From Bacteroidota bacterium (lineage in GTDB: Bacteria > Bacteroidota > Bacteroidia > Bacteroidales > Lentimicrobiaceae), in assembly GCA_009773515.1 (NCBI GenBank), contig WSXX01000007.1:62001-126000 (forward strand): 64,000 bases of DNA. Direction: 5' to 3'. The position numbers were made by a program, and so were the translations under genes. Each line of letters opens with the position of its first letter. Position 1 is the stretch's first letter. This document shows, one piece after another, positions 1 through 64,000 of this stretch. The notes beneath the pieces were generated by a model. It was not told the DNA's origin, did no database searches, and saw only the letters and a program-made list of their open reading frames with translations.

Positions 1-15
1 CATCGTCAAAGTTTC

Positions 16-23
16 TACATTTG
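16..23 (+). promoter_or_regulatory. Bacteroidota -7 promoter box for the rlmI-like gene
   Basis: The sequence TACATTTG matches the Bacteroidota -7 consensus TAnnTTTG exactly and lies 15 bases before the ATG at 39. The -33 element would fall at or beyond the window edge and cannot be judged. Confidence 0.6.
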
Positions 24-38
24 CAGAAAAACAGCATC

Positions 39-1226
39 ATGCAGGTTTCCGCCAGAATCATCCTCAGTAAAGACCGCGACGAAGCGGTACGCCGTTTCCA
101 TCCCTGGGTATTTTCAGGAGCTATTCACAAAGTGGAAGGCACTCCCGAAGATGGCGATATTGTTGAAGTTCATGACATCAAAGGCAATTATCTGGCAACC
201 GGTCATGCCTGCACAGGTTCCATCGCTGTGAAGATATTTCATTTCGGACCTGAAAAACCTGCTGAAAATTTCTGGAAAGAAAAACTCAAACAAAGTCTTC
301 AATTAAGAAAAGAACTTGGTTTTACCTCCAACCCTGAAAGCAATGCCTACCGCCTTGTTTTCAGCGAAGGTGACGGATTGCCCGGACTGGTGATTGACTT
401 TTACAATGGAGTTGCAGTAATTCAGGCGCACAGTACAGGCATGTATTTGCTTCGCGAAGAACTAACCGAAGCCCTAAAACATATTTACGGAGCCGATTTA
501 AAAGCGGTGTATGATAAAAGTTCAGAAGCGCTGAGCAAATCGGGAATACATTCAGATGGGGATGGGTTTCTTTTTGGAAAGGCGGAGACTGTGGAAATTC
601 TCGAAAATACACACCGGTTCGCCATTGATTTTGTGCAAGGGCAAAAAACCGGATTTTTCCTTGATCAGCGCGACAACCGTGCTTTGCTCGGGAAGTATGC
701 AAAAGGCAAAAAAGTGCTGAATGCTTTCTGTTACACCGGCGGATTTTCGGTTTATGCGCTGGCAGCCGGAGCAAGCCATGTAACTTCTCTCGACAGTTCG
801 CGAAAAGCCATGGACAGCCTTGAATCCAATCTTCACCTCAATGGGTTCGACAGCACAAACCATGAAAGCATAGTGGCCGATTTTAAACCATATGTCAGCA
901 ATATGCCCGATGATTTCGACATCATCGTACTTGATCCGCCGGCTTTTGCAAAGCGCCATGCCGACCGGCACAAAGCTTTGCAGGGATATCGTTTTATCAA
1001 TGCTGCGGCTATGAAAAAGATAAGACCCGGTGGGTTGCTGTTCACTTTTTCGTGTTCGCAGGCAATGGATCGCGAAATGTTTGTTTCAATGGCAATGTCA
1101 GCCGCATTGGAAGCCGGACGCAATGTCCGAATTCTTCATCATATGGGCCATACAGCCGATCATCCGGTGAGTATTTTTCATCCGGAAGGAGAATATTTAA
1201 AAGGACTGGTGCTGAGGGTGGAGTAG
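39..1226 (+). CDS. rlmI: RlmI-family 23S rRNA (cytosine-5) methyltransferase
   Basis: This is a class I SAM-dependent methyltransferase of the RlmI/RlmK family, expected to methylate a cytosine of 23S rRNA at C5 in the cytoplasm. The protein has 395 residues, the usual length. An N-terminal PUA-like RNA-binding part (about residues 1-75, with the HPWVFSGAI stretch) precedes the Rossmann methyltransferase. Visible motifs are GFFLDQRDNR before motif I, the SAM-binding NAFCYTGGFSVYA, LDPPAFAK (motif IV) and FTFSCSQ, which carries the likely catalytic cysteine. I chose the ATG at 39 over the upstream in-frame TTG at 21 because that TTG is part of the -7 promoter box. The stop is followed at once by tandem repeats and no operon partner is visible. 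The family assignment is secure; the exact target base is inferred. Confidence 0.93.
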   Translation: MQVSARIILSKDRDEAVRRFHPWVFSGAIHKVEGTPEDGDIVEVHDIKGNYLATGHACTGSIAVKIFHFGPEKPAENFWKEKLKQSLQLRKELGFTSNPESNAYRLVFSEGDGLPGLVIDFYNGVAVIQAHSTGMYLLREELTEALKHIYGADLKAVYDKSSEALSKSGIHSDGDGFLFGKAETVEILENTHRFAIDFVQGQKTGFFLDQRDNRALLGKYAKGKKVLNAFCYTGGFSVYALAAGASHVTSLDSSRKAMDSLESNLHLNGFDSTNHESIVADFKPYVSNMPDDFDIIVLDPPAFAKRHADRHKALQGYRFINAAAMKKIRPGGLLFTFSCSQAMDREMFVSMAMSAALEAGRNVRILHHMGHTADHPVSIFHPEGEYLKGLVLRVE

Positions 1227-1445
1227 GATTTCGGATTTCGGATTTCGGAGGTCGCTTGTCTCGGGAGCGCGAAGCGATAACGAGAGAGGTCGGAGGTCAG
1301 AGGTCGCTTGTCTCGGGAGCGCAAAGCGATAACGAGAGATGTCGGAGGTCAGATTTACCTTCGGTGAGCTCCGCTTCGCTTCGGTTCGGATTTCGGATGG
1401 AGGATTTTGGATTTACCTTCGGTGAGCTCCGCTTCGCTTCGTATT
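1227..1445. repeat. Tandem repeats after the rlmI stop codon
   Basis: Directly after the stop there are about three copies of GATTTCG. Two copies of a 52-bp unit follow, starting at about 1255 and 1307, each with TCTCG and CGAGA arms that can pair. Two copies of a 31-bp unit (GCTCCGCTTCGCTTCG type) start at about 1353 and 1411 with a 58-bp period. An ORF runs through this region but is only the continuation of a wrong frame. The arrays look non-coding. Confidence 0.8.
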
Positions 1446-1509
1446 TGTTTGATTTGATTGATTTACCTCCTAATGAATTGATTAATCATTTATAAATTTA
1501 AATTTTTTC

Positions 1510-1517
1510 TATATTTG
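1510..1517 (+). promoter_or_regulatory. -7 box upstream of the endonuclease gene
   Basis: TATATTTG matches TAnnTTTG exactly. No good -33 TTG lies at the usual spacing. The box is 113 bases before the ATG at 1631, so the leader would be long and would contain both palindromes at 1553 and 1576. Confidence 0.4.
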
Positions 1518-1552
1518 AGGCGAAAATCTGAGCTATTGAGGAAGACAGATTT

Positions 1553-1587
1553 CTTGTTAACAAGTCAGATATATACGCAATATTGCG
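1553..1587. promoter_or_regulatory. Two perfect 12-bp palindromes before the endonuclease gene
   Basis: CTTGTTAACAAG (1553-1564) and CGCAATATTGCG (1576-1587) are both perfect 12-bp palindromes, with centres 23 bases apart. They lie between the -7 box at 1510 and the start at 1631. They could be operators for a dimeric repressor or part of a recombination site. No regulator gene is adjacent. Confidence 0.45.
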
Positions 1588-1630
1588 AATATCCACTCGC
1601 TATTACACATTTTAAAAGAGAGATAATAAC

Positions 1631-2275
1631 ATGGCAGAAAAGAGAAACCCTATTAAGATAGAGTTAATTAACAAAGATGAATACAAATTGACAATTAAAC
1701 TTGACAATTGGGAACTTTCAAGAAATGTTTCAGAAACTGCACTTAAAGAATTACAAGAAGAAATTAATAATGCTACTGGTCTGACAAAGATTTCGGAAAC
1801 TTTTAATTGCACAGGAGAAGAATCAAGGAAAATTAAAGATTTTTGGGATTCTCGAAGTAATTGGCAATTATGTAAAGCATGTAAATTCAAATGGAAAGAA
1901 TGCTATAATTGTATAATTAAGTGTGAAAGTCCATTGGAAAGAGATTTATTGCTTGAATTGCGTAAAAATAACATTGAACCAATCTTACAGCGAAGGTTTA
2001 ACAAAGATGGTAGTTTTTATGAATTCCCTAAAAGCATAGATTTTGATAACATACTTACAATACCTGATTTCTATATCGAAGGAGGTAAAACGAAATTATG
2101 TGTTTATGCTGACGGACACACATATCACGAGAGAACCGAAAACCAAGCATTAAGAGACAGAAACATTGACAGAGAATTACAAAGAATTGGTTTCAAAGTT
2201 TTGAGATACACAGGTCATGAAATTCGCAAGAATTGTTCCCTTGTGGTTGAGAATATCAAAATGAACATAGAATAA
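1631..2275 (+). CDS. DUF559/Vsr-like endonuclease-fold protein
   Basis: The 214-residue protein ends in a nuclease-like domain of the PD-(D/E)XK/Vsr/DUF559 type. It shows ESPLERDLLLEL (helix with the first acidic residue), PDFYIEGG, then LCVYADGHTYH (acidic core strand) and RDRNIDRELQRIGFKVLRYT near the end, the usual order in DUF559 and very-short-patch-repair folds. The first ~85 residues are unrecognised. A cysteine cluster CKACKFKWKECYNC (about residues 79-92) suggests a zinc-binding knuckle. The gene is AT-rich and its stop lies 5 bases before the first copy of the cassette repeat, so it may be the first cargo of the array, although its 5' boundary lacks the expected complementary core. 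Cutting of DNA is inferred from the fold; a defence or repair role is possible. Confidence 0.6.
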   Translation: MAEKRNPIKIELINKDEYKLTIKLDNWELSRNVSETALKELQEEINNATGLTKISETFNCTGEESRKIKDFWDSRSNWQLCKACKFKWKECYNCIIKCESPLERDLLLELRKNNIEPILQRRFNKDGSFYEFPKSIDFDNILTIPDFYIEGGKTKLCVYADGHTYHERTENQALRDRNIDRELQRIGFKVLRYTGHEIRKNCSLVVENIKMNIE

Positions 2276-2280
2276 AAACG

Positions 2281-2572
2281 TGTTATAATAAATAGGACTC
2301 TGAGCGGTCTGCAAGACCCAGCGATGAGTCCATGTTGAACTACATCCCTGGGGGTGACTATGTACTTAAAGACGTTTTTTAATTGGATTGAAGCGAAAAA
2401 ACAGACTTTGTTTTTTGATGTTATGCAGCATTATGTGCTTTTTCAAAGATCAACAAAAGCTTTACGCAAGCAGGCGCATTGTGGTGTCCGGAATATTTGT
2501 AATTTTAACGGGCATTCTGCAAGCCGCGGAGATAGGTAATTTTAAATGCCTGCCAGCGCAAAGCTTCGGCCG
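2281..2572 (+). repeat. Cassette-associated repeat, copy 1
   Basis: It begins AATAAATAGGACTC and ends in the AAGCTTCGG block before GTTG. At its 5' end GGACTC pairs with GAGTCC and, inside that, GGTCT with AGACC, giving a nested hairpin (2295-2331). A 60-codon open frame runs through it. This is the shortest full copy because it lacks the TTTCGACAAGCTCAATG module. Confidence 0.85.
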
Positions 2573-2607
2573 TTGTAGGCAACCTAAGTCAGAAATAAAA
2601 ATGTAAA

Positions 2608-3207
2608 ATGAGATTACAAATAATAGTATTAATTTTATTCACTTCAATATTTTCTTGGGGACAAGGAATTACTGAAGAAGTTAAAGTTATCAATGACCTA
2701 TTGCCACATATTTTGGTAAGAGAATGGCCTGGAAACCAAAATCCAGACAGTTTACGACCGAAATGTAATAATGACATTTACAATGTTATAATTCAAGACA
2801 GTACAAAGAAAGATTGTGATTTTCTATTTATAAATGATACTCTAATTTCATTGAAAAAAGTTCTAAGAAGTAAGAAATGGTTGGTATCTGGAGAAAGATA
2901 CACTCCCATGTATTTGAAAATTAAAAGAGAAGCAAAAATCAGCAAGCTTAAAACTAAGGTAATTGATACAGATAGCTTGTTTAATATATGGGTTTACAAT
3001 AAACTTGATTCTTTACCAACTGATGAATGGGCTGCATATACAAAGGTGCAGTTTTCAAGAGTTTGTTTTAATAAGGAAAAAACTATGTGCTTCTTTTACG
3101 TTGAAGTGCTTAACTCAGGAAATACAGGATATGTAACTTTAATTTTAGCTGAAAAATTTCAAGATTGTCCTACTTGGAATTTAATAAATGGCTCATATTA
3201 TAAATAA
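2608..3207 (+). CDS. Secreted protein of unknown function (cassette 1 cargo)
   Basis: I do not recognise this 199-residue protein. It begins with a signal peptide (about residues 1-19, ending FSWGQG) and the rest is soluble and rich in Lys and Asp with five cysteines, so it is probably periplasmic or exported. It sits inside a cassette-like unit: the left core is 35 bases before its ATG and the right core begins 8 bases after its stop. The upstream -7 box and ribosome site are not obvious, as is usual for cassette cargo that relies on read-through. Codon use is AT-rich compared with rlmI and der, which suggests recent acquisition. The coding call is good; the function is unknown. Confidence 0.75.
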   Translation: MRLQIIVLILFTSIFSWGQGITEEVKVINDLLPHILVREWPGNQNPDSLRPKCNNDIYNVIIQDSTKKDCDFLFINDTLISLKKVLRSKKWLVSGERYTPMYLKIKREAKISKLKTKVIDTDSLFNIWVYNKLDSLPTDEWAAYTKVQFSRVCFNKEKTMCFFYVEVLNSGNTGYVTLILAEKFQDCPTWNLINGSYYK

Positions 3208-3214
3208 AAAAGGC

Positions 3215-3553
3215 TGCCTACAATAAATAGGACCTGAGCGGTCTGCAAGACCCAGCGATGAGTCCATGTTGAACTACATTTCGACAAGCTCAATGCGGCG
3301 CATTTCGACAGGCTCAATTCAGCGCATCCAATGGGTGCCTATGTATTTAAAGACGTTTTTTAATTTGATTGAAGTGAAAAAACAAACTTTGTTTTTTGAT
3401 GTAATGCAGCATTATGCGATTTTTCAAGGATCAATAAAAGCTTTACACAAGCAGGCACATTCTGGTAACCGGAAAATTTGTAATTTTAACCAGGATTCTG
3501 CAAGCCGCGAAGATAGATAATTTTAAATGCCTGCCAGCGCAAAGCTTCGGGAG
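3215..3553 (+). repeat. Cassette-associated repeat, copy 2
   Basis: This copy shares the hairpin start and the 3' block of copy 1. It carries two extra tandem modules of the TTTCGACAAGCTCAATG type between them. A frame matching that of copy 1 stays open (about 3343-3520), but most differences between the two frames change the amino acid. The arm TGCCTACAA at 3215-3223 pairs with the left end of its own cassette at 2573. Confidence 0.85.
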
Positions 3554-3573
3554 TTGGCATTAATGTTAAGAAA

Positions 3574-4236
3574 ATGACCGAACTTAAACCTAGATTAAAG
3601 AATATTATAATTTTTTCAGCAAGTCTTTTGATTTCAGCTGGATTGCTAATTTTTCTTTTAGAAGGCCTTTATAATTTAAAAAACACTGAATCAATTGTTC
3701 CGATTGGGATTCTATTTTTATTCTGCTTACCTCCTTTAATTTTATCAATTACATATTTTTATGTTGATTTAACTAAAAAAGTCTTAATTGATGTGTCACA
3801 GAATAGGATTATTATTCATAAAAGAGGGAAAGAAATTATTATTAAACAAGAGGATATTTTGGATTCATTCTATGTGAGAGTAGAAGATAAGTGGAGATAT
3901 AAAGGATATTACTTTCCAATGTACAAATACATAGTTCTAATTCTTAAAGAAAGAAGACGTGTTTATATAACAAATCTATTATGTGAACCAGAATTGATTA
4001 TTAATGCAATGAATTTAAATCATAAATTGATTTATACAAATATTCCTTTTATTAACAGAAGTCTCGGAAGTGGGGTTCTAACTACAAAAGAATTTGAATC
4101 AAAGGTTCTCGAATTCGAAAATATTTTTCAGGAACATTCAAACTCTATATTAGAAGATATTATTAGTCAAAGAACTGTTTACGCAGACTATGCAAGAGAA
4201 GCTGCAATAAGAATTTTGAATAAAAGAAAACACTAA
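3574..4236 (+). CDS. Membrane protein of unknown function (cassette 2 cargo)
   Basis: The 220-residue protein has two N-terminal membrane segments (about residues 10-32 and 42-64), followed by a soluble part. The stretch with TKKVLIDVSQNRIIIHKRGKEIII looks like the beta-rich start of a bacterial PH-like (YdbT/DUF304-style) domain, but this is only a resemblance. The ATG is 20 bases after the left core of its cassette, and the TAA stop is itself the first three bases of the right core arm (4234-4242), so the ORF fills the unit completely. AT-rich codon use resembles the neighbouring cassettes. Function is unknown. Confidence 0.72.
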   Translation: MTELKPRLKNIIIFSASLLISAGLLIFLLEGLYNLKNTESIVPIGILFLFCLPPLILSITYFYVDLTKKVLIDVSQNRIIIHKRGKEIIIKQEDILDSFYVRVEDKWRYKGYYFPMYKYIVLILKERRRVYITNLLCEPELIINAMNLNHKLIYTNIPFINRSLGSGVLTTKEFESKVLEFENIFQEHSNSILEDIISQRTVYADYAREAAIRILNKRKH

Positions 4237-4557
4237 TGCCAATAAATAGGACTCTGAGCGGTCTGCAAGACCCAGCGATGAGTTCCCGAAGCTTCGGGAT
4301 TGAACTACATTTCGACAAGCTCAATGCGGCGCATCCCTGGGGGTGACTATGTACTTAAAGACGTTGTTTATAGGATTGAGTGAAAAAAAAGACAGTATTT
4401 TTTGATGTAATGCAGCATTATGCGCTTTTTCAAGGATCAAGAAAAGCTTTACTAGCAGGCACATTGTGGTAACCGGAAAATTTGTAATTTTAACGGGCAT
4501 TCTGCAAGCCGCGAAGAATGGTGATTTTAAATGCCTGCAAGCGCAAAGCTTCGGGCG
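4234..4557 (+). repeat. Cassette-associated repeat, copy 3
   Basis: It has the same ends as copies 1 and 2. After GATGAGTT it carries a 14-bp palindrome, CCCGAAGCTTCGGG, that copies 1 and 2 lack, and one TTTCGACAAGCTCAATG module. The frame that is open in copies 1 and 2 is broken here by a frameshift and a TGA. Confidence 0.85.
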
Positions 4558-4580
4558 TTGGGCCCAATAATACAAAGACA

Positions 4581-5420
4581 ATGAAAATAAAATTATTAAC
4601 ATTTTTTCTAAGTATTTCAATTTTATCTAATGCTCAAACATTTTTAGATTCAGTTAGAGCAGGAACTATAACAATGGATAAATATGCTCAAGAATTTAAT
4701 AAATTAGATGATTTTAATGATATTATTATTCCATTTAAAGAAAATGATAAGTGGGGTTATAAAGACAATAATACCAATATTATAATTGAGCCAAAATATG
4801 ATTATGCTTCAAAGTTTCAAAATGATTTAGCAATAGTGAAACAAAATGATAAAAACGGATTAATTAATAAGTATGATAAGATTATTATTCCTTTTGGCAA
4901 GTATGATGCAATATATTCATTTAAAGATAAAAGGGCAAGAGTTAAAGTAAATAATTTATTTGGTATAATTGATGATAAGGGGAATGAAATCTTACCTTGT
5001 GTCTATAAATCTACCGACAATTATAGGTTTGGTCTTTGCCAATTAACTGATAAAAATAACAATCAAGGATTAGTTGATTTAAATGGTAATATAATTATTC
5101 CATTTGTCTATGAAAAACTAATACAGATGCAATTATCAGGAGTTATAAAAGCAAAAAAAGACGGAAAATATGGATACATCAATTATAAAAATGATATCCT
5201 AATCAAATTTAAATATGATTATATAGACCAGCCTTCAAATGGTATGATTGCGGTTAAAAATGGGGACAAGTATGGATTTATAAACACAATAGGGGAAGAG
5301 ATTATTCCGTGCATTTATGATAAAGTATATCCCTTTACCGAAAATGGAAATGCGTCAGTTATCAAGAATGGAAAAGCTGGATATGTATTAGAAAATGGAA
5401 ATGAAATAATTATTGAATAA
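4581..5420 (+). CDS. WG-repeat (WG_beta_rep) secreted protein (cassette 3 cargo)
   Basis: I start the protein at the ATG at 4581 because an upstream in-frame ATG lies inside the repeat. This gives 279 residues with a signal peptide (about residues 1-18, ending LSNAQ). The rest consists of about seven WG-type beta repeats of roughly 30-35 residues, with KWGYKDNN, LFGIIDDKGNEILP, KYGYINYKND and KYGFINTIGEEIIP as clear examples. WG-repeat proteins in Bacteroidota are common extracytoplasmic beta-rich proteins of uncertain role. The left cassette core is 23 bases upstream and the right core begins 6 bases after the stop. The family call is firm; the function is not known. Confidence 0.85.
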   Translation: MKIKLLTFFLSISILSNAQTFLDSVRAGTITMDKYAQEFNKLDDFNDIIIPFKENDKWGYKDNNTNIIIEPKYDYASKFQNDLAIVKQNDKNGLINKYDKIIIPFGKYDAIYSFKDKRARVKVNNLFGIIDDKGNEILPCVYKSTDNYRFGLCQLTDKNNNQGLVDLNGNIIIPFVYEKLIQMQLSGVIKAKKDGKYGYINYKNDILIKFKYDYIDQPSNGMIAVKNGDKYGFINTIGEEIIPCIYDKVYPFTENGNASVIKNGKAGYVLENGNEIIIE

Positions 5421-5425
5421 ATTAC

Positions 5426-5527
5426 TGGGCACAATAAATAGGACTCTGAGCGGTCTGCAAGACCCAGCGATGAGTTCCTGAAGCTTCGGGATTGAACTAC
5501 ATTTCGACAAGCTCAATGCAGCGCATC
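5426..5527 (+). repeat. Cassette-associated repeat, copy 4 (truncated)
   Basis: The hairpin start, the GAAGCTTCGGG palindrome (one base different from copy 3) and the TTTCGACAAGCTCAATG module are present. Similarity stops at GCGCATC (about 5527), so the 3' half, including the GTTG core, is missing. This marks the right edge of the array. Confidence 0.85.
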
Positions 5528-5673
5528 AGCAGAAAAGGAAAATAGCAAAAGAAATAATTAATGAATGTCATTCATCAATGGAAAGTAATTCCTTGACCTT
5601 TGATTTTATTAAGTAAGGTCAACCTCGGTTGCTGAGCGTAGTCGAAGCACAACCTCAACCTTAACCTCAGCCT
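5528..5673. other. Right flank of the array and short repeat
   Basis: No gene is seen. A GCTGAGCGTAGTCGAAGCAC element, a kind common in Bacteroidota intergenic DNA, lies at about 5633-5650. AACCTC/AACCTT repeats then run up to the stop of the minus-strand S4 gene. Confidence 0.5.
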
Positions 5674-6060
5674 CTAGTCCTCCTCCGGCCCTTTCAGCCG
5701 ATCAATAATTCGTCTGTCTTTTTTGGTAGGTCTGCCGGTTCCGCGGTCGCGGTGTTCAGCGTTCAACTCATGCATAAATTTAATGCGTTCGTATTCCTCG
5801 GGTGGCGTAAGGTCTTCGAGTGAATCGGGAACAAGCTTTGCAGAAACACGGTTTTGAATAAGTGCTTTCACTTTTAAAGTACGGGTCAGTGGTCCAATGC
5901 TTACCGACATCACATCTCCCGGTTTCAGAATCCGCGATGGTTTGACTGCATTTCCATCAATCTTTATTTTTCCGGCGCGGCAGGCATCACCTGCCATGGT
6001 GCGGGTTTTAAATATCCGCACAGCCCAAAGCCATTTGTCAATGCGCAGTTCTTCAGCCAC
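5674..6060 (-). CDS. hslR: Hsp15-like S4-domain RNA-binding protein
   Basis: The 128-residue protein belongs to the Hsp15/HslR family, which in E. coli binds stalled 50S subunits carrying nascent peptide. The S4 domain occupies about residues 5-65: LRIDKWLWAVRIFKTRT, ACRAGKIKIDG and PSRILKPGDVMSV are the characteristic pieces. The C-terminal tail is basic and ends with KKDRRIIDRLKG. It starts with GTG at 6060, with AAAGGA a few bases upstream; the Der stop is only 6 bases away, so the two genes are probably co-transcribed. Length matches the family. Confidence 0.9.
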   Translation of the reverse strand: MAEELRIDKWLWAVRIFKTRTMAGDACRAGKIKIDGNAVKPSRILKPGDVMSVSIGPLTRTLKVKALIQNRVSAKLVPDSLEDLTPPEEYERIKFMHELNAEHRDRGTGRPTKKDRRIIDRLKGPEED

Positions 6061-6066
6061 AATCCT

Positions 6067-7371
6067 TTATTTTTGCCGGTAGAATATTTCGATGGGCACT
6101 CCGGTGAAATCAAATTCCTGGCGCAAACGGTTTTCTACAAAACGCTTGTAAGGATCGCCAACATATTGTGGCATGTTGCAGAAAAATACAAAAGCAGGAT
6201 AAGCCAGCTTAAGCTGAGTGATGTATTTCACCTTCACAAATTTACCTTTAACAGCGGGAGGCGGATTCTCGGTAACGATGGGAAGTATAATATCCATCAG
6301 CTTACGGGTTGAGATAGATTGCGAACGCGCAATATGCACCTTGTTTACCGTTTCAAGGGTTTTATGAATCCGCTGTTTGTTGATCACCGAAGTAAAAATA
6401 ATGGGAACATCGGTAAACGGAGCAATTTTTCTGCGGATATGCTCCTCGAAATCTTTATGGGTATTGGTCTCTTTTTCAACAAGATCCCACTTATTCACAA
6501 CAACAACGATTCCTTTGTGATTTTTCTGAGCCAGGCCAAACAGGTTGATATCCTGACTTTCAATGCCTTGCGTGGCATCAAGCATCAACACACAAATATC
6601 GCTGCTTTCGATTGCTCTGATCGAACGCATAACCGAGTAGAACTCAATATTCTCGGTAACTTTTCCTTTTTTCCGGACACCGGCCGTATCCACCAGCAGA
6701 AAATCGAATCCGAAACTGTTGTAGCGGGTATAAATAGAGTCGCGGGTAGTTCCGGCCACGGGTGTAACAATGTTGCGCTCATCGCCCAGCAATGCATTGA
6801 TCATGGAAGATTTGCCCACATTCGGGCGGCCGATAAAAGCAACTTTTGGAAGATCAGGAACTTCTTCCATCACCGTATGTTCAAACTCCTTCACTACTTC
6901 ATCAAGCAATTCGCCGGTTCCGCTGCCATTGATGGCTGATATTTCGTACATCTTTTCAAAACCCAGTGCGTAAAACTCAGGTGCATCGGCTGAACGGATG
7001 TTGTTGTCAACTTTATTGGCAACCAGAAAAATCTTTTTGGGCGACCTGCGGATCAGGTCAGCAACATCTTCATCAAGAGGAGACAGACCTTCCTTAACAT
7101 CAACCATAAAAAGAATGACATCGGCTTCTTCCATGGCCAGTTCAACCTGTTTGCGGATGGCATCCTCAAAAACATCTTCACTTCCAACCACCACACCACC
7201 GGTGTCGATAATTGAAAATTCTATGCCATTCCAATCGGAAGTACCATAATGACGATCGCGTGTAACGCCGCTGGTTGGGTCCACAATGGCCGCTCTTTCG
7301 CCGGTAAGGCGATTAAAAAGAGTTGATTTACCTACGTTGGGCCGTCCAACTATTGCAACGATGTTTGGCAT
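6067..7371 (-). CDS. der: Ribosome biogenesis GTPase Der (EngA)
   Basis: Der is an essential GTPase with two tandem G domains that acts in 50S subunit assembly. Both domains are complete: GRPNVGKST (residues 8-16), DTGG and NKVD in the first, and GRPNVGKSS (about 181), DTAG and NKWD in the second. The C-terminal KH-like domain (about residues 350-434) ends with [15 protein letters not shown]. The 434-residue length is normal. It is followed on the same strand by the Hsp15-like gene, and the era GTPase lies divergently just beyond the initiator tRNA. Confidence 0.98.
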
Positions 7372-7446
7372 ATGACTGAATTTTGGGATTGACTGAATTC
7401 CGGTGCTTTACTTTGAATCCGGCCTCCATAAATTGGCTTAAAACAA

Positions 7447-7475
7447 CAAAAGCCTTGATTACAAGGCTTTTATTA
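7447..7475 (-). terminator. Hairpin downstream of the initiator tRNA
   Basis: AAAAGCCTTG and CAAGGCTTTT form a perfect stem around a 4-base loop just after the tRNA on the minus strand, with a T-run on either side, so it could end transcription in both directions. Confidence 0.7.
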
Positions 7476-7486
7476 TCGTTAAGATT

Positions 7487-7561
<75 letters not shown>

Positions 7562-7644
7562 CTGTATGTTTTCCGATTTTTTAACCGGGCTGCAAAGATA
7601 TATTTTGTTTCTTTGCTGTGCAAATTTATTATCAATTATTTTCC

Positions 7645-8523
7645 ATGGAACACAAATCGGGTTTTGTTAACATAATCGGTCATCCAAATGTGGGTAAATC
7701 CACACTGATGAACGCACTGGTAGGCGAGAAACTATCCATCATAACTTCTAAAGCACAAACAACCCGACATCGGATTATGGGCATTGTGAATGGAGACGAC
7801 TTTCAGATTATCTATTCGGATACTCCGGGAATTGTAAAACCTCACTACAAACTTCATGAATCGATGATGAAGTTTGTTCAGCTTGCCATTGAAGACGCCG
7901 ATGTTTTTTTGCTGGTAACTGAAAAAGGCGATCCTGCTTTTGAGGAATCCTTTATCACCAAACTCAATTCGCTAAACCGTCCGATTGTAGCCATACTCAA
8001 TAAAATTGACCTCTGCGAACAAGCCGAAGTGCTTCCGCTGATTCAGAAACTGGAAGCAACATTTCCATCGGCAATTGTAATTCCTGCTTCAGCGCTCCAT
8101 AAGTTCAATCTTGAAAGGGTTTTTGATACGCTGATCGAAAAACTTCCGCTTTCACCTGCTTATTATCCAAAGGATGAGCTAACTGACAGATCAGTCCGGT
8201 TTTTCGTTTCCGAAATTATTCGTGAAAAAATACTGATGTATTTCAAGCAGGAGATTCCTTATTCGGTTGAAATTGCCGTTGAGGAATACAAAGAGATGGA
8301 TCACATTACGCACATAACGGCTACAATATATGTAGCCCGTGAATCGCAGAAAGCAATTATTCTGGGACATCAGGGAAAATCGATCAAAGGACTTGGTATG
8401 GCTGCCCGCAAGGATATCGAAGAATTTATCGAGGCCAAAGTTTATCTGGAACTCCGCGTTAAAGTAAGTAAAGATTGGCGCGATGATGCTCAGCAATTAA
8501 AAAGATTCGGGTACGAATTGTAA
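7645..8523 (+). CDS. era: GTPase Era
   Basis: Era is a small GTPase needed for 16S rRNA maturation and 30S assembly. The 292-residue protein has GHPNVGKST (G1), the switch region with TTRHR, SDTPG (G3) and LNKID (G4) in the first 170 residues. The C-terminal KH RNA-binding domain follows, with GHQGKSIKGLG and the VYLELRVKVSKDWRDD strand. I start at the ATG at 7645, giving the usual N-terminus directly before the G domain, rather than the GTG at 7618. A strong hairpin terminator follows at 8595. Confidence 0.97.
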   Translation: MEHKSGFVNIIGHPNVGKSTLMNALVGEKLSIITSKAQTTRHRIMGIVNGDDFQIIYSDTPGIVKPHYKLHESMMKFVQLAIEDADVFLLVTEKGDPAFEESFITKLNSLNRPIVAILNKIDLCEQAEVLPLIQKLEATFPSAIVIPASALHKFNLERVFDTLIEKLPLSPAYYPKDELTDRSVRFFVSEIIREKILMYFKQEIPYSVEIAVEEYKEMDHITHITATIYVARESQKAIILGHQGKSIKGLGMAARKDIEEFIEAKVYLELRVKVSKDWRDDAQQLKRFGYEL

Positions 8524-8594
8524 GAAATTTATGAGCATATGCCCATAATAATTGCCCAGCCAAAGCATTAAAACGCTATTGCGTTGATTTACTG

Positions 8595-8639
8595 AATCCT
8601 ATATATTTATACATCTATATAAATATATGGGATTTTTTA
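8595..8639 (+). terminator. Rho-independent terminator after era
   Basis: AATCCTATATATTTATA pairs with TATAAATATATGGGATT (16 of 17 positions, the exception being a G-U pair) around a 6-base loop and is followed by TTTTTT. Confidence 0.8.
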
Positions 8640-8669
8640 TTGTTATTTTTCGGTGTTTTTATACTTTAG
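8640..8669 (+). promoter_or_regulatory. Promoter of the antiporter gene
   Basis: TTG at 8640-8642 and TACTTTAG at 8662-8669 (one mismatch to TAnnTTTG) are separated by 19 bases. The ATG lies 30 bases downstream. Confidence 0.5.
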
Positions 8670-8699
8670 CGCACTTAAACAAACACCCTAAATAAAACT

Positions 8700-10004
8700 A
8701 TGGAACATGCCTTGCACGAAAGCATTCCTTTGTATGCTTCGATCCCGTTCTTTGTAATGCTGATGATGATTGCTGTCGGCCCTTTAACTTTTCACCATTG
8801 GTGGGAAGAAAACAAAAACAAACTGATTGTTTCACTTGCCCTGGGCATTCCTACCGCCATTTATCTGATTTTCAATGGTTATTTTCTTAATCTCGAACAT
8901 CAGATTGTGTTTGATTATATTCCGTTTATCATTTTATTGGGAGGCCTCTTTATCATAACCGGCGGCATCAACCTGAGCGGAGATATTGAAGCCAAGCCAT
9001 CCACAAACCTGGTATTTTTGGGAATAGGCGCTGTTCTTGCCTCACTGATGGGAACAACCGGAGCCGCAATGCTTTTAATCAGGCCGGTAATTAATACCAA
9101 TTCCGAAAGAAAATTCAAGGTACATACCATATTATTCTTTATTGCCATTGTTGCCAATGCCGGCGGTTTGCTTACTCCGCTTGGCGATCCCCCACTATTC
9201 CTGCTTTACCTCAGAGGTGCGCCATTTGGATGGTTCATACATTTGCTGCCGGAATGGCTTTTTACCAATGCTATACTTTTGCTGGTCTTCTACATTACCG
9301 ATAAGTATTATTACCTGAAGGAACCCCCTGAAAACATTGCTTTTGACAAAACAAACATACACCCCATTAAACTCAGAGGGACCTTTAACTTTATTTTCCT
9401 TGCCGGTGTTGTGTTCTCTGTTGCGTTCCTCAACAAACAGTACATTCCTGCCATTGAGCACAATCACTATCTGGGATTTATCCGGGAAGCTGTCATTATG
9501 ATTATGGCCGGACTTTCTCTTTACTTTACATCCACCAGATTAAGGCAGGCAAATAAATTTACATATGGCCCCATTTTAGAAGTTGCTTACCTTTTCCTGG
9601 GCATCTTTATAACCATGGTTCCAGCTCTTTTATGGCTCGAAGCCAATGCAAAAACGCTGGGTGTGGAAACTGTTGCTCAGTTCTATTATGCCACCGGAGC
9701 ATTAAGCTCGTTCCTCGACAATGCACCAACCGCGGTATCATTCTATAATCTTGCGCTTGGACTTACCACTCCGGGAACTCCAGATCTTGTTGCCGGAATT
9801 CCGGAACACCTGCTCACAGCCATCTCCGTGGGATCTGTATTTTTTGGCGCTATGACTTACATTGGAAACGGACCAAACTTTATGGTTAAAGCCATTGCAG
9901 AAGAAAACAAAATCAATATGCCCGGATTTTTCGGTTATATGATCAAATTTTCGCTGATTGTGCTGCTTCCGATTTATATTCTGGTGCAGGTGATTTTCCT
10001 GTAA
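8700..10004 (+). CDS. NhaD-like sodium:proton antiporter
   Basis: This 434-residue inner-membrane protein belongs to the ion-transporter superfamily that includes NhaD and ArsB, and probably exchanges Na+ for H+. About eleven hydrophobic segments are visible. Diagnostic pieces are GGLLTPLGDPPLFLLYLRGAPF (about residues 157-178) and SSFLDNAPTAVSFYN (about residues 337-351), which form the conserved core of this family, and YIGNGPNFMVKAIAE near the C-terminus. It is a single-gene unit: a promoter follows the era terminator and a GC-rich terminator comes after its stop. Ion specificity is inferred from the family. Confidence 0.88.
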   Translation: MEHALHESIPLYASIPFFVMLMMIAVGPLTFHHWWEENKNKLIVSLALGIPTAIYLIFNGYFLNLEHQIVFDYIPFIILLGGLFIITGGINLSGDIEAKPSTNLVFLGIGAVLASLMGTTGAAMLLIRPVINTNSERKFKVHTILFFIAIVANAGGLLTPLGDPPLFLLYLRGAPFGWFIHLLPEWLFTNAILLLVFYITDKYYYLKEPPENIAFDKTNIHPIKLRGTFNFIFLAGVVFSVAFLNKQYIPAIEHNHYLGFIREAVIMIMAGLSLYFTSTRLRQANKFTYGPILEVAYLFLGIFITMVPALLWLEANAKTLGVETVAQFYYATGALSSFLDNAPTAVSFYNLALGLTTPGTPDLVAGIPEHLLTAISVGSVFFGAMTYIGNGPNFMVKAIAEENKINMPGFFGYMIKFSLIVLLPIYILVQVIFL

Positions 10005-10056
10005 TATCATCCTCTTAACCGGATAGAATATATAAAATTCTTGTTTTTTATTGTTT

Positions 10057-10085
10057 AAAAGGCCCCTTTTCGGGGCTTTTTTTTT
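10057..10085 (+). terminator. Rho-independent terminator after the antiporter gene
   Basis: AAAAGGCCCC and GGGGCTTTT form a perfect stem over a TTTTC loop and are followed by a long T-run. Confidence 0.92.
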
Positions 10086-10654
<569 letters not shown>

Positions 10655-10696
10655 ATGATGATAATTAAAGTCAATGATAACATAAAATTTTTAACA

Positions 10697-13600
10697 ATGA
10701 AACAGTATTTATGTATTTTCTCATTTCTTTTTCTTAGTGGAATTGTTTTTTCACAACAGCCGAATAGTGTTAATGACCCCAATGTTGGTTCCTTTGACGG
10801 AATTACCCAGTATCAGTCAAGTTCACCAAATAGCTGGGATGGAGCAGGGGTATCACCTGTTGGGCAATTCAGGGTGTTAAACATTTTAATCAATATAGTC
10901 TATGATGTTACTCCTGGATTAGAGCCTTACGGAAGTCTTACTGACCCATGGCCAAGAGCCACACAGGGAGGTATAAATACCGTTCTTCCTGACTGGGTTC
11001 CGGATTCAAGCCTTTTTGATGTTCACTTTAATCCATCAGAGAATATTAAAGGAACATTTACAAGAAGATTCCATGAGTCTTCATTCGGAGCTTTACATAT
11101 GACTGGCGACTTCGTGGTAATCAATATTCCACAATCATATATTGTTGCAGGAAACCCTGATCCTCTCCCAAACGGACAATTTGAAATCAATACTCTTATT
11201 ACTCGTTCAATTGAGTATCTTAATACAAACTCCAATGGAGGACTTCAAACTGTTTTTGGTTTCAACACAATCAATGATTATGAGTTTAACAACAATGACA
11301 CAATTTATTTTGGCTCTGTAACAACCAGAAACACCTTTAGATCAGATGTAGGTAATTATGGCTATTATAATGCCAATAATGGAACAGTCGGTGTTATAAG
11401 GGATAAAATATTGTTTACGGACGGCAACTATTACCCGATAAGATATTCTCTTTTGCAATGTGTCGGACCGTCAAGACATCTTGTTGATAACCCGGTTGCT
11501 GCAATCTATCACGAATTTGGGCATACACTTTTCGGTGACAATAGAATGCATTCTGGCGGAGGTAACGGATGGAGCGAAAATACAGGAAGAACATTTCTTC
11601 CTCGAATGGGTGGTTATGGCCTTATGGGCATGGCGGGTTCAGGAATGGTATCAGCTAATGGATTCGATCGATGGTGGTTACAATGGAAAAGCCCTGTTTA
11701 TAATACTTCGGATTCTTATATTGCTGCCAACAATCTTCCATCAGATATAAGTCGAACTGAAGGAAATAAAAACTTTATTCTTCGTGATTTTATTACTACC
11801 GGCGATGTAATAAGGATAAAGCTACCCTACGTTCAGGCTGGTGCCAAAAATCAATATATTTGGCTCGAAAATCACAAAATAGGCACAAACAATAAACTTG
11901 ACTTTTTGACCCATTCAAATACAACACAATGTAGGCCAGTTGGGAAAGCCGGAATTTATGCCTTTTACCAGGTTGGGAAAGATGAGCTCTCAGGAGCAAA
12001 CATCAGACCCTCTGGCCAATCAGATCACCTAAGGCTTATCTCGGCAGAGGGAAATTTTAACTACACAAAAGAAAATGATGTGCTATTAAATTGTTTCAAT
12101 TCATTAACTAAGAATGGGCATGGCCGCCAGCACGACGCTAATCCTTTGATGGGAACCCATGATGCCATGATCCAATTCTATCATGCATCAGCAAACACAC
12201 TCAAAATTCAAAGTGATTATGTTTTCCTTACTGATGCCAAAGATATGTTTATAAACGGCCAGTGGGTACGAAATGACTCCATGCCTTACCTTATGGACGA
12301 AAGGGATGCATTCAGAGGGTCAAGAACATTTAATATTTCTTCAAACCCAGCAACAGTTAATACGACAACCTTTTACAATACAAACGACTCAGACGGAATC
12401 ATTTCGGAAAATTCATCATTTGGTTTGGTTAATACAGATAGTATTTACATAACCGGATTAAATATCAAAATGAACATGCTCGAAAATGGGGACTATAAAG
12501 TTTCCATTGACTGGGGACATAACCGGCTTGATAACAGTGTGGCCTGGTCGGGGAAAATAGCCCTTCCTGAAGCATTATATGTTTATGATGATGACACGCT
12601 GCTTTTAAAACAGAACTATTCTCCGTGTCAGATTCTACGTGATCCGATCACCCATCAATTTGCTCCGTTTACAGCTTTTGATTGCCGCTCAAACAGCCAA
12701 TTGACCCTTTCGAACACCAGCCACATGATTGCTTCAGAAAAAAGCAAGATTTATGTTCAATCCGGAAGCGTATTGACATTGCAAAACAGCGCCAAACTAA
12801 TTGTTAAATCAGGAAGTGAACTGATTATTGAAGATTGCGGTAATCTGGTTATTCGAGATAACGCGCAACTAGTCATAGAATCCGGTGGAATTATTACAAT
12901 AAAATCGGGTGCAAATGTATTTATGGATGGGCAGTCTAATCTCATTTTACAAAACGGTTTCCTTATCGGTGAATATGGCATTCAAATAAATACAAACAAT
13001 GCCCTTACACTGCTTGGGGTGCCTCCTGTTAAGCAAATAACAACTAATACTACCTGGACTGAAAAAACTTATAAGTTTTTAGATGACCTTTACATCGCCC
13101 CCGGAGCAACACTTACGCTTTCAAACACTGAATTAAAATTTTTCAGAACTGCAAAAGTTAAAGTTGCCAGAGGTGCTAAACTTGAGATGACAAACAACAG
13201 TAACCTAACAACGAGCTGCACTAAAGAATTGTGGGCAGGGGTCGAAGTCTGGGGAAATCCTTCAGTTTCTCAAACTCCTGCAACCAATCAGGGTCATCTT
13301 GTCATGAACAACAGTAAAATTGAATTTGCCCGTACTGGCGTTTTACTTGATAAACCGATGTATCCCACCGACAATCCTGGCACTCCAGGTGTACCTTATG
13401 GCAATGGCGGCGGTATAATTCAGGCCATAAACTCTAATTTTGTAAATAATTACATTGGAGTGAGTTTCTCTCCATATGTATTCAAGGTTGGTGATGTATT
13501 GGTAAATAATGAAAGTTATTTCCAAAATTGCACATTCTCAGGCAATGAATTCTATCCAATGGCGAATAAAGTCATTGACTCTCATTGCAACCTGAATGGG

Positions 13601-15613
13601 GTAATTGGAATTGATTTTAAGAAATGTAGTTTTCTGACTTCAAATGCAGGACTTGGAACTGTCATCAAAGTCAATTATGGGATCCGCTCCCACAATTCAA
13701 AATTTAAGGTTGATGGAATCCTTAGCAATAACAAATACCAACGATCGGTATTTAAAAACCTAACTCATGGCATATACGCTACAGCTTCTCTGTCAAAAAG
13801 AAATTATTCTGTAAAGAACACTGTTTTCACTGAATGCACCAAAGGTATCTTCGCCAGTGGTATTGAAAATATGTCAATAACAAATAATCTCTTTGAACAA
13901 CCAATCCAGACTGGCAATCCCACCTATAGTATTGTTGGCATTTACCTTGAAAATTGCACTGGATATACAATTCAATATGATTCCATCAAGTGCTTCAAAG
14001 GTGATAACGCTAAAAGTGAGGTTGGTATGTACATCAAAAATTCAGGCCCACACGAGAATCTCATCTACAACAATGGCATTATTCATATGAATGAGGCAAT
14101 AATTGTTGAAGGTGAAAACCGAAATGGTGAAGCACAGGGGTTGTGTATTAAATGCAATGAATTCCGTTTTAATAAAAACGATGTCAGAATTCTTCCAGGC
14201 TCGAACATTACTGAATTAAACCAAGGAATTAAGAGGTACCAGGGAAGTTCAGGTATCCTTAAAACTGACCCCGCTGGAAACACTTTTTCGAATCCCGCAG
14301 TTTATTTCACAATTGACAATGAACTTTGCAGGCCTATCGAGTATTTTCATCATCAACAAATCCAAGGACAACCAATTGTTCGCCCACTGGATAATAGAGT
14401 CAGAATACTGAATAAAACTGTTACACTAACAGAGAATTCCAGTCACCCTTTTCATCGACCTGACGCCTGTCCAGCAATTCCAAATCATGCAGATTCAAAA
14501 GAAGAACTGATTTACGGCGCGTTATTGATGGATGATGCTATTGCTGAAACAAAATCAGAACTTGAGTTACTTACCGATGATGGTGACACACCATTAAAAG
14601 TAAACAACATTAATTCAAGCGCTCCTTTCGAAGCTTTATGGTTGCACGATGAATTGTTGGGTGCTTCTCCTTACCTGAGTGACACAGTCCTTGCAAAAGC
14701 AGCAGAAAAGGAAGATGTACTGAACAGTGCACTTATCAGGGATGTAATGGTTTCCAACCCTCATTCTGCCAAATCAAGCAAGGTAATTGAGGCACTTGAG
14801 CAACGTAGTGAATCCTTGCCAGAAAGTATATGGACTGAAATCAATGCTGGTAGAAATCAGATCAGTGCCAGACAGGCACTTGAAATCAGCATTTCTGATC
14901 TTTCGGCAGAGAAAGCTCTATCCAGAAATCTGTTATTGCTGGCTTATCAGGATGAAAACAAAACCGACAGTTTACGATGGCTGATGAATCAGATTCCTGA
15001 TGCACTTTCCTCCTACAAATCTGCCTGGACCTGGTTTGATGAAGGGAATACAGGATATGGCTTGACTGCAATTCAGAATGTTGATTTAACAACGGTTCCT
15101 GAAAATCACCGGAGCTACCAAAACGGGTATGTTCAGCTTGCTGAAATTATTAAACAGCTTGCAATTGACACATCCTATGTTCTGCAGGATGACACTACGG
15201 CATTGATCACTCTTCAAACTCTTGCCGGAAAAGACAATCCAGCCGGCATCGCGGCCCGAAACCTACTTACAGCTTACCGTTTAATGAATTTTGAAGTGGT
15301 TATTACGGTACCAGATACTACACTAAAGTCAGTAATGGCTTCGTTCGATAATCCTAGAAAGGCAAAGGAAGATAAAACAGGTATCCAGGTTTTCCCCAAC
15401 CCCGCCACTGATTACACCATTATAAGTTACAATATGGAAAAACCCGGTGTTTTGGAATTGATAAGCCAGGATGGGCGTGTGATTAGGTCGGAGTATCTTA
15501 AACCCGGCATCAATCAGCACCTTTTGCGTACTGATGGTTTGCCATCCGGTGTCTATACTATAAGCCTAAAAAGTGGCAATAAAGTATTTACCACTAAACT
15601 GATTGTCAAATAA
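10697..15613 (+). CDS. Large secreted zinc metallopeptidase with beta-helix and T9SS type A sorting domain
   Basis: This 1638-residue protein has a signal peptide (about 1-20, ending IVFSQ). A peptidase-like region carries the zinc motif HEFGH in YHEFGHTLFGDN at residues 272-276, and downstream GYGLMGMAGSG may supply the Met-turn as in M6/gluzincin-like peptidases. Residues ~650-760 form short valine/isoleucine-rich beta-strand repeats (SGSVLTLQNS, SGSELIIEDC). About 870-1240 resembles a right-handed parallel beta-helix of the surface-polysaccharide or adhesin kind. The last ~80 residues are a T9SS type A sorting domain starting FPNPATDYTIISYN. The ATG at 10697 is preferred to one at 10655 because it directly begins the signal peptide. 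It is probably cell-surface or released and acts on extracellular protein or glycoprotein; substrate unknown. Confidence 0.85.
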   Translation: MKQYLCIFSFLFLSGIVFSQQPNSVNDPNVGSFDGITQYQSSSPNSWDGAGVSPVGQFRVLNILINIVYDVTPGLEPYGSLTDPWPRATQGGINTVLPDWVPDSSLFDVHFNPSENIKGTFTRRFHESSFGALHMTGDFVVINIPQSYIVAGNPDPLPNGQFEINTLITRSIEYLNTNSNGGLQTVFGFNTINDYEFNNNDTIYFGSVTTRNTFRSDVGNYGYYNANNGTVGVIRDKILFTDGNYYPIRYSLLQCVGPSRHLVDNPVAAIYHEFGHTLFGDNRMHSGGGNGWSENTGRTFLPRMGGYGLMGMAGSGMVSANGFDRWWLQWKSPVYNTSDSYIAANNLPSDISRTEGNKNFILRDFITTGDVIRIKLPYVQAGAKNQYIWLENHKIGTNNKLDFLTHSNTTQCRPVGKAGIYAFYQVGKDELSGANIRPSGQSDHLRLISAEGNFNYTKENDVLLNCFNSLTKNGHGRQHDANPLMGTHDAMIQFYHASANTLKIQSDYVFLTDAKDMFINGQWVRNDSMPYLMDERDAFRGSRTFNISSNPATVNTTTFYNTNDSDGIISENSSFGLVNTDSIYITGLNIKMNMLENGDYKVSIDWGHNRLDNSVAWSGKIALPEALYVYDDDTLLLKQNYSPCQILRDPITHQFAPFTAFDCRSNSQLTLSNTSHMIASEKSKIYVQSGSVLTLQNSAKLIVKSGSELIIEDCGNLVIRDNAQLVIESGGIITIKSGANVFMDGQSNLILQNGFLIGEYGIQINTNNALTLLGVPPVKQITTNTTWTEKTYKFLDDLYIAPGATLTLSNTELKFFRTAKVKVARGAKLEMTNNSNLTTSCTKELWAGVEVWGNPSVSQTPATNQGHLVMNNSKIEFARTGVLLDKPMYPTDNPGTPGVPYGNGGGIIQAINSNFVNNYIGVSFSPYVFKVGDVLVNNESYFQNCTFSGNEFYPMANKVIDSHCNLNGVIGIDFKKCSFLTSNAGLGTVIKVNYGIRSHNSKFKVDGILSNNKYQRSVFKNLTHGIYATASLSKRNYSVKNTVFTECTKGIFASGIENMSITNNLFEQPIQTGNPTYSIVGIYLENCTGYTIQYDSIKCFKGDNAKSEVGMYIKNSGPHENLIYNNGIIHMNEAIIVEGENRNGEAQGLCIKCNEFRFNKNDVRILPGSNITELNQGIKRYQGSSGILKTDPAGNTFSNPAVYFTIDNELCRPIEYFHHQQIQGQPIVRPLDNRVRILNKTVTLTENSSHPFHRPDACPAIPNHADSKEELIYGALLMDDAIAETKSELELLTDDGDTPLKVNNINSSAPFEALWLHDELLGASPYLSDTVLAKAAEKEDVLNSALIRDVMVSNPHSAKSSKVIEALEQRSESLPESIWTEINAGRNQISARQALEISISDLSAEKALSRNLLLLAYQDENKTDSLRWLMNQIPDALSSYKSAWTWFDEGNTGYGLTAIQNVDLTTVPENHRSYQNGYVQLAEIIKQLAIDTSYVLQDDTTALITLQTLAGKDNPAGIAARNLLTAYRLMNFEVVITVPDTTLKSVMASFDNPRKAKEDKTGIQVFPNPATDYTIISYNMEKPGVLELISQDGRVIRSEYLKPGINQHLLRTDGLPSGVYTISLKSGNKVFTTKLIVK

Positions 15614-15632
15614 CTTTTCTTAAACCAGCAAT

Positions 15633-15666
15633 CCTGCAGGCAGATTTTAGCCTGCAGGTTGTTTTA
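15633..15666 (+). terminator. Terminator after the metallopeptidase
   Basis: CCTGCAGGC and GCCTGCAGG make a perfect 9-bp stem with an 8-base loop, followed by TTGTTTT. Confidence 0.8.
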
Positions 15667-15678
15667 AAACTGATATTC

Positions 15679-17322
15679 ATGAAAATCAAGATACTCCTGT
15701 TTTTTTTTATATTTCTTTCATTTCCTTTTTTATTGATTTCACAAACATGGCCTAGGATTTATACTAACCCTGGAGAGTATTCCCAAGGGAAAGTTGCCTA
15801 TGAATATTATGATAATGGAATTATCCTACTTGCAGAGAAATGGAGTAATTATTACGGCAGAAACTCTGGTTGGTTGGTCAAGACAGATATCAATGGGGAA
15901 GTATTATGGGAGAGGCTATTGGGTGACCCTTCACAGTATCTTTCGATGGTTGATAACATGTCAGTAACACGCGATTCAGGGGTAGTTGTTGCGATGTCTT
16001 CACGGTTTTCTGAACAAAATCCTTTTGGACAATACAATGACCCGGTTTTTATAAAATTGAATAATTGTGGCCAGGTAGATTGGTGCACAATTATTAATTT
16101 GTTGAGTACTGATAATTCAGGAACCGATGTTGTTCAGACAAATGATGGTTATATCGGGATTTACAAGAATTGGAATGTGCCCACATACAGAATAGGGGCT
16201 GCTAAAATGGATTTTAATGGCCAGATACAATGGCTTTTTACCTACGACTCCGATACAATTGTTGATAATAATCCTTTTGATATTCTTGTACTGGATGATG
16301 GTTCAATCATATTAACCGGTTATGGTTATTATGATGATGTGCAATCTGCTTTTCTGACTTTGAAGCCAGTTAAACTTCATATTGCTCCCGACGGAGAAGT
16401 CATTAATTGGCAGGTAATACATTACGATAATGACTCCTTGAGAGGCGGAGATTACCAGACTATAAAGGACAATAATGGGAACCTGTATTCTTCAGGGTTT
16501 ACCATTACCACGCAAACATATCCATATAACTATAATAAAAAAACACTAAGAAAACAAAAAGTTAGTGGAGCTGATATGGAGTATTTTGTACTGAATGATA
16601 CGATTAGCGATAATGGTTTTCTTGACTGGATGGTTGACAGTACAATCGTGATTTCAGGATATACTGAAGGGTATGATAATAACTGGTGGCAATACCGTGC
16701 CGATGTGATGATTATTGATACAATCGGAAATGTACTTCACCGGCGGAGGTTTCATGATAATTATACTGGACGCAACTATAGTGTAAACACAACCCACGAC
16801 AATAAAATTCTGGCTACCGGCAGCGCTGAGGAAAACCCTTATGGCCCCATGCTTCAAACTTACCTTTTCAAACTCACCTCCACCCTTGAGGATGATATAT
16901 TTGACCCCACCCCGCGTGTGTATGATTATGCCTGTCCAGGTGGCGTTGCACTACATGATACCATTGGTATGGAAGAGTGCGATATTGTGGTAAGTGCAGA
17001 ACACCTTGCCACCCTGCCCGATCTAGTGGTAATGGAGATTTACCCCAACCCGGTAAACGATGTATTTCAGGTACGGCTGCCCGAATTTATTGCCATCCGT
17101 AACAACAACCACGGATTAAATACCGCTCTTTACCAAAGCAACTACCAGCAGCAAAGCGTGTTGCAGGTTTTTGATTTGAGTGGCCGGTTTATTACCGAAC
17201 AAAAACTTACTCAAGGGCAAATGGTGGTGCAGTTCGATGCAGAACGGTGGGTTCCGGGGATGTATCTGTTGAGGTTGGTGTATAAAGATAAGACGGTTGG
17301 GAGTGCGAAGGTGGTGAAGTGA
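15679..17322 (+). CDS. Secreted protein with T9SS type A sorting domain, beta-propeller-like repeats
   Basis: The 547-residue protein has a long hydrophobic signal peptide (about residues 1-21, ending LLISQ). The body contains repeated strands of the form DGSIILTGYG, DSGVVVAMSS and DNKILATGSA separated by WxVKTDINGEVLWER-type segments, a pattern seen in Bacteroidota surface proteins with predicted beta-propeller folds. The C-terminus (about 455-547) is a type A sorting domain with IYPNPVNDVFQVRLP, LQVFDLSGRFI and WVPGMYLLRLVYK. Export across the outer membrane by T9SS is therefore expected. It follows the metallopeptidase after a terminator, so the two may be expressed separately. The specific role is unknown. 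Confidence 0.85.
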   Translation: MKIKILLFFFIFLSFPFLLISQTWPRIYTNPGEYSQGKVAYEYYDNGIILLAEKWSNYYGRNSGWLVKTDINGEVLWERLLGDPSQYLSMVDNMSVTRDSGVVVAMSSRFSEQNPFGQYNDPVFIKLNNCGQVDWCTIINLLSTDNSGTDVVQTNDGYIGIYKNWNVPTYRIGAAKMDFNGQIQWLFTYDSDTIVDNNPFDILVLDDGSIILTGYGYYDDVQSAFLTLKPVKLHIAPDGEVINWQVIHYDNDSLRGGDYQTIKDNNGNLYSSGFTITTQTYPYNYNKKTLRKQKVSGADMEYFVLNDTISDNGFLDWMVDSTIVISGYTEGYDNNWWQYRADVMIIDTIGNVLHRRRFHDNYTGRNYSVNTTHDNKILATGSAEENPYGPMLQTYLFKLTSTLEDDIFDPTPRVYDYACPGGVALHDTIGMEECDIVVSAEHLATLPDLVVMEIYPNPVNDVFQVRLPEFIAIRNNNHGLNTALYQSNYQQQSVLQVFDLSGRFITEQKLTQGQMVVQFDAERWVPGMYLLRLVYKDKTVGSAKVVK

Positions 17323-17545
17323 TTTAAGGATTCAAGAATTCAAGGATTAGCTTCGTTGAGCTCCCTGCGGTCGGTTCAAGAATTCAAAGATTCAAGGATT
17401 CAAAGATTCAAGGATTCAAGGATTCAAAAATAATTTGAAGATTTGAAGATTGGATCAGATTAAGCCTGACGGCTGGGGCGGAAAGATTAGCTTTGCTGAG
17501 CTCCCGTTGGTCGGTTCAAGAATTCAAAGATTCAAAGAGAAGAAA
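17323..17545. repeat. Short tandem repeats after the stop codon (GATTCAAG family)
   Basis: About ten degenerate copies of GATTCAAG/GAATTCAAG start directly after the stop at 17322. Two copies of a longer unit, TGAGCTCC..GGTCGGTTCAAG, begin at about 17347 and 17490 and resemble the GAGCTCC unit near 1370. No gene is seen. Confidence 0.8.
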
Positions 17546-17582
17546 AAAGAAAATCCTGTAAATCCTGTCTAATCTTGACACT

Positions 17583-17611
17583 AAAAAAGGCCCCTTTCGG
17601 AGCCTTTTTTT
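17583..17611 (-). terminator. Bidirectional terminator between convergent genes
   Basis: AAAAAAGGCCCC pairs with GGAGCCTTTTTTT around a short loop, and T-runs are present on both strands. It serves the convergent T9SS cargo gene and the PorP/SprF gene. Confidence 0.85.
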
Positions 17612-17657
17612 GCGAAAACCATTACAGACTAATGGTCGGGGGGATCGCTTATCTTTA

Positions 17658-18776
17658 TCAGAATGGAGTGCATTCCAGCTCCTGCATGGAACGGCGGTTG
17701 CGGTTTGTGAACCCAAAACCACCTTTTCCACTACGGCCGCCACGGTTGAACATGTTGAAATCATCCAGTTCGATAATTACTGAGATTTCGTGTGAACAGC
17801 CTGTTGCAGTTCTGATTTCAGTGAGAACAAAATCGTAGGTATAGTTAATTTTCATACGGGTACTTGATGAAAGTTGAGCATTCAACCCTAGCATGAAAAT
17901 AAGATCGTTGGTTTTAACAAATTCAGTGGTACGGTTGCGGAACCAAACGCCGGTGTAGATGGCAGATTTGAGAATATTTACACCCATGGCATAAGTCTTG
18001 AAGTCACCCTGCGATTCGTAAATAAAACCAGGGTTAAACTTAAAGGTATTTTTACCGGATTCAGAACGTTGAAAATAGAGTTTATCACCGCCGCCGTCAA
18101 TTTCAAGAATCAGATCACCGGTGATTGCCAGCTTCCGCTCAAGCGGAGATGTAAGGCCGATAAATGATTCGTTCGGACGAAACAAGTGATGCATAGCCAG
18201 TCCGAAAGTACCCTGAATGGAACTGAAAGTAGGGCTGCTCTCTGTAAACCGGAATATACCTCCCACCGCGAAATCAGGATAAAATACACCACCGTTGTCA
18301 GGTGCCTGAAAACTGCTCTCATAAATATTACCATAAATCGGATCCAACTGATCGGTAAACACCAAGTTGTCCCAGTTCAGTCGTTTCTGCACAAAGCTGG
18401 TCATTACACCTACCTGGGTAACCATGTTTGCCTGCAAAGGAACCCTTACTGAGGTGGAAAGGCCAACCGACGATGTACTCAATACACCTGTTCCGGCATT
18501 GTCCTGCAACACAACCAATCCAAGTCCGCCCGATCCGGGAATATTCCTTTCGGCAATATCCATAGAGAAGGAATATGATCGTAAATCAGCGGGCAGCTGA
18601 GCCCACTGTTCGCGAACAGTAAAGCGGGCACGCATTCCGGGATTCAATCCAACAGCACCGGGGTTGTAATAAACAGGATTGTTGTAAAACTGTGAGAACA
18701 AAGGATCCTGCGCATTTGCACCTTTAATAATCAGCAGTGATATGGCGATGAGGAAATATAAACCTGTCTTTTTCAT
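17658..18776 (-). CDS. PorP/SprF-family T9SS outer-membrane partner protein
   Basis: The 372-residue protein has a signal peptide (about residues 1-22, ending IKGANAQ) followed by DPLFSQFYNNPVYYNPGAVG, the hallmark N-terminus of the PorP/SprF family of beta-barrel proteins. The remainder alternates amphipathic strands typical of an outer-membrane barrel, and the tail is glycine- and arginine-rich. SprF in Flavobacterium johnsoniae is needed for secretion or surface attachment of the SprB adhesin, and PorP/SprF proteins pair with type B (CHU_C) cargo. Here the giant type B protein lies immediately upstream on the same strand, 36 bases away, so the pair is likely one operon and one functional unit. 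Confidence 0.95.
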   Translation of the reverse strand: MKKTGLYFLIAISLLIIKGANAQDPLFSQFYNNPVYYNPGAVGLNPGMRARFTVREQWAQLPADLRSYSFSMDIAERNIPGSGGLGLVVLQDNAGTGVLSTSSVGLSTSVRVPLQANMVTQVGVMTSFVQKRLNWDNLVFTDQLDPIYGNIYESSFQAPDNGGVFYPDFAVGGIFRFTESSPTFSSIQGTFGLAMHHLFRPNESFIGLTSPLERKLAITGDLILEIDGGGDKLYFQRSESGKNTFKFNPGFIYESQGDFKTYAMGVNILKSAIYTGVWFRNRTTEFVKTNDLIFMLGLNAQLSSSTRMKINYTYDFVLTEIRTATGCSHEISVIIELDDFNMFNRGGRSGKGGFGFTNRNRRSMQELECTPF

Positions 18777-18812
18777 GACTGTAAGTTTTTTCAGTTAGTG
18801 GTGTTGTTGTGA

Positions 18813-21800
18813 TTATCGGATGAGCGTTACTGTTCCATAAGGCAATGGAGCGATGTTCTTTTTGTTTCCAACATCATTTCCGCGCCAGATGGTTCCGTCT
18901 TTGAAAACAGCAGTTGCTTTCCACATATATACATCCTGAGCCTGCAGATTTCCGTTGTAAACTCCGTTCCATCCTTCGGCAGGAGACCCGTTGGCATCAA
19001 GTGCGGATGAGGTCCACATCATATTACCCCAGGTGTCATAAACTTCAATGGTGTACGACCTGAGATTGGTTCCTACAGGTTTGAAGAGTCTGACCGTCTC
19101 ATTAGGATTATTGGGGGAGAATGCATTGGGTACCCACAATCCTTTGAACAGGAATTTATAATCCATTTTCAAAGTGTCAGGGCAACCAAATTCATTCATG
19201 GTTATCAGGCTGATTTCGTAACTGCCATCACTTGTAAAGTTGACCACCGGATCAATCTCGAACGAAAGAATTCCGGTTCCGAAATCCCATTCGTAGGATT
19301 CTGCACCAATAGATCCATTGGTAAACAGTACCCTGCCCTGGGTGTTTTCATAATTCTCGGTGTAGGAGAATGCACTGATTGGCTTAGGATTGACAGTTAT
19401 TTGCTGAGTGGTAGTATCGGTGCAACCATTGCCGTTTACAATGATCAGGTCAACAGTGTAGTCGCCTACATTGGTGAAGATGAAGTTTGGATTCTGAACA
19501 CCGGCAAGTCCGAGCATGGTTGAAGAATCTCTGAATTTCCACCACCACTGATCAATTGCAGCATCGGCACTGTCGCTGAGGTCAGTAAACAATGTGTGAT
19601 TGTTCTGGCAAGCCAGGCTGTAGCTGAAATCTGCAACCGGCAGGTTATTTACCCTCAGGTTCCTGCTTACAGTGTCTGTGCAACCAAATTCGTTGGTTAT
19701 GGTCAGCATTGTCACGAAATTACCAGCACGATCGTAGCGATAAGCCGGATTGCGGATGGAGGTTGTGTCATACACTGAATTCGGATCACCAAAATTCCAG
19801 TGCCATGATGCAATCTTCGATTCTGTCCATATTGACTGATCCATAAAGACTGTGGTCTGGTTCAGACAAACATCAGGAGCAAAGAAACGAGCAGTTGGCG
19901 ATGTCAATACCTTCACTGTTTGTGATGTGGTGTCGCTGACCGTTTGTCCTGAAACCGAGGTTGAAACCACCAGACTTACAGAATATGTGCCACTGAGTTG
20001 GTAGATATGAGAAACCGTTGGCTGAGCAACATTGTAAACAAGTGTTTCGCCATCACCAAAGTTCCATTCCCACCTGTTTATCGGATTACCGCAGACAGAG
20101 AGATCCTGAAAAGTAAGCTCATGACGCTCGCAGATGAGGGTATCCAGCTGTGCAAAGTCAGCCTTGATACAAGGCATACGCTCAACATCTAATGTGATGC
20201 TGGCTTCGCAACCTGCTGCAGTAATGGTAGTCAGACTTACATTAAAGATTCCTGAAGTGGAATAGTAATGTGAAGTTCCGGCAGGAGCTGCATAAATGGT
20301 ATCTGACGATCCGTCGCCATAGTTCCAGATCCATGTATTGATGGTTGTGCCGTTGCCATCCGATAAATCGGTAAAGTAAATGGTGCTGTCGCATGATCCT
20401 GCGGTGTAACTGAACATAGGAACCGGCAGATTGAGGACATCCACTCTCTTGTAAACTGTGGTCTGACAATTGTTGACATCAGTAGCCAGCAACGAAACCA
20501 GGTAAGATCCGGGAGTCTGGAAGAAATGTTCAGGATTTCTGAGGGTTGAAGTGTTGTGAATACCTGAAGCCAGATCGTCGAAATTCCACTGGAAAGCAAC
20601 CAATGAATCACCAACCGGACTGATAACCACCGGATTGAATAAAGTGGTGTCACCATGACAGGTAATGCTGTTTTCGATTTCAACCACAAGTCCGGCAGGA
20701 ATACAAACTTCCTGAATCAGGGTATCAATACAACCCCTCATATCGGTAACCACTAGCTGCACATTATAGCAACTATCGGTGTGATAGTAAGTATGACTTG
20801 GGTTTTGCAATGTAGAGGTGTATCCTGGTGCAAACTGCCATTCCCATGAGGTGATGGCTCCCATGTAGCTTGAAGAAGCATCCTGGAAGGAAACAACACC
20901 ATTCATACATGGATTGGTTGTGTAATTGAATGCTGCAACCGGAGCAGGGAATATCTGAACAGCAATGGTGATGCTTCCGCTGCATCCGCTGGCAGAGGTA
21001 ACTGTAAGTGTAACATTGTACAATCCCTGTGCACTGTATTGATAATAAGGATTCTGCAGGGTTGAAGTATCGGTACCCGGAACAGCATTGGGATCATTGA
21101 ATGTCCAATACCAACCTGTGATTTGCTCACCTGTTACTGCATAGGACAGATCGCTGAAGCTTGTAGGTCCGCCCGAGCATCCGCTTGTGAAAGTGAATGC
21201 AGCCACCGGAATTGCTCCGATGCTTACCTGTTGCGTAATGCTGTTTGAGCAACCATCGTTATTCATAACAGTCAGGGTAACCTGGAAAGTGCCGGCTACA
21301 TTGTAAACATGGGTTGGAGCAGGTGAATTTGAAACCGGGGTTCCGTCACCAAAGTTCCACTCATAGGAAGCAATAGAAGTCAGATCCATAACTGTCGGAT
21401 CAGGCTCAAATGTTACAGGTTCGCTTACGCAGGTGCCTGAAGTAATGATGAATGCTACTGCCGGCGGAGGTGTAATTACCACATCGTGTGATACGGTGCT
21501 GATACAGCCACTTGCGCTGGTTGCTGATAATGTAACGGTGTAAGTTCCTGCTGCATTGAAAATGTGTACAGGGTTCTGCAGGTTTGAAGTATTTGATACA
21601 CCTGAAGCAGGATCACCAAAATTCCATAACCATTGAACCAGAACAGATCCACCGTTGGTTGCAGTAAGATCGGTGAAAGCCACCAGATTTCCCTGACATC
21701 CTTCGTCGTAAGTAAACTCAGCGATCGGACCCGGAACTATAATTACATTCATGCTTGTTGAAGCATCACATCCCTGGAGGTTAGTAACAGTAAGGGTTAC

Positions 21801-24800
21801 TGTAAAGACTCCTGAATTGGCATAAGTATGAGTCACATTCGGATTGCCCGGAGCTGTAACCAGTTGGGTATTTCCATCACCAAAGTCCCATAACCATGAA
21901 GTGATGACACTTCCGTTGGCAACTGACAAGTCATTGAACAGTACGTCTGAACCTGAGCAAGCCGGAGCAGTGAATCCAAACATTGCCAAAGGACCCGGAA
22001 CAACACTTACAGGATGCATTATAGTTGCTGTGCAACCCATATTGTCGGTAATGGTAAGACTTACATTGAATACCCCGTGTGTGGTATAAATGTGCTGAGG
22101 ATCTGCCTCTGTAGAGGTTGAGCCATCACCAAACTCCCAGTACCATGTGAGGGTAGTTGCCATGTTCACAAAAGTTGAACTGGTAAACTGAATGGTATCG
22201 TTAGAACATGCGTTGCTTGCGATAAAGTCAACCACCGGAGCCGGAGCAACGGTAATTACCATGGTTGCTGTGTCAGCACATGAATTAGCAGTGGTCACTA
22301 TCAGAGTAACTGTATAGGTTCCGGGCTGTGCATAAATGTGTGACGGATTCTGAAGCGCAGATGTATTGTTTGCACCTGAAGTAGGATCACCAAAATCCCA
22401 GGCATGATTTACAATCTGTCCGCCACCATTGGTTTGTGAAAGATCAGTAAATTCAACCGCTTCGCCAAGGCACGATGCAGTACTTGTAAAGTTGGCCACT
22501 GGATTCGGAATTACTACTACCTGTCGGGTTACTGTATTTTCGCAGCCTTCTGAAGTAACAATGTTGAGTGTAACATTGTAAACTCCTGAGTTTGCGTACA
22601 GGTGAGTTACATGTGGTGTATTGGGGAAAGTAACTGTTGTTGAGTTGCCATCACCAAATATCCATTCCCACTCAGTAATATAACCGGTTGAAGCGAATGA
22701 AAGATCGGTAAACGAAGTTTCAGTTTCGAAACAGGTTGGCTCGCTGTAGCTGAAGAATGCAACCGGTAGTGCACTAACTGAAACCAGATGGGTTACAAAG
22801 TTTGTGCATCCTGCTGTATCAACAAGGGTGAGGGTCACCAGATATTCACCTGCTGCTGCATACATATGCTGCGGATCCTGAAGATTGGATTGTCCGCCGT
22901 CGCCAAATTCCCATGCATAGGTTGCAATGGCATTGATGTTGACAACCGTAGGATCGGTAAAGAAGCTGGTAAGCGCATCGGCACAGGATGATTCCCATGT
23001 AAATTCAACCGGAGGAGCTTCGCCAACAGTTACCTGCTTGGTAATTGTGCCGGTGCAGTTGTTGAAATTGGTGATTACCAGAGTAACATTGTAAGTTCCC
23101 GGAGCACTGAATATATGCTGTGGATCTTCAAGATCAGATGTATTGAAAATTCCTGAAGCAGGATCGTCAAAATTCCATGCCCAGCTTACCACATTACCTG
23201 CACCATTCGGGAAGGAAGCATCCTGGAAGTTAACCAACAGATCTTCGCAAAGGGTGGTGTAATAGAAGTTTGCAACCGGATTCGGAGTTACCTCGATTTC
23301 TGTGTAGTAGGTATTCTCGCAACCGAATGAATTAATCACATTCAGGCTAACTCCGAATATTCCTGAGTTGGCATATTCGTGCGTTGGATTCGGATCGTTG
23401 GGGAAGTAAATGGTATCGTTGGCTGAACCATCGCCGTAACTCCATACCCAGCGTGTAATGTAACCGTTCTCGGTTGAGGACAGGTTATGGAACTGGGTAG
23501 GTGTACCAAGGCAATTCGGTGTATCGAAACTGAAGAACGCAATTGGCGTACTCATAATTTCAACCGTATGTGAGATAATGCTGGTGTATCCGGCTGTATC
23601 GGTTGCTGTGAGTGTTACAGTATAAGCTCCGACTGCAGGATATGTATGCGATGGGTTCATCACATTGGCATAGAATCCGTCGCCGAAATTCCAGTGCCAT
23701 ACAGCAATTGAATTAACATCGGTTAGGGTTTCATCCACCATGAAATTGGTGGGTTGTCCGGAACAAACCGGAGCCCAGGTAAAGTCAAGATCAGGATTCT
23801 GGTTGATAAAGATTACCATTTCATCGCTGAAGCTACCACAACCAGAGGCGCTGACTGCTGTAAGGATAAGTGTAGCTGAACCATTTGAGATATCTCCGGC
23901 ACTCGGCTGATAAGTTGGGGTAAGCGTGGTACCATTGGTGATGGTTCCTGTTCCGGTTGTTGACCAGCTGTAGCTTACTGCATTATTTACCATTGCACCC
24001 GAAACTGTATGGCTGCATGATTGACAGATTGTTGCATCAGGACCAGCATTCACCAGAGGATTCTGGATGATGGTAAGTGACTGGGAAGCAGTAGCATCAG
24101 CACACGGAGGATTTGAAGCTATCAGCGTTAGCGTAACACTACCGGCTGAAATGTCAGCAGGACTTGGAATATAGGTCGCAGTTAAAGTTGATCCGTTGAT
24201 GAATGTTCCGGTTCCGGTTGAAGTCCAGAGAACTGATGCATAATTATAAGCCTGAGCATCGGTAATAAGATATTGTTCGCCTTCGCAGATGAGGGCATCA
24301 ACTCCGGCTACAGCCACAGGGTTGTGACGGATCTGCAATATCATATTATCAACATCGCTGCCTGAACATGGCATTGAAGAAATACCGGTTAATGTAAGCA
24401 CTACACTGCCTGAGGCAATATCTGCCGGACTTGGTGTGTAAACAGGATTCAGTGCATTGGCATTGCTGAAACTACCCGAACCGGAGGTTGACCATGTTAC
24501 ATTGCTGTATCCGAGTGCAGATGCAGTAAACAAACTGTAGTCTGATCCTTCGCAGATTGCGGCATCAGTTCCTGCATTTACCATTACTTCCCGCTGAATA
24601 TTCAGTTGCTGGTAATCAGTAACAACCGGACATGCACCGTTGGTGGCAGTAAGGGTAAGAACAACCGAACCAGCTGCAATATCAGCAGTACTCGGCGTAT
24701 AAGTAGGATTGAGTGTATTGATGTTTACCCAGCTTCCTGTTCCTGATGAGCTCCACAACAACATTGCATAGTTTGAAGCAGATGCATCATTGATGGTATG

Positions 24801-27800
24801 GGTTGAGCCTTCACAAATGATTGCATCGAGTCCTGCATCTACCAGCGGAGTTTCGCTGATGGTTAGGGTTTTGTTGTCGGCAATAGGATCGGTACACGGA
24901 GCCAGCGGATTAACGGTCAGGGTAAGAATAACATAACCATTAGTCAGGTCACCAGCACTTGGTATGTAAGTCGGCATGATATTGCCGGCATTTACCAGCA
25001 TACCAGTTCCATAGCTAACAGTCCATACAAGACTTGAGTAGTTGGTTGCGCTGGCACCAGTAACAGGAGCAGGACCAAAACAGATATTGGTATCTGGTCC
25101 GGCGTCAACTGTTGCACCTGGTGTAATGCTGAGAACCATAAAGTCGGAGGCATCACCGCAAGGTGCATTGCCGTAAGCGTTAAGGGTTAAAGTTACATTA
25201 CCGGCAGTCAGATCTGCTGCTGAAGGAATGTAAGTTGCATTTACCTCGGCTGGATTGGTGAAAGATCCGGTTCCGGAGGTTGTCCAGAGAACATCAGCGT
25301 AGTTTGATGCAATTGCTCCAGCAAGATAATATACATCTCCGAAACATGCTGACCCATTAGGACCTGCATTTGCATAAGCTGTTCCTTCGATATTGAGGAT
25401 CAATGCATCACTTGCTATTACACTGCAAGGTGAAACAGGATTGGCAGTCAGGGTAAGAACCACCATGCCGTTGTTGATATCGGCTGCACTTGGAATATAG
25501 GTCGGACTTAAAGTTCCGCCACTTACAAATACTCCGGTTCCACTGGTTGTCCAGCTTAGACTTGAGTAGTTGGTTGCGGTAGCTCCGCTTACCATATATT
25601 GTGATCCCTCACAAATGGTGGCATCAGCACCTGCATTGGCAGTAGCTTCAGGAATGAAGTATAATACCACATCATCACTTACATTGGAACATGGTGCTCC
25701 GGCATATGCTGTAAGTGTCAGGGTTACTGTTCCTGCTGCAATGTCAGCTGGTGAAGGATTGTAAATAGTAACAAGCGTTGTTGTGTTTGAGAAACTGCCT
25801 GTTCCACTGCTTGACCATTGCAGGGCAAGGTAGTTCGAAGCAGTTGCATCGCTAACTGTATAAGCGCCCGGAGGGCAAATAGCGGCATCTGCACCTGCAA
25901 ATATAACCGGTGTGCGGGTAATGGTCAGTTGCATGGCATCGGTCACATTTCCGCTGCATGGTGCAATCGGGGTTGCAATCAGGCTGAGTACAACACCACC
26001 ATTGGAAATGTCGGCTGCACTTGGAGTATAGGTCGGGTTCAGGGTGTTGCCATTCATGATAACACCGGTACCTGAGCTGATCCAACTGATTGACTGGTAA
26101 TTGCTTGCTGAAGCTCCTGAAATAGTATGCTGCATGCCTTCACATATTGCTGCATCTGCACCTGCATTCACTGTTGCTGGAGTTTCGAGATTCAGAATCA
26201 TATCATCGCTTACATTGCTGCAAGGTGAATTTGCAAATCCCGAAAGGGTTAGGGTAACATTTCCATTGGAGATATCAAGTGCTGATGGAGTGTAAGTAGT
26301 TACCAAAGCGTAAGGATCGCTGAAGGAACCTGTTCCATTGCTGCTCCACTGAACCACTGCTGCGAACGAAGCCGTTGCACTTGCAGTTGTGTATGGTCCG
26401 GCAGGACACAGTGTGGTGTCATCACCTGCAAATAGCTGAGGTGTGCGGCTGATGTTGATGGTCATTGCATCAGTAGCTGCATTGGCACATGGTGTTACCG
26501 GAGTTGCAGTGAGGCTGAGAATTACTGAACCATTGACTATATCAGCTGTACTTGGAATGTAGGTCGGCGAAATTGAATTGCCATTGATGATTGTTCCTGT
26601 ACCTGAAGTTGCCCAATTGAGCGATTGATAGTTTGAAGCAGTAGCTGCTGTGATATTTACAGAACTTCCTTCACAGATCAACATATCAGGACCTGCATTT
26701 GCTGCCGGTGGATTTGACAGAAGAAGTACTATATCATCGCTTACCGGTGTACAAGGGCTGTTGGCATTTCCTGTAAGGGTAAGGGTAACCGTTCCGTTTG
26801 CGATATCTGCAGCACTTGGAGTGTAAACAGTTACAAGTGTTGAAGTATTTGAGAAGGTACCGGTTCCATTGGAGGTCCACATCAGAAAACTGTGATGTGA
26901 TGCCGTTGCAGTGCTTGTAGTATATGGTCCAACAGGACACATACTGAAATCATTACCGGCAAAAATCTGCGGAGTACGGGTAATATTCAATTGCATAGCA
27001 TCTATGGCCGGAACAGCACAAGGAGATTGCGGGTTGGCTGTGAGGGTTAGTGTTACCCACCCATTTACAATGTCAGTAAGGCTTGGAATGTAAGTCGGAC
27101 TGAGTGTATTTCCATTAACAATGGTTCCTGTACCCGAAGTAGTCCAGAATATTGACTGATAGCCCGAAGCTATACCATTGAGAATAATATTATCACCTTC
27201 GCAAATGGTCATATCAGGACCTGCATTGGCAATGGGATCTTCAACCAAAATCAGAACTATGTCATCACTAACTGTAGCACATGGACTGCTGGCATAAGCT
27301 GTAAGATTCAGGGTTACTGTTCCATTACTTATGTCGGCTGCGCTTGGAGTGTAAACTGTTACCAAGGCAGTAGGATCTGTAAATGTTCCTGTTCCGTTGG
27401 TTGTCCACTGAAGATGTGTGAAATTGCTGGCTGTTGCCGAAAGCGTTGTATAATGATCCGGCGGGCATACACTGGTATTATTTCCTGCAAATACCAGAGG
27501 AGCACGATGTATGGTCACCATCAAAGCATCAGTTGCAGGAACCGCACATGGTCCGAATGGAACTGCTGTAAGTGTGAGTGATACAAATCCATTACTGATA
27601 TCTATTGCACTTGGAATATAAGTAGGTGTGAGCGTGTTTCCATTGAGGAACAATCCTGAACCGGAACTTGACCATGTCAATGATTGATAATAAGCAGCAC
27701 TGGCTGTGGTTATATCAACGTTTGTTCCTTCACAGATGGTAAAATCTACACCTGCATAAGCAGTTGGAGGATTTACAAAGCTTAACAGAAGTGAACTCTG

Positions 27801-30800
27801 CGCTGCCATGGTGCATGGACCGTTTCCGGTAGCTGATAAGGTAAGTATTACACTTCCCATCGAAAGATCTCCGGTTGAAGGTACGTAAGTTGCATCAAGA
27901 TTTCCATTGTTGACAAAGTATCCTGATCCGGAGCTGGTCCAGGTCAATAATGAATAATTTGTTGCAGATGCTCCGGTAATGGTGTAATTCTGTCCGGCAC
28001 AAACCGTAGCATTAGGCCCGGCAATGGCTGTTGGAAGAGGAACTACATCAACGATTATAGAATTTGAAGCAGCAGATGAACAACCGTTAACATCGGTAAC
28101 AACAACATAATAAGTACCTGAAGTACTGACAATTATGTTACGGGTTGTTTGTCCGTTTGACCATGTGTATGAAGCATATCCTGCAGGCGCTGAAAGGGTT
28201 ACATTTCCGCCAAAACATATGGTGGTTGGGCCCAGAGCAACAATAATCGGAGGAACTGCCGGTGAGTAAACGGTAACTACAATAATATTTGAAGGATTAC
28301 TGATACAACCCATGGCATCGGTTACCTGTACTGAATAACTTCCTGAAACGGTAACACTGATCATTTGGGTGGTTTCACCGTTCGACCAGAGGTATGCAGC
28401 ATATCCTGCAGGAGCAGTAAGTGTTACACTTCCACCAATACAGAAATTGGTTGCACCATTGGCTACAATTGTTGGTGTTGGTGGTTGCATTACGGTTACA
28501 CTAACCGGTGCCGAAGGCTGACTTGAGCATCCGATTGCGTCTGATACAACTACTGTATAAACTCCTGAAGTTGTTACTGTAATGTTTTGAGTAGTAGCTC
28601 CGTTTGACCAGAGATATGAGGCAAATCCTGATGTTGCTGAAAGTATCACACTTCCTCCGTTGCAGAAGGTTGTAGGTCCGATCGCTGTAATTACAGGTGT
28701 TGCAGGGTAAGGGTTCACATTAACTGTTACCGTTGCTGAAGGCATACTGGTGCATCCGAATATATCGCTTACGGTAACTGAGAATACTCCGCTTGCAGTA
28801 ACCATGATGCTTTGTGTTGTTTCACCGTTCGACCACAGGTATGAAGCGTGTCCGGCCGGTGCTGAAAGGGTTACACTGCCACCAGCACAGAAATTCAGCG
28901 GTCCGCTGGCTGTGATAACAGGAGTTGCAGGAATCGGATTTACAGTTACAGTTACATCAGCCGATGGAAGACTTGTACATCCGAAGGCGTCAGTTACAAT
29001 TACATTATAAACTCCATTGGTGGTAACGGTAATGCTTTGTGAGGTTTGTCCTGAGTTCCACAGATATGAGGCATATCCTGCAGGGGCTGTAAGTATTACA
29101 CTTCCACCCTGGCACAGATCAACCGGTCCGTTGGCGGTAATTACCGGTACAAACAACATGTGTACATTCACTGTAATTTCGTTCGAAGCAAGACTGGCAC
29201 AACCGGCTGCATCAGAAGCAACTACTGAATAGGTTCCGTAAGTTGTTACGGTGATATTCTGTGTTGTCATTCCGTTTGACCAGAGGTATGAAGTATATCC
29301 CGGAGTTGCTGATAGCACAACACTTCCGCCTTCGCAGAATTCTATCGGACCATTGGCGGTAATAACCGGCGCAACTGGCATAACATTCACGGTAACGGCA
29401 AGTGTTGAAGTATTTCCGCTTCCGCAGGCATTCTGAGGAGTAACGGTTATATCACCGGAAATTGCAATGGTTGAATAATCAACGGTTATGGTGTTGGTTC
29501 CGGTTCCGGATACGATTGTTGCACCGGCTGGAACTGTCCACTGATAAGCATTGGCGCCACTTACAGGGTTGATGGTATAAATTACACCACTGGTATTCTG
29601 GCAAATGCTTGCAGGCCCCATAATAATGCCCGGATTGCCTGGCAATGGACTTACAGTTACTGCATATGCTGCAGACATAGGTCCGTTACCGCAGGCACTG
29701 CTTGCATTTACAAAGATGCTACCTGAAACGGCTGACATCGAAAAATCAACTACAATGTTTGGAGTGTTGGCTCCTGCAACAATGCTTGCGCCTGAAGGAA
29801 GTATCCAGTTGTATCCGGTTGCAAACTGAACCGGTGTTACTGAGTAACCAACGCCTGTCTGGCCTGCACAAACATCCTGAGGACCACTGATGGTTCCCGA
29901 AGCAACCGGCAGCGAACTGACTGCAAGTGTCATAACATCATTTGCTGATCCAAAACATGGAGCTGCTCCCTGAACGGTCATGATCAGATTTACAAATCCG
30001 GCAGTGCGGTCAGCATTCGACGGCATATAAGTTGGAGTAAGCGAAGTCTGGTTAACCAGAGTTCCTGTTCCTGTTGAAGTCCAGTTAATGGTCTGGTATC
30101 CGGTTGCCGAAGCTCCGGTTACTGTATAATTTACACCAAAACATACCTCAGCATCAGGGCCGGCATTTGCAACCGGACCATTGATAAAGCTCAGCATCAT
30201 TTCGTCAGAAACATTTCCTGAACAAGGTGCTGCAGATATCACAGAAAGGGTTAGGATAACATTTCCTGTTACGTAATCCTGTGCACTTGGAATGTAAGTC
30301 GGTGTGAGTGTATTGGCACTTACCAGTGTTCCGGTTCCTGTTGAAGTCCAGTTAATGGCTACATAATTATTTGCAGTTGCTCCACTTACTGTGAAGTTTG
30401 TGCCGGTGCATACCTGAGCGTCAGGACCTGCATTGGCAGTTGCACCTGCATTGATGGTGAGCAGCATATTGTCCTGAACATTGCTGAAACAAGGCGCGTT
30501 GCCCTGAACATGCATGGTAAGGGTTACTGATCCCAAAGCAACATCTGCTGCACTTGGAGTGTATGTCGGATAAAGTGTAGTCTGATTGGCAAAGGTTCCT
30601 GTTCCGGAGGTTGTCCAGTTGATGCTTGCAAAATTGCTTGCTGATGAAGTTGATACCGTGAAAGGTACACTTCCACAGGTGCTTCCGTCAATACCGGCAT
30701 TGGCCAGTACTGAGCCACCTATGGTAAGTATCATCTGATCAGCCGTTTGATTGTTGCATGGAGCAACACCGGTAACGGTCAAGGTCAGGGTTACACTTCC

Positions 30801-33800
30801 TGCAGCAATATCACCTGCACTCGGTGTATAAACCGGGTTAACAAGTGCGCTGTTCGAGAAGAAACCTGTTCCGCTGGTGATCCAGTTTACAGATGAATAG
30901 TTTAATGCCGAAGCATTAATTAATTGATAAGTGCTTCCACATGCTACTGCATCGGCGCCTGCATTGGCAACCGGTAATCCCTGAATGGTAAGAACCATAA
31001 AGTCAGAAGATACAGTATTGCATGGAGGTGCTCCTTGAAGTGTCATGGTTAGATTTACAACACCAGCAGCAATATCGCCTGCACTTGGATAATAAATGGG
31101 ATTGATGGAAGTACTGTTGCTGAATGTTCCTGAACCGCTGGTTGACCACAACAATGTGGCATAACCGCTGGCAGTTGCACTGCTCAATGTAATGTTCTGG
31201 CTTTCGCAAATGGTAACATCGGCACCTGCATTGGCCAATGGGCCTGACTGCAGATTAAGAATCATTACATCAACAACTTCACCAGTACATGGTGCAATGG
31301 CTGTTGCATGAAGCGTCATCATTACCTGGCCGGTGGTTACATCACCCTGCGATGGTGTGTAAACAGGGTTAAGGGTGTTGGCATTTGAAATTGTACCGGT
31401 ACCATTGTGTGTCCAGTAAACTCCGCTGTAATTCGATGCAGTTGCGCCGGTGATCTGGTAAGCAACTGTTCCGCAGCTGTTTGCATCCGGACCTGCATTG
31501 GCAAGAGGCGACAGATTAAATGTAAGTGTCATCTGGTCAGCTGCAGTAGTGCTGCAAGGTGCAAGACTGGTAGCGGTCAGGGTGAGTATCACAGAACCTG
31601 AAGTGATGTCGGCTGCACTTGGGTAATAAACCGGATTCACCATGGTGGTATTAGAGAAAGTTCCGGTTCCTGATGTGCTCCAGGTAAGGGTTGAATAATT
31701 CGAAGCCGAAGCGCCGGTCAGTGTGTAGTTGTTGTTTCCGCAAACTGCATCATCGCTGCCTGCTGATACGGTTGGTACCGGAGCAAACAGAAGTACCATC
31801 TGATCAGAAACCGATGAGGTACATGGTGAACTTCCTGAAGCAGTAAGCGTCAGGGTTACACTGCCCGATGATATATCAGCCAGACTGGCTACATAAGTCG
31901 GATTGATTGAATTCGGGTTGATAAAGGTTCCTGTTCCGGTTGTGGTCCAGGTTAAGGTGTTGTAATTGCTGGCAGTTGCTGTTGTAATTGTAAAATTGCT
32001 GCCACAACTGGTGGCATCTGTTCCTGCATTTACCAATGGAAGTCTGGTAATCGTCAGTATCATTTGATCAGTAGCAGGAACATTACATGGCGATGAAGCA
32101 AAAGCTGTCAATGTAATGGTTACACTTCCGGCTGCAATATCTGCCGCGCTTGGAGTGTAAACCGGGGTTAAAGTTGATCCGTTGGCAAATGAACCTGTTC
32201 CATTTGAGCTCCAGGCAAACAAAGTACTGTTGGATACGGTTCCGCTCAGGGTGTATGTGTTTCCTTCGCAGATAGCTGCATCGCTGCCTGCATTGGCGGT
32301 TGCACTGCGCTGAATGGTCAGTGTCATCTGGTCGGTGGCAGTGTTGCTGCATGGCGATGATGCCGTGGCTGTAAGGGTAAGTACAACCGAACCATTGGTG
32401 ATATCGGTAGCGCTTGGGGTGTAAACCGGAGTTAAGGTGGTTTGTCCCGAGAAGCTTCCCGATCCTGAGCTTGTCCAGTTCAGATTGCTGAAATTTGAAG
32501 CAGATGCTGTGGTAATCATAAAGGTTGATCCCTGACAAACACTGGCATCAGCTCCTGCATTGGCAACAGGCTCATTCATCAATGTGAGTGTCATGGCATC
32601 TGTTACCAACTGGGTACAAGGAGCCTGGCTCATCACTTCGAGTGTAAGCGTAACAGAACCATTGGCAAAATCAGCTGCACTTGGCAGATAGGTTGGGGTT
32701 AAAGTTGTCTGATTGATAAACGATCCGCTTCCGCTTGTGGTCCATGTGAATGAACTGTAGTTGGTTGCAGTGGCGCCGGTTACCATAAATGAGTTTGAAC
32801 AGGTTACATTGTCGATTCCTGCATAAGCAGTTGCAATCGGGGTAATGCTGAGTGTAATGTTATCGCTCACCGGATTGGAACATGGCGCAACCGGGCTTGC
32901 GGTCAGCGTAAGCACTACGCTGCCTGAAGTAAGGTCAGAAGCACCAGGTGTATAAACCGGATTAAGTATGTTGGCATTGCTGAATGTTCCGCTGCCTGAT
33001 GTTGTCCAGGTTAAGAGTGAAGCAAAACTGGCTGATGCACCATTGATGGCAAAGGTTGATCCTGCGCAGATTGAACCATCATTACCGGCATTTACCACCG
33101 GTCCTTGATTCAGGTTGATACGAACTATGTCGGATGAACTTCCGGCACAAGGCGCAGTGGCCTGAGCAGTGAGGGTAAGGTCAACAAAACCATTGGCAAG
33201 ATCTGCACCGCTTGGTACATAGGTTGGGCTGAGGGTGGTGGCATTCGAGAGTGTTCCGGTTCCTGAAGAGGTCCAGAGTAAGCTGCTGTAATTTGAAGCT
33301 GTTGCTCCATTGATGGTAACTGCTGCATCGCATGTATTAACATCGGGGCCGGCATTTACCAAAGGAAGGGTGTTGAACGAAAGTACCATCAGATCGCTTA
33401 CCGAACCAGTACATACGCCACTTGCTGTTGCTGTAAGGGTAAGAACTACCGATCCGTTGCTGATATCAACCACACTTGGATTGTAGGTAGCATTTACGAT
33501 GGCCGGGTTGCTGAAAGTTCCGCTTCCAGATGTTGTCCAGGTTACAGAAGCATAATTTGTAGCTGTTGCTGTTGTTAAGGTATAACTCATACCCTGACAA
33601 ATTTCAACATCAAGTCCTGCATTCACAGTTGCCATAGGATCTATGGAAAGAACCATATCATCGGAAACTGCAACTGCACAGGCTCCAGCTCCCTGAACCG
33701 TCAGGGTAATGGTAACCGAACCGCTTGTAATATCAGCAGCACTTGGAATGTAGGTTGGAATCAGGGTGTTGCTGTTGAGGAAACTTCCGCTTCCGTTTGA

Positions 33801-36800
33801 AATCCATGCAAACACAAGTCCTGTGGTTGCAGTTGCTCCGGTAATGGTATATTGCTGTCCCTCGCAGATGGTTGCATCGGCACCGGCATATGCTTCCGGC
33901 ATAGGACTTATGGTGATGATCATCTGATCGCTCACCGCATTGCTGCATGGTGCAGCTGAAATGGCTGTCAGGGTCAGTGTTACTGAACCATTGGCAATGT
34001 CACCTGCACTTGGTGTGTAGGTTGGTGTAAGGGTTGTTGAGCTGCTGAGTATTCCGGTTCCGGAACTCGTCCAAACCAGACTGCTGTAATTTGATGCAGA
34101 AGCTGTTGAAACAGTATAAGTAGCTGTTTCGCAAATGGTGGCATCAATACCGGCATTTACTATCGCAGCAGGAATCAGGGTGAGAACCATTGCATCAACA
34201 GCAGGAACTGAGCATGGGCTAACAGCATTGCCTGTAAGGGTAAGCGTTACTGAGCCACTGATGAAATCAGCAAGACTCGGGGTGTAGGTTGGGGTAAGGG
34301 TTCCGTTGCCTGAGAAAGTTCCTGTTCCGGAGGTTGTCCAGTTAAGGGTTGATGTTCCCGAAGCAGTTGCTCCGCTGATGGTGTGTGTGCTTCCCTGACA
34401 AAGGGTAGCATCAGGGCCAGCATTTACCTGAGGAGCCGGTGTAATGGTCACAACTTTCATTGAAGTTGCCTGACCATTGCATGGAGCTTGTCCAAAAGCC
34501 GTAAGTATAAGATTAACCGATCCTGTTGTAACATCACCAGCACTTGGTGTGTAAGTCGGGGTAAGGGTGTTGGCATTTGCCAGAACACCGGTTCCGCTGC
34601 TTGTCCAGAGTACAGAAGTGTAATTCTGGGCAGTGGCATCAGCTACAATCACAACTCCGCCTTCGCATATGGTTAAATCGGCACCAGCATTGGCAGTTAC
34701 CGGTTTGGCAAAGGTGAGAACCATTGCATCGCTGAACTCTGCGCATGGAGGATTTCCGTAAGCACGTAACGTTAAAGTAACAAATCCGGTAAGAAGATCT
34801 GCAGCACCCGGTGTATAGGTTGGGGTAAGGGTGTTGGCAAGCGCAAATGAACCGTCACCTGAAGTGGTCCACATCAGTGAAAGGAAGTCAGATGCACTGG
34901 CAGAGGAAACGGTAAATGTTGAACCTTCACAAATGGTTTCATCGGCTCCGGCATTGGCTACAGGACCGGTTTCAAACATCAGAATCATAAAGTCGCTTAC
35001 GGTTCCGTTGCATGGTGCAATGGCATCGGCTGTAAGGGTAAGAATTACCTGTCCGGCAAGAAGATCGGCAGCACTTGGAGTATAAACAGGATGCAACAAC
35101 GAAGGATTGCTGAATGAACCACTTCCAGATGTTGACCAGAGTAATGAAGCATAATGTTGTGCTGTAGCCAGACTTAATGTGTAACTGCCTCCAAAACAAA
35201 TGGTAGCATCTAGGCCGGCATTTACCAAAGGCATCGGGCTAACTGTAAGGATTTTTGTGTCGTTTACATCTCCGCAAGGGCTTACGCCAAAACTGTGCAA
35301 TGTAAGTGATACAGAACCTGCAATTGCATCGGCAGCTGAAGGTGTGTAGGTTGGGGTTAGGGTGTTGCCATTTACAAGAATACCTGTTCCTGTATGTGTC
35401 CAGTTTACTGACGAATAGTTGGTAGCAACCGCATCAAATACAGTGTAGGCATCACCTTCACAAACTGAATCATCAGCACCTGCATTAGCAGTAGCTTCCT
35501 GCTGAAGTGTAAGTACAAATGAATCTGAAGGATTGATTGCGCATGGCGATGCACTTATTGCTGTTAAAGTCAGGGTTACACTTCCTGCTGAAAGATCAGC
35601 TGCACTTGGCTGATACGAAGGATTGAGCGCTGAAGAGTTGGTGAAAACACCGCTTCCTGAAGTTGTCCATTGCAGTGAAGCATAATCTGCCGCGCTTGCT
35701 CCGGTAATATTGTACAATGATAGTCCGCATGAAATTCCATCAGGACCAGCATCAACATTTGGCAAAGGAACTACAGTTACCACTTTGGTGTCGGTTGCAA
35801 CAGCCGCACAAGGTGCACTGCTTTGAGCTGAAAGGGTAAGAATTACCGATCCGTTAGTAACATCATCTGAACTTGGGAAGTAAGTCGGATTCAGTGTATT
35901 TGCATTGCTGAATGTTCCGGTTCCGGATGTAGTCCAGTTTAAGAATAAGTAATTGGCAGCTGTTGCATCCAGAATCAATAATCCGGTTCCTTCGCAAACA
36001 GAAGCATCAGCGCCGGCATTTACTGTTGCCGCACGGTTAATGGTAAGAATAAATGAATCGCTTGCAGGGATGCTGCAAGGTGTTTTAGGCTGAGCGGTGA
36101 GAGTAAGAACAACAGAACCGGCTGCAATATCGGCTGTACCAGGCGTGTAGGTCGGGTTGATGGTTGTTCCGTCAACAAAAGTACCGTTTCCGCTTGTTGT
36201 CCATTGTAAGGTTGAATAATTATCGGCTGAAGAAGTGGATACATAGTAGCTTCCGCTTTCGCAGATGGCTGCATCAATTCCAGCATCGGCTGATGGACCC
36301 GGTTCAATGGTAAGAATCAAAAAATCACTTACCGGAACAACACAGGGGGCCATGCTGCCCGCGGTAAGTGTGATAATAACAGATCCATTGGCAATATCGG
36401 CAGCGCTTGGAGTATAGGTAGTTACAAGAATGGCTGGGTTGGCAAAAACACCGGTCCCGTTTGTGGTCCATTGAAGTGTAGTATGATTTACGGCCGAAGC
36501 TCCTGATGTTGAGAAAGTTCCGGTCTCGCAGATTGTGCTGTTTAATCCTGCATCAATTACAGCCTGACGCCTGATGGTAAGAATCATATTATCGCTTACA
36601 GTCTGATTGCATGGAGCAATGCTGCTGCCGTTGAGCGAAAGGGTAACCCATCCAAGGGCGATATCAGCCGGACTTGGGGTGTAAGTTGGGGTAAGTGTAT
36701 TTGCATTTATGAACGATCCGGTTCCGGATGAGGTCCAGTTGATGCTTGTGTAATTGGTTGCTGATGCGGTGGTAGGTGTGAAGGTTGATCCTTCGCAAAT

Positions 36801-39800
36801 GGTTTCATCAGCACCTGCTGATACTACTACCAAAGGACGGATAGTAATCACCATCTGGTCAACTGCCGGAACTGCACAAGGCGTATTTGCATTGGCCGTT
36901 AAAGTAAGAACTACTGAGCCATTGGCTATGTCGGCCGGGCTTGGCATGTAGGTTGGAGTGATGGTATTTGCATTCAGCAAAGTTCCTGAACTTCCGCTCG
37001 ATACCCACTGAAGGGTACTGTAATTTGAGGCAGAAGCTGTGGTGATGGTATAAGATCCGACGCAAATGGTCTGATCAATTCCTGCATCAACCAATGGCTG
37101 TGGTGTTATGGTCAAAACCATCTGATCAGTTACCTGACCTGTGCATGGAATAAGTCCTGTCGCGGTAAGGGTAAGCGTTACATTGCCATTGATAATATCA
37201 ACAGCACTTGGGGTATAAATCGGGTTGAGGGCAGCATTGTTCGAAAACCATCCCGATCCCGATGAAGTCCATTGCAGATTGCTGTAATCAAGGGCTGTTG
37301 CACCGGCAATAAGATAGGTGTCACCTTCGCAGGTAGCTGCATCAGGGCCTGCACTGATGGTTGGCATGGGATGGATGGTGAGCAACATGGCATCACTTAC
37401 CGATCCGCTGCATGGAAGCAGGCTTGTGGCATTCAGATAAAGCAGTACCGAACCGGCAGCAATATCAGCCGGACCAGGGGTATAAGTAGGATTGATTGAG
37501 TTGTGATTGGAAAAAGTTCCGTCACCCATGGTTGTCCATGTGATGGCTGAATAATTTGTTGCACTTGCATCAAAAATATAATACTGTTCTGTTGCACAGA
37601 TTTCTCCATCGCTGCCGGCACTAACCACCGGAGGCTGGCTGATCTGAAGTGTCATAATATCGCTGGCCGAAACGTTGCAAGGAGCAACTCCCTGTCCGGT
37701 GATCATAAGTATGATGCTTCCGTTCGTAATATCCTGAGGACTTGGTGTATAAACCGGGTTGATAAGTGTAGGATCTGAAAAACTTCCGCTTCCTGAAGTG
37801 GTCCAGTAAACCGATGATGTTGAAGTGGCTGTGGCACCAATGAGAGGTACGTTTGAACCAACACAGATCTGAATATCAGGACCTGCATCTACTATCGGCT
37901 CAGGAACTACGGTCAGCAACATCTGATCGGTTGCATTTCCGGTGCATGGATTGTTTCCGTATGCAGTCAGGGTAAGAATTGCAAACCCCAGAGATCCGTC
38001 GATGGTACCTGGTACATAAGTGGGATAAAGGGTATTGGCAGCAAGTATAACTCCATCGCCCGATGTTGACCATGCCAGTGAAGAATAATGACTGGCATTT
38101 GAACCAACAATGGTATGAGTCTGGTTGGCACAAATGGTTGCATCATTGCCGGCAAATGCTGTCGGAGCACGGGTTATTGTAATTTCCATTGCATCAACAT
38201 CAGTAACAATACAAGGAGCAATTGCCTGTACAGTCATTGTTAACTGAACCGAACCTATCATAATATCGGCAGGTGAAGGGATGTAAGTTGGCGAAAGAGT
38301 GGTCGGATTCATCAAAGTTCCGCTTCCGCTGCTGGCCCATAAAATACCAGAGGCATTGGTTGCTGAAGCATTGTTTACGGTATAGCTGCTTCCTTCACAT
38401 ATGGCTGCATCGGTTCCGGCATTGGCAACAGGATTTTGCCTGATGCTGAGTGTCATATCGCTGGTCTGAGGCTGACATGGAGGGTTGTTGGCTGTCAATG
38501 TAAGCGTTACTGCACCATTGGCCATATCGGCAAGACTTGGAGTATAAACCGGATTCAGGGTATTCATGTTATTGAAATTACCCGATCCGCTTGTACTCCA
38601 TGCTAAACTGGTGTAATCGGATGCTGTTGCATTGATCAGTTCATAAGTACTGCCTTCGCAAACAGTTGCATTCGGGCCGGCATAAACCTGTGGCAATGGA
38701 CGGATGTAAAAAATAACATTATCCATTACTATATCGGTGCATGGAGGCAATGATGTTGCTGTAAGAGTTAAGGTTACCAATCCATTGATATTATCGCCTG
38801 GACCTGGTGTATAAATTGGAGTGAGGGAAGTAGGATTGGTGAAAACGCCATCGCCCGATGAAGTCCACATCAAAGTGCTGTAATTGTTTGCTGTTGCGCC
38901 GGTTACATTATGTGGTCCGTCGCAAATGGTAATGTCATTTCCGGCAAATACAACCGGTATCTGATTGATAGTTATAAGTATTGCACTGCTTACCGGAGCA
39001 ACACAAGGAGCATTCCCCATGGCGGTAAGGGTAAGGGTTACTTGTCCGTTGGCAACATCGGCTGCACTTGGAGTATAAGTTGGGTTTATCTGATTGGCAT
39101 TCACCAGACTTCCGGTTCCTGAGGTAGTCCAGTTGATGGATGAATAAAACTGTGCACTTGCACCTGTAACAACAAAAGTGCTGTTTCCGCAAACAGAAAA
39201 ATTGGCACCTGCATTGGATACAGGTGCAGGGATTATAACAATCTGAATCATATCAGTTGCCGTTGCTGCACATGGAGCAGTTCCGGTTACTGTCATGGTA
39301 AGGGTTACAATTCCCGAAAGGGCATCATTGTTTGATGGTGTATAGGAAGGTGTCAAAGAACCAGCATTGGTCAGTATTCCTGTTCCGGTTGATGTCCAGT
39401 TAATGCTTGAATAATTTGTGGCAGTAGCTGTTGTAACTGTGAAAGTTCCTGTTTCGCAGATGGTTCCGTCAATTCCGGCATAAGCTGTTGGCTCCACTCC
39501 TATCGCGAGCACCATAGCGTCCGTTACCGGTACCGAACAAGGTGAATTGCCAGTAAGCGTAAGTGTTAATGTAACTGTTCCGCTCACTAAATCGCCTGCA
39601 CCGGGAATGTATGTTGCATTGAGAATGGCTGGATTTACAAATGATCCCGAACCACTGCTTGTCCACATCAATGACGAATAATTGCTGGCCATTGCACTGC
39701 TTAAAGTAAAAGGTGCGGTTCCGCATGAACTGCCGTCAGCGCCAGCATTTGCTACCGGGCTGCGGGTTATGGTTACCGTTTTTACGGATGTTGCATTGGT

Positions 39801-42527
39801 AGCGCAAGGAGCAACCGGAGTTGCAGTGAGGGTAAGGTTAACACTTCCGGCAATTGCATCGGCAAGGCTCGGAGTATAAGTCGGGCTGAGGGTTCCGTTA
39901 TTGATAAATGTTCCGGTTCCGCTGCTTGTCCATGTAAGTGTATTATAATTGCTTGCAGTTGCATCAGAAATGGTGAGTGAAGTGCCTTCACATACCGATA
40001 CCAGACCGCCGGCATTTGCCTGTGGAGCAGGGTTAATAAAGATAACCATCTGATCATTAACCGTTGTTCCTGAGCATGTTCCGACTCCATCAGCTGTAAG
40101 CGTTAAAGTAACTGAGCCTCCTGAAACATCAGCCAGACTGGGATTATAAATCGGATGAAGATCCGCAGGATTTGAGAAGGTTCCGCTTCCGGAAGTTGTC
40201 CACAAAAGGCTGCTGTATCCCGAAGCTGTGCTTGAAGCAAGTACATAACCTGCTGAACCGCAATGTGCGGCATCAGGTCCTGCGCTAACCTGTGGCTGCT
40301 GATTCAGGGTAAGTGTCATTACATCGGTAACATTTCCGCTGCATGGCGCTGTAGCGTAAGCAGTTAAAGTTAACTGCACACTGCCTGATGTTACATCAGC
40401 ATTGCTTGGAACATAAGATGCGGAAGGCTGATTTTGATTGATAAATGTACCTGTTCCGGAAGTTGACCAAACTACACTGCTGTAAAATGAAGCAGAACCA
40501 TTCAGATTAACGGAGGTAGTACCACATGAAGAAGCATCAGCGCCTGCATTTACAACAGGTGCACTGCTTATATTTATAACCATAATATCGGTTGCCGGAA
40601 CCGAACATGGAGCCAACGGATTGGCGCTTAACTGTATGGTTACATATCCCTGGGCTCTATCGGCCGCACTTGGGAAGTAAGAAGTATTGAGGTTTGAAGG
40701 ATTTCCAAATGTTCCGGTTCCATCAAGAGCCTGCCATGTAATTGAAGCATGGTTTGAAGCCGTTCCACTCAAAACATAGCTTGATGCTGAATAACAAATC
40801 GATCCATCAGGACCTGCATTGGCCAAAGGTTGGTCTGACAATGTAACTACCATAAAATCAGTAGCTGGGGTACAGGATCCGTTTCCATTGGCTGTTAAGG
40901 TAAGTATTGCATTACCCGTTGAAATATCAAATGAACCAGGTGTGTAAACAGGGTTGAGTATTCCAGAATTGCTGAATGACCCATCACCACTGCTTGACCA
41001 GCTCACGCTGCTGTAATTTGTTGCATTGCCACTCAGATTGACTGATCCGCTTTCGCAGATGTTTGCATCTAAGCCTGCATAGGCAGTTGGACTATTTGTG
41101 ATTATAACACTAAAATCTGATGACCATGCTCCGTTTCCGCATGCATTTAATCCTCTTACACGGATAATTCCCGAAACCGCACCAACTGTTGTGTTAAGCG
41201 TTATTGATGTTCCGTTTGAAGGGCCACTTAAAGTAAACCCTGCAGGATATTGCCATTCGTAAGAAGTTGCGAAGGCAACAGGTGCTATAGAATAAACAAG
41301 CCCGCTCTGATTCTGACAAACAGTTGAAAAACCGCTGATATCGCCTGAAGCAACCGGCAAGCTGTTTACATTAACTGCAAAAGCAGCCGACCACTGGCCG
41401 GCTCCGCATCCGTTGGTGCCTCTAACAATTATATTGCCCGATGAAGCAACGGCACTAAAACTTACTGTAATCTGGTTGGTATTTGTTCCACTGCTGATTG
41501 TAGCACCTGAAGGCAATTGCCATTCATACCCGTTGGTATTACCAATAACAGGCACATTGTAAATAACTCCTGTTTGTCCGGCGCATACATTGGCACTGCC
41601 TGAGATTGCTCCCGGATCAGCCGGAAGCGGATTTACGGTTACAACAAGATCCGGAGACCATGCTCCGTTTCCACATCCATTATTTCCTCTTACTCTTATA
41701 TTTCCTGATGTTGAAGATGTGCTATAACTTACCGTGATTACATTTGAATTTGAGCCTGAAGTAATAATTACTCCGACAGGAAGATTCCATTCATAATTGA
41801 TTGCATTTGCAATTGGATTAACTGAATAAATTACATTATTCTGTCCCTGACATACCGAAGACGAACCAGAAACTATGCCTGCTGCTGCAGGAGGACTTGA
41901 AACTGTTACATAAAGACTTGAAGAAGCTCCGTTGCCGCAGCTGTTTGAACCATATACCGATATGTCTCCTGAAATTGCTGATCCGCTGAAATTAACAGTA
42001 ATTGAATTTGTATTTAAGCCTGAAACTATAGTTGCTCCCACTGGTACAGACCAGGAATAGCCGGTTGCATAATGTATAGGTGAAACAGAATAAACTACAT
42101 TGCCGGTTGATTGACAAACATTGCTGTTGCCACTTATCATTCCCGCAGCCCCTGAAAGTGGGTTAACCACAACAATAGCAGGATCTCCGGTACCGGAGCC
42201 TATATCACCATTACCATCATAAACCTCATCAATTTTGTACGCTCCTTCAATATCCGTTGTATGGGTATAAGGGCTTGTGAGAATATTAGTAATGGGTGTT
42301 TGTTGAACACCATTAATGGAATAAACCACCCGCCAGGGAGAAGTTCCACCTGATATATTTATCAATAAATCAGTGGTTTGTCCCTGACAAATAGTCCCAC
42401 CTCCTGAAAAGGAGGCAGTGGGCTGTGCGATGGCCGCGGCAGAAATAAGTATAAAAGAAACAAGCGCAAATAGTATTAGCGCCCTTTCCCTGCATTTCCC
42501 CCCGAAAATTCTGTAAAAGGTCTTCAT
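18813..42527 (-). CDS. Giant SprB-like surface adhesin with gliding-motility C-terminal (T9SS type B) domain
   Basis: A single uninterrupted frame encodes 7904 residues (roughly 0.8 MDa). Order from the N-terminus: signal peptide (ending AAAIAQPTA, about residue 35); four Ig/PKD-like domains with the CGNGAWS signature; a tandem block of about 42 domains of ~88 residues (NAGxDAxICEG...W.SSGTGxF...YTPSxADIxxGSVxLTLTA..PC); two more Ig-like domains; six SNGxTTQ domains (GGSVxLxAPxGYASYLWSNG); about 16 further ~88-residue domains; about 18 PKD domains (W.WNFGDG); and a final ~105-residue CHU_C/gliding C-terminal domain with VPNAFSPNNPNE and EVYDTWGNMMW. This build resembles F. johnsoniae SprB, a surface filament moved by gliding motors, and other Bacteroidota adhesins. 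Each ~88-residue domain has two conserved cysteines. No frameshift is seen. Gliding or adhesion is inferred, not shown. Confidence 0.96.
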   Translation of the reverse strand: MKTFYRIFGGKCRERALILFALVSFILISAAAIAQPTASFSGGGTICQGQTTDLLINISGGTSPWRVVYSINGVQQTPITNILTSPYTHTTDIEGAYKIDEVYDGNGDIGSGTGDPAIVVVNPLSGAAGMISGNSNVCQSTGNVVYSVSPIHYATGYSWSVPVGATIVSGLNTNSITVNFSGSAISGDISVYGSNSCGNGASSSLYVTVSSPPAAAGIVSGSSSVCQGQNNVIYSVNPIANAINYEWNLPVGVIITSGSNSNVITVSYSTSSTSGNIRVRGNNGCGNGAWSPDLVVTVNPLPADPGAISGSANVCAGQTGVIYNVPVIGNTNGYEWQLPSGATISSGTNTNQITVSFSAVASSGNIIVRGTNGCGAGQWSAAFAVNVNSLPVASGDISGFSTVCQNQSGLVYSIAPVAFATSYEWQYPAGFTLSGPSNGTSITLNTTVGAVSGIIRVRGLNACGNGAWSSDFSVIITNSPTAYAGLDANICESGSVNLSGNATNYSSVSWSSSGDGSFSNSGILNPVYTPGSFDISTGNAILTLTANGNGSCTPATDFMVVTLSDQPLANAGPDGSICYSASSYVLSGTASNHASITWQALDGTGTFGNPSNLNTSYFPSAADRAQGYVTIQLSANPLAPCSVPATDIMVINISSAPVVNAGADASSCGTTSVNLNGSASFYSSVVWSTSGTGTFINQNQPSASYVPSNADVTSGSVQLTLTAYATAPCSGNVTDVMTLTLNQQPQVSAGPDAAHCGSAGYVLASSTASGYSSLLWTTSGSGTFSNPADLHPIYNPSLADVSGGSVTLTLTADGVGTCSGTTVNDQMVIFINPAPQANAGGLVSVCEGTSLTISDATASNYNTLTWTSSGTGTFINNGTLSPTYTPSLADAIAGSVNLTLTATPVAPCATNATSVKTVTITRSPVANAGADGSSCGTAPFTLSSAMASNYSSLMWTSSGSGSFVNPAILNATYIPGAGDLVSGTVTLTLTLTGNSPCSVPVTDAMVLAIGVEPTAYAGIDGTICETGTFTVTTATATNYSSINWTSTGTGILTNAGSLTPSYTPSNNDALSGIVTLTMTVTGTAPCAATATDMIQIVIIPAPVSNAGANFSVCGNSTFVVTGASAQFYSSINWTTSGTGSLVNANQINPTYTPSAADVANGQVTLTLTAMGNAPCVAPVSSAILITINQIPVVFAGNDITICDGPHNVTGATANNYSTLMWTSSGDGVFTNPTSLTPIYTPGPGDNINGLVTLTLTATSLPPCTDIVMDNVIFYIRPLPQVYAGPNATVCEGSTYELINATASDYTSLAWSTSGSGNFNNMNTLNPVYTPSLADMANGAVTLTLTANNPPCQPQTSDMTLSIRQNPVANAGTDAAICEGSSYTVNNASATNASGILWASSGSGTLMNPTTLSPTYIPSPADIMIGSVQLTMTVQAIAPCIVTDVDAMEITITRAPTAFAGNDATICANQTHTIVGSNASHYSSLAWSTSGDGVILAANTLYPTYVPGTIDGSLGFAILTLTAYGNNPCTGNATDQMLLTVVPEPIVDAGPDIQICVGSNVPLIGATATSTSSVYWTTSGSGSFSDPTLINPVYTPSPQDITNGSIILMITGQGVAPCNVSASDIMTLQISQPPVVSAGSDGEICATEQYYIFDASATNYSAITWTTMGDGTFSNHNSINPTYTPGPADIAAGSVLLYLNATSLLPCSGSVSDAMLLTIHPMPTISAGPDAATCEGDTYLIAGATALDYSNLQWTSSGSGWFSNNAALNPIYTPSAVDIINGNVTLTLTATGLIPCTGQVTDQMVLTITPQPLVDAGIDQTICVGSYTITTASASNYSTLQWVSSGSSGTLLNANTITPTYMPSPADIANGSVVLTLTANANTPCAVPAVDQMVITIRPLVVVSAGADETICEGSTFTPTTASATNYTSINWTSSGTGSFINANTLTPTYTPSPADIALGWVTLSLNGSSIAPCNQTVSDNMILTIRRQAVIDAGLNSTICETGTFSTSGASAVNHTTLQWTTNGTGVFANPAILVTTYTPSAADIANGSVIITLTAGSMAPCVVPVSDFLILTIEPGPSADAGIDAAICESGSYYVSTSSADNYSTLQWTTSGNGTFVDGTTINPTYTPGTADIAAGSVVLTLTAQPKTPCSIPASDSFILTINRAATVNAGADASVCEGTGLLILDATAANYLFLNWTTSGTGTFSNANTLNPTYFPSSDDVTNGSVILTLSAQSSAPCAAVATDTKVVTVVPLPNVDAGPDGISCGLSLYNITGASAADYASLQWTTSGSGVFTNSSALNPSYQPSAADLSAGSVTLTLTAISASPCAINPSDSFVLTLQQEATANAGADDSVCEGDAYTVFDAVATNYSSVNWTHTGTGILVNGNTLTPTYTPSAADAIAGSVSLTLHSFGVSPCGDVNDTKILTVSPMPLVNAGLDATICFGGSYTLSLATAQHYASLLWSTSGSGSFSNPSLLHPVYTPSAADLLAGQVILTLTADAIAPCNGTVSDFMILMFETGPVANAGADETICEGSTFTVSSASASDFLSLMWTTSGDGSFALANTLTPTYTPGAADLLTGFVTLTLRAYGNPPCAEFSDAMVLTFAKPVTANAGADLTICEGGVVIVADATAQNYTSVLWTSSGTGVLANANTLTPTYTPSAGDVTTGSVNLILTAFGQAPCNGQATSMKVVTITPAPQVNAGPDATLCQGSTHTISGATASGTSTLNWTTSGTGTFSGNGTLTPTYTPSLADFISGSVTLTLTGNAVSPCSVPAVDAMVLTLIPAAIVNAGIDATICETATYTVSTASASNYSSLVWTSSGTGILSSSTTLTPTYTPSAGDIANGSVTLTLTAISAAPCSNAVSDQMIITISPMPEAYAGADATICEGQQYTITGATATTGLVFAWISNGSGSFLNSNTLIPTYIPSAADITSGSVTITLTVQGAGACAVAVSDDMVLSIDPMATVNAGLDVEICQGMSYTLTTATATNYASVTWTTSGSGTFSNPAIVNATYNPSVVDISNGSVVLTLTATASGVCTGSVSDLMVLSFNTLPLVNAGPDVNTCDAAVTINGATASNYSSLLWTSSGTGTLSNATTLSPTYVPSGADLANGFVDLTLTAQATAPCAGSSSDIVRINLNQGPVVNAGNDGSICAGSTFAINGASASFASLLTWTTSGSGTFSNANILNPVYTPGASDLTSGSVVLTLTASPVAPCSNPVSDNITLSITPIATAYAGIDNVTCSNSFMVTGATATNYSSFTWTTSGSGSFINQTTLTPTYLPSAADFANGSVTLTLEVMSQAPCTQLVTDAMTLTLMNEPVANAGADASVCQGSTFMITTASASNFSNLNWTSSGSGSFSGQTTLTPVYTPSATDITNGSVVLTLTATASSPCSNTATDQMTLTIQRSATANAGSDAAICEGNTYTLSGTVSNSTLFAWSSNGTGSFANGSTLTPVYTPSAADIAAGSVTITLTAFASSPCNVPATDQMILTITRLPLVNAGTDATSCGSNFTITTATASNYNTLTWTTTGTGTFINPNSINPTYVASLADISSGSVTLTLTASGSSPCTSSVSDQMVLLFAPVPTVSAGSDDAVCGNNNYTLTGASASNYSTLTWSTSGTGTFSNTTMVNPVYYPSAADITSGSVILTLTATSLAPCSTTAADQMTLTFNLSPLANAGPDANSCGTVAYQITGATASNYSGVYWTHNGTGTISNANTLNPVYTPSQGDVTTGQVMMTLHATAIAPCTGEVVDVMILNLQSGPLANAGADVTICESQNITLSSATASGYATLLWSTSGSGTFSNSTSINPIYYPSAGDIAAGVVNLTMTLQGAPPCNTVSSDFMVLTIQGLPVANAGADAVACGSTYQLINASALNYSSVNWITSGTGFFSNSALVNPVYTPSAGDIAAGSVTLTLTVTGVAPCNNQTADQMILTIGGSVLANAGIDGSTCGSVPFTVSTSSASNFASINWTTSGTGTFANQTTLYPTYTPSAADVALGSVTLTMHVQGNAPCFSNVQDNMLLTINAGATANAGPDAQVCTGTNFTVSGATANNYVAINWTSTGTGTLVSANTLTPTYIPSAQDYVTGNVILTLSVISAAPCSGNVSDEMMLSFINGPVANAGPDAEVCFGVNYTVTGASATGYQTINWTSTGTGTLVNQTSLTPTYMPSNADRTAGFVNLIMTVQGAAPCFGSANDVMTLAVSSLPVASGTISGPQDVCAGQTGVGYSVTPVQFATGYNWILPSGASIVAGANTPNIVVDFSMSAVSGSIFVNASSACGNGPMSAAYAVTVSPLPGNPGIIMGPASICQNTSGVIYTINPVSGANAYQWTVPAGATIVSGTGTNTITVDYSTIAISGDITVTPQNACGSGNTSTLAVTVNVMPVAPVITANGPIEFCEGGSVVLSATPGYTSYLWSNGMTTQNITVTTYGTYSVVASDAAGCASLASNEITVNVHMLFVPVITANGPVDLCQGGSVILTAPAGYASYLWNSGQTSQSITVTTNGVYNVIVTDAFGCTSLPSADVTVTVNPIPATPVITASGPLNFCAGGSVTLSAPAGHASYLWSNGETTQSIMVTASGVFSVTVSDIFGCTSMPSATVTVNVNPYPATPVITAIGPTTFCNGGSVILSATSGFASYLWSNGATTQNITVTTSGVYTVVVSDAIGCSSQPSAPVSVTVMQPPTPTIVANGATNFCIGGSVTLTAPAGYAAYLWSNGETTQMISVTVSGSYSVQVTDAMGCISNPSNIIVVTVYSPAVPPIIVALGPTTICFGGNVTLSAPAGYASYTWSNGQTTRNIIVSTSGTYYVVVTDVNGCSSAASNSIIVDVVPLPTAIAGPNATVCAGQNYTITGASATNYSLLTWTSSGSGYFVNNGNLDATYVPSTGDLSMGSVILTLSATGNGPCTMAAQSSLLLSFVNPPTAYAGVDFTICEGTNVDITTASAAYYQSLTWSSSGSGLFLNGNTLTPTYIPSAIDISNGFVSLTLTAVPFGPCAVPATDALMVTIHRAPLVFAGNNTSVCPPDHYTTLSATASNFTHLQWTTNGTGTFTDPTALVTVYTPSAADISNGTVTLNLTAYASSPCATVSDDIVLILVEDPIANAGPDMTICEGDNIILNGIASGYQSIFWTTSGTGTIVNGNTLSPTYIPSLTDIVNGWVTLTLTANPQSPCAVPAIDAMQLNITRTPQIFAGNDFSMCPVGPYTTSTATASHHSFLMWTSNGTGTFSNTSTLVTVYTPSAADIANGTVTLTLTGNANSPCTPVSDDIVLLLSNPPAANAGPDMLICEGSSVNITAATASNYQSLNWATSGTGTIINGNSISPTYIPSTADIVNGSVILSLTATPVTPCANAATDAMTINISRTPQLFAGDDTTLCPAGPYTTASATASFAAVVQWSSNGTGSFSDPYALVTTYTPSALDISNGNVTLTLSGFANSPCSNVSDDMILNLETPATVNAGADAAICEGMQHTISGASASNYQSISWISSGTGVIMNGNTLNPTYTPSAADISNGGVVLSLIATPIAPCSGNVTDAMQLTITRTPVIFAGADAAICPPGAYTVSDATASNYLALQWSSSGTGSFSNTTTLVTIYNPSPADIAAGTVTLTLTAYAGAPCSNVSDDVVLYFIPEATANAGADATICEGSQYMVSGATATNYSSLSWTTSGTGVFVSGGTLSPTYIPSAADINNGMVVLTLTANPVSPCSVIASDALILNIEGTAYANAGPNGSACFGDVYYLAGAIASNYADVLWTTSGTGSFTNPAEVNATYIPSAADLTAGNVTLTLNAYGNAPCGDASDFMVLSITPGATVDAGPDTNICFGPAPVTGASATNYSSLVWTVSYGTGMLVNAGNIMPTYIPSAGDLTNGYVILTLTVNPLAPCTDPIADNKTLTISETPLVDAGLDAIICEGSTHTINDASASNYAMLLWSSSGTGSWVNINTLNPTYTPSTADIAAGSVVLTLTATNGACPVVTDYQQLNIQREVMVNAGTDAAICEGSDYSLFTASALGYSNVTWSTSGSGSFSNANALNPVYTPSPADIASGSVVLTLTGISSMPCSGSDVDNMILQIRHNPVAVAGVDALICEGEQYLITDAQAYNYASVLWTSTGTGTFINGSTLTATYIPSPADISAGSVTLTLIASNPPCADATASQSLTIIQNPLVNAGPDATICQSCSHTVSGAMVNNAVSYSWSTTGTGTITNGTTLTPTYQPSAGDISNGSATLILTAVSASGCGSFSDEMVIFINQNPDLDFTWAPVCSGQPTNFMVDETLTDVNSIAVWHWNFGDGFYANVMNPSHTYPAVGAYTVTLTATDTAGYTSIISHTVEIMSTPIAFFSFDTPNCLGTPTQFHNLSSTENGYITRWVWSYGDGSANDTIYFPNDPNPTHEYANSGIFGVSLNVINSFGCENTYYTEIEVTPNPVANFYYTTLCEDLLVNFQDASFPNGAGNVVSWAWNFDDPASGIFNTSDLEDPQHIFSAPGTYNVTLVITNFNNCTGTITKQVTVGEAPPVEFTWESSCADALTSFFTDPTVVNINAIATYAWEFGDGGQSNLQDPQHMYAAAGEYLVTLTLVDTAGCTNFVTHLVSVSALPVAFFSYSEPTCFETETSFTDLSFASTGYITEWEWIFGDGNSTTVTFPNTPHVTHLYANSGVYNVTLNIVTSEGCENTVTRQVVVIPNPVANFTSTASCLGEAVEFTDLSQTNGGGQIVNHAWDFGDPTSGANNTSALQNPSHIYAQPGTYTVTLIVTTANSCADTATMVITVAPAPVVDFIASNACSNDTIQFTSSTFVNMATTLTWYWEFGDGSTSTEADPQHIYTTHGVFNVSLTITDNMGCTATIMHPVSVVPGPLAMFGFTAPACSGSDVLFNDLSVANGSVITSWLWDFGDGNTQLVTAPGNPNVTHTYANSGVFTVTLTVTNLQGCDASTSMNVIIVPGPIAEFTYDEGCQGNLVAFTDLTATNGGSVLVQWLWNFGDPASGVSNTSNLQNPVHIFNAAGTYTVTLSATSASGCISTVSHDVVITPPPAVAFIITSGTCVSEPVTFEPDPTVMDLTSIASYEWNFGDGTPVSNSPAPTHVYNVAGTFQVTLTVMNNDGCSNSITQQVSIGAIPVAAFTFTSGCSGGPTSFSDLSYAVTGEQITGWYWTFNDPNAVPGTDTSTLQNPYYQYSAQGLYNVTLTVTSASGCSGSITIAVQIFPAPVAAFNYTTNPCMNGVVSFQDASSSYMGAITSWEWQFAPGYTSTLQNPSHTYYHTDSCYNVQLVVTDMRGCIDTLIQEVCIPAGLVVEIENSITCHGDTTLFNPVVISPVGDSLVAFQWNFDDLASGIHNTSTLRNPEHFFQTPGSYLVSLLATDVNNCQTTVYKRVDVLNLPVPMFSYTAGSCDSTIYFTDLSDGNGTTINTWIWNYGDGSSDTIYAAPAGTSHYYSTSGIFNVSLTTITAAGCEASITLDVERMPCIKADFAQLDTLICERHELTFQDLSVCGNPINRWEWNFGDGETLVYNVAQPTVSHIYQLSGTYSVSLVVSTSVSGQTVSDTTSQTVKVLTSPTARFFAPDVCLNQTTVFMDQSIWTESKIASWHWNFGDPNSVYDTTSIRNPAYRYDRAGNFVTMLTITNEFGCTDTVSRNLRVNNLPVADFSYSLACQNNHTLFTDLSDSADAAIDQWWWKFRDSSTMLGLAGVQNPNFIFTNVGDYTVDLIIVNGNGCTDTTTQQITVNPKPISAFSYTENYENTQGRVLFTNGSIGAESYEWDFGTGILSFEIDPVVNFTSDGSYEISLITMNEFGCPDTLKMDYKFLFKGLWVPNAFSPNNPNETVRLFKPVGTNLRSYTIEVYDTWGNMMWTSSALDANGSPAEGWNGVYNGNLQAQDVYMWKATAVFKDGTIWRGNDVGNKKNIAPLPYGTVTLIR
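18816..19150 (-). other. T9SS type B (CHU_C) sorting domain of the giant protein
   Basis: The last ~105 residues start at LWVPNAFSPNNPNE and include SYTIEVYDTWGNMMW, GWNGVYNG, DVYMWKATAVFKDG and the final YGTVTLIR. These are the features of the gliding-motility-associated C-terminal domain that targets cargo to T9SS. Confidence 0.95.
19151..23813 (-). repeat. PKD domain array (about 18 copies) in the giant protein
   Basis: Each unit of ~80-90 residues contains a W.W.FGDG or W.WNFGDP core and a Y...G.Y.VTLTV strand. Units with FGDG and units with FGDPASG...NTS..QNP alternate irregularly. Count made by eye. Confidence 0.88.
23814..28038 (-). repeat. Second block of ~88-residue adhesin domains (about 16 copies)
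   Basis: The mean period is about 264 bp. Eight consecutive units (25655-27775) form four A/B pairs in which the B type carries C-P-x-x-x-Y-T in place of the ICEG signature. Confidence 0.88.
28039..29390 (-). repeat. Six SNGxTTQ Ig-like domains in the giant protein
   Basis: Six units of ~75 residues share FCxGGSVxLxAPxGYASYLWSNGxTTQ and end V.V.D..GC.S..S. They resemble the Ig-like domains of other Bacteroidota surface proteins. Confidence 0.88.
29920..41094 (-). repeat. First block of ~88-residue adhesin domains (about 42 copies)
   Basis: The mean period is about 266 bp, counted from successive AG-x-D-x-x-x-C starts. Domain identity is moderate and differences are spread along each unit, so the array is old rather than freshly amplified. 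Confidence 0.88.
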
Positions 42528-43145
42528 ATTATTGTATTTTTTGATTCCAGAAGTAAAGAACTTAAATCTTGCAGTGTCACTTTTATCTGCTGAAGATTCA
42601 CAGGTTTATCAAAAAAAAGTCTGGAAGTAACAGGTGAAATCGCTAAAAAAAATCAAATTATTTTTTTCTTTACTATTTTTGACTTTTATCTAACTGCATT
42701 TCAGCCATTTGAGTGGACACAAAATAATTTTACCCTTCAAAAATAAGCAAGGATATCAAAAGCCCGTATCACACTCTTATCTTGACTCTTAATTCTTTTC
42801 ATTTAGTGTATGTTTTATTTACTAATAAGTAACTTTTATTTACGCAACTGTTGTCTGTTGAACTTTCGACTTATCTGCATCAAAGCCCTGAACGGCCTGT
42901 CAATATTGAAATATTTTTAAAAAATGTCTCTCTTATTGTTGCTGCATGAAGAATGTAACATCATTAAACATTATAAATCCTGAAATCCGCAAGTCAGGGA
43001 TTGACTAATTGAAAGCAAACGTTTTGCAAAAACAAGCAAAAATCAAGTCAAGCCCATACTTTCAGCGAGTCATCGATATTCATGCGGATTTAAGGTAAAT
43101 TATAAATTCGTTATACCTGATATTATTGTGAATTGTCAAACCCTT
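42528..43145. other. Intergenic region upstream of the giant gene and the aldo/keto reductase
   Basis: No gene is seen. A palindromic element copy lies at 42980-43095. CAAAAATA at 42738-42745 reads TATTTTTG on the minus strand, a -7 match for the giant gene, but no -33 element is at the right distance. Confidence 0.5.
42980..43095. repeat. ~118-bp palindromic element, copy A
   Basis: This copy aligns along its whole length with 49834-49951. The ends TGAAATCCGC and GCGGATTTAA are near-complementary. The centre GCAAACGTTTTGC is close to a palindrome. The element is non-coding and MITE- or REP-like. Confidence 0.75.
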
Positions 43146-43178
43146 TTTGATCAAACTCATTTTTAAACTTTATTTTTG
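43146..43178 (+). promoter_or_regulatory. Promoter of the aldo/keto reductase gene
   Basis: TTTG (43146-43149) and TATTTTTG (43171-43178, exact TAnnTTTG) are separated by 21 bases, and the ATG follows 52 bases later. Confidence 0.7.
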
Positions 43179-43230
43179 CATAACCGTAAGTTTAAACCTT
43201 ATCAAAACAAAGCTGATAAAAAACATTGTC

Positions 43231-44067
43231 ATGCACTTCCCTTCGACCATCAAAGTTTTTAAACTCAATAATGGCATCTCCATTCCTGCAGTCGGATTGG
43301 GAGTTTACCAAATGCCATCCAACAACCAGACACAGAAAGTAATTGACAATGCACTACGCAATGGCTACCGGCATATTGACACAGCCGCTATTTACCGCAA
43401 CGAGGAGACCGTTGGGCAAGCCATCCGCTCAAGCCTTATCCCCCGTGAACAAATTTTTGTTACCACCAAACTCTGGAATTCAGATCATGGTTACGATAAT
43501 GCCCTGAAAGCATTTAACAAAAGCCTTGAACGCCTCCAAATGGATTACGTTGATCTCTTCTTAATTCACTGGCCCGTTCAAGGGAAAAGAAAAGAAACCT
43601 GGAAAGCACTGGAAACACTTTACAAAGATGGAAAATGCCGCGCTATTGGTGTGAGTAACTATATGAATCACCATCTTGTTGAATTGATTGACCATGCTGA
43701 AGTTATTCCAGCTGTTAATCAGATTGAATTGCACCCTTACCTCTTTACAACCAGAATCGAAACCATAAACCTCTGCCGCACCTCCGGAATTCTTCCTGTT
43801 GCTTACAGTCCGCTTGTTAAAGGACTTAAATTACACGACCCCTTATTGATAAAAATAGCAATCAAATACGAAAAAAGCACTGCTCAGCTGCTTATCCGAT
43901 GGGCACTTCAGCAAGGGTTTTGTGCTATCCCCAAATCGGCTGTTGCAGCAAGGGTTATCGAGAATATGAAGGTATTCGATTTCGAGATCAGTGAGAACGA
44001 CATGGAAATTCTGAATAACCTTGACGAAAACCTGACTACCGGCTGGGATCCGGCTACAGCACTTTAG
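43231..44067 (+). CDS. Aldo/keto reductase
   Basis: This is a cytoplasmic NAD(P)H-dependent aldo/keto reductase of 278 residues, close to the AKR5 (2,5-diketo-gluconate reductase-like) group. The catalytic tetrad is visible: Asp in GYRHIDTAAIYRNE, the Tyr four residues later, Lys in FVTTKLWNSDHG and His in DLFLIHWPV. The cofactor-binding end includes PVAYSPLVKG and CAIPKSAVAARVIENMKVFDFEI. I start at the ATG at 43231; the longer frame from 43147 overlaps the promoter. It stands alone between its own promoter and the deoC promoter. The substrate cannot be read from sequence. Confidence 0.95.
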   Translation: MHFPSTIKVFKLNNGISIPAVGLGVYQMPSNNQTQKVIDNALRNGYRHIDTAAIYRNEETVGQAIRSSLIPREQIFVTTKLWNSDHGYDNALKAFNKSLERLQMDYVDLFLIHWPVQGKRKETWKALETLYKDGKCRAIGVSNYMNHHLVELIDHAEVIPAVNQIELHPYLFTTRIETINLCRTSGILPVAYSPLVKGLKLHDPLLIKIAIKYEKSTAQLLIRWALQQGFCAIPKSAVAARVIENMKVFDFEISENDMEILNNLDENLTTGWDPATAL

Positions 44068-44096
44068 CTTTGCGCTGTTTCATTAATATTTCACAC

Positions 44097-44126
44097 TTGC
44101 CAGTTAACTATCATTTGTTAATTTTG
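44097..44126 (+). promoter_or_regulatory. Promoter of deoC
   Basis: TTG (44097-44099) and TAATTTTG (44119-44126, exact TAnnTTTG) are spaced 19 bases apart. The ATG is 20 bases downstream of the -7 box. Confidence 0.75.
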
Positions 44127-44146
44127 ACACTAAATACCACATAACC

Positions 44147-44980
44147 ATGAGCCGCAACAATAATTTTTCGCCTGTACAAATCAGCAAAAGTATTTCTGAT
44201 ATTGTTAATGCGCCTTCGATTAACTTTGAGACTTCCGCTGAAATACTGCGTTTTGCACTGGGCATTCTTGACCTTACAACGCTTGAAGGGGCTGATACAA
44301 AAGCCCGTGTTGAAGCACTGTGTAAAAAAGCTTCAGGTTTTTCAGCTACCGGCCTGCCCAATGTTGCTGCTGTATGCGTTTATCCGGTTTTTGCCCGTCA
44401 GGTAAAAGGACTTCTGCATTCAACCGGCATTCAAACCGCTTGTGTGGCAGGCGCATTTCCATCAGGACAATCGCCACTGCATGTTAAAATTGCAGAAGTT
44501 AAGTATGCTGTTGATGAAGGTGCCGATGAGATTGATATGGTTATTTCAAGAGGCAAATTCCTTGAAGGTGAATATATTGAAGTTTTTGAAGAAGTAAATG
44601 CCATTAAAGATGCCTGTGGCCAGGCACACCTTAAAGTGATTCTGGAAACCGGTGAGCTTACCGATCCCGGAAAAATTTACGATGCATCTATTCTTGCAAT
44701 GAAAGCAGGTGGCGATTTCATTAAAACATCAACCGGAAAAATCAGCCCGGCAGCTACTCCCGAAGCTGCTTATGTAATGCTGACCGCAATTAAAGACTAT
44801 CATGAGTCAACCGGCAAATTCATCGGATTTAAACCTGCCGGCGGAATTTCTACTCCCGATCAGGCTATTGTTTACATTAAACTGGTTGAGCATATTCTTG
44901 GTCCTGAGTGGCTTAACAATAAACTTTTCAGAATCGGAGCAAGCCGTCTGGCAGATAACATTGCTGAGGAGTTAAAGTAA
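44147..44980 (+). CDS. deoC: Deoxyribose-phosphate aldolase
   Basis: DeoC splits 2-deoxy-D-ribose 5-phosphate into glyceraldehyde 3-phosphate and acetaldehyde in deoxynucleoside catabolism. The 277-residue TIM-barrel protein shows DLTTLEGADT, VCVYPVFA, VAGAFPSGQSP, EIDMVISRGKF, KVILETGEL and the Schiff-base lysine (Lys193) in DFIKTSTGK, then FKPAGGIST. This is the longer form seen in many Bacteroidota. No other nucleoside-catabolism gene is adjacent. Confidence 0.97.
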   Translation: MSRNNNFSPVQISKSISDIVNAPSINFETSAEILRFALGILDLTTLEGADTKARVEALCKKASGFSATGLPNVAAVCVYPVFARQVKGLLHSTGIQTACVAGAFPSGQSPLHVKIAEVKYAVDEGADEIDMVISRGKFLEGEYIEVFEEVNAIKDACGQAHLKVILETGELTDPGKIYDASILAMKAGGDFIKTSTGKISPAATPEAAYVMLTAIKDYHESTGKFIGFKPAGGISTPDQAIVYIKLVEHILGPEWLNNKLFRIGASRLADNIAEELK

Positions 44981-45051
44981 TTTCATTTCCCGAACAATAA
45001 AAAACAATTGGTGGCAGGGAGTGTTTTACTCACTCCTTCATATGTAATTTC

Positions 45052-45082
45052 TTGCATTTGATCGTATTATGCAGTACTTTTG
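45052..45082 (+). promoter_or_regulatory. Promoter of the thioredoxin-fold gene
   Basis: TTG (45052-45054) and TACTTTTG (45075-45082, exact TAnnTTTG) are 20 bases apart, and the start codon is 38 bases further on. Confidence 0.7.
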
Positions 45083-45120
45083 CCTTTTAAATTGTTGTAA
45101 TCTTTCTGAAAAGCAGCCTT

Positions 45121-45897
45121 ATGAAATTTCATTTTACAATTATACTTTCCGTCGCTTTTATATTTAACTCCGTTGCTCAGGTCCCCTTATCCTCTGCACC
45201 TGATTTTACGGTAAAAGATGTAGATGGAGCACTTCATCACCTTTATGAATATCTGGATGCCGGAAATCTGGTGGTCATCGATTTCTTCACAACCAATTGT
45301 GGCCCTTGTCAGACCTATGCATCAGAAATAAGTGCATCGTTTGAGCATTTTGGCTGCAATTACAGCAATGTGATTTATCTGGGAATTAATTGGGGAAGCG
45401 ACAATGAGACCGTGCGGCAGTTTGATGAAATGTGGGGCGCTCACTATCCGTCGGTCAGCGGTTTGCAGGGAAGCGGAAATGCTGTGGTTGAACTTTACGA
45501 AGTTCAATCCTACCCTACCGTGATTCTTATTGCTCCCGACCGAAGTATTATTCACAATCACATCTGGCCTCCCGATCAATCAACATTAAACGCATTAGTT
45601 TTTGCTGCGGGTGGTGTTTCAATGATTTGTACAGTTGATGCTGAAAACCTGCCGATCAGTGAATTGCCAGGCATCAAGGTAACCAATATCTCTCCCGGAA
45701 ATGTCAGCATTTCATTGCAAACCACTATCAATGCCAACCAAAGATTGCAGGTTTTTTCCATTGACGGAAGATTGGTTTATAACCAAACTCCTGAAAGTGA
45801 TGCAACAATAATAAGCCTTCGCCCGGGTGTTTATTTTGCCTCGCTATCTGAAAACGGGAATCCCAGGAATAATACCCTGAGATTTGTAGTAATGTAA
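45121..45897 (+). CDS. Secreted thioredoxin-fold protein with T9SS-like C-terminal domain
   Basis: The 258-residue protein has a signal peptide (about residues 1-19, ending NSVAQ) and a redoxin/TlpA-like domain (about 25-160). The active-site motif CGPC is at residues 60-63 in FFTTNCGPCQ, and a cis-Pro segment lies in YEVQSYPTVILI. The last ~75 residues (ISPGNVSISLQ, LQVFSIDGRLVY, LRPGVYFASL) look like a T9SS type A sorting domain, so the protein is probably exported to the surface rather than kept in the periplasm. It likely acts in disulfide exchange on extracellular proteins; this is inferred. Confidence 0.88.
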   Translation: MKFHFTIILSVAFIFNSVAQVPLSSAPDFTVKDVDGALHHLYEYLDAGNLVVIDFFTTNCGPCQTYASEISASFEHFGCNYSNVIYLGINWGSDNETVRQFDEMWGAHYPSVSGLQGSGNAVVELYEVQSYPTVILIAPDRSIIHNHIWPPDQSTLNALVFAAGGVSMICTVDAENLPISELPGIKVTNISPGNVSISLQTTINANQRLQVFSIDGRLVYNQTPESDATIISLRPGVYFASLSENGNPRNNTLRFVVM

Positions 45898-45923
45898 CAG
45901 CAAATTCCGAAAAGTATCAAAAC

Positions 45924-46478
45924 CTAACCTTCGGCAGGTTCATCTGATAATTCCTCCTGAGGTTGATCTGGAATTACCTGCTCTTCCTCTGTGTTTTCAG
46001 GAAAAGAATCCTGCATTTCTTCTTCGCCAACAGGTTCATCGGTCTTTTCTGATGCATTACCTTCAACACCCATACGGTCCAGAATTGATTTAATCATCCC
46101 CTGTACAGCAGTTGAGGGTTCATCATCTTTCTGATTTTCCCATTCCCACTGCTTAAGATACATGGCCCGGGCTTCTTCAGGTTTAAAACCAGCGTTTACC
46201 CATTTCTCAACCACATTTGCCGGCAGTTGCCTGAATGTTTCCTGTCCGTTGATGTATAAACCCACCAAAACTGCAAAAAACGCAGCTATGCCCGCATATG
46301 ACTGAGCAGGAGAGGTGTCGGCTTTAAGTATGCTGTCTCTCAGCGACTTCCCGGTAATGGCAAACAATACCAATGCAATAAGAAGGCGTATCCAGTCAGA
46401 ATCAGCAATGCCGATTAATAAGCCGCCCAACAGGCCGATGCCTGTTCCTTCAAGTATTTGTCTTATATTTTTTCCCAT
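45924..46478 (-). CDS. Membrane protein with W-x-x-A-G-F motif (paralogue of the 48784 gene)
   Basis: I do not recognise a named family. From the ATG at 46478 the protein has 184 residues: a glycine-rich helical hairpin (about 10-46, GTGIGLLGGLLIGIA), another membrane segment (about 60-78), then EKWVNAGFKPEEARAMY (about 90-105) and a long acidic tail rich in Glu and Pro. The hairpin and the W-x-x-A-G-[FY]-x-P-[ED]-x-x-R motif recur in the protein at 47939-48784, so the two are paralogues. An in-frame ATG at 46502 lies inside the preceding gene; 46478 leaves one base between the protease stop and this start, which suggests translational coupling. It is the last gene of a four-gene operon. Confidence 0.75.
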   Translation of the reverse strand: MGKNIRQILEGTGIGLLGGLLIGIADSDWIRLLIALVLFAITGKSLRDSILKADTSPAQSYAGIAAFFAVLVGLYINGQETFRQLPANVVEKWVNAGFKPEEARAMYLKQWEWENQKDDEPSTAVQGMIKSILDRMGVEGNASEKTDEPVGEEEMQDSFPENTEEEQVIPDQPQEELSDEPAEG

Positions 46479-46479
46479 A

Positions 46480-47919
46480 TCAATAATCAAAAGCAAAATC
46501 ACGCATTTCCATCGCCAGTGAAAAATGGAAAAACTGTTTCACAAAGCCATCATACTGCAGGTTGTTTGAGTTATAAATGATATAAGCAAAAAGCATATCC
46601 TTTCCGATGATGTCAACAGTATATTGAAGTTTAAAGCCACTTCCGTCAGCTGCATTGCGATCAAATGTAAGACTGGCTTCATAGTTTACATCATCCTCAT
46701 AGAAAGCATCCTCGCTTTCCGGATCAGCTACCCATATATTTGAAGGGAAATATTTATCAAATAATCCGACTGCCTGATCTTTTGCATTCTGATAGGTTTG
46801 GGCATCAAACGGCAAAACATAATAACATATGCTTGCATCAGCATTGCAGGTATAATACCAGCCATTCTGCACAGCAAAGTATTCCCCGTAAGGGATAGAA
46901 ATGGTTGCACCAGTTCCAAAATCTTCGTAAATGTCATACCAGGTGTCCCGCATATCGAGATTAAATTCCGTCATAATGGCATTTATAACAGCCTTATCCT
47001 CTTCCGCCATGGTGCCAATTATATCATTGTAACTTGCCGTCCAGGTTTTGGTGATTGAGTGTTCTCCCATAGAAACTGTATTTGATTCTGCTTCCTGTTG
47101 GATTGCCATAAAAACTTCCTCCTCAGTAGCATCTTCAACAATAGTAGTGCTGCTGCTGTATAGACTTGACTGCAAAGAAACAGTCCGTGGAATGAGATCC
47201 TGCGAATTGTGCAGTTTCGGCACATAATAAGCTGCGGGCATACCCCAGTTTAACAATGCTGTGCCGCCTCTGAGCCCGCCATCAGCAACTCCAATCACTT
47301 TTCCGTCGCTTGTTAAAAGCGGAGCACCTGATTGCCCGGGTTGAATGGGGGAAGCAATTTTTAGAATCCTTGCATTTGTTGATGGATATTTTTGCTTTTC
47401 CAGCTGATACTTCAGATCATCGCCATGGATAATATCATTAAGAACAGGCGAGGCTTCAAGGCTTCGAGAGAGACGCACCTCAGTGTCAAGAATTTTATAA
47501 ACTGCATGAGGGAAGCCCCAGATGGTATAACTTTTCCCGGCATTTGGACTCACATCGGCCAGTGCAAGCGGCTTAAGCCCAAGATCAGCATCTAATCTCA
47601 ATAATGCCAGATCAGCCTCAAGCAAAACACTGATGATTTTTGCAGTGGTGGTTTTTCCGTCATTTCTGATGATTTTTATTTCATCAACACCAGCAACCGA
47701 ATGCAATGCTGTGACCACATGCATTGATTGCTGCCAGCAAAAACCTGTGGCTGTTCCGGCTTTTTTTTCAATTTTTCCAGCCTTGTTTTTTACTGAATAT
47801 TGGGTTTTTACTTTAACTACGGATGTCCGTGCACTTTCTATATCGCTTTGGGCAAAAAGGTCAGGAAAGGGAAATATATAAGTGCAGAAAAGAACAAGTA
47901 AAATGATTTTAGTTTTCAT
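46480..47919 (-). CDS. Secreted trypsin-like serine protease
   Basis: From the ATG at 47919 the 479-residue protein has a signal peptide (about residues 1-24, ending PDLFAQ) and a chymotrypsin-fold protease domain (about 30-235). The triad is in place: His73 in VVTALHSVAG, Asp103 in LLEADLALLR and Ser197 in QPGQSGAPLLTSDG. The C-terminal half (about 250-479) is acidic, aromatic-rich and unrecognised; it has no PDZ domain, so this is not a DegP-type protein. It lies between two paralogous membrane-protein genes, with a 19-base gap upstream and a 1-base gap downstream, and probably acts in the periplasm with them. Whether it is regulatory or degradative cannot be told. Confidence 0.88.
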   Translation of the reverse strand: MKTKIILLVLFCTYIFPFPDLFAQSDIESARTSVVKVKTQYSVKNKAGKIEKKAGTATGFCWQQSMHVVTALHSVAGVDEIKIIRNDGKTTTAKIISVLLEADLALLRLDADLGLKPLALADVSPNAGKSYTIWGFPHAVYKILDTEVRLSRSLEASPVLNDIIHGDDLKYQLEKQKYPSTNARILKIASPIQPGQSGAPLLTSDGKVIGVADGGLRGGTALLNWGMPAAYYVPKLHNSQDLIPRTVSLQSSLYSSSTTIVEDATEEEVFMAIQQEAESNTVSMGEHSITKTWTASYNDIIGTMAEEDKAVINAIMTEFNLDMRDTWYDIYEDFGTGATISIPYGEYFAVQNGWYYTCNADASICYYVLPFDAQTYQNAKDQAVGLFDKYFPSNIWVADPESEDAFYEDDVNYEASLTFDRNAADGSGFKLQYTVDIIGKDMLFAYIIYNSNNLQYDGFVKQFFHFSLAMEMRDFAFDY

Positions 47920-47938
47920 GGTGTTGTTTTTTGATGAT

Positions 47939-48784
47939 TTAATCTTTTTCGAGCTGGCAAACCATTGATGAAAGAACATCCATCATTCTTTCTTGATTTG
48001 CAGGGCTAAGCCGCTCAACCTCATTAGCTATAGGAGAAGTATCTTGGTTCTCTTGCCATTTACTGATATCAGAGCCCAGTTCACAAAAACGGGTTGTTTT
48101 CATATTCATCTCGCACACGAGTATGCGAAGAGCCTTTAAAAAATCAAATCGCTGATCCTCCGGTATATTAAATTCTATAGCCGCTACCAGTTTTGTGAGT
48201 GGTTCATTTTTCAATTCCAGCAATGCATCTTTGGCGGTTTGCCAGTCGTTGTTCCAGTTGTCAGTATCAATGGCTCCGCAAAGGCTAGCTCTGTCCTCTG
48301 CACTGAAAAGTGCAGCCATTCCGGCTTTTTGCACTTCAGTAACCGTTCCCAGCTCTCCTGTATTGGGGTCAATCGCAAATATCTTATATGTAACAAGCTT
48401 TCGGGAATAATCAGGATCATAACCGGCATCTGTCCATTGCTTAACCCTTTTTTCGATTGATATTTCGAAAATCGCCTGAGTCCGTATCAGCATCCCCGAA
48501 AGTAAACCAAACACCACCGCAATTCCGAACCAACCCGCGCGCATGGCTGTAAACAAAGTGTTGTATTTCTCCTTTTCATATTCAGAGGCTTCCATTCCGG
48601 CATAGCTTCTTTTATCAAACCCCAGGAATGCACCCATCAGTCCGGCAAGTACCCCGAATATGGTTTTCACAACTTCGGAGGTTGATAAACCCATAATAAT
48701 TCCCAGCAGTAACCCCATGCCGATGCCTGAGAGAATTGTTGCCCTCTTAATGCTGTTTATCAGTTTTTTATCTTCGGTTCCCAT
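47939..48784 (-). CDS. Membrane protein with W-x-x-A-G-Y motif, unknown family
   Basis: The 281-residue protein starts with a glycine-rich membrane hairpin (about residues 18-53, SGIGMGLLLGIIMG), a short loop, and a third hydrophobic segment (about 83-103). KRVKQWTDAGYDPDYSRKLV follows, then a soluble helical domain of ~150 residues. The first 130 residues align with the smaller protein encoded at 45924-46478. The ATG is 25 bases after the stop of the hydrolase gene on the same strand. The soluble domain has cysteines but no recognisable motif. Role unknown; the operon context suggests an envelope function. Confidence 0.8.
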   Translation of the reverse strand: MGTEDKKLINSIKRATILSGIGMGLLLGIIMGLSTSEVVKTIFGVLAGLMGAFLGFDKRSYAGMEASEYEKEKYNTLFTAMRAGWFGIAVVFGLLSGMLIRTQAIFEISIEKRVKQWTDAGYDPDYSRKLVTYKIFAIDPNTGELGTVTEVQKAGMAALFSAEDRASLCGAIDTDNWNNDWQTAKDALLELKNEPLTKLVAAIEFNIPEDQRFDFLKALRILVCEMNMKTTRFCELGSDISKWQENQDTSPIANEVERLSPANQERMMDVLSSMVCQLEKD

Positions 48785-48809
48785 AACTAAAAAGTGTGTT
48801 AATTCTTTT

Positions 48810-49625
48810 CTATTTCAACAAATTGTAATATTGATTAAAATGGTTGATCCTGTCCTGAAGCCCAAGCAGCTTTGCGTTTACCTTTTTAGTTACCTGAACA
48901 ATAACTGCCTGACTGTCACCACCATCGCAGATATCCCAGATATTTCTTGAACTAAAGAAAAAAGCCGCTGAAGCCAGGGGGTATTTTGAAGCAACCACAT
49001 CAGGATTAAGCTCTGTATCTTCGCCAATATACCCTGCAAATTTTTTGTAATTCCCACGGCCGGTTAACTGTATGTATCCCCGACCACGAAACCTATACCC
49101 GTCTCCACTGGCTTCATCGCCATTCCCTATTTTGTTGGCATAAGCTCTTGATGCTATTTTTTCAGGTTTTCTGGCATATATTTCGGCCAGTCCACCTTCA
49201 AAAATTCCCGGAAAGACCACCTTTAGCCTGTCGGCTGAATAGTTTAAATTTTCGTCAACTACCTTAAATCGTCCACTCTCATGCCCACATTGAGCCAGAA
49301 AGTGAGCGAGCCTGTAAACATTGTTGATGTTAAATCTGGCAGCGGTATCGGGCAATTGATTGATTACACCATCGGGAATTAAACCCCTGAGTTTTTCATA
49401 TCTGAAGTCAGATGCCCGGACATTTCCCCCGTTCAAACCATGCAAGGGGAATAACTTTGCCCACATCATGTCATCAACAATTCCATTGGCTGATAAGCCA
49501 TTCTGACTTTGCCATTCCTTTACCTTTTTATCGGTAATTGGCCCGAAATTTCCGGTGTTGTTAACTCCTAATCGGGCCTGAAGTCTTTTTACCTCGTTGC
49601 CGGTTGATCCTTGTTGCAATAGCAT
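48810..49625 (-). CDS. Peptidoglycan-binding plus GH19 hydrolase (endolysin-like)
   Basis: The 271-residue protein begins with a PG_binding_1 domain (about residues 5-60: GSTGNEVKRLQARLG, NTGNFGPITDKKVKEWQ). A glycoside hydrolase 19 domain (about 80-260) follows, with the catalytic Glu116 in FLAQCGHESGRF and the conserved RGRGYIQLTGRGNYKKFA. GH19 enzymes in bacteria cut chitin or peptidoglycan; with this N-terminal domain peptidoglycan is more likely. No signal peptide or membrane segment is present, as in phage endolysins, so its way to the cell wall is unclear. It is the first gene of a four-gene operon and no phage genes are nearby. Confidence 0.9.
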   Translation of the reverse strand: MLLQQGSTGNEVKRLQARLGVNNTGNFGPITDKKVKEWQSQNGLSANGIVDDMMWAKLFPLHGLNGGNVRASDFRYEKLRGLIPDGVINQLPDTAARFNINNVYRLAHFLAQCGHESGRFKVVDENLNYSADRLKVVFPGIFEGGLAEIYARKPEKIASRAYANKIGNGDEASGDGYRFRGRGYIQLTGRGNYKKFAGYIGEDTELNPDVVASKYPLASAAFFFSSRNIWDICDGGDSQAVIVQVTKKVNAKLLGLQDRINHFNQYYNLLK

Positions 49626-49776
49626 TTTTTCAGAGTTTGTTAATACCTGATCTGAGAACTAATGACAGTCGGAAAAAAATAAACGGAAATTGTGCGAAAT
49701 TTAAAGGGTATGCTGCATTTCAGTGAGAATGGAGCCGGATCAGAGTTTTGATCGTGTATATTTTGTGGAAGTGCGA

Positions 49777-49784
49777 CAAATATA
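49777..49784 (-). promoter_or_regulatory. -7 box of the GH19/protease operon
   Basis: On the minus strand the sequence is TATATTTG, an exact TAnnTTTG match, about 150 bases before the ATG at 49625. No clear -33 TTG is present. Confidence 0.5.
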
Positions 49785-49833
49785 ATACTTATTATTTTTA
49801 TTTAGACTAATTATAAATAATATTTTTGTTATC

Positions 49834-49951
49834 GCCTTAAATCCGCAAGTCAGGTTTGACTATTTGAAAGCAAACGTTTTGCAAAAACAAGGTAAAATCA
49901 TGCCAAGCCCTGACTTTCTAAGAATCATCGATATTCCTTCGGATTTAAGGC
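49834..49951. repeat. ~118-bp palindromic element, copy B
   Basis: The ends GCCTTAAATCCG and CGGATTTAAGGC are perfect 12-bp inverted repeats. Nested inside, AAGTCAGG pairs with CCTGACTT. The element aligns with copy A at 42980-43095. Confidence 0.85.
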
Positions 49952-50066
49952 ATCAGTTAAAACTATTAGGTTCTTAGTCGCTGCAGAACATTTTAAAAAT
50001 AACATTTTTTCCCGTGGAAATCCTGATAAGATTTCAGAGTTTCTTCACTCATTAGAGACCTGCCGC

Positions 50067-50128
50067 ACCTTAACCTTAACCTCATCCTCAACCTTAACCT
50101 TAACCTCAACCTTAACCTCATCCTCAAC
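50067..50128. repeat. AACCTT/AACCTC/ATCCTC hexamer repeat
   Basis: About ten degenerate hexamers run up to three bases before the stop of the minus-strand GNAT-nitrilase gene. The same repeat type is found just after the stop of the Hsp15-like gene at 5647-5673. Confidence 0.85.
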
Positions 50129-50130
50129 GA

Positions 50131-51663
50131 TTACTGTCCTGATTTCTTTCTTTTCAGATCATAAAGGTCTTTGCGTCTGTCTTTAAGATTTCTTACACTT
50201 CCAAATTGGTTAAGCTCTCTGAGCAGATCAAGATCGACATCTGCAATCAGTATCATTTCGGTATTCGGCGTTGTTTCCGCTTTAACTCCATTGCTTGGAA
50301 ATGCAAAATCGCAGGGTGTAAAAACAATAGATTGGGCAAACTGAATATCCATATTGTGAACCTTTGGCAAATTCCCAACGCTACCTGCAATTGCCACATA
50401 ACACTCATTTTCAATGGCTCTGGCTTGTGCGCAATGCCTGACCCTCGAAAAACCGTTTTGTGTATCGGTAAGAAACGGAACAAACAAAATGTCCATACCA
50501 TCATCGGCAAGCAGCCTGCTCAATTCGGGAAATTCAACATCATAACAGATCAGAATGCCGATTTTGCCGCAATCGGTATCAAAAACCTTCATCGAGTTTC
50601 CTCCTTCCATGCCCCAAAGCTGAGCTTCATCGGGGGTTATATGAAGTTTCTCATAACTTTCAACGGTTCCATCTCTTTTGCACAAATATCCTACATTGTA
50701 GAGCCTGTCATTCTGAATTTCGGGCATGCTTCCCGATATAATATTGATGTTGTATGAAATGGCCAGTTCTGAAAATTTCCGGACTATGGCAGCTGTATGT
50801 TTGGCAAGTTCTCTAATGGCTTCCGGTTCCGATAAATGGTTGTTTTCAGCCATCAGCGGAGCATTGAAAAACTCAGGAAACAAGGCAAAATCAGCCCTGT
50901 ATCGGGAAACTGATTCAACAAAGTATTCCACCTGCTGCATCAAACCTTCCAAATCATTGTAAGGGCGCATTTGCCACTGAATTAGTCCAAGTCTCACAAC
51001 TCTCTTGGTAGTGAGTGCTTTTTTATTCAGTCGTTCATAAAAGATATTATCCCATTTCAGCAATACCGCATAATCGTTGGATTCGGAATCTCCTTCAAGA
51101 TAATTTTTAAGCACCTTTGAGGGATAGAAATCATTGGATATGTGAAAGTTAAATACCGGATCATCTATTTCGGTTCTTTTTACTTTGTCAATGTACTCCT
51201 TCGGGGATATTTGATCAGCATAATTATGATAATTGGGGATTCTTCCTCCAAATGCAATGCCTTTCAGATTCAAGCGTTCGCACAATTCTTTGCGGTAATC
51301 GTAAAGCCGACGGCCCAACCTTAATCCTCGGAATTCCGGCTTAATAAATACATCTATGCCGTAAAGAATATCGCCGTTTGATGTATGCGTGTTGAATGAA
51401 TAATTACCAGTTATTTCTTTGTAAGTGTGTTGATTCCCAAACTTATAATAATCAACAATGATAGACAATGCGCAGCCAGCCAATTTATTGTTAACCTTTA
51501 TGACTACCTGCCCTTCCGGAAAACGCGAAACCAGAGATTTAATATGCTCTTCTTCCCAGTATTCATTGGGCATTCCGGCATATGCCTCAATCATAGCTTC
51601 TTTAAGCTCAGGATAGTCACCAACTTTTAAAAAAGTCAATTCTATGTTTTCTATCTCTTTCAT
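50131..51663 (-). CDS. GNAT acetyltransferase / carbon-nitrogen hydrolase fusion
   Basis: The 510-residue protein joins an N-terminal GNAT domain (about residues 8-190, with DVFIKPEFRGLRLGRRLYDYRKE as the acetyl-CoA loop) to a nitrilase-superfamily domain (about 225-505). The nitrilase triad is visible: Glu in ALFPEFFNAPL, Lys in YEKLHITPDE and Cys in ILICYDVEFPELSRLL. This fusion is known in many bacteria, but its substrate is not established; amide hydrolysis coupled to acyl transfer is the usual suggestion. It seems to be a single-gene unit. Confidence 0.92.
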   Translation of the reverse strand: MKEIENIELTFLKVGDYPELKEAMIEAYAGMPNEYWEEEHIKSLVSRFPEGQVVIKVNNKLAGCALSIIVDYYKFGNQHTYKEITGNYSFNTHTSNGDILYGIDVFIKPEFRGLRLGRRLYDYRKELCERLNLKGIAFGGRIPNYHNYADQISPKEYIDKVKRTEIDDPVFNFHISNDFYPSKVLKNYLEGDSESNDYAVLLKWDNIFYERLNKKALTTKRVVRLGLIQWQMRPYNDLEGLMQQVEYFVESVSRYRADFALFPEFFNAPLMAENNHLSEPEAIRELAKHTAAIVRKFSELAISYNINIISGSMPEIQNDRLYNVGYLCKRDGTVESYEKLHITPDEAQLWGMEGGNSMKVFDTDCGKIGILICYDVEFPELSRLLADDGMDILFVPFLTDTQNGFSRVRHCAQARAIENECYVAIAGSVGNLPKVHNMDIQFAQSIVFTPCDFAFPSNGVKAETTPNTEMILIADVDLDLLRELNQFGSVRNLKDRRKDLYDLKRKKSGQ

Positions 51664-52115
51664 TTCAGTGAAATTTAATAAATCAGATCCGGTATTATGT
51701 CAGATTCTCCTCTCTCCAATCCCTGGATCAAGGTAGTTGCAGCAAAATCCGGCGAGGTGTACAAGAGTTTTGAATGCAGCTAAAAACAATGCATTCACAA
51801 ACTATTCTTAAAATTGATTTTCAAGATCAATCGGGGATTAAAGCGGAATTCCGTTGTTTGTTGTAAAGTTACTCTCTTTTATCGGGACAGAAGAAAAACA
51901 CTGGAAAAATACCGGAAAATATTTCTGGCTCTTTGGATTGATTAATTTTTAAAACCAAACTCAGTTTAAAACCAAGCTACAGCTTTATTGAATTTGCAAA
52001 GGCCTGATAATCTGATTAGATTTTGCAAATTCATTATCAATGATCTTGAGGTACATTTCAACAATAAACCTTCGGTTGCTGTTTAAATATAACAAAACCT
52101 AAAAAAGTGAAGTTC
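51664..52115. other. Intergenic region with a long hairpin
   Basis: No gene is seen in ~450 bases. GAATTTGCAAA (51990-52000) and TTTGCAAATTC (52022-52032) form a perfect 11-bp inverted repeat around a 21-base loop. It has no T-run, so it could be an operator or structured leader for the small GNAT gene. Confidence 0.6.
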
Positions 52116-52400
52116 ATGGAAATACAAATAAAGGAATCATCCGGCAAAGGCATTGTTTTTATGAATGATGGCAAAAATAACCTTGCCGAAATGTCATGGA
52201 TAAAAGGCGGTGAAAATTTTATTATTGTTGACCACACAATGGTAAATGATTCATTAAGAGGTCAGGGAGCTGGCCGAAAATTACTCGACCGTATAGTTCA
52301 ACTTGCCCGCGAACGAAACCTCAAAATCCAGCCTCTCTGCCCGTTTGTTGTTGCAACCTTCAAAAAAGCTGAAGAAATCAGAGATGTGCTGTATGAATAA
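52116..52400 (+). CDS. Small GNAT-family N-acetyltransferase (YjdJ-like)
   Basis: The 94-residue protein matches the short GNAT family of the YjdJ kind. It has IIVDHTMVNDSLRGQGAGRKLLDRIVQLARER, whose RGQGAG loop binds the acetyl-CoA pyrophosphate, followed by IQPLCPFVVATFKK. I prefer the ATG at 52116 to the GTG at 52107. Such proteins are compact single-domain enzymes with unknown acceptors. Confidence 0.88.
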   Translation: MEIQIKESSGKGIVFMNDGKNNLAEMSWIKGGENFIIVDHTMVNDSLRGQGAGRKLLDRIVQLARERNLKIQPLCPFVVATFKKAEEIRDVLYE

Positions 52401-52517
52401 TCTGCATTACGCAACATCTGCAAAGATGAAGCGTATGCCATATTTATTGGGTATTTTTTGAGTGATGGATCAAAAACGGATTTTTGTTTTTAATACCTTT
52501 ACTTAAAAATCAACTTT

Positions 52518-53132
52518 ATGATTATAGGTAACCCCATCATCATTCAATGCCCTGTATGCAATACGAATTACACAAAAACCAGCATACTTTCCGGCAACAC
52601 ATTTGGCGGCCATTTCTGGAGCGATGGAAGTTTTTTCGCTCCTATGTTACCCGATCAGGTAGTTTTTACCCGTTGCACAAAATGTAACTCCATTTTCAAT
52701 ATCAACAACGCACCAAACCACGAAGCCTTGAATTACGAGGATGCAGATGGGTTGCCTTCGGTTGAACACCTCACTAAAGAAGACTTGCTCAAGGCCATAG
52801 CTGAAAATGTTTTCATAAATAAGAACGAAGAACTTTACCTCCGGAAAAGGCTTTGGCAGAAAATGAATAACCATCCATGGAAAGATGAAATGCCTTCCAC
52901 ATTTGCTATTTCACCTGAATACCGGCAAAATGCCGAAGCATTGATCAATCTGCTGAATAAATCAAGCGAAGATGAAATGCTGATCATTGCAGAATTGCAT
53001 CGGAATCTCGGCAATTTTAACGAGTGCATTGTCCTGATTAACAAGCTGTTTGAGACCCGCACAGAAGAACGAATACTGCAGATTGAAAATGCCTGCAAAA
53101 AAAAGATTAACGGAACATTGCAGTATAAATAA
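52518..53132 (+). CDS. Zinc-ribbon protein of unknown function
   Basis: The 204-residue protein has a zinc-ribbon-like start with CPVCNTNY (about residues 11-18) and CTKCNSIF (about 53-60). The remainder (about 75-204) is helical, with TPR-like sequence near the end (ELHRNLGNFNECIVLINKLF). There is no signal peptide or membrane segment, so it is cytoplasmic. TACCTTTA about 20 bases upstream is a near match to the -7 box. I do not recognise a named family. Confidence 0.75.
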   Translation: MIIGNPIIIQCPVCNTNYTKTSILSGNTFGGHFWSDGSFFAPMLPDQVVFTRCTKCNSIFNINNAPNHEALNYEDADGLPSVEHLTKEDLLKAIAENVFINKNEELYLRKRLWQKMNNHPWKDEMPSTFAISPEYRQNAEALINLLNKSSEDEMLIIAELHRNLGNFNECIVLINKLFETRTEERILQIENACKKKINGTLQYK

Positions 53133-53178
53133 GCCCTTCAAATCGATTTATGATTTTTTTGCCTGTATTTTTATTTAT

Positions 53179-53186
53179 TATTTTTG
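53179..53186 (+). promoter_or_regulatory. -7 box of the ROK kinase gene
   Basis: TATTTTTG is an exact TAnnTTTG match 100 bases before the ATG. The leader then carries a perfect inverted repeat, CGTACTTT (53204-53211) and AAAGTACG (53221-53228), a possible operator or RNA hairpin. Confidence 0.5.
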
Positions 53187-53286
53187 TACTTTACCTTTCA
53201 TGTCGTACTTTCGCCAATGAAAAGTACGTGTATGTTTTACACTTAGGCACGGCCAAATATTTAAAATCTCCTAAAAATTAAAAATC

Positions 53287-54390
53287 ATGCGATACAATGA
53301 AGATAAACGTGTGGTAATGACCCTGGATGCAGGCGGAACCAACTTCGTATTCTCGGCCGTGCAGGCAGAGCAGGAAATTATTGATCCCATCAGTATTCCT
53401 GCCGAAGGTAATACCCTTGAGATTGTGCTGAACAAGATCATTCAGGGATTTAATGAAGTTAAGGCAAAACTTAACGTTACTCCGGTTGCCATCAGCTTTT
53501 GTTTTCCAGGACCTGCTGAATATGAACTTGGCATTATCGGCGACCTTGAAAATCTCCCCACTTTCCGCGGTGGAGTAGCTTTGGGCCCAATGCTCGAAGA
53601 AAAATTCGGTATTCCTGTTTTTATTAATAATGATGGCGATCTCTTTGCCTATGGCGAAGCTATTGCAGGCTTATTGCCCGAAATCAACAGCCGTATCAGT
53701 AGCAGCAAAAGCCCAAAAAATTATCAGAACTTGCTTGGAGTTACCTTTGGTACCGGTTACGGTGGCGGTATTGTGAGTCGCGGAGAACTTTTCCTTGGTG
53801 ACAACTCGGCTCAGGGCGAAATCAACCGCATGAGAAACAAGTTGCACACCAATGCCAGTGTAGAGGAAAATGTGAGCATCCGTGGCATAAAACGTATTTT
53901 TTGCCGCGAAACAAATCACGAATTTGACACATGTCCCGAACCACGCGAAATTTTTGAAATCGGAATGGGCTTACGCGAAGGCAACAAACAAGCTGCAACT
54001 ACTGCATTTCACCGTATGGCTGAAGTAGCCGGAGATTCTATTGCAAACGCAATAACTATGATTGACGGACTTGTGGTTATTGGTGGCGGACTTGCAGGTG
54101 CGCATCCATTGTTCCTTCAGCGCCTGGTTGATGAAATGAACAGCAATTTTACCACCATTGTTGGCACCGCACTCGATCGCATGGAAATCAAGGCTTTCAA
54201 CCTTGAGGATGAAGCTGAATTTCAGAAGTTTTACGAAGGCGATACCCGCGAAATCAGGATTCCTTTCAGCACCCGACGCATACAATATGACCCGATGAAA
54301 AGAATCGGCGTTGGTATAAGCAGACTCGGAACTTCAAAAGCTGTATCAGTGGGCGCTTATGCTTTTGCATTGCACAAACTGGATAGCTGA
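53287..54390 (+). CDS. ROK-family sugar kinase (glucokinase-like)
   Basis: The 367-residue protein is an ROK kinase. It has the ATP-binding start TLDAGGTNFVFSAV (residues 12-25), PVFINNDGDLFAYGE with the catalytic Asp, TFGTGYGGGIVSRGELFLGDNSAQGE and VVIGGGLAGAHPLF. The classical ROK zinc-binding CxCGxxGCxE motif is not obvious; cysteines occur instead in IFCRETNHEFDTCPEP, which may be a variant. It has no DNA-binding N-terminus, so it is an enzyme rather than a repressor. Phosphorylation of glucose or N-acetyl sugars is likely but not specified by sequence. A terminator follows its stop. Confidence 0.88.
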   Translation: MRYNEDKRVVMTLDAGGTNFVFSAVQAEQEIIDPISIPAEGNTLEIVLNKIIQGFNEVKAKLNVTPVAISFCFPGPAEYELGIIGDLENLPTFRGGVALGPMLEEKFGIPVFINNDGDLFAYGEAIAGLLPEINSRISSSKSPKNYQNLLGVTFGTGYGGGIVSRGELFLGDNSAQGEINRMRNKLHTNASVEENVSIRGIKRIFCRETNHEFDTCPEPREIFEIGMGLREGNKQAATTAFHRMAEVAGDSIANAITMIDGLVVIGGGLAGAHPLFLQRLVDEMNSNFTTIVGTALDRMEIKAFNLEDEAEFQKFYEGDTREIRIPFSTRRIQYDPMKRIGVGISRLGTSKAVSVGAYAFALHKLDS

Positions 54391-54420
54391 AACTTGCTCA
54401 TAAATTTTTAATAAAATTGA

Positions 54421-54455
54421 AAATCCTGGCTTTACAAATGGCCGGGATTTTTTTA
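54421..54455 (+). terminator. Terminator after the ROK kinase
   Basis: AAATCCTGGC and GCCGGGATTT pair (with one G-U) around a short loop and are followed by TTTTT. Confidence 0.8.
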
Positions 54456-54610
54456 TGGCTGTGAAATGCCATAAGACTCAGGAAATAATAAGAGTATGGC
54501 AGGGTTTATGGGAGTCAGTTCCTTACTCAGATATCAAAAATTACTTAAGAGAATGTTTGCATCCGGAGAATCAGTGCAAAATTAGTATTGCAAGCATTTG
54601 ATCTGCCCTG

Positions 54611-54667
54611 ACTGCATATCGATACATATATCAATATGCAGGTGAACGCAAATTATTTGTATCTTTG
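54611..54667 (+). promoter_or_regulatory. Inverted repeat and -7 box of the cold-shock gene
   Basis: CTGCATATCGAT and ATCAATATGCAG (54612-54641) are inverted repeats with one mismatch. TATCTTTG at 54660-54667 matches TAnnTTTG exactly. The inverted repeat overlaps where the -33 element would be, suggesting an operator. The leader to the ATG is about 100 bases long. Confidence 0.55.
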
Positions 54668-54771
54668 CAGCATCACAGTTTTGTTGAAAACATTGACTCT
54701 TCTTTTCAATCTGATTTCTGCAGAACTAATTATTCACCTCTGATTGCAGTAAATCAACCTAAACCCCTTTC

Positions 54772-55230
54772 ATGGCAAGATCACAACAAACCTGGAACAA
54801 AATCGAGAACGAGAAAAAAAAGCAAAAAAAGAAGAAAGATAAAGCGGCGAAAAAGCTCGAAAGATCAACCAATACCTCCGATGGCAACAGTCTCGACGAC
54901 ATGATGGCCTACGTTGATGAGTATGGTCGCATCACCGATACACCACCTGATCCTACTGCTAAAAAAATCGTTATTAAAGTCGAAGACATTGAAGTTGGTG
55001 TAAGAAAAAAAGAAGACATGGATCCTGTTGATGAATTCAGAACAGGCATTGTGACTTTCTTTAACGATTCAAAAGGATTTGGTTTTATTAAGGATCTCCT
55101 TACCGGCGATAGTATATTTGTTCACATAAAAGAGCTGGCAGAACCTATTAAAGAAAACAATAAAGTTACTTTCAAAATTGAAAGAGGCCCTAAAGGTTTG
55201 AGTGCATTCGAAGTTAAAGTTGTCAGATAA
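54772..55230 (+). CDS. Cold-shock-domain RNA-binding protein with basic N-terminal tail
   Basis: The 152-residue protein carries a cold-shock domain at its C-terminus (about residues 88-152), with GIVTFFNDSKGFGFIKD (RNP1), DSIFVHIKEL (RNP2) and VTFKIERGPKGLSAFEV. The first ~35 residues are very lysine-rich (KKKQKKKKDKAAKK) and a linker rich in Asp and Pro follows. This extended form is typical of Bacteroidota and acts as an RNA chaperone. The ~100-base leader resembles those of cold-regulated mRNAs, so control by leader structure is plausible. Confidence 0.93.
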   Translation: MARSQQTWNKIENEKKKQKKKKDKAAKKLERSTNTSDGNSLDDMMAYVDEYGRITDTPPDPTAKKIVIKVEDIEVGVRKKEDMDPVDEFRTGIVTFFNDSKGFGFIKDLLTGDSIFVHIKELAEPIKENNKVTFKIERGPKGLSAFEVKVVR

Positions 55231-55287
55231 ACCAGTTTCTGATTTTCAGATTTCCAGACTGTTAAAAATCTCAGTCAATATATCATA

Positions 55288-55322
55288 CTGCAAGGCCATC
55301 GCTTTGCAGTTTTTGTTTTTTA
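55288..55322 (+). terminator. Terminator after the cold-shock gene
   Basis: ACTGCAA and TTGCAGT form the stem and are followed by TTTTGTTTTTT. Confidence 0.8.
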
Positions 55323-55401
55323 GAGTTGACCCAATTGATTTGATAGCGAATCTTATAAGCTTTTCTTAGAATATTATAAATCATATTCATTCAATAGTCC
55401 G

Positions 55402-55409
55402 TTATTTTG
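55402..55409 (+). promoter_or_regulatory. Probable -7 box of the PqqD/ATP-grasp operon
   Basis: TTATTTTG differs from TAnnTTTG in one base and lies 35-41 bases before the two candidate starts of the PqqD-like gene. Confidence 0.4.
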
Positions 55410-55443
55410 CATGTACAATAATCCATAAAGGATTTAAAAATTC

Positions 55444-55698
55444 ATGATTATGAAAATAAACCACAACCTGGCTGTCAGCGAATCCGGATTTCTTTTCAAC
55501 CCGGGTTCAGGTGAGTCATTTACCGTAAATCCCATTGGTGCAGAAATCATTGCTATGCTCAGAAGCGGGAAAAGCAGGGCAGAAATCATCGATTCAATTA
55601 CTCAGCTTTATCAGGTGGACCGCAATAGTTTTGAAAAAGATCTGCAGGACTTCAACGGGATTCTGAAAACTTACAACCTTTTGGAAAAAGATGAGTAA
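55444..55698 (+). CDS. PqqD-family peptide-binding protein
   Basis: The 84-residue protein has the PqqD fold pattern: an initial strand pair (HNLAVSESGFLFNPGSGESFTVNPIGAEIIAML) followed by helices (SRAEIIDSITQLYQVDRNSFEKDLQDFNGIL). PqqD-like RRE domains bind precursor peptides and deliver them to modifying enzymes in RiPP pathways. A second ATG at 55450 is an alternative start. Its 3' end overlaps the ATP-grasp gene by 8 bases. No radical SAM protein and no obvious precursor peptide gene lies nearby, so the substrate it presents, if any, is unknown. Confidence 0.88.
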   Translation: MIMKINHNLAVSESGFLFNPGSGESFTVNPIGAEIIAMLRSGKSRAEIIDSITQLYQVDRNSFEKDLQDFNGILKTYNLLEKDE

Positions 55699-56737
55699 GC
55701 CCATTTATACCATTGCTGTTACGGGGCTCAATGCCATTGACAGCCCGGGCCCCGGAGTTGCTGTTATCAGAGGCTTAAGGGAAGCTGCTTCATTTGATGT
55801 ACGTATTGTTGGTCTGGCTTATGAATCGCTGGAACCCGGCATATATATGCATGAATTGGTTGACATTACTTATTTGATTCCCTATCCCACTGCCGGTGTT
55901 GATGTTTTGCTGGATCGTTTGACATACATCCACAGCCGCGAAAAAATTGACATTATCATACCCAACTTCGATGCTGAGCTTTATTCATTTATGAAACTTG
56001 AAGCCAAGCTCCGCGATTCAGGCATTCACATGTTTTTACCTACATTTCAGCAGTTTGAAGAGCGGCACAAGGTAAATCTTTCTGCTTTTGGCGAAAGATA
56101 CGGTATAGATGTACCCGAAGGAATATCCATCAGCGATTCATCTGAAATTCATAAACATGCAGATAAACTGGATTTCCCTATGATGATAAAGGGAAAATGG
56201 TATGATGCATATGTTGCTTACAACATCGAACAAGCGCGAACCTATTTCAATAAAATTGCTGCCAAATGGGGTTTGCCGGTTATTCTTCAGAAGTTTGTTC
56301 ATGGAACCGAATACAATGTTACCGGACTTGGCGATGGAGAAGGAAACGTAATAGCCGCTGTTCCAATGCGCAAACAATTTATCACCGATAAGGGCAAAGC
56401 ATGGGCGGGCATAAGCATTGATGATAAAAAACTGCTTGATCTGACAACCCGCTTTGTGGGTGCTACAAAATGGCGCGGCGGATTTGAACTTGAAATGATG
56501 AAACTGAGTGATGGCAGGTATTTTCTGATGGAAATCAATCCCAGAATTCCAGCATGGGTATATCTTGCAGTCGGTGTCGGGCAAAACATACCCGAAGCAT
56601 TGGCACTGCTGGCTTTGGGTCAAAAACCTGAACCATACAAAACATATGATGTCGGCAAACTTTTTATCCGTTATTCATGGGATATGATCGTTGACCGAAG
56701 CGAATTTGAGAATTTTTCAGTAAAGGGAGAACTTTAA
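55691..56737 (+). CDS. ATP-grasp ligase
   Basis: The 348-residue protein is a carboxylate-amine ligase of the ATP-grasp superfamily. The N-terminal pre-ATP-grasp part (about residues 1-110) has IIIPNFDAELYSF. The ATP-grasp domain has FPMMIKGKWYDAY (nucleotide-binding Lys), VILQKFVHGTEYNV and GGFELEMMKLSDGRYFLMEINPR with the metal-binding Glu and Asn. The closest layout is the carbamoyl-phosphate-synthase-like ATP-grasp group. It overlaps the PqqD gene upstream and lies 15 bases before the PLP-enzyme gene. Together they could join an amino acid, possibly a product of the decarboxylase, to a peptide or small molecule; that is inference. Confidence 0.88.
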   Translation: MSKPIYTIAVTGLNAIDSPGPGVAVIRGLREAASFDVRIVGLAYESLEPGIYMHELVDITYLIPYPTAGVDVLLDRLTYIHSREKIDIIIPNFDAELYSFMKLEAKLRDSGIHMFLPTFQQFEERHKVNLSAFGERYGIDVPEGISISDSSEIHKHADKLDFPMMIKGKWYDAYVAYNIEQARTYFNKIAAKWGLPVILQKFVHGTEYNVTGLGDGEGNVIAAVPMRKQFITDKGKAWAGISIDDKKLLDLTTRFVGATKWRGGFELEMMKLSDGRYFLMEINPRIPAWVYLAVGVGQNIPEALALLALGQKPEPYKTYDVGKLFIRYSWDMIVDRSEFENFSVKGEL

Positions 56738-56752
56738 ATAATACAAAAAATC

Positions 56753-58108
56753 ATGGAAAAGAAACATTATGAACGTCCGCATATTGTAAGGCTTGATGCC
56801 GGAATGCCTTCTAAAGCAGGCATAAGAAGCGAACAACTGCCAACAACTCATATTGACGGTATTGCTGTTACTGAACTTATTGAAAAATACGGATCTCCCC
56901 TTTTTGTGCTTTCCGAAAAAACCATAAGATCGGTTTATCAAAAAGCATACAAGGCTTTTTCTACCCGATATCCTAAAGTGCAGTTTGCCTGGTCTTATAA
57001 AACCAATTACCTTTCTGCCGTTTGCAATATATTTCATCAGGAAGGATCGTGGGCCGAAGTGGTTTCGGGATTTGAATATGAGAAAGCCATAGGCAATGGT
57101 GTAGATCCGAAAAAAATCATCTTCAACGGGCCTGCCAAAACATGGGACGAACTGGTTCTTGCCACCGAAAACAGCTCCCTGATTCATATCGATCACCTTG
57201 ATGAGCTCTACATGCTTATTGAAGTAGCAGAAACTACCTCTCAAAAGCCAAGGGTAGCTATCAGGGTGAATATGGATACCGGAATTTATCCCATGTGGGA
57301 CAGGTTTGGATTTAATTATGAAAACGGACAAGCCTGGGATGCTCTGAATAAGATAATGCATTCGGGCAAACTTGAACTGATGGGGCTTCATACGCATATC
57401 GGAACTTTTATAATGAGTGCCAATGCTTATGCTGTTGCTGCTTCAAAACTTGCCGAACTTGCACGTTCGCTTCAGCAGAAATTCAATCATCAACTCAAAT
57501 ATATCGACCTTGGAGGAGGATTTGCATCAAAAAATACCCTTAAAGGATCTTACCTTCCGGGAAGCGATACCAACCCATCGTTTAACGAGTATGCCGAAGC
57601 AATAAGCAGTGCTTTGATAAACAGCCACTTTACACCAGGAGAACTGCCTCTGCTTATTCTGGAAACAGGAAGGGCATTGATTGATGAAGCCGGATATATT
57701 CTTTCTACGGTCATAGCCAACAAACGTATGTCAACCGGTCGAAGGGCAACCATAATTGATGCCGGTGTCAGTCTGCTGTTTACTTCTTTCTGGTATCAGC
57801 ATCAGGTTTCGGTAGCGCAGGGCACATCTCAATACCGCGAGGATACCTCTCTTTACGGACCGCTGTGCATGAATATTGATTGTATCCGCGAAAGTATAAA
57901 CCTGCCGCTGCTCAATGTAAATGATCATGTGGTGATTCATCAAACCGGTGCTTATAACCTGACACAGTGGATGCAGTTTATACATCTCAGACCAAATGTT
58001 GTGCTGATAGATGAAAAGGGCGAGGTTCATATTGTAAGAGAAAAGGAAAAACTTTCAGATGTTAACGGTCCTGAACTCCTGCCTGAGCATCTGGCAAAAA
58101 TAAATTAG
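56753..58108 (+). CDS. PLP-dependent decarboxylase (diaminopimelate/ornithine decarboxylase fold)
   Basis: The 451-residue protein belongs to the fold-III PLP decarboxylases. GSPLFVLSEKTIR opens the barrel, AWSYKTNY carries the PLP lysine, GLHTHIGTFI and DLGGGFASKN hold phosphate-binding residues, LILETGRALIDEAGYIL follows, and YGPLCMNIDCI contains the conserved Cys/Asp pair at the dimer interface, with GAYNLTQW near the end. It is longer at the N-terminus than LysA by ~30 residues. As it is encoded with PqqD and ATP-grasp genes rather than lysine genes, it probably decarboxylates or epimerises a pathway-specific amino acid. Substrate unknown. Confidence 0.9.
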   Translation: MEKKHYERPHIVRLDAGMPSKAGIRSEQLPTTHIDGIAVTELIEKYGSPLFVLSEKTIRSVYQKAYKAFSTRYPKVQFAWSYKTNYLSAVCNIFHQEGSWAEVVSGFEYEKAIGNGVDPKKIIFNGPAKTWDELVLATENSSLIHIDHLDELYMLIEVAETTSQKPRVAIRVNMDTGIYPMWDRFGFNYENGQAWDALNKIMHSGKLELMGLHTHIGTFIMSANAYAVAASKLAELARSLQQKFNHQLKYIDLGGGFASKNTLKGSYLPGSDTNPSFNEYAEAISSALINSHFTPGELPLLILETGRALIDEAGYILSTVIANKRMSTGRRATIIDAGVSLLFTSFWYQHQVSVAQGTSQYREDTSLYGPLCMNIDCIRESINLPLLNVNDHVVIHQTGAYNLTQWMQFIHLRPNVVLIDEKGEVHIVREKEKLSDVNGPELLPEHLAKIN

Positions 58109-58362
58109 ACCACACATCTGATTATTCTTACTATCTGAATAACAGCGATTTGTGAATATGTTTTGAAAAAATGAAGCAATTAGCATAAAATACTGTAATT
58201 GCTTCCTCAAAGTATTTGGATTTTGAATGTTAAAATTTCATACTTTTATGATCTCAATCAGGGCTGAATTCAAACCTTTTGCCAATAAAAGCGGGTTTTC
58301 ATAAACAAAACCATTGGCTCTGTGTTTTCGTTAGATTGAACGGTCAATAAACATAAGGCTTG
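58109..58362. other. Intergenic region before the ECF operon
   Basis: No gene is seen. GAAGCAATTA and TAATTGCTTC (about 58172-58204) form a perfect 10-bp stem. The T-run is on the minus-strand side, so as a terminator for the plus-strand operon it would be atypical. Confidence 0.5.
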
Positions 58363-58938
58363 ATGATACATTTTTCCGACAGAGCGATAGTGGAAGGGCT
58401 CAAGCTTAACAGCGACTATATCATCAAGCATGTTTACCAGGAATTTTTTCCCACCATCAGATATCTCATAAAGAAGAATACGGGCAACGATGAGGATGCC
58501 GAAGACATTTTTCAGGAATCGCTGATTGTTGTTTTAAAAAATGTACAGAAGGAGGAATTTTACCTGACCTGCTCATTTCTTACCTATATGTATTCAATAA
58601 GCAGAAATCTGTGGATGCAAAGGCTAAAGATAAAAAGAAAAGGAGCCATCAATTTCGATCTTATTGAACAGTTCTTTAACATTCCTGAAACATCATCAGC
58701 TGAAACTGCTGAAGCAGAGCAGACCAAATACCGCATTTACCGTGAGCACTTTAATGCCATGGAAAAGGATTGTCAACGCATTTTACTGCTTTCTCTTCAG
58801 AAATTTTCATCAAAGGATATCGCCGATACAATGGGTTATGGTTCTGAAAATTACGCCAAAACCAAAAAGTACAACTGTAAGGAACGCTTGAAAAAGGCCA
58901 TTATGAGCGATCCCCGGATGAAAGATTTTGTTGATTAG
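58363..58938 (+). CDS. ECF-type RNA polymerase sigma factor
   Basis: The 191-residue protein has the sigma-70 region 2 pattern (about residues 25-95): FFPTIRYLIKKNTGNDEDAEDIFQESLIVVLKN and FLTYMYSISRNLWMQRLKI. Region 4 follows (about 130-180), with DCQRILLLSLQKFSSKDIADTMGYGSENYAKTKKYNCKERL as its helix-turn-helix. The ATG at 58363 is preferred to the TTG just before it. No anti-sigma gene is adjacent. The next gene starts 35 bases after its stop, so the sigma factor and the urea-transporter/M23 operon are probably co-transcribed and perhaps self-regulated. Confidence 0.92.
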   Translation: MIHFSDRAIVEGLKLNSDYIIKHVYQEFFPTIRYLIKKNTGNDEDAEDIFQESLIVVLKNVQKEEFYLTCSFLTYMYSISRNLWMQRLKIKRKGAINFDLIEQFFNIPETSSAETAEAEQTKYRIYREHFNAMEKDCQRILLLSLQKFSSKDIADTMGYGSENYAKTKKYNCKERLKKAIMSDPRMKDFVD

Positions 58939-58973
58939 TTTCCTAAACAAAACCCAGTACCAGGCTAAATAAT

Positions 58974-61166
58974 ATGCCAACCGCCATTTCAGTTCTAAAC
59001 CAGATTTTCCGCAGCACCCTGAACAGTTATACCATGGTTTTTTTCTCAAAAAACCGTTGGTTTGGCGCAATTCTTTTTGCTGTAACTTTTTTCGACCTTC
59101 ATGCCGGGGCTGCAGGATTTATCGCATTGGTAACTGCCAATGCTTTTGCCTGGGCACTGGGATTGAACCGGGCAAATATACTTTCAGGTTTTTATGGTTT
59201 CAATGCTTTACTTGTCGGATTGGGAATGGGAATCTCATTCCAGCCAATACCGCAATTTTATGTTCTTTTGGTTTCTGTTGCGCTTGCTACCCTGCTTCTA
59301 ACTCTTGCTTTTGAAGGTGTTCTGGGTAAATACGGACTTCCGTTTCTAACTTTTCCTTTTCTGCTTTCGTTATGGCTGGCAACGCTTGCCGCACGAAATT
59401 ACAGTTCATTGCTTCAAGGAGAAGGAGACATTTACACCATGAATGCCATTTATGAAAGAGGCGGTCCTGCGGTTGTGAATATTTACCAATGGTTTTCAGA
59501 TGTTGACTGGCCTGATTTCGTAAAAACTTATTTTAAGTCTCTTGGAGCCATATTTTTTCAGTATCACCTTTTTGCCGGGTTGCTTATTGCAGCAGGTCTC
59601 CTGATTTATTCACGGATTGCCTTTCTGCTTTCAATCCTTGGGTTTGCTTCTGCATGGGGGTTTTACCTGCTGATTGGCGCCAATATGAATGAGCTGAATT
59701 ATGGCTTTATCGGATTCAATCACATTCTTTCAGCCATAGCAATTGGTGGTTTTTTTATGGTGGCATCAAAATGGTCATTCATGTGGGTGATTCTGGTAAC
59801 ACCGATTATTTCTATTCTCACCGGAGGGTTCTCCGAATTGCTGAATACATTGCAGCTACCTGTTTATTCCCTCCCTTTTAATATTGTGGTATTGCTTTTC
59901 CTGTATGCCATGAAATTCAGAGAGCGCATGGTTTTAAAACCAGAAACAGTATTGATACAATACTACTCACCTGAAAAGAATCTCTATATTGGCCAAAACT
60001 CCCGGCAACGTTTTAAATACCGGGGATACCTGCCCGTAAACCTTCCGTTTTTTGGCACATGGACAGTAAATCAAGCCCATAATGGTGAGCACACGCATAA
60101 AGAAGAATGGCGTCATGCATGGGATTTTGTAATTACCGACGAAAATGGAAAAGAGTTTCATGGCGACGGCCTGGAAGCCGCAGATTATTATTGTTTCAAT
60201 AAACCGGTAATTGCACCTGCCGATGGCTGGATAGAAGAAGTTGTTAATAATGTGGATGACAATGCAATTGGCAATTCAAACCTGAACCAAAACTGGGGAA
60301 ATACCATTGTAATCAAACACAGCGAATGGCTTTATACCACAATCTGCCATCTAAAATCAGGAAGCATTAAAGTAACTCCGGGAACATGGGTAAACAAAGG
60401 ACAGGTTTTGGCTGCCTGCGGAAACTCCGGCCGGTCTCCATATCCACATCTCCACTTTCAGGTACAATCAACGCCTTATATCGGATCACCAACAATCAAT
60501 TATCCGGTTTCACAATTCATCAGCCATTCAGGCAAAACACAACTTAAATATTTCGAAGTTCCGGTTCTTGGTGAACAGGTCAGTAATGTTGTTCAGGAAC
60601 CTGCATTGGTAAAGGCTTTTCACTTTGTTCCCGGACAAATCATTGAGTTTGCTTGCAATACCGATGTTTCTTATTCCGGCAGCTGGAAAGTTGTGGTTGA
60701 TATCTATAAAAACCAATACCTCCAGGACCAGAAAACAGGGGCAAAGGCATATTTCTACATGGATGGTTCACTGTTCTTTTTCAACCATTACGAAGGTTCA
60801 CAAAAATGCATGTTGTATTACTTCTATCTTGCAGCCTTTAAAGTGCCTTTGGCGCAATATGAAGATATTAATATCAGTGATATTTTTCCGCCTTCTTCCT
60901 TTTCATCATCTCCGATAAGGGTATTACATGATTTTATAGCTCCTTTCCGGATATTTATAATTCCGGCTTATCAACTTAATTTCCACGAACTTACTGAAGA
61001 TCTGAGTGGAAACAGGGTGGTAGTGGCATCACGTTGCTACCTCAAAGTTGCCGGATTTAATAGTCTTGATTACAGGTTCATTATTGAAATTTCTTCAGAT
61101 AAATTGCAATCGTTTGGCATAACTTCAAAATCCTTTAATGCAAATATTACTTTCACAAAATCATGA
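58974..61166 (+). CDS. Urea-transporter-like membrane domain fused to an M23 peptidase domain
   Basis: The 730-residue protein has two parts. Residues ~20-320 form about ten membrane segments with urea-transporter (UT family) signatures: SGFYGFNALLVGLGMG, PFLTFPFLLSLWLATL, GFIGFNHILSAIAIGGF and LPVYSLPFNIVVLL. Residues ~385-515 form an M23/LytM-type domain with WRHAWDFV (first zinc His and Asp), APADGWIEEVV, GNTIVIKHSEW, HLKSGSIKVTPGTWVNKGQ and the second motif PHLHFQVQ. The first and second zinc motifs both appear intact, so activity is possible. The last ~200 residues are unrecognised. The stop overlaps the next start by 4 bases (ATGA). The fusion suggests a transporter whose gating or placement is tied to the cell wall; this is inference. 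Confidence 0.88.
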   Translation: MPTAISVLNQIFRSTLNSYTMVFFSKNRWFGAILFAVTFFDLHAGAAGFIALVTANAFAWALGLNRANILSGFYGFNALLVGLGMGISFQPIPQFYVLLVSVALATLLLTLAFEGVLGKYGLPFLTFPFLLSLWLATLAARNYSSLLQGEGDIYTMNAIYERGGPAVVNIYQWFSDVDWPDFVKTYFKSLGAIFFQYHLFAGLLIAAGLLIYSRIAFLLSILGFASAWGFYLLIGANMNELNYGFIGFNHILSAIAIGGFFMVASKWSFMWVILVTPIISILTGGFSELLNTLQLPVYSLPFNIVVLLFLYAMKFRERMVLKPETVLIQYYSPEKNLYIGQNSRQRFKYRGYLPVNLPFFGTWTVNQAHNGEHTHKEEWRHAWDFVITDENGKEFHGDGLEAADYYCFNKPVIAPADGWIEEVVNNVDDNAIGNSNLNQNWGNTIVIKHSEWLYTTICHLKSGSIKVTPGTWVNKGQVLAACGNSGRSPYPHLHFQVQSTPYIGSPTINYPVSQFISHSGKTQLKYFEVPVLGEQVSNVVQEPALVKAFHFVPGQIIEFACNTDVSYSGSWKVVVDIYKNQYLQDQKTGAKAYFYMDGSLFFFNHYEGSQKCMLYYFYLAAFKVPLAQYEDINISDIFPPSSFSSSPIRVLHDFIAPFRIFIIPAYQLNFHELTEDLSGNRVVVASRCYLKVAGFNSLDYRFIIEISSDKLQSFGITSKSFNANITFTKS

Positions 61167-62506
61167 AGTTCATGCCTAAATCCATAAAGTTTTTGTTTTG
61201 TCTTGTTTTTGTTTCATGCATAACACCATACGTGAAAGCAGAAAAATTGAAAGCTGAAAACTACGAAAGCCTTACTTTCAGGCTTTACAGTGAGCAGAAA
61301 TGGGATAGCCTTTTGCTGATTGGCGAAAGAGCAATTGCTGAGGGCTATGACTATTTTTATATCAGAGCCAGGGTTGGAATAGCGGCTTTTGAACTGCAAA
61401 AGTTCATCCGGGCTTCAAACCACTTCGAAGCAGCACTTGAGTTTAACAATAATGATGAATTTATTTCCGGTGCACTTTACCATGCTTATTTATACAGTGG
61501 GCGGGTGGATGAGGCACGGATTTTTCTGAGCACATTGCCGGCCTCTCTCGCTCAAACAATAAACAGCAGATCCGGCAAACCATTGATATACATGGAAACC
61601 GGCCCCGCAATCTCTGATCATGTGAAGCAGTTCGAAATATCGAGGCAAACCGGAAACGGACTCTATTCAGAAGCTTACCTGAACAAAAATTCTTATTATT
61701 TCCTGGCAGGAGCAGTAATTCCGGTTGGTTACAAATTTTCGGTAAATGCAGCTTTTTCTGCAATGAATTTTAACAAAGAACGAAGGGTTGATATTACATT
61801 TTTTGACTCACTTAGAGGGGATTATTCTGTTTCACAAGTCGAAGCTTACCTCTCTCCATCATTCCTCACGGGAAAAGGAAAATTCAGAATAAGCCCTGCT
61901 TTCAGACTGGCCAATGTTAGAATGGATAATCCCTTGAACAGCGATGATTCAATTGTTCAAAAAATGATCGGCTCACCGGGAACGACATCCTATAATGATA
62001 TTGGCTTTGGCGGAGAAATCAGTTATCTGGCACCATTTTGGGTAGCTACCGCTGGCTTATGGTCGCTCCAGATTGATAATAATGAATATACTCAGGCTAC
62101 TGCCTCTTTGTTTGTCAGGCCACTTGGAAACCTCAACCTTTACACATATTCAGCAGTTACGTTAAAAAAAACGCAAGGCTCTAAACAATTCATTGTCAGC
62201 CAGCTTGTTGGCGGAAAATTATTTGGAAATTTATGGGGCGAAACTTTTTTAACAATAGGTGACTTTTCCGGTACCGGCGAAAACAACCTGCAGGTGTTTT
62301 ACAACTCCTTCGATAAGCTGAAAAGCAGATATGGCGCCCGTTTGATCCTCAATGTTAACGATTACCTGAAATTCAGTATAAGAGGTCAGGTATTTGTCAG
62401 GGAGGGTACAGAACTATTTTTTACCGAAACCGGCAAATCCGGAATTTATTCTTACAATTACCAAACACTTAGTATCACAGGAGGAATATCATGGAATCTT
62501 CAATAA
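61163..62506 (+). CDS. TPR plus outer-membrane beta-barrel protein (YaiO-like architecture)
   Basis: The 447-residue protein has a signal peptide (about residues 1-26). A helical TPR-like part (about 30-130) follows, with YIRARVGIAAFELQKFIRASNHFEAALEFNN. A C-terminal region (about 160-447) of alternating aromatic amphipathic strands ends SITGGISWNLQ, as in outer-membrane barrels. It overlaps the preceding gene by 4 bases and the next by 16, so the three are translationally coupled. YaiO-like outer-membrane proteins share this architecture. Function is unknown. Confidence 0.78.
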   Translation: MKFMPKSIKFLFCLVFVSCITPYVKAEKLKAENYESLTFRLYSEQKWDSLLLIGERAIAEGYDYFYIRARVGIAAFELQKFIRASNHFEAALEFNNNDEFISGALYHAYLYSGRVDEARIFLSTLPASLAQTINSRSGKPLIYMETGPAISDHVKQFEISRQTGNGLYSEAYLNKNSYYFLAGAVIPVGYKFSVNAAFSAMNFNKERRVDITFFDSLRGDYSVSQVEAYLSPSFLTGKGKFRISPAFRLANVRMDNPLNSDDSIVQKMIGSPGTTSYNDIGFGGEISYLAPFWVATAGLWSLQIDNNEYTQATASLFVRPLGNLNLYTYSAVTLKKTQGSKQFIVSQLVGGKLFGNLWGETFLTIGDFSGTGENNLQVFYNSFDKLKSRYGARLILNVNDYLKFSIRGQVFVREGTELFFTETGKSGIYSYNYQTLSITGGISWNLQ

Positions 62507-63120
62507 GAAAAATTGCAATAATCGTGATCTGTCTGATCACCGTGTCAGCAACTGATTTGTTTGCTCAGGAAAAGGTCTCAATGGAAGAAGTTTTTAAAAA
62601 TAGCTACACCTACGAGAATAATGCAGAGTATTCAAAAGCAATTGAAGTCCTTAAAAAAGTGTACGATGAGTCTTCCTATGAAATTAACCTACGGCTGGGA
62701 TGGTTAAGTTATCAGTCGGGGCAATTCACCGATGCAATAGCTTTCTACAACAAATGCATAATTCTTATGCCTTTGTCTGTTGAAGCACGACTTGGGTTTG
62801 TGTTACCGGCAGCTGCAGTTGGAAACTGGAATCAGGTAATTACCCGATACAATGAAGTACTGAAAATTGATCCCAATAATTATACGGTAAATTATCGCAT
62901 GGGGATGATTTATTATGGCAGGCAGGACTATCAGACTTCCTATAAATTCTTTGAGAGAATTGCCAATCTTTATCCTTTTGATTACGATGCCTTGCTTATG
63001 TTTGGATGGACCAATTACCGCATGGGTAAATTACGTGAAGCAAAAGTCCTTTTCGGGAAAGCACTGATGAATAAACCCGGTGATTCATCGGCGAAAGAAG
63101 GTTATGATCTTATAAAATAA
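62491..63120 (+). CDS. Secreted TPR protein
   Basis: The 209-residue protein has a signal peptide (about residues 1-25, ending DLFAQ) followed by about five TPR repeats, for example NAEYSKAIEVLKKVYDES, SGQFTDAIAFYNKCIILMP, VITRYNEVLKIDPNNYTV and MGKLREAKVLFGKALMNKPG. It is probably periplasmic or outer-membrane associated and acts as a protein-binding scaffold. It overlaps the previous gene by 16 bases and ends the ECF operon. Confidence 0.88.
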   Translation: MESSIRKIAIIVICLITVSATDLFAQEKVSMEEVFKNSYTYENNAEYSKAIEVLKKVYDESSYEINLRLGWLSYQSGQFTDAIAFYNKCIILMPLSVEARLGFVLPAAAVGNWNQVITRYNEVLKIDPNNYTVNYRMGMIYYGRQDYQTSYKFFERIANLYPFDYDALLMFGWTNYRMGKLREAKVLFGKALMNKPGDSSAKEGYDLIK

Positions 63121-63151
63121 GACATCTTTCTGAGGGGCAGCTGCTTCATAG

Positions 63152-63754
63152 TCATTCTCTTACGAATGGCACAAACCTCACGGGCAGCAGATTTTTCTTT
63201 ACAATTTTCCCCTTTTCTTTGGTTGCCAATACCAATGTTTGCACACTGCCTGGTTTTCCGAGCGGTATAACCATTTGCCCACCCTCTTTCAACTGTGCGA
63301 ATAAGGGTGGCGGAATCTCTGCTGCTGCTGCCGTTACAACAATGGCATCAAAAGGCCCGTGCTCAGGCCAGCCTGCAAACCCATCACCGATTTTTACAAA
63401 AATGTTTTTATACCCAAGTTTTTTGAGAAGTGCTGTTGATTGTTTACCCAAAGGCTCTACTATCTCAATAGTGAATACGCTGTCAACAATTTCAGCAAGC
63501 ACTGCGGCCTGGTAACCCGAACCGGTGCCTATTTCAAGCACTTTCATGCCTTTAGCCGGACGTATGGCAGCAGTCATATAAGCAACCATATACGGCTGGG
63601 ATATGGTCTGCTCAAAGCCGATAGGCAAAGGCATATCCCAGTAAGCCTGCGATTTCAGATTTTCCGGAACAAACAAATGACGGGGAACCTTTCGCATTGC
63701 TTTCAGGGTTGCCGCATCTTTGATGCCCTCATCGGCAATCTGTGTCTTTACCAT
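63152..63754 (-). CDS. pcm: Protein-L-isoaspartate O-methyltransferase (N-terminally truncated by a stop codon)
   Basis: Pcm methylates L-isoaspartyl residues so that damaged proteins can be repaired. The 200-residue frame shows MRKVPRHLFVPE, LPIGFEQTISQPYMVAYM, the SAM-binding VLEIGTGSGYQAAVLAEI, FDAIVVTAAAAEIPPPLFAQLKEGG and QMVIPLG, so the enzyme is complete from the family's core. Upstream in the same frame there is a signal-peptide-like segment (63776-63886) separated by a single TAG. The ATG at 63754 is the first methionine after that stop and lies within family-conserved sequence (ARENMVKTQI), so it is probably not the ancestral start. As it stands the product would be cytoplasmic instead of exported. 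Confidence 0.9.
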   Translation of the reverse strand: MVKTQIADEGIKDAATLKAMRKVPRHLFVPENLKSQAYWDMPLPIGFEQTISQPYMVAYMTAAIRPAKGMKVLEIGTGSGYQAAVLAEIVDSVFTIEIVEPLGKQSTALLKKLGYKNIFVKIGDGFAGWPEHGPFDAIVVTAAAAEIPPPLFAQLKEGGQMVIPLGKPGSVQTLVLATKEKGKIVKKNLLPVRFVPFVRE

Positions 63755-63772
63755 ATTCTCACGGGCAACAGC

Positions 63773-63886
63773 CTAAGAATCCTGTCCATAGAGTGGTGTC
63801 ATTTCAAAAAAGATTAGGAATAAAATGGCTAAGGTTAAAAAGCCTGCTGAAAAGTTTTTTAAACCAGGGCAGATATGTACTTTCAT
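63773..63886 (-). pseudogene. Severed signal peptide of pcm, ended by in-frame TAG
   Basis: From an ATG at 63886, 37 codons encode a typical signal sequence (hydrophobic FLTLAILFLIFF core, ending PLYGQDS) and then TAG at 63773-63775. Reading on past the stop gives AVARENMV, the usual sequence before the Pcm core, in the same frame. This is either a nonsense mutation or a sequencing error. Confidence 0.75.
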
Positions 63887-64000
63887 GGCCTAAAGATAGT
63901 AATTATCAGGCCATTATGCAAGTAATTTGAAGATGTGAATTTCTTTCCCGCCCTGTTTATGCCCTCCAATATTCTTCCGATTCAGGAATCATACCGTTCA

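Follow-up and report, generated by a model that had tools for sequence, protein, structure and literature searches.

The window, that is, the whole stretch of 64,000 nucleotides that was analysed, most probably carries an integron-type cassette array on an acceptor site without an integrase gene, with the HY recombinase of related genomes acting as its recombinase, a reading to which we give, from sequence, a probability of about 0.87. HY is a tyrosine recombinase in which an N-terminal extension precedes a core-binding domain and a catalytic domain that lacks the IntI insert. Because related arrays adjoin this non-standard integrase, Bacteroidota may contain a class of gene-capturing platforms that has apparently been overlooked.

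The array consists of four cassettes (1600-5527), preceded by an attI-like leader (1490-1599) that contains a promoter-like box:

1490-1599, plus strand: attI-like leader, ending CTCG^ at 1599
1510-1517, plus strand: promoter-like box TATATTTG, within the leader
1568-1593, plus strand: near-palindrome GATATATACGCAATATTGCGAATATC, within the leader
1600-2572, plus strand: cassette 0, start CTATTACACATTTT, ORF 1631-2275, R'' end 2288, site to 2572
2573-3553, plus strand: cassette 1 (length 981), ORF 2608-3207, R'' end 3223, site to 3553
3554-4557, plus strand: cassette 2 (length 1004), ORF 3574-4236, R'' end 4242, site to 4557
4558-5527, plus strand: cassette 3, ORF 4581-5420, R'' end 5434, 3' site truncated to the left module

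The original prediction had described an array of three units, all of which are real (cassettes 1 to 3), but it had missed the fourth cassette upstream and the leader. The 9-mer pairs that it reported are found at 2573/3215 (TTGTAGGCA), 3554/4234 (TTGGCATTA) and, with one mismatch, 4558/5426 (TTGGGCCCA), and the ORFs are spaced as described, with 35, 20 and 23 bases before them and 7 bases, an overlap of 3 and 5 bases after them. For the third unit a longer frame from 4518 is also listed, and the ATG at 4581 was used here. The strand and order of the cassettes are consistent with a same-strand array; the box in the leader was spotted by eye and is called promoter-like after the promoter consensus TAnnTTTG. 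Pfam matches were obtained for the ORFs of cassette 0 (DUF559-like, E 1.9e-08) and cassette 3 (WG repeats, E 1.2e-48) and none for those of cassettes 1 and 2, and the cargo in the source genome takes in TIR, EcoRV-like restriction-modification and DndB-like genes.

The first 14 or so bases of each window cassette pair with the bases preceding its own 3' site. The 9-bp complementarity noticed earlier is present and forms part of a pairing that runs over about 14 bases with an A opposite C at position 10. With the cassette ends positioned by the repeat and not by complementarity, cassettes 0, 1, 2 and 3 matched their own ends at 11, 12, 13 and 12 of 14 positions, respectively, and the ends of the others at 4-7; in cassette 0 position 10 is A/G and the 9-mer has two mismatches. 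Such ends recur on nine additional contigs of the source genome, and the loss of complementarity that had been considered for other copies was not seen. For 17 cassettes on ten contigs the own-end total was 189, whereas 100,000 re-pairings reached at most 152; the 189 is biased upwards, because complementarity had served to locate part of the 17 ends. The own end was the best match in 16 of the 17 rows, of which three (C7a, C31 and C39b) are out of register. Position 10 was an A opposite C in 14 of the 17, a combination that can pair, as G.T, solely on the bottom strand.

Among the first cassettes beside HY, a perfect 9-mer was found in 19 of 56 (re-pairing mean 1.07, maximum 6 in 20,000 re-pairings), one mismatch in 30, a score also reached by 21% of swapped pairs, and two mismatches in seven. 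When anchored on an 8-mer, which was usable in 43 of 75 first cassettes and leaves positions 11-13 free of selection, these positions matched in 86-88% versus 30-38% with swapped partners, position 14 matched in 72%, and positions beyond were at background; an A stood opposite C at position 10 in 34 of the 43, again compatible with bottom-strand pairing only. Later cassettes of HY arrays (33) resembled first cassettes (35) at positions 9-14. A strict parser returned no complete cassette in 42 of 77 HY loci, including one of two Chryseobacterium plasmids, in part because contigs end. The cassette ORFs are AT-rich (G+C 0.26-0.31 versus 0.42 for the window), so that short matches are common and chance or composition might be suspected, but the permutation tests on the 17 source-genome cassettes and on the 56 first cassettes beside HY leave such an origin a negligible probability.

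The sites at the cassette ends contain two modules:

2449-2572, plus strand: attC-like hairpin module of site 1, bottom-strand arm pairing -21.3
3430-3553, plus strand: attC-like hairpin module of site 2, bottom-strand arm pairing -19.2
4435-4557, plus strand: attC-like hairpin module of site 3, bottom-strand arm pairing -17.4
2286-2334, also 3223-3268, 4241-4288 and 5433-5480, plus strand: left module AATAAATAGGACTCTGAGCGGTCTGCAAGACC.., which folds into a small hairpin and separates R'' from the attC hairpin

The arm energies of the three hairpins are to be compared with -11.1, the 1st percentile of control stretches. The earlier view that little pairing exists beyond the core is correct for just the left module of each repeat, since the right approximately 120 bases form an attC-like hairpin. 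R''/R' boxes and paired L arms are present both in HY arrays and in the right modules of the window sites; in HY arrays the attC sites form hairpins with a median spacing of 118 bp, and in 29 of 36 the arm pairing exceeds in strength the 1st percentile of identically scanned controls. As had been predicted, the window sites differ from classical attC, for which a passage in PMC2727003 gives a length of 57-142 nt, in that they measure 290-340 bp and their R'' ends CAAT or TAAT, not YAAC. The left module also occurs at cassette ends of other same-genus genomes, and the repeat similarity of cassette 3 stops at 5527. Rfam searches gave two matches in the first 12 kb of the window (E <= 1), a tRNA and one below threshold, and no match at gathering score in 12 array loci; group II intron remnants, suspected for the 'TCGAGTAGACGG' end module, thus found no support.

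Portions of the 290-340 bp repeat are present on 13 contigs of the source genome, and one copy, on C54, is interrupted by an IS91-type element with an IS91 transposase and its own tyrosine recombinase. These observations, together with a separate IS91 transposase/recombinase pair that plasmid L252 carries about 1 kb after HY, would be in agreement with a MITE-like or IS91-type transposon, the repeat being a non-autonomous element that hops between genes. However, transposition would not make the sequence following one copy complementary to the sequence preceding the next, in a manner that differs from gene to gene, and the same ends exist in arrays that lack the 290-340 bp repeat, which makes this origin very improbable. 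The C54 recombinase was likewise rejected as the array integrase, because it belongs to the inserted element.

The search for a recombinase, which the original prediction had directed at IntI or another tyrosine recombinase, gave no IntI in the genus and, in relatives, a candidate of the second kind. IntI over the TIGR02249 cut-off was found in none of 19 same-genus genomes, and it was discarded as the integrase of the source genome or the genus; in the order it was found in at least 4 of 295 genomes, up to seven candidates being scored per genome. The system thus appears to work like an integron but does not pass the test for IntI. A different tyrosine recombinase, the candidate enzyme HY, occupies the place in relatives. 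Recombinases reaching its N-terminal extension were detected in the order in at least 84 of 295 genomes and in the phylum in at least 64 of 395, and no match to HY at E <= 1e-50 was obtained in phage records.

The distance between the KGxKxR and LRHxxAT motifs is 60-61 residues in all 76 HY proteins with both motifs (79 scanned) and 102 residues in the one IntI measured. Among solved structures HY comes closest to IntI4 (2a3v), with a match split into two pieces that flank the IntI insert; the TIGR02249 and IntI4 alignments skip this insert, and four HY proteins score 190-215 on TIGR02249 versus the cut-off of 265. In a catalytic-domain tree, which holds no rows for L227 and L250, the nearest neighbours of HY are IS91-type recombinases, with weak support, and HY forms one side of a branch supported at no more than 76/89. 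Among 50 HY extensions, four weakly matched HARP (best E 0.0034) and 11 weakly matched DUF5710 (best E 0.021), and the DUF5710 match of the L049 protein (E 9.1e-05) is below the family cut-off, so neither domain was assigned.

An attI-like core lies directly downstream of HY in 75 of 80 loci versus 442 of 3747 random stretches (11.8%) at a score threshold of 5.5, a count that is no independent test because motif and threshold were chosen after reading those loci. At other recombinases (IS91-type and Xer) none of 24 loci, 21 of them distinct, passed the threshold, the C54 IS91-type recombinase scoring 5.4, just below it. In those 75 of 80 HY loci the cassettes start at G^TTR, behind the attI next to the integrase. 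In the stretches examined, 33 leaders were detected at E <= 1e-6, 21 in the source genome and 12 in six same-genus genomes. By a model built from 12 leaders, the window's own among them, the family of the window leader adjoins HY in two same-genus genomes, G005 and G016 (E 6.7e-14 and 7.2e-12).

The source genome itself has the leader and no integrase: no HY gene was found in its assembly (97.2% complete, 67 contigs). The window-genome arrays resemble in this respect CALIN, described in a passage of PMC9024848 as clusters of attC lacking an integron-integrase, and an ordinary CALIN, left by a since-lost canonical IntI integron and unrelated to HY, would agree with the missing integrase, with the occurrence of IntI elsewhere in the order and with ends and hairpins that match the classical attC plan, pairing past the R box to 9-11 nt being on record in part of PMC2727003. 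Nevertheless, we consider it unlikely, given the lack of IntI over the cut-off in 19 same-genus genomes, the position of HY directly before attI-like sites, many with complementary cassettes, and the kinship of the window leader with attI sites adjoining HY. In contrast to CALIN, moreover, the source-genome arrays stand behind attI-like leaders.

HY arrays share with IntI integrons (class 1-3, Vibrio and other chromosomal ones) the same-strand arrays, the R''/R' boxes YAAC/G^TTR, the bottom-strand hairpin attC, an attI adjoining the integrase and, as far as a passage of PMC2727003 goes, cassette ends that pair past the R box. They differ in that HY lacks the insert, has the N-terminal extension and lies upstream of attI in the orientation of the cassettes, in a pairing of about 14 bases with a fixed G.T at position 10 (also in the window cassettes) and, for the window, in the 290-340 bp sites and the integrase-less platform. 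IS91-family accessory tyrosine recombinases, one of which occurs in the source genome, also lack the insert; unlike HY, they are accompanied by an IS91 transposase, have no N-terminal extension and have no over-threshold attI-like site downstream, and no IS91 transposase was found beside HY in L045, L049 and L053. In the integron-like subgroup of simple tyrosine recombinases, the insert is called essential for integron function in a passage of PMC8138268, to which HY would be a counter-case, and whether the IntI insert is truly needed for recombining folded single-stranded attC becomes a testable question. If HY arrays are functional integrons, IntI screens would miss many Bacteroidota cassette platforms. 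The odds seem to us even that Bacteroidota harbour an abundant second integron class whose recombinase has, instead of the supposedly essential insert, an N-terminal fork- or hairpin-binding domain, and that the window species maintains a distributed platform of at least twenty integrase-less attI sites with promoters that draw on one common pool of cassettes, defence genes among them.

As a mechanism, we infer that each cassette is a gene whose own 3' site is immediately preceded by bases to which its first approximately 14 bases would pair on the bottom strand, thereby closing a long attC-like hairpin. HY would then recombine the folded bottom strand of the circular cassette with the attI-like site at G^TTR, acting in trans in the source genome. 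The inserted cassette would lie behind the box of the attI-like site, presumably an active promoter, and join a same-strand array able to lose, gain and reorder members. It is possible, if tentative, and compatible with this mechanism, that HY or a relative built an array now immobile here, with decay accounting for the CAAT ends and for the 290-340 bp length of the sites; the assembly without integrase, the truncated last site and the IS91-type element within the C54 repeat would suit such a fossil. Against it, most of the 17 cassettes have kept their complementary ends intact, and the integrase could be missing from C3, C10, C46 and C54 because the arrays there reach the contig ends.

The integron logic of the original prediction was supported by the cassette-specific ends, the bottom-strand hairpin sites and the acceptor with its promoter-like box, and also by the break points of natural variants, which lie at G^TTR. 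Homology ended 2-5 bases past the G^TTR cut in 105 of 187 homologous pairs, which are not independent. Two Chryseobacterium plasmids share a stretch of about 7.7 kb with 86-90% identity, which ends 2 bases past the cut and beyond which they differ, and the same-genus genomes G001 and G004, with flanks 97.9% identical, carry different cassettes, except that the last cassette is common to both from the G of G^TT onward.

The window carries an array of four cassettes preceded by an attI-like leader.

1238-1441: two imperfect direct-repeat families, TCGGAGGTCGCTTGTCTCGGGAGCG.. and GATTTACCTTCGGTGAGCTCCGCTTCG, just 5' of the leader
1490-1599: leader, putative attI
1600-2572: cassette 0, starting at 1600 with CTATTACACATTTT; the complementary end before its 3' site closes at 2288 and has the reverse complement TTATAACACGTTTT
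1600-5527: cassettes 0-3, whose cargo is a DUF559-like nuclease, two ORFs without Pfam match, and WG repeats

The original prediction had placed three cassettes here, from 2573; its repeat and 9-base end positions were correct on re-checking and the array stands, but the count is four, with the extra cassette lying upstream from 1600. Over 14 positions the window cassettes matched their own ends at 11, 12, 13 and 12, as against 4-7 for swapped pairs. The complementarity was retained in other copies of this genome, the own end being the best match in 16 of the 17 cassettes tabled from ten contigs, a table in which some ends outside the window were placed by complementarity or by eye and three rows are out of register. 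The cassette ORFs have a G+C content of 0.26-0.31, compared with 0.42 for the window. Among six hand-picked proteins, cargo elsewhere in the genome comprised TIR proteins, a DndB-like protein, an esterase and an EcoRV-like endonuclease with a D12 methyltransferase.

Each copy of the window repeat consists of a left module (AATAAATAGGACTCTGAGCGGTCTGCAAGACC) and a right hairpin of about 120 bases, the arms of which pair in the window with energies of -21.3, -19.2 and -17.4 (control 1st percentile, -11.1). In contig C7 the two modules adjoin, giving shorter sites of roughly 155-170 bases, and further cassettes of this genome carry different 3' sites; the left module was also found 3' of cassettes in other same-genus genomes. 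A second type of 3' module, like AATCGAGTAGACGGCTCCGCCAGTA..TTAGCTGA, is common to several contigs and genomes (L010, L016, L020, L116 and L123). In contig C54 (L012, 1322-3395) an IS91-type element, with transposase and accessory tyrosine recombinase, lies within the loop of one composite repeat. In contig C60 (L020), whose array holds TIR and EcoRV-like restriction-modification genes, a short piece of chromosomal flank (TGGAGCCTCTTTC..TGATTTTT) recurs beside each unit, near 371, 1486 and 3858.

The original prediction had looked to a nearby IntI or other tyrosine recombinase. In none of the 19 same-genus genomes did TIGR02249 (IntI) exceed its cut-off. Among the sub-threshold matches were N-terminally extended tyrosine recombinases, encoded directly 5' of cassettes (here HY), and a three-sequence HY model gave a match reaching this extension in 9 of the 19 genomes. 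When named genomes were scanned with the three HY sequences (A2) and the best 80 loci kept, 77 of these were titled as Bacteroidota groups, including Flavobacterium, Algoriphagus and Cyclobacterium, and the match began at query residue 28 or earlier in 70 of the 80. The rest included MAGs titled Ignavibacteria (L139) and Azoarcus (L150), which may reflect cross-phylum transfer or mis-binning. With 5-7 candidates scored per genome in the two HY prevalence searches and the IntI search, the counts are lower bounds: within the order at least 116 of 295 genomes matched HY at E <= 1e-60, IS91-type recombinases being counted among these matches, and the extension was reached by a listed match in at least 84, while IntI exceeded the cut-off in at least 4 (G024, G203, G218 and G285; L247-L250); within the phylum at least 107 of 395 matched at E <= 1e-85, and the extension was reached, by a similar count, in at least 64. 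Recombinases of about 280-300 aa that match from profile position 80-100 or so and have no N-terminal extension are also frequent in the phylum.

Pfam found core-binding and catalytic domains in all 50 HY proteins submitted, with weak matches to HARP in 4 and DUF5710 in 11. The residues between the catalytic motifs KGxKxR and LRHxxAT numbered 60-61 in 76/76 proteins (79 scanned, three lacking a motif), the same span being 60-61 in IS91-type recombinases, 68 in Xer and 102 in the IntI of L247. In the tree Xer and IntI were separate with strong support, and a branch supported at 76/89 divided HY from the rest, the IS91-type recombinases lying nearest; the nearest solved structure was IntI4 (2a3v, E 9.1e-41). 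The catalytic-domain insert is termed essential for integron function in PMC8138268. The HY system is set apart from IntI integrons by the absence of this very feature, and as it is the one that defines the IntI enzyme, the system is not an IntI integron. Titles and abstract openings, in a literature mostly without subscription papers and without bioRxiv, described no non-IntI integrase for Bacteroidota cassettes.

A TAnnTTTG box follows the HY stop codon in most loci, and then an attI-like motif, TATANACNAG^TTR (^, inferred cut). With motif and threshold derived from the same loci that are counted, it was present in 75 of 80, being absent from L140 (contig end), L187, L188, L195 and L205; at the threshold of 5.5 it was passed by 442/3747 random stretches of HY loci and by 0/24 Xer or IS91-type loci (21 distinct; best score, 5.4). 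A strict parser applied to 77 HY loci yielded 68 complete cassettes, 35 first and 33 later, and none in 42 loci. First cassettes had a perfect 9-base end in 19/56 cases (re-pairing mean 1.07, maximum 6 in 20,000), one mismatch in 30/56, a level that 21% of swapped tests also reach, and two in 7/56. When 8 bases alone served as anchor (43 of 75 cassettes usable), the match was 47% at position 9, 86-88% at positions 11-13 and 72% at position 14, falling to background from 15; position 10 was A opposite C in 34/43, a combination that can pair only on the bottom strand. That pairing extends past the R box is not in itself new, because PMC2727003 already reports it to 9-11 nt for classical cassettes. 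The attC sites of HY arrays had a median spacing of 118, and 29/36 surpassed the control 1st percentile.

The conserved leader found 5' of cassette 0 and of many other arrays has a TAnnTTTG box, a putative promoter consensus, then 45-50 bases and a sequence like ACAAGTCAGATATATACGCAATATTGCGTATATCCACTCG^TTR. The fetched stretches contained 33 copies at E <= 1e-6, of which 21 belong to this genome and 12 to six same-genus genomes. A crude scan of up to 3.85 kb gave a perfect 9-base end for 6/32 leaders, versus 2.1% of 1054 swapped tests; some of the six may be spurious. In G005 and G016, of the same genus, what follows the integrase stop codon matched the leader model (E 6.7e-14 and 7.2e-12), which was built from 12 leaders, among them that of the window and one found elsewhere in G005. 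Because its family adjoins the integrase in these two genomes, the window leader is, as judged by homology, a predicted attI of the HY system. No HY integrase was found in the window's own genome (assembly completeness, 97.2%), and arrays reach the ends of contigs C3, C10, C46 and C54; the enzyme may therefore be missing from the assembly or lost. The integron-like reading of the original prediction holds in that the system appears to work like an integron, with a recombination chemistry that we infer from sequence.

Natural break points were sought in 187 homologous, non-independent locus pairs: the homology that spans integrase and attI ended 2-5 bases past the cut in 105, and in 84 of these at 2-3 bases. 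At a locus common to the same-genus genomes G001 and G004, flank and leader were 97.9% identical over 5.6 kb. They were followed by cassettes A and Z in one genome; in the other, A is truncated and additional cassettes separate it from Z. Cassette Z matched from the G of G^TT, with 34 identical bases and then 98.1% over 1403, and one more identical base lay left of that G. MAGs titled Chitinophaga pinensis (L149) and Lishizhenia tianjinensis (L180) had in common one 1.3 kb cassette (79%), from about GTTATGGG to CCCATAACAGC, after which the attC differs. Two Chryseobacterium plasmids (L251 and L252), bearing the integrase and downstream genes, were 86.4% identical over 4536 columns and 89.7% over the 3211 columns that run through the integrase; on each plasmid the alignment stopped 2 bases beyond the cut, at ^TTG versus ^TTA. 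On one plasmid this region encodes a group II intron reverse transcriptase; on the other it contains an IS91 pair together with a set of methyltransferase genes.
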